Below, in pieces: positions 1-45,647 of a stretch of 45,647 nucleotides of DNA (its first letter is position 1; each line of letters begins with the position of its first letter). The notes under the pieces were generated by a model. It saw nothing but the letters and a program-made list of their open reading frames with translations, was not told the origin of the DNA and did not search any database. Made by a program: the position numbers and the translations under genes. Origin of the DNA: Polyangiaceae bacterium (GTDB lineage Bacteria; Myxococcota_A; Polyangia; Polyangiales; Polyangiaceae); NCBI GenBank assembly GCA_029261965.1, contig JAJDAH010000241.1, positions 1 to 45,647 of the forward strand, written 5' to 3'.

Positions 1-636
1 GAACGCGTCGAAAAACGAGCGAGGCAGCCCCCGCTGGTGCGCGGGTCTCGTTTTGCGGCGCGGATCTTGGCGATGTAGCGCGGGATGCTCGAGCTGGCGA
101 TCGACCATTCGCTCGAAGGCACCGAGGAGCTCGTTGAAGCCGCGCGTTTGCGGTTCGATCGCTCGCAAGGCCTCGACGACGGCTTCGACCGTGGACAAAC
201 ATTCGGGGCGGGGCTCCCGACGGATGCGATAGCGGCTCGGTGCGTCGGGGCGGATCTTCACGCAGGGCAGCTGCCGTAGCCATGGCGTGTCCCGGTACAG
301 CGTCTTGGCGTGATGCCAGGTGCCGTCGATGGCAACGAGAGTTTTTGGTCGATCCGACGGCGGCATCGAGCGCAGATCGGTGGCCATGGGGGACGGATAC
401 AAGAGCACCGCGTCCTCGGGGAGTTCTTGCGTGGTCCGTGGGTCGCCGGGCCGGAGGGTCACGAGCCGGCTCCGGCTGAGGCCGAGCTCGAGAAGCCGTG
501 CCGTGCCGACGTGGTGAAAGCGTTCGCGCGGGTGCTGAAAAACGACGACCTCCGTGTCGTTCTCGACCCGAGGCAGAGTTCCGCAGATGCAGGTCACCCG
601 TGGTTTGAAGCAGCGGTAGCAGGTTGGGCGACCCAT
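1..636 (-). CDS. DTW domain tRNA-uridine aminocarboxypropyltransferase, partial
   Basis: The reading frame is open from an ATG at 636 to the window edge, so at least 212 residues are seen and the C-terminus is missing. The N-terminus has a cysteine cluster (C6, C9, C16, C18 in CYRCFKPRVTCIC), the metal-binding signature of DTW proteins. The name-giving DGTW lies at residues 104-107, preceded by a YPSP segment and followed by a YRIRREP stretch and an LSTVEA helix, all in family order. The family (E. coli TapT) transfers the 3-amino-3-carboxypropyl group of SAM to a uridine in the tRNA variable loop; it acts in the cytoplasm. It lies 67 bp downstream of the outer-membrane protein gene on the same strand, with no visible functional link. 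Family assignment is firm; the exact tRNA target is inferred. Confidence 0.9.
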   Translation of the reverse strand, partial: MGRPTCYRCFKPRVTCICGTLPRVENDTEVVVFQHPRERFHHVGTARLLELGLSRSRLVTLRPGDPRTTQELPEDAVLLYPSPMATDLRSMPPSDRPKTLVAIDGTWHHAKTLYRDTPWLRQLPCVKIRPDAPSRYRIRREPRPECLSTVEAVVEALRAIEPQTRGFNELLGAFERMVDRQLEHPALHRQDPRRKTRPAHQRGLPRSFFDAF

Positions 637-703
637 CAGAGCCGAGTCTAGCTCAACTCGTCGGGCTTGTTAGGCCGACGCTCCTAGGGAGACTCGCCGA
701 CGC

Positions 704-1801
704 TCAGTACTTCGTCGGCCCGGGGATCGAGACGTTGGGGTCGGGAGGGCAGCCGTTTTTGGTCGGATCGATGTGCACGAGGCCGGGTTGGCTCGGGCAG
801 GCATCGTCAGCGCCGCGAATCGTGTCGCCATCAGGATCTGGCGGCGGGCATCCATCCTTCTCGAATCCGGGGTCGGTGGGGCAGCGGTCGATGTCGTCGT
901 CGACTCCGTCGCTGTCGCTATCGAGCACGCGTTCGTCCGGCACGTAGGCGATGCTCATCACCGTTCGGAGATCCGGCACGCCCGGCGCCGAGGTCAACGA
1001 CGTGCCGAGCCCGACACCGACGAGCACGTTCTCCGAGCGGAACTTCGCGCCGAGTAGCGCTTCGAACGGCGACGAGCGGGACGCGAAGAGCGATTCGCTG
1101 GTCACCGTGTTGCCGTAAATCTCGGGACCGATCTGAATGGCATCCTTGGCGAGCAGCACGGCGAATCCTGCGCCGAGGGTGAAGGCTCCGCCAACACGGC
1201 CGCCGGCGTCTTCGGCTCCTTTTCGGAAGACATAGCCGAGGCTCAGCGTGTAGGCGAACAGGTCCGCCTGGCCGCTCGCATTCAACATCGGGTGAGCTCG
1301 CACTCCGCGATCTCCACTCAGGGCGCTCTCGGCGCCGGACGGTAGGTAGACGTCGACCTGAGTGCCGGCGGCGAACACGTGCTCGAGTCCTTCGAGCCAG
1401 TTGATCCGCAACGTCAGTCTCGCGTCACCGAATTCTCCGCTCTGCGGGGCTGGCTCGAAGTCGCCTTTGCCGAGCTGCGCTACGGCGACCGGGAGATCAC
1501 CGCGCAGTAGCACTGCTTCTCCCACTGCGATCCCCACGTCGAAGTGCGCGTAGAGTTGGTGCTCGATGTAGTCTTGCTGCGTGCGGGCGTTGGATAGTGG
1601 CCGATAGCCGTAGGTCATCAACGCACCGCCGTAGACTTCGAAGAGTCCCCGCACGCGGCCATCCGGCACGCCGAAGAATCGGTCGCCGCTCGGGGTTGGC
1701 GCAAAGGTCGGTAGTGCGAAACCCGTGGGGGCCGCCTCCTGGGCCGCGAGGTGGGGGCTCGCGAGCAGGCAGGCGGCGAGAGCGAGGGCGAACGGGCGCA
1801 T
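704..1801 (-). CDS. Outer-membrane beta-barrel protein with thrombospondin type 3 repeats
   Basis: A 365-aa protein. The N-terminus (MRPFALALAACLLASPHLAAQ) is a signal peptide. A long middle region has alternating hydrophobic strands typical of a transmembrane barrel (for example LGYVFRKG, GGAFTLGAGFAVLL, LLGAKFRSENVLVGVGLG). The last about 70 residues hold Asp-rich calcium-binding TSP3 repeats (DSDSDGVDDDIDRC, DPDGDTIRGADDAC). In myxobacterial relatives such repeats normally lead into a peptidoglycan-binding OmpA domain; here the protein stops right after them. The start ATG shares its A with the TGA stop of the upstream PIG-L gene (TGATG at 1799-1803), so the two are probably co-translated. 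A structural or transport role in the outer membrane is likely; no substrate can be inferred. Confidence 0.85.
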   Translation of the reverse strand: MRPFALALAACLLASPHLAAQEAAPTGFALPTFAPTPSGDRFFGVPDGRVRGLFEVYGGALMTYGYRPLSNARTQQDYIEHQLYAHFDVGIAVGEAVLLRGDLPVAVAQLGKGDFEPAPQSGEFGDARLTLRINWLEGLEHVFAAGTQVDVYLPSGAESALSGDRGVRAHPMLNASGQADLFAYTLSLGYVFRKGAEDAGGRVGGAFTLGAGFAVLLAKDAIQIGPEIYGNTVTSESLFASRSSPFEALLGAKFRSENVLVGVGLGTSLTSAPGVPDLRTVMSIAYVPDERVLDSDSDGVDDDIDRCPTDPGFEKDGCPPPDPDGDTIRGADDACPSQPGLVHIDPTKNGCPPDPNVSIPGPTKY

Positions 1802-2736
1802 CAGTTCAATCCCTCGATGCCGAGCTCGGAGATGAGCTCGGTGGCTTCTTCTCCGAACGGATCGAGCCGGCGGATGTACGCCGTGCCCCAAAATTTCGCG
1901 GCGGTCCTGACCGCGGCCATGTCGCTGTCCTGAGACGCGTGCACACGCGTGTTGGCGGCGATGGCGTCGACGCATCGGCGTTTTTGGCCCCGAAGCTCGT
2001 CGCAGGGGTCCGTATTGGCGAATTGCTCGTGGTGGGGTTTCGGATCCGGAGGGTCGCCCGCGAGCTGCATGAACCAATATTTGTTCTGCACGTGGATGAC
2101 GTGTTTCACGCGGTGAGGCGGCTCGCTCGAAAACATGGGGTTTCGATGAGCCGAGTCCGCGGCCAAGCGAATGCCGGCAATGGCGAATCGCGCCGTGGCT
2201 TGGTGCTCGGGGTGGCCGGTGAATCCGCGGTAGGGGTCGAGCGACACGACGATGTCGGGCTGAAACCGTCGAATGGCGCGCGCGACGATGCCGGCGGGGT
2301 CGCCCTCGCTCATCCATCGGCGTTCTAGCTCCGGGCGCGTGGGGAAGCTCGAGACTGGAAGCGAGGCGTTGAAGAAGTCGTAGTGCTCGACTGCGGCGCG
2401 ATAGAGTCGCGCGGCTTTCACCAGCTCGCGGTTGCGCATCGTTCCGAGGTCGGGTTTGCAGCCGCCGACGACGTTGCACTCGCCGCCTCGCCCTTTGTTG
2501 AACACGACGAAGTGACACGGACTGTCGTATTTGAGGCAAGCGCGGGCGAGCACGGGTCCGCCCATCGACTCGTCGTCCGGGTGGGCGGCGACCCACAACA
2601 CGCGCGGTCGCCGATCCAGTATCTCGTCGATCGAAGGCCCTTCCGGGCTTTGCGGTGGGCCGGGACTACAGGCCGCGACCGCCGTCAGGGCCGCGGCGAT
2701 CCCCAGGTTGCCGAGTCGCTGTGTTCGCGTACGCAT
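1801..2736 (-). CDS. PIG-L (LmbE) family deacetylase, lipoprotein
   Basis: A 311-aa protein. Residues 1-23 form a lipoprotein signal ending in a lipobox with the lipidated cysteine at C23. The zinc-binding family motif AHPDDE is at residues 51-56 and a second metal motif GHPEHQ lies about 130 residues later. PIG-L enzymes remove N-acetyl groups from GlcNAc-type sugars. A lipid-anchored envelope form would act on extracytoplasmic amino sugars; that is inference. I use the ATG at 2736; a TTG one codon upstream (2739) is also possible. The gene overlaps the following outer-membrane protein gene by one base and is divergent from the ceramidase-like gene across 145 bp, which would hold promoters for both. 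Confidence 0.9.
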   Translation of the reverse strand: MRTRTQRLGNLGIAAALTAVAACSPGPPQSPEGPSIDEILDRRPRVLWVAAHPDDESMGGPVLARACLKYDSPCHFVVFNKGRGGECNVVGGCKPDLGTMRNRELVKAARLYRAAVEHYDFFNASLPVSSFPTRPELERRWMSEGDPAGIVARAIRRFQPDIVVSLDPYRGFTGHPEHQATARFAIAGIRLAADSAHRNPMFSSEPPHRVKHVIHVQNKYWFMQLAGDPPDPKPHHEQFANTDPCDELRGQKRRCVDAIAANTRVHASQDSDMAAVRTAAKFWGTAYIRRLDPFGEEATELISELGIEGLN

Positions 2737-2881
2737 CAATGAGACTCGGCGCCGACTATACCCGGAACGCCGCCGCCGCTACACGCTTCGGCCTGGCGCG
2801 ACTCTGCTCTTGCGAGTGGATAGGGGGAGCGCGCCGGTCTATTCCCTTGGCGTTTTCCGGCTCGCTTCTATACTCCAGCGC

Positions 2882-4138
2882 ATGTCTTCAGGCGGACAGC
2901 TCGAGGTCGGCTACGCGCAAGTCGACATCACGCCCAATCTCGGGGTGCCGCTGTCCGGAATGATGGCTCGCAACGGCCGATTTTGTGGCCGAATTCGCGA
3001 TCCGCTCTTCGCCCGGGCCATCCACTTCTCGACGCCCGAGGGCGGAGCAACGCTCGTCGTGGCCGACTTGTTGGTCATCACCGCCGCCCTCCACGAGGCG
3101 GTTGCACGCAAGGCGGGAGGTACCCTCGACGATATTCTTCTGGCGGCCACCCACACTCACTCGGGGCCCGGGGCGTACTGGGACGCCGGGCGAGCCCGGC
3201 TGTTCATGGGCGAATACGACCGCGCGGTTTTCGAGCGCCTCTCCGACGACCTCGCCGGGGTGGTGCGCGATGCGCGGTCGAGCTCGCGCCGGGCGACGCT
3301 CGCTGGCGCCTCGAAGGGGCTCGTCGGAGCGAGCTCGAATCGTCGGCAGCTGCACGGCCCCATCGATCCCGAGCTGAGTCTGCTTCGCTTCGAGCCCGAA
3401 GGTGAACAGCCAATAGATCTGGTGAGCTACGGAGCGCACCCTGTCATCGGAGCAGAGCGCGAGCCCGAAGCCTGCACGAGCGATTTTCCTGGAGAGATTT
3501 GCTCTCGGATCGAGAAGAAGGGTCGTCGCGCTGTGTTCTTGACGGGTGCGGTGGGTGGGCTGAGCCCACTCTTTCCCGAATTTCCGATGCGATACGACGA
3601 GCATCTGGAGCTCTATTCGGGTTTGCTCGAACGCGGCTACGATCAGGCGGTGGCCGAGCTCGAACCCATCGACGTCGGGCGGGTCGAGGTGGCGAGGGTC
3701 GATGTGCCAGTCGGCACGGTGTCCTGCGAGATGTTTCCGCACGCGGGTCTCAAATGGTCGATCGCCGAGCGTGCGGCGTACCCGCTTCGTTGGTGGGTGC
3801 AAAAAATGGGGACGGACGCGCGCACCGACGCGGTTGCGCCGGTGCATTATCTTCGACTCGGCGAGACGGCACTCGTCGGAACGCCGGCGGATCTGGGAGT
3901 TCGTGTGGCGCTGGCCATGAAAGAGGCGCTGCGCGCGGCCGGTGTGCGCGTGCCCATCATCGGGTCGCAGTGCGATGGGTACGTGGGATACGTGCACCTG
4001 CCGGAAGACTACGAGCGCGTGCCCGAGCCCGGATTTCGAGAGATGGCGTTCTATGAAAACGCCATGAGCCTGAGCGGTCGCGGTCTCGGTCGTCGTTGGG
4101 TTTCTGCTCTCGACGCCCATGTTTCGGGGCCGTCGTGA
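2882..4138 (+). CDS. Neutral ceramidase N-terminal-domain family amidohydrolase
   Basis: 418 aa from the ATG at 2882. The start of the frame (EVGYAQVDITPNLGVPLSG) is the typical opening of the neutral/alkaline ceramidase catalytic domain. Zinc ligands are visible in THTHSGPG (residues 90-97) and in YGAHPVIGAE (H186). Full neutral ceramidases are about 650-700 aa; this protein has only the catalytic domain and no signal peptide, so it is probably cytoplasmic and may cut an N-acyl bond in something other than ceramide. Its TGA overlaps the GTG of the SIS-domain gene (GTGA, 4135-4138), indicating translational coupling. Upstream in-frame codons exist, but their translation is low-complexity and antisense to the PIG-L gene, so I reject them as N-terminus. 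Confidence 0.85.
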   Translation: MSSGGQLEVGYAQVDITPNLGVPLSGMMARNGRFCGRIRDPLFARAIHFSTPEGGATLVVADLLVITAALHEAVARKAGGTLDDILLAATHTHSGPGAYWDAGRARLFMGEYDRAVFERLSDDLAGVVRDARSSSRRATLAGASKGLVGASSNRRQLHGPIDPELSLLRFEPEGEQPIDLVSYGAHPVIGAEREPEACTSDFPGEICSRIEKKGRRAVFLTGAVGGLSPLFPEFPMRYDEHLELYSGLLERGYDQAVAELEPIDVGRVEVARVDVPVGTVSCEMFPHAGLKWSIAERAAYPLRWWVQKMGTDARTDAVAPVHYLRLGETALVGTPADLGVRVALAMKEALRAAGVRVPIIGSQCDGYVGYVHLPEDYERVPEPGFREMAFYENAMSLSGRGLGRRWVSALDAHVSGPS

Positions 4139-5175
4139 GCTCCGTCGTCGAGCGAGAGATCGCCGAGCAGGCCGACGCGATCGAACGCCAGCTTCGTTTG
4201 GGTCGCGACGCCACCGAACGAGTTGCGGGGAAGATCCGCGCGAGGACTCCAAGCTCGGTAGTCATTGCGGCGCGCGGAAGCTCGGACAACGCGGGCCGCT
4301 ACGCTCAGTATCTATTGGGGGTGCACAACCGACTAGTCGTCACCCTGGCAACACCCAGCGTCTTCACGCTCTACGATGCCCCGCCGCTTCTGTCGGACGC
4401 TCTCGTCATCGGAGTGAGCCAGTCCGGGCGCTCGCCCGACATCGTAGCGGTGCTCGAAGAGGGGCGCCGGCAAGGTGCGCAGGTCGTCGCCGTCACCTCG
4501 GATACGGAGTCGCCGCTGGCAAAAGCTGCAGACATGTGTCTCGCGCTGCACGCCGGTGAGGAACTCGCTGTCGCTGCGACCAAGACCTACACCACCGAGC
4601 TTTGCGCCCTGGCGATGTTGAGCGCCGCGATGGACGCGAGCGCCGACCGTTGGGAAGAGCTCGGGCGTTTGCCGACGTTGGTCCGCCGCGCACACGAAAA
4701 CACCAGATCGCTCGGCGACGGAGCGAAACGTTTCGCGGAGTCCGGGAGGTTCGTCGTGCTCGGCCGCGGGTTCAACTACGCAACGGCGTTCGAGATCAGC
4801 TTGAAGCTGAAAGAGACGAGCTACGTCGTGGCGGAATCGTACTCGTCTGCGGATTTCCGGCACGGTCCGAGCGCCATGCTCGAGAAGGGCTTTCCCGTCG
4901 TGCTCATTGCACCTTCCGGGAAGACCCACGCCGACTCGGTGGAGCTGCTCGCGCTCTGCGAACAGCGAGGCGCCGAAGTGGTGGCGATCAGTGACGACGA
5001 GGCGGTCTTGTCTCGAGCGGCGCTTTCGCTTGCCATCCCGCCGGGCGTGCCCGAGTGGCTTTCCCCGTTCACCGCGATCGTGCCGGGTCAGGTGTTCGCC
5101 GTCTCGCTCGCACGTGCCCGTGGACTCGACCCCGACAAACCCCGCGGGTTGAGCAAGATCACCGAGACGCGTTGA
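4135..5175 (+). CDS. SIS-domain sugar isomerase, GlmS isomerase-like
   Basis: 346 aa from the GTG at 4135, chosen because it makes a 4-base GTGA overlap with the upstream stop; an ATG at 4096 would add 13 unlike residues. Two SIS domains are visible. The first has AARGSSDNAGRYAQYLL and GVSQSGRSPDIVAVLEEG; the second has VLGRGFNYATAFEISLKLKE and ADFRHGPSAML. The C-terminus DPDKPRGLSKITETR is characteristic of stand-alone GlmS-type isomerase/deaminase proteins, which interconvert phosphorylated amino sugars and keto sugars. The glutamine amidotransferase half of GlmS is absent, so the reaction is more likely catabolic than GlcN-6-P synthesis. Coupling to the ceramidase-like gene suggests consecutive steps on an N-acylated amino sugar (inference). 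Confidence 0.9.
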   Translation: MSSVVEREIAEQADAIERQLRLGRDATERVAGKIRARTPSSVVIAARGSSDNAGRYAQYLLGVHNRLVVTLATPSVFTLYDAPPLLSDALVIGVSQSGRSPDIVAVLEEGRRQGAQVVAVTSDTESPLAKAADMCLALHAGEELAVAATKTYTTELCALAMLSAAMDASADRWEELGRLPTLVRRAHENTRSLGDGAKRFAESGRFVVLGRGFNYATAFEISLKLKETSYVVAESYSSADFRHGPSAMLEKGFPVVLIAPSGKTHADSVELLALCEQRGAEVVAISDDEAVLSRAALSLAIPPGVPEWLSPFTAIVPGQVFAVSLARARGLDPDKPRGLSKITETR

Positions 5176-5179
5176 GTGC

Positions 5180-6292
5180 TCACGCACCTGGTCGGAGCGA
5201 CAGGATGTGTCCTTCGTTCGGCTTCGCGCGACCTTCGTGTGTTGCGCGATACACGGCTTCGACAGCGTCCGGCCCGTGGCCGTGTTGGATGCTCAACCAG
5301 CCCTCGGAAGCCGTCAAAAATGCGTGCCACGCTTCGGCGAGCCGCCGCGTGACTTCGTCGCCTCCCCAATCCGCGAGTCTTTTCTGAATCTGGGCCGGAG
5401 CAAAAAAGAAGGTCGGAGCCACGCCTGGGAGCTTGCGACCGGAGTCGGTTTTTTCCCAATGCGTCAGCCCGACCTGAGCGCTGTGCTTCATGCGCTCCCC
5501 GAAATGCGTGTGCAGTGCTTCGAGCACGTCGGTGTTGCCCGCCATGTCGACGCTCACCACTGGGCGCGAGCCGTCGAGGGAGCTCACCTGGTCGTAGGTG
5601 AGCACCTCGTCGTAGCAGCCGAGTCCTTTCACGAAAGCGATGTTGCCTGGCGACGTCAACCCGACGACTTGCGGGCGTCCTTCGCTTCGGCAAGACAAGA
5701 GCGATGCCAGCGCGAAGGAGGTCTTGCTCGACGCGCTGGAGAGAACGATGGACTCCACGCCGAAGAAGTCGTTGTCGTCCAGAAAATCGTCGAGCAAGAA
5801 CGCCGTGGCAAAGAGCGGCCGGAGGAGCATTTGTCGGTCTTCCGTGCCCGCGTCGTACTGCGGGTCGGCTGCCGTGCGCGAATAGTCGTTGTAGATTGGC
5901 GGCAGCGCCTGACGATGCGCCGTCACGTCGGTGAAGCTGCCCGGCTTCACCCGATCGGCCTGCACGAGTAAATAGGTCGACATGGGGAAGTAGCCCCAGA
6001 CCCGCTCACCCTCACTCACTTCGTCGTGCTTCGACCGGACGACGTTGGCGAACCCCCAAACCGGAATTCGACCCCAGCCATCCGGCGCCGGGAAAAAGTT
6101 CCAGTAGCCCATCATGTCGCCGACGACGGCGTACGTGATGTTGTTTGCCGTGAAGGCGAAAGCGTCCACCTCGAGCAAGAGCTGACCCGTCGCGAGCTCG
6201 GTTTCGGGGCCGATGTTTGCCGGCGCGCTGCGGCACTCCCCGAGATTCTCTCGTCGAACCAAGAAATCCACAGCATTTGTCTTGGAGGTCAT
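5180..6292 (-). CDS. DUF2855 family protein
   Basis: 370 aa from the ATG at 6292. The sequence has the DUF2855 layout: an N-terminal segment with ANNITYAVVGDMMGYWNFFP and WGRIPVWGFANVV, a middle segment IVLSSASSKTSFALASLL, and a C-terminal FFFAPAQIQKRLADWG. The fold resembles medium-chain dehydrogenases without a clear nucleotide-binding glycine motif. The family is uncharacterised biochemically. The gene ends four bases from the convergent SIS-domain stop and starts 58 bp from the divergent acyl carrier protein gene. DUF2855 proteins can occur near lipid or polyketide genes, so a link with the acyl carrier protein is possible but unproven. Confidence 0.85.
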   Translation of the reverse strand: MTSKTNAVDFLVRRENLGECRSAPANIGPETELATGQLLLEVDAFAFTANNITYAVVGDMMGYWNFFPAPDGWGRIPVWGFANVVRSKHDEVSEGERVWGYFPMSTYLLVQADRVKPGSFTDVTAHRQALPPIYNDYSRTAADPQYDAGTEDRQMLLRPLFATAFLLDDFLDDNDFFGVESIVLSSASSKTSFALASLLSCRSEGRPQVVGLTSPGNIAFVKGLGCYDEVLTYDQVSSLDGSRPVVSVDMAGNTDVLEALHTHFGERMKHSAQVGLTHWEKTDSGRKLPGVAPTFFFAPAQIQKRLADWGGDEVTRRLAEAWHAFLTASEGWLSIQHGHGPDAVEAVYRATHEGRAKPNEGHILSLRPGA

Positions 6293-6350
6293 GCGTCAGC
6301 TTAGATCCAGAAACGCGCGGCACCTCAGGAAATGTTAGATTTGCCCGTAC

Positions 6351-6635
6351 GTGCCAGAGGCAGACTCGTTCGAGCAGGAGCTCAAAGAGCTCATCGTCGA
6401 CGCGCTCGCATTGAAGGACGTGCAAGCGAGCGATATCGGCGCCGAGGACGCGCTGTTCGGAACTGGTTTGGGTCTCGACTCGATAGACGCTCTCGAGCTG
6501 GCGATGGTGGTGTTCGAGACCTACGGCGTCGACATCCCCGAGGACCCGGACGAGGCGCGCGGCATTTTCGCTTCGGTGCGGTCGCTGGGCGCGCACATCA
6601 GCTCGCATCGGCCGAGCGCAGGTGCTTCCAAGTGA
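6351..6635 (+). CDS. Acyl carrier protein (phosphopantetheine-binding)
   Basis: 94 aa from the GTG at 6351. The protein is acidic and helical with the phosphopantetheine attachment motif GLDSIDALEL; the modified serine is S44. The length fits a free-standing ACP. It tethers acyl intermediates during fatty-acid or polyketide-type synthesis. The next gene, a COG4648-like membrane protein, is a known neighbour of ACPs in aryl-polyene and related type II systems. No ketosynthase, dehydratase or ligase lies in this window, so the pair works with enzymes encoded elsewhere or is a remnant. The housekeeping fatty-acid ACP is less likely, because fabD/fabG/fabF are not adjacent. Confidence 0.9.
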   Translation: MPEADSFEQELKELIVDALALKDVQASDIGAEDALFGTGLGLDSIDALELAMVVFETYGVDIPEDPDEARGIFASVRSLGAHISSHRPSAGASK

Positions 6636-6666
6636 GTCGCCACGTGCTCGAGGCCGACGCTCCCGG

Positions 6667-7314
6667 GTGAAAACCGTCACGGTGCGCACGGTGCTGGGCG
6701 TCGTCGGGGGGATTTTCGTCTTCTGCTACCCGTTCGGCGTCTACTACGGACTCACTCGCTGGGACGCACGGGCAGCCGGCGTCATCGCGGTCGTGTTGAT
6801 CGGGTCCGCAACGCTCGTGAACGTTCGCACGAAAGACATCAAGGAGCTCTGGCCCGTCCTCCGCATCCCGCTGGCGATTGCGGTTCTGGCAGCCCTCGGG
6901 GCGGTGCTCGACGACCCGCGATTCGTGCTGGCGTTGCCCGTGTTGGTGAACCTCGTGTTCCTGCATACGTTTGCTGGATCGCTTCGCGGGCCCGTCCCGA
7001 TCGTGGAGCGCTTCGCGCGGATGCAAGAGCCCGACCTCAGCGAGGTCGAAGCGATCTACTGCCGCAGAGTGACCGAAGTGTGGAGCATCTACTTCGTCGT
7101 CAACGCTGTGCTTTCGGCGGCGCTCGCGCTGTGGGGGCCGTTGACGTGGTGGACGATGTACACCGGAGTGCTGTCATACGTGGGGTTCGGATCGCTCTTT
7201 GCCATCGAGTACTCGTTCAGGAAGTATCGCTTTCGCCGCTTCGGTGGCGGTCTGCACGACCGGGTGTTGAAGCGATTGTTGCCCGTGCGAAGAGGCGGTG
7301 CCGAGGAGCGTTGA
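6667..7314 (+). CDS. COG4648-like integral membrane protein
   Basis: 215 aa from the GTG at 6667; a GTG at 6622 would overlap the ACP gene and add 15 unlike residues. Hydrophobic segments include VLGVVGGIFVFCYPFGVYYG at the N-terminus, three central segments, and two C-terminal ones around VVNAVLSAALALWGPLTWW and VLSYVGFGSLFAIEY. The internal stretch GPVPIVERFARMQEPDL followed by YCRRVTEVW is recognisable as the conserved core of COG4648. These proteins accompany ACPs, acyltransferases and exporters in aryl-polyene-type clusters; their biochemical role is unknown. It lies 31 bp after the ACP stop and ends 17 bp before the convergent flavoprotein stop. Confidence 0.75.
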   Translation: MKTVTVRTVLGVVGGIFVFCYPFGVYYGLTRWDARAAGVIAVVLIGSATLVNVRTKDIKELWPVLRIPLAIAVLAALGAVLDDPRFVLALPVLVNLVFLHTFAGSLRGPVPIVERFARMQEPDLSEVEAIYCRRVTEVWSIYFVVNAVLSAALALWGPLTWWTMYTGVLSYVGFGSLFAIEYSFRKYRFRRFGGGLHDRVLKRLLPVRRGGAEER

Positions 7315-7331
7315 CCGTGTTCGGGGCGTCG

Positions 7332-8519
7332 TCAGCTCTCGATGTTGCGGCGCCGTGAGCGCGTCAGCATCTTTTGGAATGCGTTGTCTTCGCGCCAGAT
7401 GTCTCCACCGAGCACGCTGATGAGCCCGGCGCGGATCTCTCGATTGGGTTTCGAGGCGAAGAACAAGTTGCGGATCATCTGCGTGTGGTAGAACGCGTAC
7501 ACGAGCGCGCCGACGCTCGAGTAGGCGCGCCCGAGGTGGCTCGACACGGGCTCCATGAGTTCCGGCCGCCCCTCGGTACCGTTCTCGAGCGCGGTTACGA
7601 GCTTCTGGCTCATGGCGTCCGCGCCCTCCATCGCGAGAGCTACGCCGGACGAGAACACCGGGTCGAGGAAACAAGCCGAGTCCCCGACGCAAAAGTGGCG
7701 AGGACCGCTGGGTGCGGTGTTCCGGTAGCTGAAGTTGCCGACGAGCTGGGTGCCAAGCCGGCGGGCCCCAGCCACCACCCGCCGAGTGAGTGGCGAGCTG
7801 TCGATGAGCTCCTGCAGCGCTTCGGCCGAGATGCTTCGCTCGCGGGCGACCAGACCGACGCTGAGCCGTCGATTGGTGAGCGGAATCAGCCATCCCCATC
7901 CGTCGGGCAACATCAGCACTTTGATGTTGCCGTCTTTTCCGAGCGCGTCGACGCCGTCGTCGCCGAGGTCCTCGAAGTGGGTAAACGCGGCGGCACGCCC
8001 GAAATCGCGGTACGCGGTGACGGTTCGCCCACGTTTCGCGAGCAGAGCGTCCTGGCCCGTGGCGTCGACGCAGTAGCGGGCCCGGTAGCGCCCCTTGTTC
8101 GTCTTGACGGTCACGCCGTCGTCGTCGACTTCGACGTCGTTCGCTCGTTCTTCCTCGTGAACTTCGGCCCCCAGTTTCTCGGCAACACGAAGCAGACGTT
8201 CGTCGAACGCGGCGCGCTCCACCTGAAGGGCGTGGTCGCGCCTCGGCCCGGGCAGCGCTTCGGCGAACGGATAGAGCGCGTAGTCGCCCGTGCGTTCGTC
8301 GAAGAACTCGGCGCCGCCCTTGTAGTGCATCTCTCTCCCGTCGAACCCGACGCCGAGCTTCTCGAGGATCGGTAGCGAGCTCGGCAGAAGGGATTCACCG
8401 ATGTGGAACCGCGGAAACCGGCTGCTTTCTACGACGAGCACGTTGACGCCCGCTTTGGCCAAGAGCCCTGCCGCGGTCGAGCCCGCAGGCCCACCGCCCA
8501 TGATGATGGTGTCGATCAA
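7332..8519 (-). CDS. FAD-dependent oxidoreductase, halogenase/geranylgeranyl-reductase type
   Basis: 395 aa from a TTG at 8519 whose last two bases overlap the upstream stop (TTGA, 8516-8519). The N-terminal dinucleotide-binding motif is IIMGGGPAGSTAAGLLAKAG. A second FAD signature GDSACFLDPVFSSGVALAMEGA lies in the C-terminal half. The segment GWGWLIPL contains the W-x-W-x-I-P pattern used to recognise flavin-dependent halogenases, but related reductases and hydroxylases without halogenating activity also occur, so the substrate stays open. It is the last gene of the apparent sigma-FecR-spermidine-synthase-like operon and faces the ACP/COG4648 pair. Flavoproteins of this group are also common in aryl-polyene and flexirubin loci. 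Confidence 0.88.
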   Translation of the reverse strand: MIDTIIMGGGPAGSTAAGLLAKAGVNVLVVESSRFPRFHIGESLLPSSLPILEKLGVGFDGREMHYKGGAEFFDERTGDYALYPFAEALPGPRRDHALQVERAAFDERLLRVAEKLGAEVHEEERANDVEVDDDGVTVKTNKGRYRARYCVDATGQDALLAKRGRTVTAYRDFGRAAAFTHFEDLGDDGVDALGKDGNIKVLMLPDGWGWLIPLTNRRLSVGLVARERSISAEALQELIDSSPLTRRVVAGARRLGTQLVGNFSYRNTAPSGPRHFCVGDSACFLDPVFSSGVALAMEGADAMSQKLVTALENGTEGRPELMEPVSSHLGRAYSSVGALVYAFYHTQMIRNLFFASKPNREIRAGLISVLGGDIWREDNAFQKMLTRSRRRNIES

Positions 8520-10957
8520 CTGCCCCGGTCCGCGGACCAGGTTACGCTTTTCTGAAGCGAGAGGGCACCGAGCGCGTAAATCGCGAGAGCGGCGACCGCG
8601 ACCCCCTTGAATCCGAGCACCGTGGCGAGAATGGCGGCTCCTACGGTCCCCAGAACCGAAAGACTGCCGTTCGCAGCCCATGCGAGCGGGATCGCTTCGG
8701 GGTTGCGCCGGCCGAGGCTGAGGATGCCGGCGGGCAGAAACATGCCGAGCACGAGTCCGACGGGAGCGATGAGCACAATGGCGATGGCGCATCGAGCCGC
8801 GAGGGGTAGCTCGAGCATCGACCGGAGAAGCGGATCTCCTACCGCGACGTAGGCTGCGATGATGAGCGCAAGCGACGCGAGCGCCCGGCGAATCAGCTTC
8901 CATTCGGGCCACCCGAGCCGCTCGGAGAGATAGCTACCGACGCCGGCGAAGGTCAGCATCGAAAACAGGGTGATTGTCAGTGAATGCGTCGGGTAGCCGA
9001 GGAAGAGCGACAGCTGCTGGATGAGGGCGACCTCCACGAACATGAACCCGACGCCGAGGGCCGCGAAGTAGCCGATGTCTCCCCAGTGCATCTTGTTCTT
9101 GCTGCGGCGTCGGTGACGTGCGGCCGGCCAAACCACGAGCAGCAGCGCGGCGAGGATCGTCAACCCACACGCGACGAGCAGGACGACGTTGCCCGTAGCC
9201 TCGAGGTAGCGCGGCCCGAGCTTGGGTTGAGTGAACACGCTCTTCCATTTGTAGAAGTGCATGAAAAACGGCCGGCTGTCCCAAACCGGCGAGAAGTCGA
9301 GGTAGTAGCCAGCGAGGTGTCGCTTCCGTTCGTCGGGTTTCCACCGAAGAATGCTGGCGGCTTCGGTTGCCACGACTTCGTCCGGCATGTGCCAAAGCAC
9401 GAAACCGTCGAACTTCGCCGAGTTTCGAATTCGGGATAGCTCGAGCTGGGTGAACGGTTCGAGCTTGGTCAGGATGACCTCGAAGCTCATGCCGCTATGA
9501 GCCGGTTCCGCGGTCCCGACGATGGCGACGTGATCGGATGGATTTCGAATACCGCGGCGTTCCAGTGCGGCGGCGATTACCGACGCGAAGCGCGGCACCA
9601 TTCGCGGCGGACCCCACGCGCCGCCGACGTCGCCGGTGATGATCGACACGACGCCACCGGGGGCGAGGTGGTCGAAATAGTCTTCGAAGGCTTCGACCGT
9701 GTAGAGATAGCCCTCGCTCAAGAGGTAGGCGCCGGTGGCGCTGGCGGTGATCGTGTCGACGCCGGTGAAGTTGATGACGTCGTATTTTTTTCGACTACGG
9801 CGTAGTACGCTGCGGGCGTCGCCCGCGGTGATGCTGACGTCGTCACGGTCGCAAATGTGCCCGACGTATTCTCCGTGTAGCTCGCACACGATTTCGACCG
9901 TGTTCGGATCGAGCTCGACGCCGCGGATTTTCTGTACGCCATTGCTCAAGGCCGCGAGCACGTCGATGCCCCCACCGACACCACCGATGAACACGCTGCT
10001 TGCTGGCCGAAACCGGTACGGAAGCCCGAGAAGGTGCTGGCGAAAGAGCGGCATGTCCTCGGGCGTCGCAGTTGCACGAACCATCACCGCCGAGGCGTCC
10101 CCGTCGTGCGTGATGAAGCGAAACGGAGGCAGCTTGCCGCGGAACTGCTGGCTGACGCCGCCCATTCGGCTGCCATAAACGCTGATGGCGGGGTTCTCGT
10201 CGAGCGCCAGGCGGTCGCCGAGATCGTAGAGATCGGTACGGAAGACCGCGGACCATTTCGAGTGAATGCGTTCTCCACCGGCACGCTCGTAGGTCCGTGC
10301 GAGCTTGCTTTCGGTGGGTCGGATGTCGGTCGTCGCCGCGAGCGCTTCGATCACGAGGAGCGCGGCAAGGCACGCGAGCACGGGTTTCCGCGCGGTGGGC
10401 AGGGTCAGGAACGCCGCCACGGCGTACATCACGGTGACGAGGCCGAGCAGGTGCATCGGGCCTATCGCGTCCATGATGAAGACGAAGGCGAGGCAGGCGA
10501 TGCCAGCGCCCAGCAGATCGGCGAAGTAGAGCGTCCCCGCTCGACTCGAGTGAACCCGGAGCAACACCGCGACCACGAGTCCGCCACAGAAGAAGGGCAA
10601 CGTCGCCGCAGCCAAATAGAGCACGAGCTTGAGGATCTCGATCGGACTCGAAAGCAGCTGGTAGGGGTTGAGTTGCACCAGCGACGCCACGGCGGCGATC
10701 AACGCCACGCCGAGCGCGGCGCCGGCGGCCGAGTGCGCCACGGTGCGGTTCGGATCCTTCTCGAGTGCGCGCGGCCAGGTGATGAGCGCGCTGCCCGAGG
10801 CGCCGAAGCCCAGGAGAGCGACGGCGAGCACGATGAAGGCGAAGTGGTACCAGATGCTGAAGGCGAAGATGCGCGTCAGCGTGATCTCGAGCAGCAGCGT
10901 TGCCGCGGCCACGAGGGCGAGAGCCAGATAAATGGACCGCGCGGGCGGAGAAGTCAT
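8516..10957 (-). CDS. Polytopic membrane protein with spermidine synthase-like methyltransferase domain
   Basis: 813 aa. An N-terminal membrane domain (about residues 8-215, six or seven helices) is followed by a Rossmann domain of the spermidine synthase/SAM-methyltransferase type. There GGVGGGIDVLAAL (324-336) is the nucleotide-binding loop and GVELD ends at D350. A second membrane domain covers about 590-800. This fused architecture is common in myxobacteria and other environmental bacteria, but its substrate is not established. True polyamine synthesis is doubtful because soluble SpeE enzymes lack the membrane parts. It starts 15 bp after the FecR-like gene stop and overlaps the flavoprotein start, so it is probably in the same transcript and under ECF sigma control. 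Confidence 0.85.
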   Translation of the reverse strand: MTSPPARSIYLALALVAAATLLLEITLTRIFAFSIWYHFAFIVLAVALLGFGASGSALITWPRALEKDPNRTVAHSAAGAALGVALIAAVASLVQLNPYQLLSSPIEILKLVLYLAAATLPFFCGGLVVAVLLRVHSSRAGTLYFADLLGAGIACLAFVFIMDAIGPMHLLGLVTVMYAVAAFLTLPTARKPVLACLAALLVIEALAATTDIRPTESKLARTYERAGGERIHSKWSAVFRTDLYDLGDRLALDENPAISVYGSRMGGVSQQFRGKLPPFRFITHDGDASAVMVRATATPEDMPLFRQHLLGLPYRFRPASSVFIGGVGGGIDVLAALSNGVQKIRGVELDPNTVEIVCELHGEYVGHICDRDDVSITAGDARSVLRRSRKKYDVINFTGVDTITASATGAYLLSEGYLYTVEAFEDYFDHLAPGGVVSIITGDVGGAWGPPRMVPRFASVIAAALERRGIRNPSDHVAIVGTAEPAHSGMSFEVILTKLEPFTQLELSRIRNSAKFDGFVLWHMPDEVVATEAASILRWKPDERKRHLAGYYLDFSPVWDSRPFFMHFYKWKSVFTQPKLGPRYLEATGNVVLLVACGLTILAALLLVVWPAARHRRRSKNKMHWGDIGYFAALGVGFMFVEVALIQQLSLFLGYPTHSLTITLFSMLTFAGVGSYLSERLGWPEWKLIRRALASLALIIAAYVAVGDPLLRSMLELPLAARCAIAIVLIAPVGLVLGMFLPAGILSLGRRNPEAIPLAWAANGSLSVLGTVGAAILATVLGFKGVAVAALAIYALGALSLQKSVTWSADRGS

Positions 10958-10972
10958 CCTCGGGCGCGGAGT

Positions 10973-12139
10973 CTACTGCCAGTAGAGCCCAGAGTCGGGG
11001 GCGACCTCGCCTCGGCTGCTCGGATCCGGCGGCGGCTCGGCGCGCGCTCCACAGGAAGTGTCATTCGGTGCGCACACCATGTCGTCCGGTCCAGCCGTCC
11101 ACAACGGTTCGATCACTCCGAGCAGCTCCTCATGCGCGGTCTTTTCTCCTCGAACGATGGCCTCGAGCGCTTGACCCTTCGGCACTTTGGCTCCCAGATC
11201 GCTCATCCTCGCGAGCACGCGTCGCCGGGTCTGAGCGTCCACTCGCGGCAAGAGATCGTAGAGGGTCAATACGTCTCTCGGCCGAGCGGCGCCCAGCAGA
11301 GGAGCCACGGCGGCCTCGTCGCCGTCATCGAACTGAATCGCCGACGCAGTGACGCCAGCCGGGGCATCGAACTGTCGAACCAGGCCGGGGCCGCGCCCTT
11401 TCTTCGCGCCGACGCGTGCGCCAGCGGGCACATAGGAGGTGAACTTGCTCCCTTCGAAGGCGACGGCACCGCTCGTGACCGAAACCGCGGCGCTGCCGTC
11501 CGCCAGCACTTCGAGCGTGTAGGCGCATCCGAGATCGACGACCGTTCCCGCCGGTGTTTCGACGACGAAACCACGCTGTCGCACCTTGATGTACGCATCG
11601 ATCTTTCCGCGGTCGAGATAGATGCGCTGCTCGATACCCGTCGAGCGAATGAGTCGAATTCGAGTCTCTGGCCGAATGTCGAGCGTGCCGATGTCGCGAA
11701 CCTCGAGTATCGCGACGGCGCCCGAGGAGGTGTCGATCCAATCGCCGATGGCGAGCTTCCCCTTTTCGCGGACACGCTCGTTGCCGACGCGCGCCACACC
11801 GATTTTCGTGGTGACGTTCCAGCCCTCGGCGGCGATGGTAGCGGCGGGTGCTGGACCACCTTCGGGCTGCGGCGCCGTTTGCGGCTTGGGCCAATAGAGC
11901 GCCGCGGCTCCGGCGACCAGCGCGACCGCCGCGGCGGCAGCGAGCGGAGCGTACAACCAGGACCGCTTGGCTTTCGGGAGCTCCTCGAAGGTCGGGGCGG
12001 ACCGGTCGTAGCGAAGCTCGGCCAGCACGTCTTCGAGCTCCGCGACGTTCGGATCGACGGGATCCTCGCGGTCCCAGAGATAGTCGCGGTCCGGGAGACG
12101 GTCGCGGTCCGGGAGACGGTCGTCGCTCGGGTGCGTCAT
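10973..12139 (-). CDS. FecR domain membrane protein
   Basis: 388 aa. A cytoplasmic N-terminal part of about 65 residues contains an unusual DRLPDRDRLPDRDYLWDRED stretch. One transmembrane helix follows (LYAPLAAAAAVALVAGAAALYW), then a periplasmic FecR domain with ARVGNERVREKGKLAIGDWI and GTVVDLGCAYTLEVLADG. FecR proteins relay envelope signals to ECF sigma factors as anti-sigma or activator. The start ATG overlaps the sigma gene stop (ATGA at 12136-12139), as expected for a sigma/anti-sigma pair. A C-terminal segment of about 110 residues after the FecR domain is unassigned. No TonB-dependent receptor is nearby, so the input signal is not the classical siderophore route. Confidence 0.85.
   Translation of the reverse strand: MTHPSDDRLPDRDRLPDRDYLWDREDPVDPNVAELEDVLAELRYDRSAPTFEELPKAKRSWLYAPLAAAAAVALVAGAAALYWPKPQTAPQPEGGPAPAATIAAEGWNVTTKIGVARVGNERVREKGKLAIGDWIDTSSGAVAILEVRDIGTLDIRPETRIRLIRSTGIEQRIYLDRGKIDAYIKVRQRGFVVETPAGTVVDLGCAYTLEVLADGSAAVSVTSGAVAFEGSKFTSYVPAGARVGAKKGRGPGLVRQFDAPAGVTASAIQFDDGDEAAVAPLLGAARPRDVLTLYDLLPRVDAQTRRRVLARMSDLGAKVPKGQALEAIVRGEKTAHEELLGVIEPLWTAGPDDMVCAPNDTSCGARAEPPPDPSSRGEVAPDSGLYWQ
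12083..12118 (-). repeat. 18-bp direct repeat in the FecR-like gene
   Basis: Two perfect adjacent copies of an 18-bp unit (plus strand GTCGCGGTCCGGGAGACG), with degenerate sequence on both sides. In frame it encodes repeated D-R-L-P-D-R residues near the N-terminus. Because the unit is a multiple of three, copy-number change would preserve the frame. Confidence 0.9.
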
Positions 12140-12702
12140 GGGGTCACCTCGTCTTCGGAGCGGTGTGTGCCGCCGGCGAGTTGTTCGCGCAGCATGGTCA
12201 TCCCTCGGTGAAGCTTGATGCGAACGCTGCCCGGCGTCATGCCCGAGCGTTCGGCGATCTCCGGGCCGGTCATGCCTTCTACCAATCGCATGATCAAAGT
12301 CTCACGATACGTTTCGGGTAGCCCACGAATCACCTCGAGCACCTCGAGCGCCTGCACGCGCGCCGCGGCACTCGGCGCCGAGCTTTCGTGGTCGTCGCCG
12401 AGCTCCTCCGTCGGGCGCCGGCGACGGTAGTGATCGGTCACGGCGTTGCGGGCGATGGTCCCGATCCAGCTCCCGAAGGAAGAAGGTTTGCTGAGCGAGT
12501 CGAGACGGGTCATTGCTTGCACGAACACGTCCTGAACGATGTCTTCGGCTTCCGATGCTGGACTTCTTGCCAAGACGATGGCGTGCACCATGCGTGCATA
12601 ATTTCGGTGTAGCTCGGCCATCGCGTGTCGATCACCGGTGCGGGCGCGCTCGACGAGGGCGGCATCGATGTGCCGAGGCGTCGAGTCGTCCGGGTCGGGC
12701 AT
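12136..12702 (-). CDS. RNA polymerase ECF-type sigma factor
   Basis: 188 aa from the ATG at 12702. Region 2 is seen in YARMVHAIVLARSPASEAED plus IVQDVFVQAMTRL and GSWIGTIARNAV. Region 4 is seen in LPETYRETLIMRLVEGMTG plus EIAERSGMTPGSVRIKLHRG. An in-frame ATG at 12792 would add 30 Ala/Pro/Arg-rich residues; neither start has a clear ribosome-binding site, so the N-terminus is uncertain. It directs RNA polymerase to a stress or envelope regulon. It is the first gene of a four-gene run (sigma, FecR-like, spermidine-synthase-like, flavoprotein) and probably activates that operon, as is usual for ECF factors with a linked FecR protein. Confidence 0.92.
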   Translation of the reverse strand: MPDPDDSTPRHIDAALVERARTGDRHAMAELHRNYARMVHAIVLARSPASEAEDIVQDVFVQAMTRLDSLSKPSSFGSWIGTIARNAVTDHYRRRRPTEELGDDHESSAPSAAARVQALEVLEVIRGLPETYRETLIMRLVEGMTGPEIAERSGMTPGSVRIKLHRGMTMLREQLAGGTHRSEDEVTP

Positions 12703-12871
12703 GGGTGCTGCGCGGGCTGGGGCCGTTCGCGGCGCCCCCGGGGCTCGGACCGGGAGCGGGACGCGAGCCCCTTCCGCCTTGATTTGAAGCATCGATCAGT
12801 AGCCCGGTCGCGGTGTGCGAATTCAACAGACGCACCAGCACACCTATCGTTAGCCGAGATTTCCGATTTGG

Positions 12872-12909
12872 CCCGATCGGGTCATTTTCTGCCACTCGAG
12901 CGGCAAAAT
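12872..12909. promoter_or_regulatory. Inverted repeats between divergent sigma-factor and lipoprotein genes
   Basis: The divergent intergenic region contains a perfect 10-bp palindrome CCCGATCGGG (12872-12881). Three bases further is an imperfect inverted repeat: ATTTTCTGCC (12884-12893) and GGCAAAAT (12902-12909) around an 8-bp core. The location between two divergent starts makes an operator plausible. No regulator can be named from sequence. Confidence 0.35.
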
Positions 12910-12955
12910 CGTCGTCGTGGCGATAACGGTTGGCCGCGGAGGGCGTCTGTCTGAC

Positions 12956-13342
12956 ATGCAACAACAAGCCCCCCGAGCCGCAAGAAGAGCTGCAAAAAAT
13001 GCTCCCCGAATGCTCCTTCAGGCCGCCGCCGTCGGCACGGTCGTCGCTTCGATGGCTGGCTGCGCGGCGCGCCAGGCGCCGCTCGCCAACGATGCTGGAG
13101 CGCAAACGCGCGCTGCGGCCGTCGAGCCGAGCATGGCCGCGCCGGAATCCGGCGCGGTCGAAACAACGGAGACCGTCCCCGCCGCCACCCTGGTCAGTAC
13201 GGTCCCCGACGAGCAGGTTTCACAAACCCCGTCCGCGGAACCCACGGTGGAACTCCAGTGTCGGGTGGGCAATACGAAGAGTCCGGAAACCTGCAAACGA
13301 GTGGTCGTTTCTCCGCCCGCCGCCGCCACTCCGGGCGCGTGA
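12956..13342 (+). CDS. Small Ala-rich lipoprotein, unknown function
   Basis: 128 aa from the ATG at 12956. A GGAGGG run about 13 bases upstream may be the ribosome-binding site; an in-frame GTG at 12917 is the alternative. The basic n-region with several arginines, the hydrophobic LLQAAAVGTVVASMAGC and the cysteine after AG make a lipoprotein signal. The mature part is Ala/Pro/Glu-rich and ends in a short Cys-containing segment (ELQCRVGNTKSPETCKRVVV). Not recognised as a known family. The stop lies three bases before the ferritin-like gene, so the two are probably one transcript. Confidence 0.65.
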   Translation: MQQQAPRAARRAAKNAPRMLLQAAAVGTVVASMAGCAARQAPLANDAGAQTRAAAVEPSMAAPESGAVETTETVPAATLVSTVPDEQVSQTPSAEPTVELQCRVGNTKSPETCKRVVVSPPAAATPGA

Positions 13343-13345
13343 CCG

Positions 13346-14293
13346 ATGAGTCGGTCCTTCGAGCTCGAATGGCTCGGCGGCTCCGCCGAGCAGAGTTTCC
13401 GCAAACTTCGACCGGGATCCGACGATTTGCCTTGGGGCACGCTCGACCCTTCGGCCTACCCCGCCGCGCTCGTCGACCGCGCCCGCTTTTCGTGGACGCA
13501 AGGTGCATTCTTCGAATACTGCACGGCGGCGTCGCTAGCGACGCTTCTGCGCGCGATGCTCGAAGCCGGCGCGCCGGTCGATTTGGTGGGCATGGCGGGT
13601 GAGTTCGTCGCCGACGAAATGCTCCACGTCGAGCTCAACAGTCGCATGGCCATGGAGCTCGGCGGCGCCGCGCCATGTCGTGCGGACTTCGAGCGCCTCG
13701 CCGTCGAGCCGAGCAGCGGGCTATCCGCGCTCGAACGGGCCAACGAGATCATCGTCAAAGTCTGCTGCGTGGGCGAGACCTTCAGCGTGCCCATGCTCAA
13801 CGCCACTCGAAAAGCGGCGACTCATCCGCTGACCACGGCCGTGCTCGATCGAATCGTTCGCGACGAGGGACCGCACGCGCGCCTCGGCTGGCTATATCTC
13901 GAATGGGTCGAGTCGCGCCTCGGTCACCACGAACGTCAGCGTCTCGGCCGCGTCGCCCTCGAGGCCATTCGAGAAATCAGCGTCGACTGGCGCGGCTGCG
14001 AACCCACGGATGTCGAGCCAGACATCCTGAGCGACCTCGGTTGGATGGACCCCGTGAGCTACGCGGCGCTCGCCCGCCGCGTCGTACCCCGCCACATCAC
14101 CGAACCCCTGGCGCGCTTTGGTATCGTTCCGGCCCCGAGAGAGGTCGGTGAGTTGCTGGCTGCCCCGGGGTCAGTAGCGGATCGCGAGGCGGATCTTCAT
14201 CGATCCTTGGCTCACGCCGGCGTTGCCGGCGATCTTGACGTCGACGGGACCCTCGACTTCGACGTTGCTCGGCCAATTGTCCGCCTTGCGTGA
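13346..14293 (+). CDS. Ferritin-like diiron protein
   Basis: 315 aa as read. Two ExxH metal motifs fit a four-helix diiron protein: DEMLHVELNSRMAMEL and DEGPHARLGWLYLEW, with further helix glutamates in FFEYCTAASLATLL and CVGETFSVPML. Myxobacterial proteins of this type are annotated as ferritin-like; storage, oxidase and hydroxylase functions are all possible. The first about 275 residues look genuine. The last about 40 are antisense to the end of the convergent lipoprotein gene and look unlike the rest, so the original stop may have been lost. It directly follows a small lipoprotein gene (3-bp gap). Confidence 0.75.
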   Translation: MSRSFELEWLGGSAEQSFRKLRPGSDDLPWGTLDPSAYPAALVDRARFSWTQGAFFEYCTAASLATLLRAMLEAGAPVDLVGMAGEFVADEMLHVELNSRMAMELGGAAPCRADFERLAVEPSSGLSALERANEIIVKVCCVGETFSVPMLNATRKAATHPLTTAVLDRIVRDEGPHARLGWLYLEWVESRLGHHERQRLGRVALEAIREISVDWRGCEPTDVEPDILSDLGWMDPVSYAALARRVVPRHITEPLARFGIVPAPREVGELLAAPGSVADREADLHRSLAHAGVAGDLDVDGTLDFDVARPIVRLA

Positions 14294-15094
14294 GTGAAAC
14301 TCGCCCTTCAGTTCGGCAATGAAAGCCTGCCGGGGGCTTTTCATCTGCATGCTGACGGTGACGGCGAAGATGTGATCGGACTCGGTGGTGCCGGTGAGCT
14401 TGGCCGTGACCTTCTTGACCGTGACTTCGTTCTTGTCGTCTCCCAGATCGATGAAGAACCGTTTGAGTGCTTCTTCGACTTCGGCGACGGGCTCACCCTC
14501 CGTCAGCTTGCGCTTGGGCACGGCGCCGAGCAGCGGGTCGGCTTTGCCGATGCCGCTGTAGTCTTTGGCGACCTCTTTGCTTTCGTCGTCGGAGACGGGC
14601 TTGCCATCCTTGTCGGTGACGATGACTTTCGAGCCGTCGCGTTCGACGATGTAGGTCTTGCCAGCGATGACCGAAGGCGCTTTCTGGTCGCTGCCGCCCA
14701 TCGTCCGAACCCGGGAGGCGGAGTCGTAGGTCACTCGGAGCTTGTGGATGGCGCCTTCTTCGACGGCGAGGACCTTTTCGCTCGTCGTCTCGCTGGTTTC
14801 GTTGCCGATGACGACGTCACGGCCCTGATAGAGCGTGCGGACTTTGGTAGTCGTGCTCTTTTCGACGGTGCGTTCGGTGCCGACCTCGGGAGCGGCGCCC
14901 AGGGGCTTCTTGGCGGGCTTGGGTTTGGCGGCGGCGGGTGTTGCCGCGGCACTCGCGGCGGGCTTCGCGCTCGGCTCGGATGGGCTCGGCGCCGGGTCGT
15001 CCTTCGTTGGCGAGTTGCAACCGTAGGTGAGAACGAGCGAGAGGATGCCCAGCAGACAAACGGCGGGGCGAACGGCGGGGCGGAGCATCGGCAT
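14171..15094 (-). CDS. Lipoprotein of unknown function
   Basis: 307 aa. The signal sequence ends in LVLTYGC, giving a lipid-anchored cysteine at about residue 26. A Pro/Ala/Lys-rich linker of about 45 residues follows, then a beta-rich region with many Val/Thr/Lys alternations (VVIGNETSETTSEKVLAVEEG, VEVEGPVDVKIAGNAGV). It resembles conserved uncharacterised envelope proteins of myxobacteria; no enzyme motif is seen. Its last 123 bp overlap the end of the convergent ferritin-like frame. The C-terminal strands look like a natural protein end, so this gene is the more credible owner of the overlap. Start could also be the ATG at 15088. Confidence 0.75.
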   Translation of the reverse strand: MPMLRPAVRPAVCLLGILSLVLTYGCNSPTKDDPAPSPSEPSAKPAASAAATPAAAKPKPAKKPLGAAPEVGTERTVEKSTTTKVRTLYQGRDVVIGNETSETTSEKVLAVEEGAIHKLRVTYDSASRVRTMGGSDQKAPSVIAGKTYIVERDGSKVIVTDKDGKPVSDDESKEVAKDYSGIGKADPLLGAVPKRKLTEGEPVAEVEEALKRFFIDLGDDKNEVTVKKVTAKLTGTTESDHIFAVTVSMQMKSPRQAFIAELKGEFHSRKADNWPSNVEVEGPVDVKIAGNAGVSQGSMKIRLAIRY

Positions 15095-15178
15095 CAGGGG
15101 AGACCCTTGTTCACGTTCACGGCGAGCGGATAGTAGCTCAACGGGTGGCGCGGATTGTAGTCAATCGCGCTCGGGGGC

Positions 15179-16150
15179 CTAGGGCACGGTCAGCTCTTGG
15201 CCGGGCCGGATGGCGGCGGTTGGCTTGATGCCGTTGGCTTCGCAGAGGTCGTCGACGCTGACCGAGTAGCGCTTGGCAATCGCCCAGAGCGAGTCGCCCT
15301 TCTTGACGAGGTGCACCTTGGTCTTGCCGCCGCGTTTTCTCTTGGCCTTCTTCTCTTCGGCGCGCTTTTTCGCGCTGGCGCGACGGTGGGCGGCGGCGCG
15401 CTTGGAGACGTTGTTGTCGCTCGTGCAGCAACGAAATCCGATCGAATAGTCGTGGTACTTGGTGTTGTGCCCGGTGGTGCGGTAGTCGCACCCCTCGCCG
15501 TGGGTCTTGGTGTCGAGGTAGTAGCCACCGCGGAAAGTGCCGCTGGCGTCCGACGTCCACTCGTGGAGGTTGCCCACCATGTCGTGCAGGCCGTAGGAAT
15601 TGCGGCAGCGCGAGAACTTGCTGGTCTTGGCGACCGTGCCTCGGATCTTGTTCAAGCGCGGGTCGTTCATGGCGTCGATGCCGTAGGTGTTGATTGAGTC
15701 GTCTTTGCCGTGCAGGACCCGAAGCGGCGATACGCCGTTGTCGTTGCAGCGACCTTCCTGGTGCTCGTCGCCGTAGGGATAGAGCGTCGGGCGGCGGCCC
15801 TTGCAAGCGCTGATCCACTCTTCGTTGGTACAGAGTCGCTTGCCGGCGGCGGCGCAGGCATCCGCGGCCTGTCGCTGGCTGAAGTGGGCCTGGGGCACCA
15901 CTCCGCGTCGTGAGCGGGCGCGGAGCCGGCTGCTGGTCGGCTTGTGATACGGAGAATGGCGCCGCACCGTGGTGCCCTTCGAATTGATGACGTCGACGCT
16001 GGCTTCGTACCGGTCGATGCAGAAGCGACCGGCGACGGGCGCCATGGCTGGCGGGCAACCGCGGAGCGCTTGGGCGTCGGGCGCACCCAAGGTGAGCGCC
16101 GCGAGGGCGAGGGCGGCGACCGTAGCGCCGACTATCCGGTTCCATCGCAC
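15179..16150 (-). CDS. Formylglycine-generating-enzyme-like (SUMF1) domain protein with C-terminal LysM
   Basis: 323 aa from the GTG at 16150, which directly precedes a signal peptide (RWNRIVGATVAALALAALTLG); a TTG at 16186 would add 12 residues. The central domain has the FGE-sulfatase layout: FCIDRYEASV, KRLCTNEEWISACKG, YGLHDMVGNLHEWTSD, FRGGYY, then a CDYRT...IGFRCC end. A Lys/Arg/Ala-rich linker leads to a LysM module (HLVKKGDSLWAIAKRYSVSV, DDLCEANGIKP). True FGE oxidises a sulfatase cysteine; this exported version is more likely a structural or binding protein held on peptidoglycan by LysM. No sulfatase gene is nearby. Downstream of the kinase gene on the same strand, separated by a tandem repeat. 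Confidence 0.87.
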   Translation of the reverse strand: MRWNRIVGATVAALALAALTLGAPDAQALRGCPPAMAPVAGRFCIDRYEASVDVINSKGTTVRRHSPYHKPTSSRLRARSRRGVVPQAHFSQRQAADACAAAGKRLCTNEEWISACKGRRPTLYPYGDEHQEGRCNDNGVSPLRVLHGKDDSINTYGIDAMNDPRLNKIRGTVAKTSKFSRCRNSYGLHDMVGNLHEWTSDASGTFRGGYYLDTKTHGEGCDYRTTGHNTKYHDYSIGFRCCTSDNNVSKRAAAHRRASAKKRAEEKKAKRKRGGKTKVHLVKKGDSLWAIAKRYSVSVDDLCEANGIKPTAAIRPGQELTVP

Positions 16151-16192
16151 CAAAGAGCCATAGCGCCGGCCTCGGGGGGTGGGCAAATGAGC

Positions 16193-16260
16193 CGATCGGC
16201 TATCGCAGCCGATGGGGTACTGCAGCCGATCGACTATTGCAGCCGATCGATTATTGCGCT
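16193..16260 (-). repeat. 17-bp tandem repeat at the kinase stop codon
   Basis: Four adjacent 17-bp units on the plus strand, starting at 16193, 16210, 16227 and 16244, with consensus CGATCGACTATTGCAGC. The second and fourth units are the most divergent. On the coding strand the kinase TAA (16251-16253) lies inside the first unit, and the second unit carries TAG at the same place. The array fills the gap between the kinase stop and the FGE-like start. Confidence 0.85.
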
Positions 16261-18230
16261 GGCGGGGGCTCCGTAGGGCGATCGGCCGTCGGCGCGCGCA
16301 CTTGCTCGATGAGGCGCTTGACCTCGGTCACGGCTTTCTGGCGCTGGGTCCAGCGTGGCCACCAGAGCCACACGGCAATGAGCGTCAAGACCAGATTCGA
16401 GCCGGCCATCAACACGTACATCCAACTCGGATACGCCGCGGCGAGCAGGAACGCGGCGAGGTAGGCCGCGGCGGCGACGACGAGGCGCAGGTCCACGTAG
16501 AAGGACAGAAGCGAGCAGATCGTGAACCAGATGAAAAAATTGAGCACGTGGGCGGTGCGCGGCTCGATGTCTAGGAGCGCAGCTCCGGCGCGCAGCATGA
16601 TCATCGCGAGCATCGTGAAGACGATCGTCGCGAGGATGCTGCGATTGACGGCGGTCTTGAGCATCGATTTTCGGCCCCAGAAACCGAGGACGCCGATGAT
16701 CACCAGGAATACGGCGCTCGTTATCACCTGACCGGCGTGGGTGGGGCCCCCGGACGCCGCCTCGAACCGTTCGGCGAAGGCCGGGAGCACCGTCCACATC
16801 GCGCCGAGGCCGATGAGAATCGCCGAACGGGTTCGCGAGCCCGACTGGGGATCGAGCTCGCGGCTCAGTGCGCGGAGGTTTTCGACTTCTTGCACGCTCG
16901 CGTGGCGCGCGGACTCGACTCGCGCGACGAGCTCGGACGGCGGGTTGTCGAGCTCAGCGAGCAAACGGGCGGCGGCGTGGGCGTCGCCCTGGGCGAGCTC
17001 GAAGTTGACGAGCGCGATGGTCGAACGCTGGAGCCCGTTGATCGCGACGGGGTTGCCGCCCCAACCTTCGAGCGCTGCGCGAAAACCGAAGCGACACTCG
17101 CCGAAGAGGTTGTAGAGCTCGCGTTGGTGCTCGTCGTCCGAGCTCGCGCGACCGAGCATCTCCGCGAGTTGGTCGAAGCTCCGCTGCGCGTCCGCGGCGA
17201 GCTGAAGTGAGCCGCGATGTCGCAGGTAGCGGTCGAGGCGCTTTCTCAGCTCTTCGGCACTGGAAAAGCGGTCCGCCGGATCGCGAGCCATGGCGCGTTG
17301 GCAGATTTTCCGAAGCTCGCGCGGCGTCCCTCTGGGGAATTTGGGCTGGGACAGGATGACACTCGAAACCACCGCTTCGAGATCCTGGCCGATGTGCGGC
17401 GCGCTACCGGTGATGACTTCGTAGAGCATCGCGCCGAGCAGATAGACGTCCGTGCGCTCGGTGAGCGGCGCCGAGTCGTCGGTGCCCAGCATCTCCGGTG
17501 CCATGTAGGCCGGTGTGCCCGCCATGCCACGCGCCTTCTCGGCACGGGGAAGGAAGTCGTTGTCGTCGATGCCGACGGCGAGACCCCAGTCGAGAACGTA
17601 GACCTCGCCGAACTCACCGATCATCACGTTCTCGGGTTTGAGATCGCGATGCACGACGCCACGGCTGTGAGCGAAGTGAATCGCGTTACACACCTGCATC
17701 AGTGTGCGCAGGTTGAAGTCTTCGGGGTCGTCGGCGCCTACGTGCTCTTTGATGCGCTCCGGGGAGCGCAGCAGCGTCCCCCAGTGTTCCCCCTCGATTC
17801 GCTTGAGCACGATGGCCGGAAACCCATCGGCGTCGAGACTCACGTCGTAGACGGGGACGATGTTCGGGTGCTCGAGCCCGCCGGTGACCATCGCTTCTTG
17901 GATGATGCGAGTCACCCCGGTTTCGTTTTTTTGATCGTCTTGGAGCCGTTTGACCGCGACCTTGCGACTGAGCGCCGACTGTGTCGCGAGGTGCACGATT
18001 CCCATGCCACCTTCGCCGAGCGTCTTCTCGAAGCGGAGGGCGACGTGGCCGGCGTCTTTGCCGCGGTCGAGCGCGCGCATGACTTCGAGCGCTTGGTCGC
18101 CGGTGGTCGTGCCGATGCGACTCGGGGGCTCGATGGTCGCGAGGGGGTCCGCCTCGATCGAGTCACGCAGCGTTCGGGCGCTTTCGACTTGGGCGCGGAT
18201 GGCGCGCTCGAGCTCGGGGGGAATGGGCAT
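16251..18230 (-). CDS. Membrane-bound Ser/Thr protein kinase
   Basis: 659 aa. The kinase domain covers about residues 65-340, with the glycine loop GEGGMG (72-77), catalytic lysine K94 in VAVKRL, HRDLKPEN (194-201), metal motif DWG (214-216, in place of DFG) and GTPAYMAPE (238-246). A helical region follows, then six hydrophobic segments between about residues 480 and 635. The C-terminus is cytoplasmic and Pro-rich. This is a Hanks-type kinase of the kind expanded in myxobacteria, here with an unusually large membrane domain that could sense an envelope signal. It lies upstream of the FGE-like/LysM gene. The substrate is unknown. DWG is an accepted variant, so activity is likely. Confidence 0.92.
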   Translation of the reverse strand: MPIPPELERAIRAQVESARTLRDSIEADPLATIEPPSRIGTTTGDQALEVMRALDRGKDAGHVALRFEKTLGEGGMGIVHLATQSALSRKVAVKRLQDDQKNETGVTRIIQEAMVTGGLEHPNIVPVYDVSLDADGFPAIVLKRIEGEHWGTLLRSPERIKEHVGADDPEDFNLRTLMQVCNAIHFAHSRGVVHRDLKPENVMIGEFGEVYVLDWGLAVGIDDNDFLPRAEKARGMAGTPAYMAPEMLGTDDSAPLTERTDVYLLGAMLYEVITGSAPHIGQDLEAVVSSVILSQPKFPRGTPRELRKICQRAMARDPADRFSSAEELRKRLDRYLRHRGSLQLAADAQRSFDQLAEMLGRASSDDEHQRELYNLFGECRFGFRAALEGWGGNPVAINGLQRSTIALVNFELAQGDAHAAARLLAELDNPPSELVARVESARHASVQEVENLRALSRELDPQSGSRTRSAILIGLGAMWTVLPAFAERFEAASGGPTHAGQVITSAVFLVIIGVLGFWGRKSMLKTAVNRSILATIVFTMLAMIMLRAGAALLDIEPRTAHVLNFFIWFTICSLLSFYVDLRLVVAAAAYLAAFLLAAAYPSWMYVLMAGSNLVLTLIAVWLWWPRWTQRQKAVTEVKRLIEQVRAPTADRPTEPPPAQ

Positions 18231-18488
18231 GACGGGCGTCGACCGCCGATCGTACCGAGACGGGGCTTCGCAGGCCTCGATCTGTGTCTTTGCCGCACTG
18301 TGTCAATGGCCTGAAGGGCGGTTTTTTTACCCGCTTTGGCGTGTTCGAGCTGAATTGGGCGCCCTCGACGGAAAGGCCGCGTTTTTTCGCGGTTCTCTCT
18401 CGCTGGACGCTCCGGGACGCGCCATCATTTTTTGGGCGACGGCCGTGTGTCGGCTACGGGCCGAGTCCTTTCCTTCCGGAGGTTTGCT
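18231..18488. promoter_or_regulatory. T-tract-rich divergent intergenic region
   Basis: 258 bp between the divergent kinase and propeller-lipoprotein genes. It contains three T runs unusual for this GC-rich DNA: 7 T at 18322-18328, 6 T at 18382-18387 and 6 T at 18428-18433. The first two sit in small inverted repeats (GCGG/CCCGC and CCGCG/CGCGG). A strong ribosome-binding site, GGAGGT at 18479-18484, precedes the GTG start at 18489. The promoters for both genes should lie here, but no confident -35/-10 pair was found. Confidence 0.45.
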
Positions 18489-20933
18489 GTGAAGCTTTCA
18501 CGATTCTTGGGTTTGGCCACGACGGTGCTGGCGCTCGGCGCGGGCTGCGGCGATGGCGGTAAAGGCTCCGCGGGAACGGGCGGCCAAGCGGGGGCTGGCC
18601 AAGGTGGAGGCGCGGGGACCGGGGGCAGCGCCGGGGTTGGCGGCTCGGCGGGAAGCGCGGGAGCCGCCGGCATGGGGGGCGTGTCGATCACGGTTCCGCC
18701 TGGCGTGGTCAACGAGCAGATGACGCATTCCACAGCGATGATGGATGCGAGCTACAACGAAGAAGAGGTCACGTTCTTTCGCACGACGGCGGTGTTGCCC
18801 GATCTAGACGTGCGGCACATTGGGGTGTTCGACGGTCGAGTCTACGCTGGCACGTCGACCGGTCTCGTGCGTCTGAACACGGTCGGAGACGCGTTCGAGA
18901 CGGTGGCCATCACCGGAACCGGCGCCGTCGTCGGGCTCGCCGCGTTCGGCGATCGTGTCGTGGCTGCACGCCGGAACGAAGTCCACGTGCTCGACTCCAT
19001 GGGCGCGCCCGCGGACGTGTGGGCGGCGGCAGGTGCCAGCGTTCAATCGGTCGCAGCGAGCACGAGCACCGTTTACGTCGGCACGGACACCGGGCTTGCG
19101 ACGATCGACGCCGGCGGTGTGATTCCGGTGGCTGCAGCCCAAGGTTTCAGCATCAACGACCTGGTTGTCGTCGGTGACGTCGTGTGGATGGCGACGCCGA
19201 GCGACGTTCGCCGCTACAGCATCATGTCGGACACGCTCCTCGCGGATGTCGGCGCCGGCGGGCTGGCCGAGGATGTGCGAGCGATTGCCGCATCGAGCGC
19301 GGGATCCGAAGTGCTGGCGGGCACCAACAACGGCCTATGGCGTATCGACGCGACGTCCGCGGCGGTGACGGTGGTCGCCCCGGGCAAAGACGGATTGCCG
19401 AACGGCGATCTCACGTCGGTGGCGGAGGCTGCTGGCACCGTGCTCACCGGTCACGTCATTGGTGCGACCGCCACCGAAGCGGCGAGGAAGGACCACTATC
19501 ACACCACGCGATGGATCCTCGACGAGCGGGTTGCCGGAGTCGCCATCGAAGACGACGGCACTCGGTGGATCGCGACGAATGCCGGTATCTCGCGCATCGG
19601 GTCAGTGACGCGCACGCTGGAAAGCAAAGCCGCGCTCATGGAGGCGCTCAACGACAAACACTGGCGCATGGATGGTTTCGTTGCCGACGGTGTGCTGCTC
19701 GGCGACGCGTGGGACGATCCGGTCAATCCCACTTCCACCGTGACTCGGTCGGACTTCGACAACGACGGGCTCTGGACGCAAATGCAGGTGGCGGCCTGGT
19801 GTTTCGCCTTCGCGGAGACCGGCAACACCGAGTTCTACGACAAGGCCCGCAAGGCCATGGACGTCATGCTCCTTCTGTACGACGTGCCGGCGGAGACGTT
19901 CGTGGCGCAAGGGGACAAGGCGGGGTTCATCACGCGGTCCCTCGTTCGGAGCGACGAGGGCGCGGTGTTCGACTCCAAGGCCACGATGGACAACTGGCAC
20001 CTGCAAGAGTTCGACGGCCAGACCTACTATTGGAAAGACGATACGAGCAGCGACGAGTACGCCGGCCACTTTTTCGGCATCCCGATTTTCTACGACTTGT
20101 GCGCGCAGAGCGACGCGGAGCGGAACGAAATCGCCGTGCGGATTCAGCGCGTGACCGAATACATCATCGAAAACGAGCTCGTGCTGCCCGATCTCGATGG
20201 AGAGCCGACGTCTCACGGCGACTGGGCGGGGCTCGCCGACGCGGTGGATGGCATCGGCCCGTGCCTCGCCAACATGGGGTCAGAATGCGCCGAGAGCTTC
20301 GGGGGAGGCGGCTGGCTCAACTCGATCGAGATCCTCGGTTTCTTGCTGGCCTCTTGGCACATCACCGGCGACGACGCGTTCTATGCGGAGTACGAGCGGC
20401 TCGCCATAGACGAGCGCTACGGAGAAATGGTCCCGGTCAAGGACACGACTCTGACCGTGACGAGCCGAGGCATAGCGAACCACTCCGACCACGAGCTCGC
20501 GACCTTGGCGTACTACACGCTGCTTCGATACGAGCCCAACGCGGACCGGCGGGCGACGTGGATCCAGTCGATCCGCGATTTTCATTCGCACGAGGTGCTC
20601 GAACGAAACCCCTTCGAAATCGCGATGATGTCGAGCGCGATCGACGATCCAGCCGTGGCGGACGCGGTGCGCTCGCTTCAGGAGATGCCGCTGGACTGGC
20701 GGGAGATGCGCTACGACAACACCCATCGGCAGGATTTCGACCTCGACACGTCGACGGATCGTTTCTCGCAACTCCAGTTCAACGAGGTGCCGCCGTACGA
20801 CGAAATTCGAACGATGAAGTGGAACGGCAATCCCTACATCGTCGTCGGAGGCAGCACCGACCAGGCGCATCAGGCGCCGTGGCCGTGGTTGCTGCCGTAT
20901 TGGATGATGCGGTACTACGGCGCAATCCAATGA
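18489..20933 (+). CDS. Large lipoprotein with beta-propeller and glycosidase-like helical domain
   Basis: 814 aa from a GTG at 18489, supported by a GGAGGT ribosome-binding site. The signal ends in LALGAGC; the lipid-anchored cysteine is followed by a Gly/Ala/Ser-rich spacer of about 45 residues. A repeat region (about 85-390) has YVTN/two-component-propeller-type blades (FDGRVYAGTSTGLVRL, VYVGTDTGLATID, LAGTNNGLWRID, WIATNAGISRIG). The C-terminal half is helical with Trp/Tyr-rich segments (WHLQEFDGQTYYWKDDTSS, EYAGHFFGIPIFYDLC) that resemble an (alpha/alpha)6 toroid such as six-hairpin glycosidases. Cell-surface carbohydrate binding or degradation is an inference; no catalytic residues can be assigned. 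The gene is monocistronic and ends at a compound terminator. Confidence 0.82.
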   Translation: MKLSRFLGLATTVLALGAGCGDGGKGSAGTGGQAGAGQGGGAGTGGSAGVGGSAGSAGAAGMGGVSITVPPGVVNEQMTHSTAMMDASYNEEEVTFFRTTAVLPDLDVRHIGVFDGRVYAGTSTGLVRLNTVGDAFETVAITGTGAVVGLAAFGDRVVAARRNEVHVLDSMGAPADVWAAAGASVQSVAASTSTVYVGTDTGLATIDAGGVIPVAAAQGFSINDLVVVGDVVWMATPSDVRRYSIMSDTLLADVGAGGLAEDVRAIAASSAGSEVLAGTNNGLWRIDATSAAVTVVAPGKDGLPNGDLTSVAEAAGTVLTGHVIGATATEAARKDHYHTTRWILDERVAGVAIEDDGTRWIATNAGISRIGSVTRTLESKAALMEALNDKHWRMDGFVADGVLLGDAWDDPVNPTSTVTRSDFDNDGLWTQMQVAAWCFAFAETGNTEFYDKARKAMDVMLLLYDVPAETFVAQGDKAGFITRSLVRSDEGAVFDSKATMDNWHLQEFDGQTYYWKDDTSSDEYAGHFFGIPIFYDLCAQSDAERNEIAVRIQRVTEYIIENELVLPDLDGEPTSHGDWAGLADAVDGIGPCLANMGSECAESFGGGGWLNSIEILGFLLASWHITGDDAFYAEYERLAIDERYGEMVPVKDTTLTVTSRGIANHSDHELATLAYYTLLRYEPNADRRATWIQSIRDFHSHEVLERNPFEIAMMSSAIDDPAVADAVRSLQEMPLDWREMRYDNTHRQDFDLDTSTDRFSQLQFNEVPPYDEIRTMKWNGNPYIVVGGSTDQAHQAPWPWLLPYWMMRYYGAIQ

Positions 20934-20936
20934 CTG

Positions 20937-20970
20937 GAGCGCGTACGGCAGTCGCTGCCGGGCCGCGCTC
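20937..20970. terminator. Compound hairpin, likely bidirectional terminator
   Basis: Nested inverted repeats lie between two convergent stops. The outer arms are GAGCGCG (20937-20943) and CGCGCTC (20964-20970); the inner arms are CGGCAG (20946-20951) and CTGCCG (20955-20960), with a 3-base loop. The structure begins three bases after the plus-strand TGA and ends at the minus-strand TAG. There is no T run, so termination may be weak or Rho-assisted. Confidence 0.6.
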
Positions 20971-21611
20971 TAGTCGACGTTGATTTTGCCGATCACTCCC
21001 GTCTCGGAGAACTCGACGAACCCGTCCTTGCGAGGGCTGTCGACGTAGACGCGGACGACGACTTTCGGGCTGAATGGTAGCCCGCGGCGAACGATGACGT
21101 GGGTGATCTTGCCGTCCTCGATCTTCGATTTTTCCAGCGCCTCGGCGGTCATCGCCGGGAGCTTGTCCAGGGCAACGTCGTCGAGCGTGAACAAATTTCT
21201 GTCGAGCTTTCCGCCGCCACTGAGCTTCACCGGAATCGGTCCCGTCACCGTTCCGGCCCGAAACTTGAACTCGTTCACCTCGGCCGCTTTGCTCGGATCC
21301 TGCGCCTGCAGATTGGCATAGGTGTCGTAGATGCTGAACTCGAGCGCCTTGACGCTACCTCCGCCGATCTTCGTTTTGAGCGCGTTCAGCGTTGTCGTCA
21401 GAGCGGCGGTTTCGGTGAAGTGGTTGATGGCGGGCGTGCCAACGGGGCTGGCCGCTCCCGGCGCGGCAATGGGCGAGGCCGCTGGCGTTACTTCGGTCTC
21501 TTCGAGCGCCTCTTTGGTGACTTCTTTCATCACCTTCTTGCAAGCGAAAAGCGCGACGGCGGTCACGAGGATGCCCGCGGCGAGTGTTCGGTTGATGTTT
21601 CGTGTCTTCAT
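20970..21611 (-). CDS. Lipoprotein of unknown function
   Basis: 213 aa from the ATG at 21611. The N-terminus RTLAAGILVTAVALFAC is a lipoprotein signal with the cysteine followed by lysines. A short charged segment (KKVMKEVTKEALEETEV) and an Ala/Pro linker precede a folded domain with several beta strands (FKFRAGTVTGPIPVKLSGGG, HVIVRRGLPFSPKVVVRVYV). Not recognised as a known family. It is the last gene of the cytochrome operon, 34 bp after the small membrane protein gene, so an envelope role linked to that electron-transfer module is possible. Confidence 0.75.
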   Translation of the reverse strand: MKTRNINRTLAAGILVTAVALFACKKVMKEVTKEALEETEVTPAASPIAAPGAASPVGTPAINHFTETAALTTTLNALKTKIGGGSVKALEFSIYDTYANLQAQDPSKAAEVNEFKFRAGTVTGPIPVKLSGGGKLDRNLFTLDDVALDKLPAMTAEALEKSKIEDGKITHVIVRRGLPFSPKVVVRVYVDSPRKDGFVEFSETGVIGKINVD

Positions 21612-21645
21612 GGGTTCTCACTTATCGCCTGCAGGGCCGAGAACC

Positions 21646-22077
21646 TCAACGAATCGATCGTGCGGTGACGAGCACGGCGACGAACAACAGCAGCGCTCCC
21701 ACGGGAACGAGCACCACTCCGAGCCCCGGATCACCCTCGCGCGCGAACAGCCCGCCGAGGAAAAATCCGGCAGGGACGAGGAGCGTGGCCGCAGCGAGCG
21801 CGGCGGAGGCCATTGACCTCGATTTGGAGGCCGACTCCGAGAGGTGCGGCACGGTGACCGCGAAGGCGATGTTGACGAGCGCGAACAGGGTTCCGTGCGC
21901 GTGAGCGAGCCGCCAAGTGAGCCGGCGAGCTTCGCTCGAAACGTCGAGGTAAAAGCCGACCTTGAACCCGTGCATGGCCTCCAGCGCGACACCCAGCGAA
22001 AGAAATAGGAGTAGCGCCCACCAGCCGATCCGGAGGTGGCGTCGCGTGAGCGACTCGGCGTCGTTTGGAGCGGTCAT
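21646..22077 (-). CDS. Four-helix membrane protein, unknown function
   Basis: 143 aa. Four hydrophobic segments are visible: WWALLLFLSLGVALEAMHGF, HGTLFALVNIAFAVTVPHL, ASAALAAATLLVPAGFFLGG and GLGVVLVPVGALLLFVAVL. His residues in or near the membrane (AMHGF, HAHGTLF) could bind heme or metal, as in small cytochrome b-like subunits; this is speculative. The ATG overlaps the stop of the octaheme cytochrome gene (ATGA, 22074-22077), so the two proteins are co-translated and may be partners. Confidence 0.8.
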   Translation of the reverse strand: MTAPNDAESLTRRHLRIGWWALLLFLSLGVALEAMHGFKVGFYLDVSSEARRLTWRLAHAHGTLFALVNIAFAVTVPHLSESASKSRSMASAALAAATLLVPAGFFLGGLFAREGDPGLGVVLVPVGALLLFVAVLVTARSIR

Positions 22078-24020
22078 TCAGAAATCGTCACGGGGCGGTT
22101 GTCGCGTGCTCTTTTGAGCGCCGCGAGCGTGTCGGGATCGGGATGCCTCCGCTCGTCCAACGGGAACGCGCGCTCGGCGTTCGGGGACTTCGTTTTTGGT
22201 TCGTAGGTTGCGAGCGCTTTGGCTCTGGACTCCGCTCGCGCTTCGGGTGCACCGACGGGATCGGCCTCGAATTTCTCGAACCCAGGCAGGGTCTTGATGG
22301 CGCGGTGAGCGACGAATCTGACCGCGGCGTAGGGATCGTCGAGCAACTCCGCCAAGAACGGCGCTTGCCAATCGGAGCCCGAAGCGACGTGCGCGTCTTT
22401 CCAGCCAAACCGCGATGCGAGCACGACCCTCTCGGCCGCGTCCCCCGAGAGCAGCCACTCGACGGCCGCCGCGACCGGAGCGTGTTTGTCGCCGGACTCC
22501 GGTGTGCTGGCGGGCATGGGCTGGCCGTACCACGACGACAGGTGCTGCGCGGTCCAGTCGAGCGACCGATCGAGGTGGCAGAGGTTGCACGCGTTCGGCG
22601 CGCCTGCCGCGCCATCGGTCCGAACGCGCGGGTTCGTGATGCGGTGGGAGCGGATGCCCTTGAACAACGCGTAGGACGTGTGGGGCATGTGGCAGTTGTA
22701 ACAAAGGCTGCCGGCCGACGTGGACGGGTGGTGGGTGTGCCCTTCGGCGGCGAGCGATCCGTCGTGGCAGGCGAGGCACGCCGCGTTGCCGCGCATGCCG
22801 GGGCCGAGCTGGTCGTCGGGCTCGCTCTCGTGGAGCGAGTGGCAAGACGTGCACGTCAGCTGGCGCTCCGCCTTCCCGCGCTCGAAACACGGTGACGCGA
22901 CGAGCCCGTTGTACTCGCGCCCGCCCACACGAATCGTGCCGTCCGGCCAAAACGCGCTGTCCAGCGTCCGGGCGAGAGCTGGGGGCGCGTTCAGGCGGTC
23001 GCGGGCGTAGTCGAACACGCGGCGGGAATCGCTCAGGCGATCGCCGGCGCGGTAGCCCCCGCTGAAGCCGCGCTCCCACCAAGTCCTTTCGTCTTTCGGC
23101 ATGAAGTAGGAGTGGCACTGTCCGCACACTTCGGCGCTCGCGGCCGCGTCGAGACGGAGCGGATGAACGATGCTCGGGTCCGCCTCTTCGTCGGCTCGAG
23201 CCGCGCGGCGCTCGAGCGGGCTTCGATGCCTCTCGATGTGTCGCTGTCCGGGTCCGTGGCACGATTCACACGCGATCCCGAGCTCGACGGCTTCGGTTTC
23301 GAAAGCGTCACTCGCCAGGTCGTGCGCGGGGCGTCCGGCGACGGCGTGGCACTGCACGCAGTTCGAGTTCCAGCGCACCAAATGGCGCGGAGCGTCCGGC
23401 GGTTGAAGGAACGCGTCCTCTCGCGGGATGAACCGCTTTTCGGGCAACAGATAAACGAACGGAAACTGTCGGAGCTCGCGGCCGCGGCTGCCGCGTACCC
23501 AGTAGGCCTGGTAGTGGTGCGAGCCGGTTGTCATGACGATGCGCCGATCCACCATCGGCACGCTGCTGCTCGGGGCCGCTCCCCGTCGAATCGCGTCGGC
23601 TTCGAGCTCCGGGTCGGGCAGACGCGCCCAGAGCGCGCCCCGTCGCCATTCGAGGCCGTAGGTTCGCCCGTCGTGCTCGATGGCGGGCGAAGCAGAGACG
23701 TTGGCCAGCACGGTCTCCGGGGAGGCCAGCTGAGTCATCGTTCGGTGGTAAGAGCGGTGCCAGGACTCGTAGTGCTCGGCGTGGCAGCTTCGGCAAGTGT
23801 CCGAGGACGCATACCCGTCGATTGCACGCTGGGTGGGCACCTGCGCGGCTAGCTCGGGGTCTCCGCCGGGCGTCCAGAAGAAGGCGAACATCGAGGCGAG
23901 GTAGACGAGCGCTGCGGCGAGCAACCAGCGCCACTTGCCCATGGCTCCGCCCCAACTCACGGCGATGGCGCTCGCCGCGATCGCCACGGCGGAGTAGAGG
24001 GCGATTTCCTCGACCAGCAT
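22074..24020 (-). CDS. Octaheme c-type cytochrome with C-terminal HEAT-like segment
   Basis: 648 aa. Two N-terminal hydrophobic segments (about residues 6-24 and 30-49) anchor it in the membrane. Eight CxxCH heme-binding motifs start at residues 76, 221, 251, 299, 390, 415, 440 and 478. The last about 120 residues have HEAT-like features (DPYAAVRFVAHRAIKTLPG). Multiheme cytochromes of this type move electrons in the periplasm, sometimes as reductases of nitrogen or sulfur compounds; no specific active-site heme can be assigned. Upstream is a zincin-like lipoprotein gene (22-bp gap); downstream a small membrane protein gene overlaps by four bases. A role in extracytoplasmic electron transfer or respiration is inferred. 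Confidence 0.9.
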   Translation of the reverse strand: MLVEEIALYSAVAIAASAIAVSWGGAMGKWRWLLAAALVYLASMFAFFWTPGGDPELAAQVPTQRAIDGYASSDTCRSCHAEHYESWHRSYHRTMTQLASPETVLANVSASPAIEHDGRTYGLEWRRGALWARLPDPELEADAIRRGAAPSSSVPMVDRRIVMTTGSHHYQAYWVRGSRGRELRQFPFVYLLPEKRFIPREDAFLQPPDAPRHLVRWNSNCVQCHAVAGRPAHDLASDAFETEAVELGIACESCHGPGQRHIERHRSPLERRAARADEEADPSIVHPLRLDAAASAEVCGQCHSYFMPKDERTWWERGFSGGYRAGDRLSDSRRVFDYARDRLNAPPALARTLDSAFWPDGTIRVGGREYNGLVASPCFERGKAERQLTCTSCHSLHESEPDDQLGPGMRGNAACLACHDGSLAAEGHTHHPSTSAGSLCYNCHMPHTSYALFKGIRSHRITNPRVRTDGAAGAPNACNLCHLDRSLDWTAQHLSSWYGQPMPASTPESGDKHAPVAAAVEWLLSGDAAERVVLASRFGWKDAHVASGSDWQAPFLAELLDDPYAAVRFVAHRAIKTLPGFEKFEADPVGAPEARAESRAKALATYEPKTKSPNAERAFPLDERRHPDPDTLAALKRARDNRPVTISE

Positions 24021-24042
24021 CGGCGCGATCGAGCCTACGCGA

Positions 24043-24993
24043 TCATTTCGAGCCCGGTCTGCCAGGATCGGCGAAGGCGTTCTTCCCGAAAATTCCCCGG
24101 AGGTTCTTCCGCATCCGGAGACACTGCTCCTCCCGGAGCTCGCCGCCCATTTGTGGGTTCATGAGATTTTTTGGGTCGGTGTCGTGGCTCGGTTGGTCGA
24201 GCAACATGTGGCCAAGCTCGTGCGCGATCACGCGGTCGTTCAGTCGTGAGGGCAAGCTCCCACATTTCGGGTACGCGGTCGCGACGAGCACACCGTTGCG
24301 AGCCGGGAAGTCTTCCGTCGCGTGATACACGACCGGCGGGAACGAGAGTCCACCAGCGACCGTCGCTTTCTTGGCGGCGTAGTAGTCGATGCGGTCGATG
24401 ACGACGACGCCGATGGTGCCGTTCGGCAAGTCCCGCCGAGCGAAGTTGAAGAGCTCTGTCACCTCGGGTGTGAGCTTCTCTCCGAGGTCGTAGTTGAACG
24501 CCGCCGGGTCTTCACCTTCCGGAGCGAGTCCCGCCCACGAGTTTTTGCCGTTTGCCACGACCGTGAGCAGGCGCGAGGGCACCGCCGCGAGCTCGGCGCG
24601 GACGACGTCGAGCTCGATGTTGCACGACTCGAACGCGCGACGAGTGGGCGCGAGGGCGCGCTTCACCCACGCGGTGAGCGCGGCTTGCTCGGTCCACTTG
24701 GCGCTCGTCGGCCACGCGGTAGCGACCGTGAGCGCAATCTGCACGCGAGGTGCGTCGCTCGGAGCGGCTTTTTTGGGCGTCGCATCAGCGAGCTTCGCGA
24801 TGCCGCGGTCGTCGCACGACGACGTGCATGCTTCGCCCGCGAAAGCGCAGGGTGCCGATTCGGTGCTCGTCGGCTCGGGACCAAGCGACGCCCTTTTTTC
24901 TTCACAGCCGCTGCCCAGAACGACGAGAGCCGCCCCCAAAATTGGGGCGGCTCTCGAAATTTTCGTGCGGGGCGCTCGCCCCGCCGAAGTCAC
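24043..24993 (-). CDS. Lipoprotein with zincin-type metalloprotease motif
   Basis: 316 aa from a GTG at 24993 that overlaps the upstream stop (GTGA, 24990-24993). The N-terminus RAAPILGAALVVLGSGC is a lipoprotein signal. The motif HELGHMLLDQPSH has the HExxH core of zinc metalloproteases, with a possible third ligand downstream. Other cysteines (CAFAGEACTSSC) may form disulfides. The fold upstream of HExxH is unassigned, so peptidase activity is likely but not proven. A perfect 13-bp-arm hairpin lies inside the signal-peptide codons. It is the second gene of the five-gene cytochrome operon; a role in maturation or turnover of envelope proteins is possible. Confidence 0.8.
   Translation of the reverse strand: MTSAGRAPRTKISRAAPILGAALVVLGSGCEEKRASLGPEPTSTESAPCAFAGEACTSSCDDRGIAKLADATPKKAAPSDAPRVQIALTVATAWPTSAKWTEQAALTAWVKRALAPTRRAFESCNIELDVVRAELAAVPSRLLTVVANGKNSWAGLAPEGEDPAAFNYDLGEKLTPEVTELFNFARRDLPNGTIGVVVIDRIDYYAAKKATVAGGLSFPPVVYHATEDFPARNGVLVATAYPKCGSLPSRLNDRVIAHELGHMLLDQPSHDTDPKNLMNPQMGGELREEQCLRMRKNLRGIFGKNAFADPGRPGSK
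24924..24956. promoter_or_regulatory. Strong hairpin inside the metalloprotease signal-peptide codons
   Basis: Perfect 13-bp arms, CGAGAGCCGCCCC (24924-24936) and GGGGCGGCTCTCG (24944-24956), with a 7-base loop. In the minus-strand mRNA the hairpin begins 34 bases after the stop of the upstream lipoprotein gene and lies within the first 25 codons of the metalloprotease. No U run follows it on the coding strand. It could reduce downstream expression or protect the upstream mRNA. Confidence 0.7.
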
Positions 24994-25637
24994 GGGAAGT
25001 TGACCGTGCCGTTGCCCGAGAACTTCTCGCCCGCCGCTTCGTACTCGGCGTCCACCGTCACGCTGCCGCCGGTCGGGCTGCCGCCCGAGATCGTCACGTC
25101 GTTGTAGACCGCGTCGACCGACCACGAGACGTTACCCGACGCTCCAGCGCCCTCCGGCAACATCAAGCTGCCCGAGCTGCTGAGCGAGCCACTCATCGAC
25201 GTGTCGGTGACGTTCAAGTCGCACGTCGTGCTCATGTTGAGCGGAGCCACCGGGGACGTGACCACGAAGGTCAGGTCGCAGACGACATTGCCTCCGCCCC
25301 ACGAGATGGTGCCCGACAGGCTGTTCGCTCCCTGCGCACAGTCGGTGAAGTTGCAGCTCATCGCCGTTTCGTCGCACGAGCACGTCCCCTGGGCGGTGCC
25401 CCCCTGGGGCGGGGTGATGATGCCCTGACCAGCCTGGGCGGCGCCCAAAAACTGAAACGCCGCGGCTTCGCCGTTGTTTTGCTCGACGGCGGTGGTCGCG
25501 GCCGAAATCGTCTGTTGAGCGGCGGTCTTGGCCGCTTGCTGGTTCACGTCGGCTTTCTTGCCGCCGCCACCACCCCCGCACGCGGTCGCGAAGACCAGCG
25601 CTGCGAGGCATCCCGCGTATTCAATTCCATGTTTCAT
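24990..25637 (-). CDS. Lipoprotein of unknown function, Gly run after lipobox
   Basis: 215 aa from the ATG at 25637, supported by a GGAGGG ribosome-binding site about 11 bases upstream; an in-frame GTG further upstream adds 42 unlike residues. The signal ends in ALVFATAC, directly followed by six glycines. A helical Gln/Ala-rich segment (QQAAKTAAQQTISAATTAVE) precedes a Cys-containing beta-rich domain (CSCDETAMSCNFTDC, GTISWGGGNVVCDLTFVV, SWSVDAVYNDVTISGG). Not recognised as a family. It is the first gene of the five-gene run that ends at 20970 and it overlaps the metalloprotease start. Confidence 0.8.
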   Translation of the reverse strand: MKHGIEYAGCLAALVFATACGGGGGGKKADVNQQAAKTAAQQTISAATTAVEQNNGEAAAFQFLGAAQAGQGIITPPQGGTAQGTCSCDETAMSCNFTDCAQGANSLSGTISWGGGNVVCDLTFVVTSPVAPLNMSTTCDLNVTDTSMSGSLSSSGSLMLPEGAGASGNVSWSVDAVYNDVTISGGSPTGGSVTVDAEYEAAGEKFSGNGTVNFP

Positions 25638-25798
25638 GAGAAGGACCCTCCGATTTCCCACTCCGGGTTCTGGGTGGAGTGGGGCGAATCGTAGATAGCC
25701 AAGATCCGCGTCCCGACCAAGCGAGTTTCGTCGAACAGGCGCAATTTGAGCATGTGTACTCACTCCCGAGCGGTGACTTTGCTACGCTGGTTTTTCTC

Positions 25799-26785
25799 GT
25801 GACTACCCTCGTCACCGGCGCGACCGGCCACATCGGCAACAACCTCGTGCGCGCCTTGCTCGCGCGCGGTGAAAGGGTGCGCATTCTCCTCCGCCGGACG
25901 AGCCCCCCGCGTGCCATCGAAGGACTCGACGTCGAGCGGGCTTACGGTGATTTGCGCGACGAGCGCTCGCTCGAGAAAGCCGTCAAAGGCTGCGACCGCA
26001 TCTACCACTCCGCGGCGATGATCAGCATTCGCGACACCGACAGTCGCCAGCTCTTCGACGTCAACGTGCTCGGCGCGCGTCGCCTCATGCGCGCCGCTCG
26101 CAGGGCCGGCGTCGAACGCGTCGTGCACACGAGCTCCTTCGGCGCCATTGGCACCAACCCTTCCGGCGCCAGCGACGAAGAATGGACGCTCAGCCCGTTC
26201 GAGCCCGTCATGGCCTACGAACGTTCCAAAGCCCACGCCGAGTGGGAGGTCATGCGGGAGGCCGCCAAAGGCCTCGACGTCGTCATGGTCAATCCGTGCG
26301 CCACCGTTGGCCCCTACGATTTCCGCCCGAGCCTCGTCGGAAAGAGCATTCTCGAATTCGCCGAAGGTCGCCTCTGGGCCTACGTGCCCGGCTCGTTCGA
26401 ATGGGTCCCCATGTGCGACGTCGTCAACGGTCACCTCCTCGCGATGGAGAAGGGCGCCCGCGGCGAGCGGTACCTGCTGAGCGGCGAAGTCTGCAGCATC
26501 GACGAGATCCTCACGTGGCTCAGCGACTTCACTGGACGCCGAAAGCCCCGCCTTCGCATCGCGCCCAAACCCATGCAGGCCATCTCCGTCGTCAAAGACT
26601 GGGTCGAGCGCAAGTACTTCCCGGAGAACGCCCCGAGGTTCAACTACTACTCGATCCGAATCCTCAACAGCGGCAAGCGTGCCGACAACACCAAAGCACG
26701 CACGCAGCTCGGTCTCGAGCCCACGAGTGTGAAGCAAGCGTTCTCGGACACCGTGAGGTGGTTTCGAGACGAGGGCTACCTCTAA
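25799..26785 (+). CDS. NAD-dependent epimerase/dehydratase (extended SDR)
   Basis: 328 aa from a GTG at 25799. The Rossmann motif TGATGHIGNNLVRALL starts at about residue 6, and the catalytic YxxxK is YERSKAHAE. The pattern GLDVERAYGDLRD and NPCATVGPYDFRPS matches dihydroflavonol-reductase/HpnA-like epimerases that act on sugars or sterol-like ketones. A GTG at 25754 could extend the N-terminus by 15 residues, but the chosen start puts the nucleotide-binding motif at the usual position. The divergent lipoprotein gene starts 161 bp away. The TAA stop lies inside the first unit of a tandem array. The substrate is unknown; no sugar-nucleotide genes are adjacent. Confidence 0.9.
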   Translation: MTTLVTGATGHIGNNLVRALLARGERVRILLRRTSPPRAIEGLDVERAYGDLRDERSLEKAVKGCDRIYHSAAMISIRDTDSRQLFDVNVLGARRLMRAARRAGVERVVHTSSFGAIGTNPSGASDEEWTLSPFEPVMAYERSKAHAEWEVMREAAKGLDVVMVNPCATVGPYDFRPSLVGKSILEFAEGRLWAYVPGSFEWVPMCDVVNGHLLAMEKGARGERYLLSGEVCSIDEILTWLSDFTGRRKPRLRIAPKPMQAISVVKDWVERKYFPENAPRFNYYSIRILNSGKRADNTKARTQLGLEPTSVKQAFSDTVRWFRDEGYL

Positions 26786-26912
26786 GGGCAGCCCTACCTC
26801 TAAGGGCAGCCCTACCTCTCCAGGGCAGCCCTACCTCTCCAGGGCAGCCCTACCTCTCCAGGGCAGCCCTACCTCTCCAGGGCAGTCCTACCTCTCCAGG
26901 GCAGCCCTACCT
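26776..26912. repeat. 18/19-bp tandem repeat starting at the epimerase stop codon
   Basis: Two 18-bp units (CTACCTCTAAGGGCAGCC) are followed by five 19-bp units (CTACCTCTCCAGGGCAGCC, one with a T) and a 6-bp partial unit. The first unit contains the last codons and TAA of the epimerase gene; the second repeats the same TAA. Each junction holds the near-palindrome AGGGCAGCCCT, so the RNA could form a chain of small hairpins. The array fills the gap before the convergent PhyH gene. There are no spacers, so it is not a CRISPR array. Confidence 0.95.
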
Positions 26913-26917
26913 GATGC

Positions 26918-27727
26918 TTAGCCCTTCGCCCAATCGAACGCGCGAAATCCGTCGTCTCCGTCCTTCAGCAGGCCACCCGGGTGCTTCTTGTCGATGTGGC
27001 CGATGAGCCCCGCATAGACGCCGTAGCCCACCAGCTCCTGCAAACGCGGCGAGAACTTCTTCGCGATCTCGCGAGGGATGCCGAGTTGTTGGTTCTCTTG
27101 CTGACGGATGTACCCCGCGCAGTAATTCATCGCGATGCCGATGCGCCGCTTGTCGGTCGTATTGGTGCCGCCGCCGTGCCAGAGGCTGCCGTGATAGACC
27201 ATCACGCTGCCGCGCGGCATTGCCGCTGGTACGGTGTCGAGATCCTCACCGTACTCGGGGTTTCTGTCCGACTTGTGAGAACCAGGAACGAGCCGGGTTG
27301 CGCCATTCTCGTCGGTGAAGTCCGTGAACGCCCACATGGTGTTGCACACCGTCGGCACGTGAGGCTTGGGGATCGGAATGAGTTGGTCGTCGGCGTGGAT
27401 CGGCTGCGGTGTTTCGCCCGGGCAGATCGCGATCGACGACAGTGAGGAAACCAAACAACCCGAGTCGAGCACGCGCTCGACTAGCGGCAGAACGTTGTCG
27501 TGAACGGGGACCTTTTCGTAGAGCTCACCGTGAACGAGCAAGTTGTAAATACGAACGGTTTTCCTTCCCTCGAACAGATTGTCGGCGGGCACGATGCCGA
27601 GTTTCTCCTCGAGGCGGTGTAGGTCCTCGTAGACCGCATCCACGAAGTCCAGATCGATGACATTTTCGAGGATGGTGTAACCCTTCTCCTCGATTTCTTT
27701 GGCATGCGCGGCAAAGTCGATCGACAT
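26918..27727 (-). CDS. Phytanoyl-CoA dioxygenase (PhyH) family protein
   Basis: 269 aa from the ATG at 27727, whose product begins like other PhyH proteins (AAHAKEIEEKGYTILENVI). Iron ligands are visible as HxD in QPIHADDQ and a distal His in SLWHGGGTN; the 2-oxoglutarate-binding Arg is probably in KRRIGIAMNY. The family hydroxylates small molecules using Fe(II), O2 and 2-oxoglutarate; the substrate here is unknown. A GTG at 27763 would overlap the upstream stop as GTGA and add 12 residues, so coupling is possible. It follows the Cys-rich protein gene on the same strand and converges on the epimerase across the tandem array. Confidence 0.88.
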   Translation of the reverse strand: MSIDFAAHAKEIEEKGYTILENVIDLDFVDAVYEDLHRLEEKLGIVPADNLFEGRKTVRIYNLLVHGELYEKVPVHDNVLPLVERVLDSGCLVSSLSSIAICPGETPQPIHADDQLIPIPKPHVPTVCNTMWAFTDFTDENGATRLVPGSHKSDRNPEYGEDLDTVPAAMPRGSVMVYHGSLWHGGGTNTTDKRRIGIAMNYCAGYIRQQENQQLGIPREIAKKFSPRLQELVGYGVYAGLIGHIDKKHPGGLLKDGDDGFRAFDWAKG

Positions 27728-27759
27728 CGATGAGACTCTAGTGCATCGATCCGCCGGGA

Positions 27760-28842
27760 TCACCTAGCTTCCAGAATCCGAAAATCCACCAACCGCCGAA
27801 CGTCGGCTTTCGTCAGAGTGACGCCCCGTTTTCCTACGGCTTCGATGGCCTCTTCCGCCGGTCGGCCGTCGAACAAGTGCAGCGCCCCCAACAGGTCCGT
27901 CGGTAGTTCGAGCGCGTCGTCCTGGCTGTAGCCCACGACGAGCGCGCGCTCGCTTCCCGCCTTCGCGATCGTGTAGCTGGTCGCGGCCAGCCGCTCGGGC
28001 AGCTCCTGCGACTGCAGCCGCTCGAACGAACGGCGTGTGTGGAGCGCACGCAGCGCTACGTCGGCGCCGCAGAGCTCCACGACGTCGGCCCAGTCGAGCT
28101 CCTCGACCATTTCGGCGCAGGAAATGAAAAACTCTTCCTCGCGCCCCTCGAACGTGCCCCATCGCCGGCTGTACTCCGCGGGGTCTGGTCTCGACTCGAG
28201 AGCGGCAGCGTCGAGCTCAGCTTCGTTTTCGCTCGGACCCCCTTGGGTGGCGAGCACCTCGATGGCTTCGGACCCCGGGTCGAGCTTCATCACGCAGAAT
28301 CTCGCGACGTCGCGTTCTACGTAGGCGAGCAACCCGCGGAGAGCGGCCCAGAATACCTGCCCGACCGCGCCGCGCATGTGCTTGCAGAAGTAGGTGCTGC
28401 AAACGGCTTCGCGGTGCGCCCAGATGCTGCATTGTCCGCCGTCTTCGTCCACGTAGTGCGGGCAGAGGATCTCGCGGCTTCGGCCGAAGGCTGGTTTCGA
28501 CGTCTGCAAAGTGAGTCGGATGCGCGCCGGTTGCCCTACGCCGACGGGGGTGACGCTGACTTTGGCCCGTATGCGATCGCGCACCGTTTGCTGACCGCGG
28601 TGCAGCGCGTCGTTTCTCAGGATCGCGCCGACGACGAAGTTCGGCAACTCGGGCAGGTACGAGCAGCACTTCACGTTCGGCTGGAACGGCTCGCCGATCT
28701 CCGCCCTTTCGTCGCCACGCGGTTTGCACATCGCGCAGTCCTCGCAGGTCGAACGTTCCTCGGCGGGAATCGGCGCCGCGAGGAGACCGTCGATCCAGCG
28801 CTGGTACAGCGCCGGTAGATTGGCGTGAGGCGTGACGCCCAT
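27760..28842 (-). CDS. Cys-rich cytoplasmic protein, unknown function
   Basis: 360 aa with no signal peptide. The N-terminal half has clustered cysteines: CEDCAMCKP, VKCCSYLPELPNFVVG, CPHYVDEDGGQCSIWAHR and VCSTYFCKHMRG. The spacing is reminiscent of YkgJ-type metal- or iron-sulfur-binding clusters, but I do not claim membership. The C-terminal half is acidic and helical and ends in a segment like a small regulatory or winged-helix domain (GKRGVTLTKADVRRLVDF). It lies directly upstream of the PhyH dioxygenase gene and may assist or partner it. Divergent from a small lipoprotein gene, only 47 bp away. Confidence 0.75.
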   Translation of the reverse strand: MGVTPHANLPALYQRWIDGLLAAPIPAEERSTCEDCAMCKPRGDERAEIGEPFQPNVKCCSYLPELPNFVVGAILRNDALHRGQQTVRDRIRAKVSVTPVGVGQPARIRLTLQTSKPAFGRSREILCPHYVDEDGGQCSIWAHREAVCSTYFCKHMRGAVGQVFWAALRGLLAYVERDVARFCVMKLDPGSEAIEVLATQGGPSENEAELDAAALESRPDPAEYSRRWGTFEGREEEFFISCAEMVEELDWADVVELCGADVALRALHTRRSFERLQSQELPERLAATSYTIAKAGSERALVVGYSQDDALELPTDLLGALHLFDGRPAEEAIEAVGKRGVTLTKADVRRLVDFRILEAR

Positions 28843-28889
28843 GGCTGAAGCATACGCGGCTCCACCTCACTCTGATATGCTCTCTCTCG

Positions 28890-29213
28890 ATGAAACCACG
28901 CTGCGCCGTCGCCGCAATCCTCGCGGCTGTGGCGTTCGCCACGGGTTGCGATGCTGGTGCCAAGGCCCCGCCCGAGCCGCCGTCGTCACCGAAATGTTCG
29001 ACAACGCTTTCGTTCCCCCACGGCCTCGACCAATGCGTGGCCTTCGAGGCCACCGAGTGCCAGAGCGACATCGACTGCGCTCCGGGAAGAAAAGCTTGTT
29101 TCGCCGCGGTCGATAGCACCTGCTCGAAGAAGGCCGGCGGTGCGTGCTTGCCCGCCAAAACGCGATTTCGTGCAGAATGTGTTCGAGGTTGCTGCGAGGG
29201 CGGCCGTTACTAG
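28890..29213 (+). CDS. Small Cys-rich lipoprotein
   Basis: 107 aa. The signal CAVAAILAAVAFATGC gives a lipid-anchored cysteine at about residue 20. The mature part has eight further cysteines (KCSTTLSF, LDQCVAF, TECQSDIDCAPGRKACF, STCSKKAGGACLP, ECVRGCCEG), a disulfide-rich fold of the kind seen in secreted myxobacterial proteins. Function unknown. The TAG stop lies at the boundary of the first two units of a 17-bp tandem array. The upstream region shared with the Cys-rich protein gene is only 47 bp. Confidence 0.75.
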   Translation: MKPRCAVAAILAAVAFATGCDAGAKAPPEPPSSPKCSTTLSFPHGLDQCVAFEATECQSDIDCAPGRKACFAAVDSTCSKKAGGACLPAKTRFRAECVRGCCEGGRY

Positions 29214-29263
29214 AGGGCGGTCCCTAGTAGAGGGCGGTCCCTAGTAAACGGCGGTCTTTCCCA
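29196..29263. repeat. 17-bp tandem repeat at the small lipoprotein stop codon
   Basis: Four units starting at 29196, 29213, 29230 and 29247. The middle two are identical (GAGGGCGGTCCCTAGTA). The first differs and encodes the last residues and most of the TAG stop; the fourth is degenerate. The array begins in the end of the coding sequence and runs into the leader of the next gene. Confidence 0.9.
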
Positions 29264-29332
29264 AAGGGAAGGGTGCGGATCCGAGAGCACCTTGCGGTAT
29301 GCTCATCGGCTCGAAAAACATTGGAGGCGGTG

Positions 29333-29641
29333 GTGAAGACAGACAAGACCCCCATAATCGTGCTGGCAGGACTCGTTGGTGTGCTGCTCGCGTGCAACCA
29401 AGGTGAAGACGAAGCCAAAGCGCTCGAGGACATCCAGACTCGTGCGTGCGCCTGCGCGGATGAAGCCTGCGCTCGCGGTGTGTTCAACGATTTCAAGACG
29501 ACGGTCTCGAAAATCAAGGACAAGCGCGCCTCGAAAGAGAACTACGCGCGCGTGACCGCGGCGACGACCGAGGCGACGAAGTGCTTCATCCAGAAGGGCG
29601 TCAAGCCCAACGAGGTTCTCGAAGCCGCAGGCGCCAAGTAG
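29333..29641 (+). CDS. Small lipoprotein
   Basis: 102 aa from a GTG at 29333 with GGAGG five bases upstream. The signal TPIIVLAGLVGVLLAC is typical of a lipoprotein. The mature part is charged and helical with two cysteine pairs (RACACADEACARG) and a further Cys in ATKCFIQKG. Similar short proteins with a CACxDxxC motif are common as uncharacterised lipoproteins in myxobacteria. Same strand as the preceding Cys-rich lipoprotein; the 17-bp array lies between them. It converges on the TPR-like lipoprotein gene 24 bp away. Confidence 0.75.
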   Translation: MKTDKTPIIVLAGLVGVLLACNQGEDEAKALEDIQTRACACADEACARGVFNDFKTTVSKIKDKRASKENYARVTAATTEATKCFIQKGVKPNEVLEAAGAK

Positions 29642-29665
29642 CGCCCGACCGATCGCGCGGGACGG

Positions 29666-30232
29666 TCAAGGCTTCGGGGCCGGGGGGGCCGGGGGGGCCG
29701 GAGGTTCCGGCGGGGGTGCTGGTGCCGACGTGTCCGGCGCCGGTGCGCCTGGAGCGGGCGCCTCTGGAGCGGGCGCCTCTGGAGCGGGCTCGGCGTCCAC
29801 TGGGTTGCCTTGCTCGTCCACGGTCTTCTTGCGTTCAACGGACGTCGACGCGCTGTCGTCGAAGCCACTCTCTGCTCCGCCGTACCAGTCCTTGTTGAGA
29901 TCGTCGAGCGCCGCTTCGAGCCGTTGCTTCCACTGCTCGCTCAGCCCGCCGGGGTGCTCCTGCTCGACAGCCTTTGCCAGGGCGAGCCAATGGCGCGCGT
30001 CGAACCGAAATCCGAGGCGGTAGTCCGTCATCCCCCGCAAGTACGAGTAGCGAGCCTGGTCGTCGTAGTCGAGCGAATCAATGTCGGCCCCGAGGGCGCG
30101 CCAAATGGCGAGCGCTCGCTCGTACTCGTTTTCCTCGTACAAGCGCTGGCCGCGATTGAGACCTTCGGTGTAAGTCGCGCAGCCCCCAATCAGCAGGGCG
30201 CAGGCGACGGCAGTCCAGACCTTCAGGCGCAT
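29666..30232 (-). CDS. TPR-like lipoprotein with Pro/Ala-rich tail
   Basis: 188 aa from the ATG at 30232; a GTG at 30241 would add three residues. The signal LKVWTAVACALLIGGC ends in a lipobox. Helical repeats follow (LNRGQRLYEENEYERALAIW, YLRGMTDYRLGFRFDARHWL), consistent with one or two TPR units for protein contact. The C-terminal about 50 residues are Pro/Ala/Glu-rich, built from a 15-bp DNA repeat (29748-29790) encoding PEAPA; such tails may cross the peptidoglycan. A 9-bp-stem hairpin lies just upstream of the start. Function unknown. Confidence 0.8.
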   Translation of the reverse strand: MRLKVWTAVACALLIGGCATYTEGLNRGQRLYEENEYERALAIWRALGADIDSLDYDDQARYSYLRGMTDYRLGFRFDARHWLALAKAVEQEHPGGLSEQWKQRLEAALDDLNKDWYGGAESGFDDSASTSVERKKTVDEQGNPVDAEPAPEAPAPEAPAPGAPAPDTSAPAPPPEPPAPPAPPAPKP

Positions 30233-30247
30233 GGGGTGCACAGCCTA

Positions 30248-30269
30248 GCCTCCCGGGGGGCCGGGAGGC
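30248..30269. promoter_or_regulatory. 9-bp-stem hairpin in the TPR-lipoprotein leader
   Basis: Perfect arms GCCTCCCGG (30248-30256) and CCGGGAGGC (30261-30269) enclose a 4-base loop, 15 bases upstream of the lipoprotein start on the minus strand. It could be an RNA hairpin affecting translation or a protein-binding site; the divergent TetR gene starts 168 bp away. Confidence 0.5.
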
Positions 30270-30437
30270 AACATGGCTCGCCTGCTCTTGGCGGGGGCCG
30301 CATGCCTCGAAAATCAGGCGTATTTCGGGCGCGAAGCCGCCTGCCGGCGTTAGCCCCGACGCCCGGGGTCCCACCGTGCGCCCCGCGAATCAGCCCCGTT
30401 GCGGCCCCGAAACATGGGCCGGCGCAACCTTCCCCGC

Positions 30438-31103
30438 ATGACCGCCCGTGCGGCTGAAGCGCTGGACGACGCCCCCTTCTCGCGGCCCACGGGTCGTCCC
30501 GTTGCCGAACGCATTCTGCGTGTCGCCTCGAAACTGTTCGGTGAGCAGGGTTTTTCGCGAGTCTCACTCGCGGAAATCGGCCGGGCTGTGGGCCAGAGCG
30601 AAGGTGGCATCCATCGCCACTTCACCAGCAAGAAGTCCCTCATCGCCGCCATCGAGGAGCGCTTTCGCGTACAGTTTGAACTCCGCCTACGCGAAGCCAT
30701 CGCCGTTTCCACCACCGGGGTCACGCAGCTGCTTCAGACGGCGCGCCGCGTTTGGACCGAGCCGTCGACGACCTCGCTTCGGACGCAGCTCTGGAGCGAA
30801 GCCGGTCGCGACCGACTCGTGCGCGAGCGAATGCTCCGTCGGCGCCGCGTCGCCCGGGTGCTCCTCGCGGATGCCATCTCGGTTCATCGCTCGGACGGCC
30901 GCGCCACTACCGTCGGACTCGACGCGCTTGCCTACCTGGTCACTGCCGTCTTAGACGGGCTCAGCATCTCCGAGCAGGTCGAACCGGACGTCGGCGGCGA
31001 TGCTTTCGAGCTGTTCGTTCGCCTGGTCGCCCGCGCCGTCGGCGAAGATACCCAGAGCGAAACCCGACTCAGGGCGGCAGCGCTGCTCTCCACGGGCGAG
31101 TAG
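30438..31103 (+). CDS. TetR family transcriptional regulator
   Basis: 221 aa from the ATG at 30438; upstream in-frame starts (30414 ATG, 30399 TTG) add basic residues and cannot be excluded. The N-terminal helix-turn-helix is clear: ERILRVASKLFGEQGFSRVS, then LAEIGRAVGQSEGGIHRHF, where GGIHRHF replaces the usual GALYYHF. The ligand-binding domain is the Arg-rich C-terminal part. TetR proteins usually repress a neighbouring gene; candidates are the convergent SDR gene, whose stop is directly adjacent, or its own promoter. Two convergent stops without a gap mean no terminator separates the genes. Confidence 0.9.
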   Translation: MTARAAEALDDAPFSRPTGRPVAERILRVASKLFGEQGFSRVSLAEIGRAVGQSEGGIHRHFTSKKSLIAAIEERFRVQFELRLREAIAVSTTGVTQLLQTARRVWTEPSTTSLRTQLWSEAGRDRLVRERMLRRRRVARVLLADAISVHRSDGRATTVGLDALAYLVTAVLDGLSISEQVEPDVGGDAFELFVRLVARAVGEDTQSETRLRAAALLSTGE

Positions 31104-31916
31104 TCAATCCGCCACGCGGATCTTCGAGCTCTGGCGTTGCATCAAGCTCAATGCAGCTCTCTGCGGGATCAATCGCGCTACCGCTGCGATTGCCTGGTTC
31201 ACCGGTCCATTCACCAACACGGGGTTCTTTTTCATCACCGCGTCGTACCCCTGCTCGGCAACCGTGCGCGCGTCCATCCACATGAACTTTGGCAGCTTGC
31301 TCACCAGGCTCCGGTTGCCGAGCACGTCGTGAAACTCGCTATAGGTAAAGCCTGGACACACCGCGCAAACGTTCACGTCGTCGTCCGCATGCTCGAGGTA
31401 CATCGACTCGGAAAACTTGATGACAAACGACTTCGAGGCGGAATACAGCGTGTGCCCCGCCGACCCGGGTGAGAGCCCCGCGAGGGACGACACGTTGATG
31501 ATGCGCCCGTAGCCCCTCTCGGTCATGCCCGCCTCGAAGAGGTAGCTCAGGTGCACCACCGCCGTGACCATCACCTGCAGAAAGTCTGCGTGCACCTCCC
31601 ACGGCGAGCTCCCCAAAAATCCACCGACCCCGTACCCCGCGTTGTTCACCAGCGCGTCGACCTGGATCTCGCGCTGCTGCATCTCCTCGAAGAGCTTCAC
31701 TGGCGCGTCCGGCCGCGCCAGATCCGCGGCGACGACGGTGGCTTGCACGTCGTATTCTCCGGCGATCGCGTCGGCAAGCTTTGTCAGTCGTTCCTCTCGC
31801 CGCGCTGTCAGAACGACGTCGAAGCCGTTCGAAGCAAACACCCGAGCGAACTGCTCGCCAATGCCGGCGCTCGCACCGGTGATCAACGCCGTTCGGCCCT
31901 TACCTTCTTGGCTCAT
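31104..31916 (-). CDS. Short-chain dehydrogenase/reductase (SDR)
   Basis: 270 aa. The cofactor motif TGASAGIGEQFARVFA, the NNAGYG segment and the catalytic YSASK with the serine in INVSSLAG are all present in classical SDR order. The length is normal. The residue after the second beta strand (TARREERL) suggests NADP(H) preference. The C-terminal part (NPVLVNGPVNQAIAAVARL) resembles the SDR group annotated as DltE/YqjQ-like acyl or fatty-ketone reductases. The stop is immediately adjacent to the convergent TetR stop. The upstream neighbour on the same strand is the pectinacetylesterase-like gene, which ends 27 bp before the SDR start. Confidence 0.92.
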   Translation of the reverse strand: MSQEGKGRTALITGASAGIGEQFARVFASNGFDVVLTARREERLTKLADAIAGEYDVQATVVAADLARPDAPVKLFEEMQQREIQVDALVNNAGYGVGGFLGSSPWEVHADFLQVMVTAVVHLSYLFEAGMTERGYGRIINVSSLAGLSPGSAGHTLYSASKSFVIKFSESMYLEHADDDVNVCAVCPGFTYSEFHDVLGNRSLVSKLPKFMWMDARTVAEQGYDAVMKKNPVLVNGPVNQAIAAVARLIPQRAALSLMQRQSSKIRVAD

Positions 31917-31943
31917 GGCGGCGAGCCTAGCGCAGCCCGTCGC

Positions 31944-33320
31944 CTAGCGGCAGGACTCGGCCTGTTCGGGCGTGAACCCCGGATCGTCCTGGTCGCCTTC
32001 GAGGTAGCTTTCGAGTGGCGTCTCGTCGTCGAGCAGGTGCAGCACGTAGTCGCGCAGGTTGAGACCCACTTCCTGGATCTCGGTGCCGCCGTACGGATCG
32101 GCGTCTCCCAACACCACTTCGAACGCGCTGTCGAGCGGCAGTATCGATGCGCAATGGCTGCAGTTGTCGAGGCGGAAGTACGGAATGAAGTACCCGAGAT
32201 TGTCCCTTGTATCGAACTGCGCCATCAGGGCCTGCGTATCCTCCCACCAGAAGTCGTGAATCTGGCTCGTCGGCGGCGAGTTGTGGAAGCGATCGTAGGA
32301 GTAGATCGAGTAGTTGAGATCGAGCCGATAGAACACCGAGGTCAGCCGGTCGTTGGTGTACTCGTCTGCCAAGAGCGTGTTGATCGATCCGAAGTCGTCC
32401 TTCAGCTCGTCCACCTTCTCTTGACCGAACTGCCCGACCAAGCTGTCGAGCACCGGGTCCACGTTCCACGACTCGCGGATCTTCTCGTGCACCGGCCCCG
32501 ACGGTCCCTTGCTGGTGAAGATCGGCCCGGCATCCCCCATCAAGTAGCCACATTGCGTACCTTCGATGCCCGACCGCACGAAGTGATAGTTCACGATGGA
32601 TCCCGCGCCCCCCGCGCTACATCCGCCTGCCAAAAGGCGCGGCACGTCGTTGAACGTGTCGTTCATCCAGCCAATCAACGCCTTCATGTTCGAGTGCCCC
32701 GCATGGTGGAACTCGAGCTGCTCCGGGCCGTTCGGGTTCTCGTACATGATGGTGTTGTTCCCGGTATGCACGTCCCCAGTGCAGTACGGTACGAACACGT
32801 AGTTCCAGTCCGCCGTCGGGTTGTCCGGGTCGTCGCGGTGGTAGAGCGGGTAAGCGAACTGCCACGTCGTCATGTGGCCGTCGTCCAGCCCGTTGGGATT
32901 CGCGGCGCCGCGAATTCCGCCGGAGCCCGAGCAGCTCTCGTAGTCCCAGCACGCCCCGCCCGGCTCGAACATCACCAAGAGATTGTTCGACGTTCCGGAG
33001 AAGTTCACCCAGAATTTGTATTGACTCCCGTTGCCGCACACCGTGCCGGGCAGCTCCACCTTTTCCCAGGTTCCAGTCGTCGGTCGCGTCGGCACCGCCC
33101 CGCTTTCGTCCGGAATGCAGAACGCCCGCGTGCCGCCCCCGGAGCCCGCCTGTCCACTCGTGCCCGCGGCGCCGGCGCTACCCGTGACGCCAGCTTCTCC
33201 TCCGGAGCCATCGCTCGTTCCACCAGAGGCCTCGTCGGATCCGCATCCCGCAAGCGGCAACGAAACGCTCGCGAGCGCACAGAGTAACAAGGTGTGTCGA
33301 CCAAATCGTTGAGCAAGCAT
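31944..33320 (-). CDS. Pectinacetylesterase (PAE/Notum) family lipoprotein
   Basis: 458 aa. The signal LLLCALASVSLPLAGC gives a lipid-anchored cysteine, followed by a Gly/Ser/Ala spacer. The esterase domain has the oxyanion strand LLVMFEPGGACWDYESC and the nucleophile motif LAGGCSAGGAGSIV (Ser in GCSAGG), the two hallmarks of the PAE/Notum family. The general acid/His is probably in CSHCASILP. The family removes acetyl or acyl esters from polysaccharides or lipidated proteins. Surface display by lipid anchor and spacer suggests polysaccharide de-esterification outside the cell. The substrate is not known. Confidence 0.87.
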   Translation of the reverse strand: MLAQRFGRHTLLLCALASVSLPLAGCGSDEASGGTSDGSGGEAGVTGSAGAAGTSGQAGSGGGTRAFCIPDESGAVPTRPTTGTWEKVELPGTVCGNGSQYKFWVNFSGTSNNLLVMFEPGGACWDYESCSGSGGIRGAANPNGLDDGHMTTWQFAYPLYHRDDPDNPTADWNYVFVPYCTGDVHTGNNTIMYENPNGPEQLEFHHAGHSNMKALIGWMNDTFNDVPRLLAGGCSAGGAGSIVNYHFVRSGIEGTQCGYLMGDAGPIFTSKGPSGPVHEKIRESWNVDPVLDSLVGQFGQEKVDELKDDFGSINTLLADEYTNDRLTSVFYRLDLNYSIYSYDRFHNSPPTSQIHDFWWEDTQALMAQFDTRDNLGYFIPYFRLDNCSHCASILPLDSAFEVVLGDADPYGGTEIQEVGLNLRDYVLHLLDDETPLESYLEGDQDDPGFTPEQAESCR

Positions 33321-33464
33321 TGCTGCCCAGTTTTCGTGACTGGCGCGACTCCGTCAAGAACGCGAACCTCGGCCCACTGGCCGTCGATTCCCACACCTCT
33401 CCCCGACCCCAGATGGAACAACCCCGTCTCGTCGCGCCTCACCTCGGGACGAGCCTGCTAGCCG

Positions 33465-34121
33465 TCAAGCTGCCCGCGGCTTCTCTTTCCACCCCCCACG
33501 CACGCGCTCTCGTCCTTTCACCACCACGATCGGCCGCGCGCCGATCTGCCACTCGAGCTCCGGCACCGCGCCCTTCACCGCAATCTTCCTGCCGTGCACC
33601 CCCTCGAGGTGGCACCACACACACAGCGACACCAGGTTCTCCGCCCGGTCGTCGCCACCCTGCGACCGAAATACGATGTGATGCGGGGTCAAGTCCGTCC
33701 GTGTACACGTCGGGTTCCCGCACTCGAATCGATCACGCTCGTAGATTTCGCCGTATTTGACCGTCGTCTCGAGCGTCGGCCCCCACGTGTCCCAGATCGT
33801 CTGGCAGAGAAACATCAAGAAGCTCGTGCCGTCCTCGCGCCACCGCAAGTACGCAGCCTCCGTCCGCCGAAACAGCTCGTAGTTTTCTCGCGAAACCCGT
33901 AGCCGCACGGTAACTCGCCCGATCCCCCGCTCGGCGGCCTTCAACGGCACTCGAATGGGCCCCTCGAACCGCGCCCGACCCCCGGACATGCGACCCGGAT
34001 TAGCCTGCGAAGCGTCGCCGCCCTTGCCCGCCGCCGCCGCTTCCCCCTTTTGCGCCTCCAAAAAATCCAACCCCGCCCGCCCCATCGCGTCCCCAGCCCG
34101 CCAGGCCGCACCGCTCTTCAC
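33465..34121 (-). pseudogene. HNH endonuclease, C-terminal half (split gene)
   Basis: 218 codons remain in frame from a GTG at 34121. It carries the nuclease: CGNPTCTRTDLTPHHIVFRS followed by NLVSLCVWCHLEGVHG, an HNH motif with four cysteines for zinc. It is out of frame with the N-terminal half because of an 11-bp tandem duplication at 34124-34145; deleting one copy restores one continuous reading frame. The GTG overlaps the TGA of the N-terminal half (GTGA, 34118-34121), so re-initiation could still produce the nuclease domain as a separate protein. It may therefore be a functional split protein, a recent pseudogene, or an assembly error. Confidence 0.75.
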
Positions 34122-35380
34122 GCGCGCTTCCCACGCGCTTCCCACGCTTGCGCCGCGCGCACGGTCTCTTTCGACGGAGGACGAACGAATCGCACTGCCG
34201 TGTTGCGAATGATCATCTCGGCGATCTGCACTTCTTCTCTCAGGTGCTTCACCGTCCGCCTCTCGGCGCGCTCTATCCATGCGGTCACCGTGCCTGGCGC
34301 GGCCACACGCGATATCAATCTCGCCGAGGCTTGCCCGATGCGGTTCGTCACGAGCGCATCCCGCAATTGTGGCAGCATCGCCGCGCGCACCGCCAGCGCG
34401 CGCTTCGCCTTGAGCGACGTCAAGCTCACCCCGAGTCGCTCCTGCACATAGTGCTTCTGACTCGCGTAGGACAATCGCCGCCAAGCCTCGGCCCGTCGCA
34501 ACGTTTCGAACAGCATTCCCTCGGCGACGTCGCGTTCCGAAAGCTCTCGCGCCAGCCGGCGAATCCGCGCGTCCAAATCACGCGCGTTCCTCCCGCGAAT
34601 CGGCGCCACCACCGGGCGTTCGCTCTCGCGGCCACGCGAGCCATCGTGTTCCGCCACGGCAGTCCCCATCTGCCGTTCGCATTTTTTTTCGGCTTCTTCC
34701 CGAAACTCTCCGAGTTGCGTGAGCCAAGCTGTGCGCGCCGCAAAGTCCTCTTCCTCCACGTGAATTTCGCGATCACCTCCCAGCATCGAGCTGTGCCCTT
34801 CCGCCAAGAGATCGCGCACCATCTCGTCCCGCGAGATCCTGCCGTCGAGCCGCTCCAACACCTTCCCCGTGGCCTCGAAGAACCACGCCTCTTCAGTGCT
34901 CATCGTGATCGTCAATGTCCGCATTTCCAACGGCGGCTCGCCCTCAGAGCCGTTCTTGTCGCCGCTGTTCTCGTCGCCGCTGTTCTCGTCGCCGCTACGG
35001 ATCTTCTCCCGCATCTGACGAACCGTGCTCGTCCGCGCTTGCCGCAGCCAAGCCTCTTCGTCGTCCGCGCTCGCCCGCCGCGTGACCAACTCCGCCATGC
35101 TCCAGCTGATCTTCCCGTCGAGTAGCGCCTGACGCACCAACGGCAACGGCTCCAAACGCCGAGCCATCGACCGCAAATCCGCTGCCCAGCGGCCTGACTG
35201 GTCACATCGCTCCCGCGCGTACGCCTCCACCGACACGAACCCCAACTCGCCATGCCCGCCCGCCGACGCCAACGCCTCCAGCGCCTCGCCCATCTCCACT
35301 CGCCGCGCGTTGCCGCTCCGCACCAATCGGTACAGCTCGCGGTCGGCGCTCAGAATTTCCTCGATGGGAACCAGCTTCAT
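34118..35380 (-). CDS. HNH endonuclease, N-terminal half (frameshifted gene)
   Basis: 420 aa from the ATG at 35380. The N-terminus (GFVSVEAYARERCDQSGRWA, then a segment like PLVRQALLDGKISWSMAELV) is the helical region typical of large deltaproteobacterial HNH endonucleases. A GDENS repeat follows, then a basic helical region. The frame ends at TGA 34118-34120 just after a duplicated 11-bp unit; the nuclease domain lies in the next frame (33465-34121). Without the duplication the protein would be about 634 aa. Such genes are often mobile or selfish. No RuvC domain is present, so it is not IscB. Confidence 0.75.
   Translation of the reverse strand: MKLVPIEEILSADRELYRLVRSGNARRVEMGEALEALASAGGHGELGFVSVEAYARERCDQSGRWAADLRSMARRLEPLPLVRQALLDGKISWSMAELVTRRASADDEEAWLRQARTSTVRQMREKIRSGDENSGDENSGDKNGSEGEPPLEMRTLTITMSTEEAWFFEATGKVLERLDGRISRDEMVRDLLAEGHSSMLGGDREIHVEEEDFAARTAWLTQLGEFREEAEKKCERQMGTAVAEHDGSRGRESERPVVAPIRGRNARDLDARIRRLARELSERDVAEGMLFETLRRAEAWRRLSYASQKHYVQERLGVSLTSLKAKRALAVRAAMLPQLRDALVTNRIGQASARLISRVAAPGTVTAWIERAERRTVKHLREEVQIAEMIIRNTAVRFVRPPSKETVRAAQAWEARGKRA
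34124..34145. repeat. 11-bp tandem duplication that breaks the HNH gene
   Basis: Two adjacent copies of GCGCTTCCCAC (34124-34134 and 34135-34145). Eleven is not a multiple of three, so the second copy shifts the frame. Removing one copy on the coding strand gives AWEARVKSGAAW, joining both halves in one open frame. Confidence 0.9.
34952..34996 (-). repeat. 15-bp tandem repeat in the HNH gene
   Basis: Three units, two of them identical (GTTCTCGTCGCCGCT) and one with a single substitution. In frame they encode SGDEN/SGDKN repeats. Copy-number change would keep the reading frame. Confidence 0.9.
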
Positions 35381-35468
35381 GGTGTCACTCCGGCTCGCTA
35401 CGCCCGAAAGCGCTCACGAAAATGCGCACCGCGCACACACCCCGCCGAGGGCGTTCAGCTAAACCAGA

Positions 35469-35536
35469 GCGCGCTACGAACGCGCAACACCAAGCGTGCC
35501 GAAGCACGCGCAACACCAAAGCGCGCCAACGCGCGC
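35469..35536. repeat. Cluster of three small hairpins
   Basis: Hairpin 1 pairs GCGCG (35469-35473) with CGCGC (35481-35485). Hairpin 2 pairs GCGTGC (35494-35499) with GCACGC (35504-35509) around CGAA. Hairpin 3 pairs GCGCGC (35521-35526) with GCGCGC (35531-35536) around CAAC. AACACCAA-type spacers separate them with a period near 26 bp. They lie 89-156 bp upstream of the HNH gene start. Confidence 0.7.
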
Positions 35537-35952
35537 ACGAAACCTCAACCTAACTCGCACGGCGGGAGACGCAACCCCGGGTGTGACAAACAATGTCCTC
35601 CCTCTGGGCCACCCAAAATTGTTGGCCACTCGAACCTCAGCGTTTGACTGCGGCGCGAGCGCGCAAGTAGGTCACTGTCCCAGTGTTCCGGCAGCGCTCC
35701 ATCTCCAGCGTCCGCGAGGCGCTCACGAATCGATATTGCCTCGACCTCGTGGCCGCGCGGCCGGCCTGTGGTGCTCGAGCTTGGCGATTTCGTCATCGCT
35801 CGCCTCGACCGCAGATGCGCCGTCAGCTCCTTCTTCAGGACACCTCGAGCCTGAATGAACAGACTCCGGTATTGCGTTTCGTAGGACACTCGAGCTGGAG
35901 CCGCTTACTCGGCGGGTCCTAGAGCCATGTAGACATTCGCTCCCGGCGCCCG

Positions 35953-36015
35953 CCGACCTGCATGTCCCGCCGACCCGCATGTCCCGCCGACCCGCATCTC
36001 CGCCGACCCGCATGG
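35953..36015. repeat. 17-bp tandem repeat, orphan array
   Basis: Units start at 35953, 35970, 35987 and 36003; consensus CCGACCCGCATGTCCCG. The third lacks one base and the fourth is cut after 13. Unlike the other arrays in this window, no clear gene ends here. Confidence 0.9.
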
Positions 36016-36120
36016 AACCATCCCCCGGCCGACGAAAGAAATCGCGCAACCGAGACCTTCGCAGTGCCGATGAAGGGGCTGATGGTCGGTGGCGACCGTC
36101 ACGGGCGGGAGAACCGCCGG

Positions 36121-36131
36121 AAGGAGGCGAA
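36121..36131 (+). promoter_or_regulatory. Consensus ribosome-binding site of the two-gene unit
   Basis: AAGGAGG (36121-36127) is a full anti-Shine-Dalgarno match four bases before the ATG at 36132. It is the best ribosome-binding site in the window; most other genes here have weak or no match. It decides the start at 36132 over upstream in-frame codons. Confidence 0.85.
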
Positions 36132-36539
36132 ATGTCGGATCCAGTTCAAATGTGCGGAGGCCCCCGCGCCTGTTTCGCGAACGAGGCCAATCAGTCGGGC
36201 GGCCCCGAAGCGTCGTTGCCCCGAAGCGAGACCAAAGCCAGCGAAAAGCTCCAGTGCGACGCGCCGAGCCCCGGTCACGAGGCGCTCGTCAAGCGCCACT
36301 CGAAATCAGTGGCGCCGCGGACCTCCACCCCTTCGAGCTCCAGCGGCTGCGCGGACGCCGTGGCTCAGCTCGTCGGCACCTGCGGCCCGCTGGCGATCGC
36401 CGTTGGCGCTGGCACACTCGGCGGGGGCGCCCCCGGCGTCGTCGCGGCGTTCATCGGGGGTGCCGTGTGCGGCCATGCCGCCACGAAGGTTGCTGACGAG
36501 TGTTTCACCGACGACACCTCCGGCAGGACGGCGCCATGA
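36132..36539 (+). CDS. Small Gly-rich Cys protein, bacteriocin/toxin candidate
   Basis: 135 aa from the ATG at 36132. Not a recognised family. The N-terminal about 70 residues are polar (MSDPVQMCGGPRACFANEAN to about S71) with no signal peptide. The C-terminal part is symmetrical: C73-x10-C84, a 28-residue Gly-rich hydrophobic stretch (about 86-112, IAVGAGTLGGGAPGVVAAFI), then C113-x10-C124. Two disulfides could staple two helices around a membrane-inserting hairpin. Its stop overlaps the start of a two-helix membrane protein gene (ATGA). Small size, glycine-rich hydrophobic core, strong ribosome-binding site and a coupled membrane partner all resemble bacteriocin operons. Toxicity is inference; a structural membrane protein remains possible. 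Confidence 0.7.
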   Translation: MSDPVQMCGGPRACFANEANQSGGPEASLPRSETKASEKLQCDAPSPGHEALVKRHSKSVAPRTSTPSSSSGCADAVAQLVGTCGPLAIAVGAGTLGGGAPGVVAAFIGGAVCGHAATKVADECFTDDTSGRTAP

Positions 36540-36724
36540 GCCGGGCGCAGAACAAGGCAGTTCCGTTCGCTGCCTTTGCCGGGATCGTGTTCGTCGTCCT
36601 GCTCGCCGCGGTCGGCTATCGCATGGAGTGGCTGGGCGCTTCGTGGGTTCAAGGATTCGTTTCGGGTGGGTTCGTCGTCCACCTGATCCTTCACTTTGCA
36701 CGGCGTCGTCGGCTGGCACGATAG
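36536..36724 (+). CDS. Two-helix small membrane protein, immunity-like
   Basis: 62 aa from the ATG at 36536, overlapping the previous stop by four bases. Two transmembrane segments (FAAFAGIVFVVLLAAVGY, and about FVSGGFVVHLILHF) are joined by a short loop; the C-terminus is basic (ARRRRLAR), so both termini are probably cytoplasmic. Small basic two-helix proteins coupled to a Gly-rich peptide gene commonly serve as bacteriocin immunity factors. A membrane anchor or export accessory for the upstream protein is the alternative. No other gene follows within 260 bp on this strand. Confidence 0.7.
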   Translation: MSRAQNKAVPFAAFAGIVFVVLLAAVGYRMEWLGASWVQGFVSGGFVVHLILHFARRRRLAR

Positions 36725-36985
36725 TGCCGACCTGCCGAAGACTGCTCGTGATCGCGACCACGCCAGACCAAGGCCCCTCAGCTTCCCCGACGTCGGAGTA
36801 AGTGAGTGCCACGACCGTCTAGAGAGCACTTGGCCAGGACCGCCTGTTCCAAGCAGTGAGCCGCTTGCATGCCAGATGGTCGTGCGCACGCCGTCACCCG
36901 CCTTTCGGACGGCGGGCTCTCGAGCCGCGAAGCAAGTGCGCAGACGCGTGGTCGAAATCGCACGGTCGCTGCTGCTGCTTCAGCC

Positions 36986-38767
36986 TCAGGGCCGCTCGAG
37001 GGCCCCCGCGTCGATGGTGCCAGCCCGCGGATTCCCCTCGGTGTCGACGCAGATGTCGAGCCCGAACCGCGTCATGAACGCGTCGCATACTGCCGTCGTC
37101 GCGCTCGGGAGCCCGACGTCGACAGCCGCGCTGCCTGGACCCAGGTGAAAGTCTCCGCCGGCGCTGTCCACGAACGCCGGATCGCCGACCGCGTTGCCCG
37201 CGACCGTGCCCAGGGTGAGCTGGGAGAAGTCCGCCGCGCTCGCGATGGTGAACGTCGCATCCCATCGAATCTCGACCGACGGCCCCTCGAACAGGTTGTT
37301 TCGAAGAAAGGACGCACTCGCCACCGCGGGCGCCGAGACGTCGAGGGCGCGGTCGCTCAGGAGGGCGAACACGTTGTTGTCGATGGACACCGTGAAGGCG
37401 TCGCGCAGTTGATCGACTCCTGTTGCCATGTCGAAGAATGTGTTGCCCACGATACGTACGTCACCTTGCTTTTCGAGAACGACTCCAGCGTCGACGATGT
37501 CGTGCACGACGTTGCCGAAGAGCCACGACACGGTCGACTCTTCGTTCCGGATCCCGCGCTGGCTGTCGGAAACGTCGTTGAGCAGGACCCACACGTTCTC
37601 GCTGACACCGTCCGATCCGATGACCATGGCTGAGCCGTCCGAGCCGCTTCCGTGAAACCCGGGCGGGTCGCATCGAGAGCCGTCGTCGTAGCAAAACTCT
37701 TGGTCGGTGGCCGCGGTCCGGTAGCCGAAGACACGGTTCTGCGAGACGACCACGTCGCGCACCCATTTGAGGTCGACGGCGTTCTCGCGATCGGAGTGCA
37801 TGACGTTGCCCCCGATGAACAGGTCGTGAACGCGATCGGCCTGGCAGCCATGGCCGAATTGCACCGAGTCTTCGGCGTTGTGGTGGATGAGGTTGCTGAC
37901 GACCCAGATGAAGCTCGCGCCGCACGCGCCGGCGACGCCGAGTCGGTTGGCTCCCTGGAAATGGTGGATCTCGTTGCGAAGGACGACGATGTTGGAGCCC
38001 CGTGCCGAAACACCACTGCGATCCGGATGGTCGCTGACGATGTTGTCTCGGAACGAAACGAACTGGCTCGCCGCCTCCATCAGGACTCGCGTTCGACGAA
38101 AGTCGATGTTCTCGATGATGACGTACTCGGCGGCCATGTCGAAGCGCGCTCCTGCCGGCGTGTCTCCGTCGATGATGGGTTTGTCGCCAGTCGACGGTCC
38201 TCGAATGAAAAGCGGAGCCGTCGCCGTCGCGGTCACAGGCATCCAGATGTCACCGTGCAGGTAGGTCCCGCCGGCGATGAACACGACGTCGCCAGCCGCG
38301 ACCGAGGAAAAAGGAATGGTGCACCGTGGCTGGGCCATCGTGCCGTTGGTGCCGTCGTCGCACGGGCCACGATTGTCGACGTAGTAGGTGAAGTAGTCGT
38401 CGCTGCCGTAGACGCTCTCGACCGTTTCATCGACGCCGAAGCTCGGCACGGGGATCCCGACGGGCCAGCCCGCCGCTGGAGGCGGTCCGGCGTCTGGTCC
38501 GCCGCCGCCGACTCCGCCCGTGCCCGATCCGCCGGTTCCGCCGGTGCCCGATCCGCCGGTGCCGCTGCCCGCGCTGCCACCAGACTCGCCTCCGGACCCG
38601 GCGTTTCCCGTACCCGCGACTCCCGCCCCCGCGTCGCCACCGCCCCCGTCGCCGCTCGACGTGTTCGAGGAGCACGCAGGCGCGAGCCCGAACGCGGCGA
38701 GCATCAAGATGCCTGTGGTCAGCGTTGCGGCGTTGTTCACAGGGGAGAATGTTATCCGAAGCGTCAC
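36986..38767 (-). CDS. Right-handed beta-helix lipoprotein
   Basis: 593 aa from a GTG at 38767, chosen because it supplies the arginine-containing n-region of the signal; GTG 38740 lacks positive charge and an ATG at 38866 adds a long basic extension. The signal ends in AAFGLAPAC, then a Gly/Ser/Thr spacer of about 60 residues. The main domain has repeated short strands with Asn ladders (YVIIENIDFRRT, IVVLRNEIHHF, FIGGNVMHSDRENAVDL, VVVSQNRVFGYR, VRIVGNTFFDM), typical of parallel beta-helix polysaccharide lyases or binding proteins. No catalytic residues are assigned. Divergent from the zinc locus; the intergenic region is 108 bp. Confidence 0.83.
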   Translation of the reverse strand: MTLRITFSPVNNAATLTTGILMLAAFGLAPACSSNTSSGDGGGGDAGAGVAGTGNAGSGGESGGSAGSGTGGSGTGGTGGSGTGGVGGGGPDAGPPPAAGWPVGIPVPSFGVDETVESVYGSDDYFTYYVDNRGPCDDGTNGTMAQPRCTIPFSSVAAGDVVFIAGGTYLHGDIWMPVTATATAPLFIRGPSTGDKPIIDGDTPAGARFDMAAEYVIIENIDFRRTRVLMEAASQFVSFRDNIVSDHPDRSGVSARGSNIVVLRNEIHHFQGANRLGVAGACGASFIWVVSNLIHHNAEDSVQFGHGCQADRVHDLFIGGNVMHSDRENAVDLKWVRDVVVSQNRVFGYRTAATDQEFCYDDGSRCDPPGFHGSGSDGSAMVIGSDGVSENVWVLLNDVSDSQRGIRNEESTVSWLFGNVVHDIVDAGVVLEKQGDVRIVGNTFFDMATGVDQLRDAFTVSIDNNVFALLSDRALDVSAPAVASASFLRNNLFEGPSVEIRWDATFTIASAADFSQLTLGTVAGNAVGDPAFVDSAGGDFHLGPGSAAVDVGLPSATTAVCDAFMTRFGLDICVDTEGNPRAGTIDAGALERP

Positions 38768-38875
38768 CCCCGAGTCGCGCGGTTCCGGCAACAGGTCGAC
38801 CTCGCCGCGGCGCGGGTGTTCGCCAAGCGAACGGGGCCGTTTGACAGGCGCGCTGGTTCGAGACATCTAGCGGGG

Positions 38876-39301
38876 GTGAGTTTCGGCCTCCGAGCGGCGG
38901 TGACCCGAGCCTTGGCGCTCGTCGTGGCGCTCGCGCTCGTTGCCGGTCAATCGGGGGCGGCGCTCCACTTCGCGCTCGTCGCCCACACCGTCTGCGAAGA
39001 GCACGGCCAACTGGAGCACGCCGAGCTGGAGCACGGTGACGACGCTCACGCGGACGCGGCGAAAGTCGTTGGTTCGGGACCGATGACCATCGCACCGTCG
39101 GATGCGGATGAGCACGAGCACGATGGCTGCGGACAAAGCGCAGCGCTGACCGCCAGCGACGCCGGAGGCAGCCGCCTTTCCAGCGCGAGCAGCATCATCG
39201 ACGACCCGGCGGGTTCCTCACTCGCCACCGTCGCCACTCCGAGCGGGACGGGGCTCCACCGTCTCGCGCCAAAAACGTCGCCACCGAGCCCCCTCGGCTG
39301 A
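38876..39301 (+). CDS. His/Glu-rich exported protein, first gene of the zinc locus
   Basis: 141 aa from a GTG at 38876. The N-terminal hydrophobic segment (AVTRALALVVALALVAGQSG) is a signal peptide or anchor. The mature region is rich in metal-type residues: HTVCEEHGQLEHAELEHGDD and DEHEHDGCGQ. It ends in HRLAPKTSPP, like small DUF2946-type proteins found next to metal genes. A zinc-buffering or zinc-delivery role in the periplasm is inferred from composition and from the downstream porin-znuA-lipoprotein-znuC-znuB genes. A TTGACA at 38841-38846 could be a -35 element, but no good -10 follows. Confidence 0.7.
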   Translation: MSFGLRAAVTRALALVVALALVAGQSGAALHFALVAHTVCEEHGQLEHAELEHGDDAHADAAKVVGSGPMTIAPSDADEHEHDGCGQSAALTASDAGGSRLSSASSIIDDPAGSSLATVATPSGTGLHRLAPKTSPPSPLG

Positions 39302-39394
39302 CTCGTAGAAGCTTCGGACTCGTCGGGCGCGCTGCGTCTGGCGGGAGCCTCCGAGCGAGTCGGCCGATCGTGGGTGTGCTCACTGGCGACTCGT

Positions 39395-39406
39395 ATGAAC
39401 GTTCAT
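39395..39406. promoter_or_regulatory. 12-bp palindrome covering the channel gene start
   Basis: ATGAACGTTCAT is a perfect palindrome starting at the start codon of the outer-membrane channel gene. In a zinc locus it could be a Zur-type operator or affect translation, but its position inside the coding sequence and short length leave chance possible. Confidence 0.25.
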
Positions 39407-40720
39407 TTCAGTATTTCGAATTCGCTCGGAACCAAGCGGCGCTCCCATTGGCACGCGGGGCTCGTGTGTTCTTGCCTCGCTTTCTCGTCGACGAGCGGCG
39501 CACAGCCGGTCGAGCCGCCGGTCGCGCCCGATCCCTCCGATCCCCCGGCGGATTCGGAGGCGTCCGAGCTTGCCGAGATCGAAGCCGCTTTGGCCGAAGA
39601 CAGCGCACCGGCTGACGCGACGACAACACCGCCGTCGGCAACCGCGCCGGCTGCAGCGGGCGCTGGCGCCGCCCTCAACCCAGAGATCGCCGTGATTCTC
39701 GACTTCGCGGCCGCGTACTTCTCCGACGAGGAATCGAATCTTCAGACCGGCGCGCACGATCCCGTCGAAAACGGTTTCAACCTCCAGCAACTCGAGCTCG
39801 CGCTCGGGGCAGCAGTGGATCCGTACTTTCGTTTCGATGCCAACGTCGTGTTCTCCCTCTTCGAGGTCGAGCTCGAAGAAGCGTACGGGACTACGCTCGG
39901 CCTGCCCGGCGGACTACAGGTGAGGTTCGGTCAGCTGCTGACTCGTTTCGGACGAATCAACTCGACTCATGCGCACGCGTGGGATTTCGCCGACCAACCG
40001 TTCGCCATCGGTCGCGTTTTTGGTGCCGAGGGCAATCGCGGCCTCGGCGTCGAGGCGTCCTGGCTCACTCCACTTCCTTGGTACGTCGAGCTCGTCGGCT
40101 CGGCGACCCGTGCGGACGGAGAAGCGAGCGCCCGGAGCTTTTTCGGGGCCGAGAACCCCGGGGTCGACGAGGTCAGCGACTTCGAATACGTCGCGGCGCT
40201 GAAGCAGTTCTTTCCTTTGAGCGACGACTTTTCGATGTTCTGGGGTCTGTCGGGCGCCTTCGGACCGAACCCGACCGGACGCGACAACCGCACGGAGATT
40301 TACGGGACCGACCTCTATCTCAAGTATCGACCCATCACTCGTGCGAGCTCCACGGTCGTCACCCTTCAGACCGAGTGGTTGCACCGGCGTCGGCAGGTGC
40401 CCGAGGACGTGCTGACCGATGTGTCGGGCTACGCCCAACTCGCTTGGAGGTTCACGAAACGGTGGGGCACGGCGTTTCGATACGAATACGGCTCGCCCGA
40501 GGACGCGGACGTCGCCGCGGCGCGAGCGTTCTTGCTCGATCCCGCGTGGACCGAGGACCGTCACCGCTACTCGGCCAACCTCACTTTTTGGCCGACCGAG
40601 TTTTCCCGATTGCGCCTCCAGGGGTCGGCGGATTCGCCGACTCGTTCCGAGGATCCCATCTACGCCGTTTTTCTCGCCGCCGAGCTCGTCGCCGGGGCTC
40701 ACGGCTCACACGAGTTCTGA
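39395..40720 (+). CDS. Outer-membrane barrel of the zinc-associated receptor/porin family
   Basis: 441 aa from the ATG at 39395; a GTG at 39374 is the alternative. An N-terminal export signal (GLVCSCLAFSSTSGAQ) and an acidic Pro/Ala linker precede a beta-barrel with many amphipathic strands. The segment FNLQQLELALGAAVDPYFRF, then GRINSTHAHAWDFADQPF, matches my recollection of the family annotated as zinc-regulated outer-membrane receptor, whose HxHxWDF motif could bind metal. There is no visible TonB box or plug. ZnuA begins five bases after the stop, so this channel probably brings zinc through the outer membrane for the ABC importer. Confidence 0.8.
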   Translation: MNVHFSISNSLGTKRRSHWHAGLVCSCLAFSSTSGAQPVEPPVAPDPSDPPADSEASELAEIEAALAEDSAPADATTTPPSATAPAAAGAGAALNPEIAVILDFAAAYFSDEESNLQTGAHDPVENGFNLQQLELALGAAVDPYFRFDANVVFSLFEVELEEAYGTTLGLPGGLQVRFGQLLTRFGRINSTHAHAWDFADQPFAIGRVFGAEGNRGLGVEASWLTPLPWYVELVGSATRADGEASARSFFGAENPGVDEVSDFEYVAALKQFFPLSDDFSMFWGLSGAFGPNPTGRDNRTEIYGTDLYLKYRPITRASSTVVTLQTEWLHRRRQVPEDVLTDVSGYAQLAWRFTKRWGTAFRYEYGSPEDADVAAARAFLLDPAWTEDRHRYSANLTFWPTEFSRLRLQGSADSPTRSEDPIYAVFLAAELVAGAHGSHEF

Positions 40721-40725
40721 ATCCG

Positions 40726-41634
40726 ATGACACGACTACTCTTCATTGCCCTCTTCTTCTCTGTTCTGTCGCTTTCGCCGGGGGCGCGAGCCAAGCTGCGG
40801 GTCGTCGCGACGACGCCGGACTTGGCGTCGATTGCTCACGAGGTGGGGGGCGACGAAGTGCGTGTGACCGCGATTGCGCTTCACACCCAGGACCCGCACT
40901 GGGTGGATGCGAGACCTCACTTGGCGCTCGACCTGGCGAAGGCCGATCTACTGTTGGCGGTCGGTCTCGGTCTCGAAGTGGGCTGGCTACCGACGCTGCA
41001 GACCGCGTCGCGCAACCGCGCCATTCAAAAAGGCGGGCGAGGGTTTCTCGATTGCTCCACCACCGTGAAGCTGCTCGAGATCCCCAAGGGCAAAGTGGAC
41101 CGTTCGATGGGCGACATTCACCCCGGCGGCAACCCCCACTACATGCTCGACCCGCGGCGCGCTGCCCGTGTCGCTTGGGGCATCACGAAACGAATGGCCG
41201 AGCTCGATCCCGACAACGCCGGCACCTACAAGAAACGGGGAAAGCTCTTCGTCTCGAAGTTGAAGAGGGCGAGGAAAGCCTGGGAGAAGAGGCTTGCGGG
41301 GGTGCGGGGCAAGAAGGTGGTGACCTACCACCGCTCGCTCGTTTATCTGGCGGACTGGTTGGGCTTGCACGTCGTCGACCATCTCGAGCCTCGACCCGGC
41401 ATCCCGCCCGCGCCGCGACACGTCGCGCACGTCATCCGCGTAGCTCGCAAGACCCACGCCGTCGCGATCCTTCAGGAGTCGTGGTTTCCAACGAAGGTGT
41501 CGAAGCTCGTCGCCAACAAGACCCCCCTCGAACTCGTCATCCTTCCGGGGGCTCCGAACTACACGAAGGGCCAAACCTACACGGCGTTCATGAACACCCT
41601 GGTTGGGAAGATCAAAGCGGGAGTTTCCCAATGA
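40726..41634 (+). CDS. znuA: Zinc ABC transporter substrate-binding protein ZnuA
   Basis: 302 aa. The signal RLLFIALFFSVLSLSPGARA is followed by KLRVVATTPDLASIAHEVGG, the usual start of TroA-like binding proteins. Metal ligands are visible as His in TQDPHWVDARP, His in GGNPHYMLDP, and a His in TYHRSLVYLADW; LEPRPGIPPAPRHV is the conserved family segment before the last ligand. The His-rich loop of many ZnuA proteins is absent, so Mn or Fe cannot be ruled out from this gene alone; the His-rich neighbour favours zinc. The stop overlaps the next lipoprotein gene (ATGA, 41631-41634). Confidence 0.92.
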   Translation: MTRLLFIALFFSVLSLSPGARAKLRVVATTPDLASIAHEVGGDEVRVTAIALHTQDPHWVDARPHLALDLAKADLLLAVGLGLEVGWLPTLQTASRNRAIQKGGRGFLDCSTTVKLLEIPKGKVDRSMGDIHPGGNPHYMLDPRRAARVAWGITKRMAELDPDNAGTYKKRGKLFVSKLKRARKAWEKRLAGVRGKKVVTYHRSLVYLADWLGLHVVDHLEPRPGIPPAPRHVAHVIRVARKTHAVAILQESWFPTKVSKLVANKTPLELVILPGAPNYTKGQTYTAFMNTLVGKIKAGVSQ

Positions 41635-42350
41635 TCATCCGCCTCAGTCCAGTCTTGCTGCTCATGGCGACCCTCGGTTGCACCTTCGATGACGGCACGG
41701 GGTTCGCCACCCTCGAAGAGGCCAGCATCGCTGCCAGGTTGGAGGTAGGCTCGGCGAAGCGAGTCGACGATCGGACGCTTCGCACCGACCTCGGCTACGA
41801 GGTGACGCTCGACGCGCTGCTCGTCATCGTCGAGGCGGTTACATTGAGCGAGGATGGCGCGGCGAGCGAAGGCGAGCCCGGCATGTCCGATCCTGCCGAG
41901 CCAGGGGCGGGGCCCAGCTTGCGACAAGTCGTCTCGCTACCGGGCGGAGACGTCGACGGTCTCACTGGCGCCGAGCTCCGCCTCGATGCCGTCGAGCCGT
42001 CCCGGGAGCTTCCTCGGTCGGAGATCTCGTGGGTGGTCGTTCTCGTGCACGAGCTCGCCGCCCGCGGCACCGTTCGCCGTGACGCCGAAGAGCTGACATT
42101 CGACATCCGCGTCCCCGTCGAAGGCAGCTTGACCGACCCAGTGACGCTGGTGATCGACGAAGACGGTCCCACGTCGCTCGACTTGCGCGTCGACGTCGCC
42201 ATTGCCGATATCCTGTTCGATGGTCTCGATTTTTCTGGGCAAGCGATCGGCGGCGCCGTCGACGTTCGTGACGCAGCTCACCCCGTCGCGGTCGAGCTCG
42301 CCCGTGCGTTTGCAACCAGCTCACTGACAACCGAGCTCGATACGCGATGA
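41631..42350 (+). CDS. Lipoprotein of unknown function within the zinc locus
   Basis: 239 aa. The signal LSPVLLLMATLGC ends in a lipobox. The mature part is acidic and beta-rich (LGYEVTLDALLVIVEAVTL, SWVVVLVHELAARGTV, TSLDLRVDVAIADILFDGLD), with one His near the centre. No known family recognised. It overlaps both znuA and znuC by four bases (ATGA at 41631-41634 and 42347-42350), so it is translated in step with the transporter. A periplasmic zinc carrier or a docking protein between the outer-membrane channel and ZnuA is a reasonable guess. Confidence 0.8.
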   Translation: MIIRLSPVLLLMATLGCTFDDGTGFATLEEASIAARLEVGSAKRVDDRTLRTDLGYEVTLDALLVIVEAVTLSEDGAASEGEPGMSDPAEPGAGPSLRQVVSLPGGDVDGLTGAELRLDAVEPSRELPRSEISWVVVLVHELAARGTVRRDAEELTFDIRVPVEGSLTDPVTLVIDEDGPTSLDLRVDVAIADILFDGLDFSGQAIGGAVDVRDAAHPVAVELARAFATSSLTTELDTR

Positions 42351-43105
42351 CCGCCCTTCTGCGTTGCGTCGATCTCGCGGTGGGTCACTCCGGCAAGGCG
42401 ATTCTCCCAGCCGCGTCGCTGAACGTCTCCACCGGCGAGTTCTGGTCGGTGATTGGACGGAACGGGGCGGGCAAAACCACGTGGATTCGCACCTTGCTCG
42501 GTCTCTTGCCGCCCGTGTCCGGACGGGTGGAGCGCACAAAAACCGATCTGAAGCTCGCGTACCTGCCGCAGCGAAGCGGAGTCGACGAGCTCTACCCGCT
42601 GCTCGTCAAGGACGTGGTTGCGCTGGGCGTCGAACGGGGCTGGTCCTTCCTCCGGCCGGCGCACGGCAAAAGCGCGCCGGAGGTGGAACGCGCGATTGAA
42701 GAGATCGGGATCCGTGAGCTCGCGGACACGCCATTTCGCCGACTGAGCGAGGGCCAAAAGCAACGTGTGCTCTTCGCGAGGCTCGCGGCTTCCGAGGCGG
42801 ACATCGCGGTTCTGGACGAGCCGACGAGCGCGATGGATGTCGTTGCCGAGCGCGAAGCGTTCCAAACCCTCGACCGGCTACGGCAGCGACGCGACATGAC
42901 CATCATCGTGATCAACCACTACATCGGGCTCGCCCGAGAGTTTGCTGACCACGCCGTTCTGCTGAACCGAGAGGCACAGGAAGTCGTCGCCGGCGCCGCT
43001 CGAGAGGTTTTTGACCATCGCGTCTTCCGCGACAACTACGGCGGTCCAGACAGCATGCGACCCGACGCCTGCGCTCACGATCACCGCCCCCCCCAAGATG
43101 GCTGA
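42347..43105 (+). CDS. znuC: Zinc ABC transporter ATP-binding protein ZnuC
   Basis: 252 aa. Walker A is GRNGAGKTT (37-45), the Q-loop is in LAYLPQRSG, the signature is LSEGQKQR (133-140), Walker B IAVLDEP (153-159), and the switch His is in IIVINHYIG. This is a complete ABC ATPase of the metal-uptake type. The C-terminal tail is His-containing (CAHDHRPPQDG), possibly metal-sensing. It hydrolyses ATP at the inner membrane to drive ZnuB. It overlaps the preceding lipoprotein gene by four bases and the permease gene by eight. Confidence 0.93.
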   Translation: MTALLRCVDLAVGHSGKAILPAASLNVSTGEFWSVIGRNGAGKTTWIRTLLGLLPPVSGRVERTKTDLKLAYLPQRSGVDELYPLLVKDVVALGVERGWSFLRPAHGKSAPEVERAIEEIGIRELADTPFRRLSEGQKQRVLFARLAASEADIAVLDEPTSAMDVVAEREAFQTLDRLRQRRDMTIIVINHYIGLAREFADHAVLLNREAQEVVAGAAREVFDHRVFRDNYGGPDSMRPDACAHDHRPPQDG

Positions 43106-44093
43106 CGACGAACAACCCCGAGACGAGTGGGACTTTCCGGACGAAGAGGACGAGGTCGCTCCCGACGGCGAAGAAGTGCCGGCCATCGTCGGGCGCGGCG
43201 ACGACTTCCATTCCTCGCGCGACGGACACCCGGAGACGGCGCACACGACGGCTCCGACGTGGGCTGAGCTCGGTGAAGGTTGGCAAGTCGGTGTGTATCG
43301 GGACCCGATTCTCTGCGGCGTGTTCGCCGGCGCCGTGCTCGGCTTGCTCGGCGTGTTCATCGTGCTCCGGCGGGCGGTGTTCGTCACCGCGGCGATGACT
43401 CAAGCCGCGGGCCTCGGAGTGGCGCTCGCGTTTTTTCTAGGCATTCATCACGGAGTCGGCGTACCGCCAGTCGTCGGAGCCTTCCTCTTGTCGCTCGCCG
43501 CAGCCGCCAGCGTTCTCATCCCCACCGATCGCTTGCGCCTCCCGCGCGAAGCCGCCCTCGGCTTCACGTTCGTGGTCGCGTCGGCGGCTGCGGTGCTCGT
43601 CGGCGACCGCATAGCTCAAGAGGCTCACGACATCGCGGCGATCTTGTTCGGGACCGCGGTGGTGGTAAGCCAGGCGGATCTATTGGCAGTGAGCCTCGTC
43701 GGTGCCGCGGTGCTGGCGATCACCTTGTTGGTTCGCCGCGGGCTCGTGTTCGCCGGTTTCGACGCCGAAGGAGCACGCGTCCAGAGACTTCCCGCCGCGA
43801 GTCTCGACCTGTTGCTGTGGTTCTTGGTGGCGCTCGAGGTTTCGGTGTCGACGCGTGCGATTGGCTCACTCCCCGTGTTCGCGTTCGCCGTGCTCCCGGC
43901 GATGACGGCGCTCGCGCTGGTGAACCGCATGCGCTGGGCTCTCGTCATCGCCTCGCTGCTGGGCGCTCTTGCGGGTGGGGTCGGCTACGTGCTCGCGTTC
44001 TTCGGCGAGTTCCCCGTCGGAGCGTCACAGACGGTGCTTGCGGCACTCTTTTTCGTGCTCGCTTGGCCACTGAGCCGCCTTCGACGCGCCTGA
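43098..44093 (+). CDS. znuB: Zinc ABC transporter permease ZnuB
   Basis: 331 aa from the ATG at 43098, eight bases inside the end of znuC. An acidic hydrophilic N-terminal extension of about 60 residues (DEWDFPDEEDEVAPDGEEVP) is unusual for the family. The membrane domain then starts at DPILCGVFAGAVLGLLGVFI and has about nine helices, with the ABC-3 signature region around RRAVFVTAAMTQAAGLGVAL and VSTRAIGSLPVFAFAVLPAM. The extension could bind metal or the ATPase. It is the last gene of the zinc locus; about 150 bp without a gene follow. Confidence 0.92.
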   Translation: MADDEQPRDEWDFPDEEDEVAPDGEEVPAIVGRGDDFHSSRDGHPETAHTTAPTWAELGEGWQVGVYRDPILCGVFAGAVLGLLGVFIVLRRAVFVTAAMTQAAGLGVALAFFLGIHHGVGVPPVVGAFLLSLAAAASVLIPTDRLRLPREAALGFTFVVASAAAVLVGDRIAQEAHDIAAILFGTAVVVSQADLLAVSLVGAAVLAITLLVRRGLVFAGFDAEGARVQRLPAASLDLLLWFLVALEVSVSTRAIGSLPVFAFAVLPAMTALALVNRMRWALVIASLLGALAGGVGYVLAFFGEFPVGASQTVLAALFFVLAWPLSRLRRA

Positions 44094-44242
44094 TACTCCA
44101 CATCAACGCGGCGTTTCGTATCATCCGCAACTGAAGGCTCTCGACACACTCTCTGGGCATCCAAGAGCGGGTCGGATCCGTCGCGTTCGTGACGGCCCCG
44201 AGGGCCCCCTGGGCGTCGGTGTGTTAGCTTACTCCCGCGGCC

Positions 44243-44827
44243 ATGAAGATTCGAGCCTGGGTGAGCTTCAGCGTTTTGATCGCCGCGACTTGGGTTGGCT
44301 GCGGCGGTAGCGGCAGCGACGGGCTCTTCGAAGGCCGCAGGATCGGGCAAGGCGGCGCCGCCGGATCGTCCACGCAAGATGCGAGTGGCGCCGCAGGATC
44401 GGGCGCGGCGTCGACCGGTGGCGTCGCTGGATCGGGCGCTGGTGGAGGCGCGACCGGTGGAGTCGGCGCGTCGGCCGGGATGGGCGCTGGCGCAACCGGC
44501 GGAACGGGCGTCGGCGGGTTCGGTGCACAGGGCGGCGCCGGCGGTTCCGGGGGAGGCGGTCCTCAAGGTGGGGTCGGCGGTTTTGGTACTGGGGGCGTCG
44601 GTACCGGTGGCGCGGGGCCGGGCGGTTTCGGTGGCACCTCTGGAGGCCCGACGTTTGACGCCGCGCCCGTCGACGCCCCGGCATCCGACGGCAACGATCC
44701 TGCGAAGTGCCCGCCAATGCGGCCTTTGAACGGAGCGCCGTGCAACGTGCTCATCAACAGTCAGAATTGCGTCTATGGTTTCTCGAACTGCGTCTGCACG
44801 ATCACCAACTGGCTTTGCGTTCCCTGA
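44243..44827 (+). CDS. Gly-rich spacer lipoprotein with small Cys module
   Basis: 194 aa. The signal WVSFSVLIAATWVGC is followed by a Gly/Ala/Ser-rich stretch of about 120 residues, which makes up most of the protein. An acidic linker leads to a 40-residue C-terminal module with five cysteines (CPPMRPLNGAPC, QNCVYGFSNCVC, WLCVP). Such modules end other myxobacterial surface proteins. A function in surface display or adhesion is a guess. It lies 149 bp after znuB with its own ATG and is probably not part of the zinc operon. Confidence 0.8.
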   Translation: MKIRAWVSFSVLIAATWVGCGGSGSDGLFEGRRIGQGGAAGSSTQDASGAAGSGAASTGGVAGSGAGGGATGGVGASAGMGAGATGGTGVGGFGAQGGAGGSGGGGPQGGVGGFGTGGVGTGGAGPGGFGGTSGGPTFDAAPVDAPASDGNDPAKCPPMRPLNGAPCNVLINSQNCVYGFSNCVCTITNWLCVP

Positions 44828-44834
44828 CCGGGGC

Positions 44835-45527
44835 TCAATAACGCGAGCTGCCGTGCAGACCGGCGAGAAGCTCGTCGACGGTGGCTCGCAGAATGCCTTC
44901 GGCGAAGTTGCCGTAGAGGAGGGCGCGCCCGTCATCGAACACGTAGGTCGGCGAGCCGTGGATGCCCTGCGTTTCCTTTCGCCGCTGGTCCTCGGCTAGC
45001 TGAGCGAGCGCGGTGCCGTCGTCGAGGCGGGCTTCGATGACGGCGCGATCGAGGTCGAGTGACTCCGCCGCCTCGAGCTGAACCTCGCGACGAGCGACGT
45101 TCCGGTTGTCGACGAACAGCGCCCGCCTGAGCGCGACCTGATACGCCGCACAGCTTTCCGGTGGTGCTTCGCCAACGCGTTCGGCGAGTCGAACCGCCTC
45201 GACGGCGGCGCCTGCGGACCAAGACGATGCGGGTGGGTCTTCGAGCCAGACGTTGCCGTCCACGTCGTCGTGACCGAAGCGCGCCGCGATCTCACGAGTA
45301 GCTGTTGCGCGACCTTCGGGACCAACGTCCTTCCAGGGACCATCGCGGAAACGCCAGGGTACGCTCGCGAAGACGACCACCACCCGATAGTGCACCTCGA
45401 GCGCTGCACGCTTTTCTCCAAGCAAGCGGTCGAGCTTCGGTTGTGAGACGAACGCCCAGATGCAAAGGGGATCCGACCAGTACTCGAAAGGGATGGTCTC
45501 GCGCTCCGCGGATGCTTTCTCAGTCAC
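44835..45527 (-). CDS. DsbA-like thioredoxin-fold protein (FrnE/isomerase type)
   Basis: 230 aa from a GTG at 45527. The N-terminus has FEYWSDPLCIWAF, where a single Cys replaces the CxxC of true disulfide oxidases, and the cis-Pro loop is GIHGSPTYVFDDG. A helical insertion separates them. This is the layout of FrnE-like and 2-hydroxychromene-2-carboxylate-isomerase-like proteins, which often use glutathione or act on polyketides. With no signal peptide it is probably cytoplasmic. It converges on the Gly-rich lipoprotein gene, with stops seven bases apart. Confidence 0.85.
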   Translation of the reverse strand: MTEKASAERETIPFEYWSDPLCIWAFVSQPKLDRLLGEKRAALEVHYRVVVVFASVPWRFRDGPWKDVGPEGRATATREIAARFGHDDVDGNVWLEDPPASSWSAGAAVEAVRLAERVGEAPPESCAAYQVALRRALFVDNRNVARREVQLEAAESLDLDRAVIEARLDDGTALAQLAEDQRRKETQGIHGSPTYVFDDGRALLYGNFAEGILRATVDELLAGLHGSSRY

Positions 45528-45584
45528 GATTCATGGCTATCACGTCCACGGCGCGGCTCGGTCGCCGGTGTCCTGCCAGTGGAG

Positions 45585-45647
45585 CTACTCGGGGAGCGGC
45601 AACTCGCGGTGCGAAGCACCGCAAGGAAACAGGAGAAGGGTCTGTCT
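45585..45647 (-). CDS. Possible C-terminal end of a gene entering from the right
   Basis: A 20-codon open frame runs from the window edge to a TAG at 45585-45587 and would end RQTLLLFPCGASHRELPLPE. It is too short to identify. A 7-bp-stem hairpin (GCGGTGC 45606-45612, GCACCGC 45616-45622) lies inside it and could be a terminator instead. Confidence 0.25.
   Translation of the reverse strand, partial: RQTLLLFPCGASHRELPLPE

What the first reader, a model, noticed from the sequence alone, without database searches (positions are those of the whole stretch)
36132..36724. Two-gene unit: CX10C...CX10C glycine hairpin protein plus coupled two-helix membrane protein
Seen: the best ribosome-binding site of the window, an ATGA overlap between the two genes, and a striking internal symmetry in the first protein (C73-x10-C84, 28 Gly-rich hydrophobic residues, C113-x10-C124). 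The second protein is 62 aa with two membrane segments and a basic tail. Known: bacteriocin and contact-toxin operons often pair a Gly-rich membrane-active peptide with a small membrane immunity protein. Inferred: a disulfide-stapled membrane-inserting toxin and its immunity protein, next to a damaged HNH gene and repeats as in accessory islands. The polar 70-residue N-terminus may be a leader or export domain; a GG at residues 23-24 hints at a double-glycine leader but the residues before it fit poorly.
Basis: partly seen in the sequence, partly recalled or inferred. Interest (0 to 1): 0.62.

Follow-up and report, generated by a model that had tools for sequence, protein, structure and literature searches.

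The report
Cysteine-hairpin protein with membrane partner
In a few relatives of predatory myxobacteria a small two-gene cassette travels as one unit: a protein ending in a cysteine-spaced greasy hairpin, overlapped by a gene for a small membrane protein whose sequence differs from case to case, which looks like an undescribed toxin-and-protector pair but has not been shown to be toxic.

Summary
In detail: gene 1 (36132-36539, 135 aa) has the four cysteines at the stated places, the longest Shine-Dalgarno match of 41 called genes, and a 4-base overlap with gene 2 (36536-36724, 62 aa, two membrane segments). No library family matches either protein.

Relatives were found only in a few genomes of the same family. 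Seven loci in six genomes (window included) carry the hairpin. Cysteine spacing is kept (10/27-28/9-10 in most) at 23-50% identity outside one genus. In 7 of 7 the gene 1 stop is overlapped by a gene for a small membrane protein, yet these partners fall into four sequence types without detectable kinship; elsewhere in the same DNA the arrangement follows 4 of 857 long open frames. An eighth, distant relative lacks the partner. In the pair of genomes compared, both genes are under purifying selection and change 2-6 times faster than five neighbours. In one genome the equivalent site is empty and the pair lies elsewhere, so it moves as a unit.

Best reading (0.5): a cystine-stapled membrane-inserting effector with an immunity protein. 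Toxicity, export and disulfides are untested. The double-glycine leader is rejected: GG is not conserved. No dedicated delivery system accompanies the pair.

The parts
36121..36127 (+). Shine-Dalgarno sequence AAGGAGG of gene 1
   Evidence: longest anti-16S match among 41 called genes of the window; AGGAGG also precedes gene 1 in G084 and in the second G078 copy, but not in G085 or G086
36132..36539 (+). gene 1: 135-aa protein, polar N-terminal part, C-terminal cysteine hairpin; no signal peptide or lipobox visible
   Evidence: start agrees with relatives (MSDPV against MPDPI, MPSPI, MTAPI)
36132..36347 (+). N-terminal polar region of gene 1 (residues 1-72); holds the weakly conserved start M-x-x-P-[VI] and NQS; the matching region of the G086 relative is predicted largely unstructured
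   Evidence: relatives G084-G086 have S-[IL]-D-D-[YF]-P-N-Q-S here
36348..36503 (+). cysteine hairpin of gene 1 (C73 to C124): C-x10-C-x28-C-x10-C with a Gly/Ala/Val-rich middle
   Evidence: AlphaFold2 two-helix hairpin, mean pLDDT 66
36536..36539 (+). ATGA overlap of gene 1 stop and gene 2 start
   Evidence: overlaps (ATGA, GTGA, TTGA or TGATG) in 7 of 7 loci
36536..36724 (+). gene 2: 62-aa protein with two membrane segments (about 36566-36616 and 36647-36697) and basic C-terminal tail
   Evidence: no library family above cut-off; in 183 genomes the best hit other than itself has E 0.011, the 15 others unread

Best explanation
The pair is a mobile toxin-immunity type cassette. Gene 1 makes a protein with a floppy polar N-terminus, possibly used for export or loading, and a C-terminal hydrophobic helix-turn-helix whose two arms each carry two cysteines about 11 positions apart, i.e. 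on one face of a helix. In an oxidising compartment C73-C124 and C84-C113 would bridge the two arms and give a stapled hairpin that inserts into, and leaks or disrupts, the cytoplasmic membrane of a neighbouring cell. Gene 2, translated through the overlap, sits in the producer's inner membrane and blocks it. Shown here: the two-gene unit, its conserved cysteine spacing, the overlap, the membrane nature but unrelated sequences of the partners, purifying selection with fast change, and presence of the pair at different sites with one empty site. Inferred: disulfides, membrane insertion, toxicity, immunity, export.
For: Gene 1 relatives: seven loci in six genomes, window included. Cysteine spacing 10/27/9 in G077, G084, G085, G086 and distant G135, 10/28/10 in the window, 10/27 with the fourth missing in G078a, 10/26/15 in G078b, in spite of 20-50% identity outside one genus, G135 included. 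Overlapping membrane partner in 7 of 7 loci against 4 of 857 other long open frames (the loci are not fully independent). Partners form four types: A (G077, G084, G085, G086; pairwise z 13-30), B (G078a), C (window), D (G078b, 139 aa, four segments); between types z is -0.8 to 1.8. Fast change: dN 0.23 and 0.24 for the two genes between G086 and G085 against 0.04-0.10 for five neighbours, dN/dS 0.28 and 0.24. Empty site in G084 between the same two flanking genes, with the pair on another contig of that genome. Two-helix hairpin predicted. Type-A gene 2 seen only beside gene 1.
Against: No toxicity data. No signal sequence or lipobox; among the neighbours scanned no secretion genes, except in G077, where a HlyD-type fusion protein and two further genes that look like an ABC permease and ATPase lie about 1.2 kb away. 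dN/dS is well below 1, so no sign of diversifying selection over whole genes. G135 lacks a downstream membrane gene. The model is of modest confidence (pLDDT 66, three sequences) and its fold search was uninformative. In alignment the window's third and fourth cysteines do not fall in the relatives' columns. Partners of type A (G077, G084, G086) and type C have opposite predicted orientation (charges; rule recalled), odd if all block the same kind of hairpin in one way. Two of seven copies look damaged in gene 1 (G077, G078a). Low identity between G086 and G085 is not unique to the pair: the stretch before the upstream lipoprotein is 0.69 and one window at 14401-14700 is 0.78.
Confidence: 0.5

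Rival explanations
1. A two-subunit envelope complex with a physiological, non-toxic job: gene 1 is a membrane-associated hairpin protein held or inserted by its membrane partner, gene 2.
For: Overlap and purifying selection on both genes; no dedicated delivery genes; partner a membrane protein in 7 of 7.
Against: A fixed physiological complex should keep a homologous partner, yet partners are of four types without detectable kinship; sporadic presence, 6 of 183 genomes of the order plus distant G135; different sites and an empty site.
Confidence: 0.2
2. An intracellular toxin-antitoxin or phage-defence module in which one of the two proteins depolarises the membrane of its own cell on infection.
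For: Two small genes, overlap, mobility, membrane proteins.
Against: No PADLOC model matched at E 1 or better for six proteins; no defence genes among the scanned neighbours apart from the broken HNH gene; four conserved cysteines suggest an oxidising compartment (inference).
Confidence: 0.12
3. A diffusible modified or disulfide-bonded bacteriocin precursor: polar leader (residues 1 to about 70), hairpin core, gene 2 for immunity.
For: Leader-core layout with a more conserved core (dN/dS 0.20 core against 0.35 N-terminal part, G086-G085); nested-disulfide hairpin is the layout of glycocins (recalled); an ABC-type exporter lies near the G077 copy.
Against: No modifying enzyme among the neighbours scanned and no double-glycine site; GG not conserved.
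Confidence: 0.1
4. Chance open reading frames in GC-rich DNA.
For: High GC gives long spurious ORFs; my caller did not pick gene 2 of the window on its own.
Against: dN/dS 0.24-0.28 for both genes in the G086-G085 pair; cysteine spacing, start and overlap conserved.
Confidence: 0.02

Closest known systems
CdzC/CdzD-CdzI of Caulobacter (eLife 2017, PMC5380434; passages read)
   Different: Cdz has its own type I secretion genes, RTX-like N-termini and two toxin proteins; here one protein, no transporter gene adjoining, four spaced cysteines
SitA-SitI toxins of myxobacteria (eLife 2017, PMC5562445; passages read)
   Same: myxobacterial, polymorphic, effector gene followed by an immunity gene, accessory location
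   Different: SitA is an outer-membrane lipoprotein with a lipobox and unrelated C-terminal toxin domains, in some cases with sitB; here no signal or lipobox, and the C-terminal hairpin is the conserved part
Glycocins such as sublancin (recalled; only a search listing seen)
   Same: two helices bridged by two nested disulfides (recalled)
   Different: CX6C spacing, glycosylation genes and double-glycine leader (recalled); none seen here
Twin CX9C (CHCH) proteins, e.g. TRIAP1
   Same: helix-turn-helix with two cysteines on each arm about three turns apart (recalled); the best, not significant, PDB sequence hit was TRIAP1, E 0.16
   Different: eukaryotic, short loop, no 27-residue hydrophobic segment (recalled); no evidence of descent

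Membership tests
Effector-immunity pair (general) | effector gene directly followed by and coupled to a partner gene | tested here: met
   7 of 7 loci overlap; not met in the distant G135 relative
Effector-immunity pair (general) | gene 1 product harms cells that lack gene 2 | not testable with these tools
   needs expression
Effector-immunity pair (general) | pair gained and lost as a unit | tested here: met
   one empty site, in G084, with the pair elsewhere in that genome
SitA-SitI | lipoprotein signal sequence on the toxin | tested here: not met
   no hydrophobic N-terminus or lipobox in the window, G084, G085 or G086 (by eye on the sequences; hydropathy)
Cdz glycine-zipper bacteriocins | type I secretion genes in the cluster | tested here: not met
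   in the window the only ABC genes among the neighbours scanned are a ZnuA/ABC/ABC-3 metal transporter; in G077 a HlyD-type gene and what look like ABC permease and ATPase genes start about 1.2 kb from gene 1, not tested further
Cdz glycine-zipper bacteriocins | GxxxG in the hydrophobic part | tested here: met
   GxxxG in the hairpin of the window, G084, G085 and G086, the four examined
Double-glycine leader bacteriocin | conserved GG cleavage site with leader | tested here: not met
   GG at 23-24 absent from G084, G085 and G086
Known defence system | match to a PADLOC model | tested here: not met
   6 proteins, none at E 1 or better
Pfam, NCBIfam or PHROG family | score above cut-off | tested here: not met
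   best PHROG hit E 0.0032, the window's protein only (PHROGs have no curated cut-off)

The most novel reading that the evidence does not exclude
A new class of contact or predation effector in these myxobacteria: a cystine-stapled transmembrane hairpin with no Sec signal, whose immunity slot is filled by non-homologous membrane proteins of different size and even opposite orientation, exchanged or rewritten faster than the toxin.
Probability: 0.3. Interest if true: 0.72.

Novelty: new variant of a known kind. Interest (0 to 1): 0.5.

Why it matters
If it is a toxin and protector, these bacteria carry a weapon type that no library used here names, with a simple recognisable signature (C-x10-C-x27-C-x9-C plus an overlapping small membrane gene) by which it could be counted in other genomes. 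Partners of unrelated sequence for one kind of hairpin would be a compact system for asking how immunity to membrane-inserting proteins arises anew.

Tried and rejected
Double-glycine leader: rejected, GG not conserved. x10/x10 symmetry: true for the window only among the members. Pfam, NCBIfam and PHROG names: only weak hits that mostly differ from member to member, taken as noise (DUF4131 recurs below its cut-off in three type-A gene 2 proteins, E 0.004-0.13). PADLOC: none. The halocin C8-like hit (E 0.53) and the TRIAP1 hit (E 0.16) are not significant. Phage and plasmid collections: no match for P0001 in either, none for the G086 protein in plasmids. N-terminal motif as a tag on other proteins: pattern in 4 of 108 family genomes, three of them gene 1 itself; the fourth (G103) is another frame of what reads as a flagellar hook-associated protein (by eye).

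Rows dropped; 17 hits other than the window; one accepted (G078), 13 compared and three, dropped as compositional; 15 hits; six strong, nine weak, of which one (G135) accepted on start, cysteine spacing and size, eight dropped (two that printed nothing were read); 23 hits, six strong; 17 weak read, none accepted; one, L106 in G453, has C-x10-C-x27-C near the end of a long frame without a hydrophobic middle or a fourth cysteine in place, left open; 53 listed hits; four real, plus G085 among the weak ones; of the other weak ones two (L048, L049) were read; six hits besides the query and G085; five compared, one (L114) only with another profile; none accepted; beyond the six accepted places, 12 weak hits unread; 27 weak hits unread; 15 weak hits unread. 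Structure search of the model: best E 5.2. Full-length model of the G086 protein: pLDDT 48, used only to say that the N-terminus is predicted largely unstructured.

Full report
WHAT IS THERE. The two genes exist as described. Gene 1, 36132-36539, 135 aa; gene 2, 36536-36724, 62 aa. Cysteines of gene 1 are at 8, 14, 42, 73, 84, 113 and 124, so the C-x10-C-x28-C-x10-C hairpin is exact. The AAGGAGG at 36121-36127 is the longest Shine-Dalgarno match of the 41 genes called in the window. Gene 2 has two hydrophobic segments (11-27, 38-54) with two basic residues before, one between and five after, which by the positive-inside rule (recalled) puts both ends in the cytoplasm.

NO NAMED FAMILY. Pfam, NCBIfam and PHROGs gave nothing convincing for either protein or for the relatives scanned, and PADLOC nothing for six proteins. 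Rfam (gathering scores) found no RNA and ARAGORN no tRNA in the window. Phage and plasmid records gave no match for gene 1.

RELATIVES. A search of 183 held genomes of the order with gene 1 gave one convincing relative, G078, E 2.4e-5, among 16 genomes with some hit. A profile of the two reached G084 and G077, and weakly G085; the next profile gave these at E 2.4e-30 or better and added G086, not in the profile, at 2.2e-27. In that search 15 of 183 genomes had a hit at E 0.01 or better; six are strong and one, G135 (E 3.8e-4), is accepted as distant because its start (MPDRI), size (131 aa) and cysteine spacing (10/27/9) agree. In the phylum sample, 22 of 377 had a hit and only the same six were strong. 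The G086 protein found a second copy in G078 (E 1.4e-6) that shares the middle stretch GYTGKDGST-VSRDAVNQLV, has cysteines spaced 10/26/15 and is again overlapped by a membrane gene. All six are in the window's own family of the tool's classification, which names no taxa; named records are a Polyangiaceae MAG, whose protein is identical to that of G086, and a Myxococcales groundwater MAG that is the G085 contig by length. Values given for G086 were read from that named record (L090). Two copies look damaged: in G078 (first copy) the conserved N-terminus lies in another frame than the rest, and in G077 the N-terminal part is replaced by other sequence; these may be assembly errors or real.

CONSERVED SPACING, DRIFTING SEQUENCE. 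Identity to the window protein is 23-33% over full alignments. Yet spacing between the cysteines is 10/27/9 in G077, G084, G085, G086 and G135, 10/27 with no fourth cysteine in G078a, 10/28/10 in the window and 10/26/15 in G078b. Residues 11 apart fall on one face of a helix (established geometry), so two antiparallel helices bridged twice (first to fourth, second to third) is the natural reading; this pairing is inference. AlphaFold2 on residues 65-135 with two relatives gives two helices, 5-31 and 36-65 of the fragment, mean pLDDT 66. The N-terminal part of the G086 relative is predicted largely unstructured, at low confidence. In a scan of the window and 178 loci for the four-cysteine spacing, members had 0.68-0.96 hydrophobic residues in the middle and the best other sequence 0.64.

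THE PARTNER GENE. In 7 of 7 loci the stop codon of gene 1 is overlapped by a start codon (ATGA, GTGA, TTGA or TGATG) of a gene for a protein with two or four membrane segments. In the same seven stretches of DNA such an arrangement follows 11 of 864 ends of long open frames, seven of them these; the loci are not all independent, since G085 and G086 share a site. The partners are not one family: type A (G077, G084, G085, G086) have basic residues (2 to 6) in the loop between the segments, the window's has five in its tail, G078's first has two at each end and none in the loop, and G078's second has 139 aa and four segments. Local alignment z-scores between types are -0.8 to 1.8, within type A 13 to 30. 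Type A was seen only beside gene 1: four strong hits in 106 genomes, with 27 weak hits unread. The exception to pairing is G135, where no such gene follows.

SELECTION AND MOVEMENT. Between G086 and G085, dN/dS is 0.28 for gene 1 and 0.24 for gene 2, so both are real coding genes there; with G084 it is 0.27-0.29 and 0.44-0.46. Their dN (0.23, 0.24) is 2.3 to 5.7 times that of five flanking genes (0.04-0.10) and their dS (0.82, 1.00) is above theirs (0.37-0.73). Nucleotide identity is 0.74 and 0.70 over the two genes, 0.51 in the 65-base spacer before them, and 0.82-0.90 in seven flanking genes; outside genes it falls too, to 0.69 in the window before the upstream lipoprotein. In G084, of the same genus, the two genes that flank the pair in G085/G086 lie 15 bases apart with nothing between, while the pair sits on another contig between other genes. 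So the two genes come and go together, on the evidence of one empty site. Gene neighbourhoods differ between the window, G077, the two G078 copies, G084 and the shared site of G085/G086.

HOW IT MOST LIKELY WORKS. A coupled, mobile, fast-changing pair of a small greasy protein and a membrane protein of ever-different sequence is the usual dress of effector and immunity. The conserved cysteines suggest the hairpin acts outside the cytoplasm, the GxxxG motifs suggest packing in a membrane. I therefore favour a membrane-inserting effector neutralised in the inner membrane by gene 2, at 0.5. The route out is unknown: no signal peptide, lipobox or conserved GG leader, and no transporter adjoining the pair; only in G077 does what looks like an ABC exporter start about 1.2 kb away. 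The polar, partly conserved N-terminus may be a loading signal; that is speculation.

COMPARISON. Cdz of Caulobacter works most alike, but has its own type I secretion genes. SitA of myxobacteria is alike in biology, but SitA is a lipoprotein and this is not. It is filed as neither. Papers: PMC5380434 and PMC5562445 were seen in passages only; other literature hits as listings. By title and start of abstract those five listings showed no paper on this pair; that does not prove there is none.

On re-reading I widened the identity range, added the type D comparison and the weak hits not read before, and added the G077 exporter and the other low-identity stretch.

Noticed in passing
33465-35380 (-): HNH endonuclease gene lies in two frames; an 11-base tandem repeat (34112-34147, 3.3 copies) sits where the first frame ends, so a change of repeat number may have caused the break.
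   Followed up: partly
35949-36014: About four copies of a 17-base repeat (CCCGCCGACCCGCATGT) ending 117 bases upstream of gene 1; a 26-base repeat at 35463-35534 and a 15-base repeat at 34952-34996 lie nearby.
   Followed up: no
L142 7251-8176 (G078): Second copy of the cassette in one genome, with a four-segment membrane partner of 139 aa.
   Followed up: yes
L073 9698-10222 (+) (G077): The sequence that stands in place of the N-terminus of gene 1 reads on the other strand as a Cys-rich 174-aa protein with a Gly/Ser-rich stretch; the two frames overlap.
   Followed up: partly
L090 8664-12974 (-): 1436-aa protein with a short, weak Met-zincin (DUF4953) match next to the pair in G085 and G086; all six genomes searched hold related copies.
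   Followed up: no
L106 (G453): A long frame from another family of the phylum ends with C-x10-C-x27-C but lacks the hydrophobic middle and the fourth cysteine; chance or a very distant relative.
   Followed up: no
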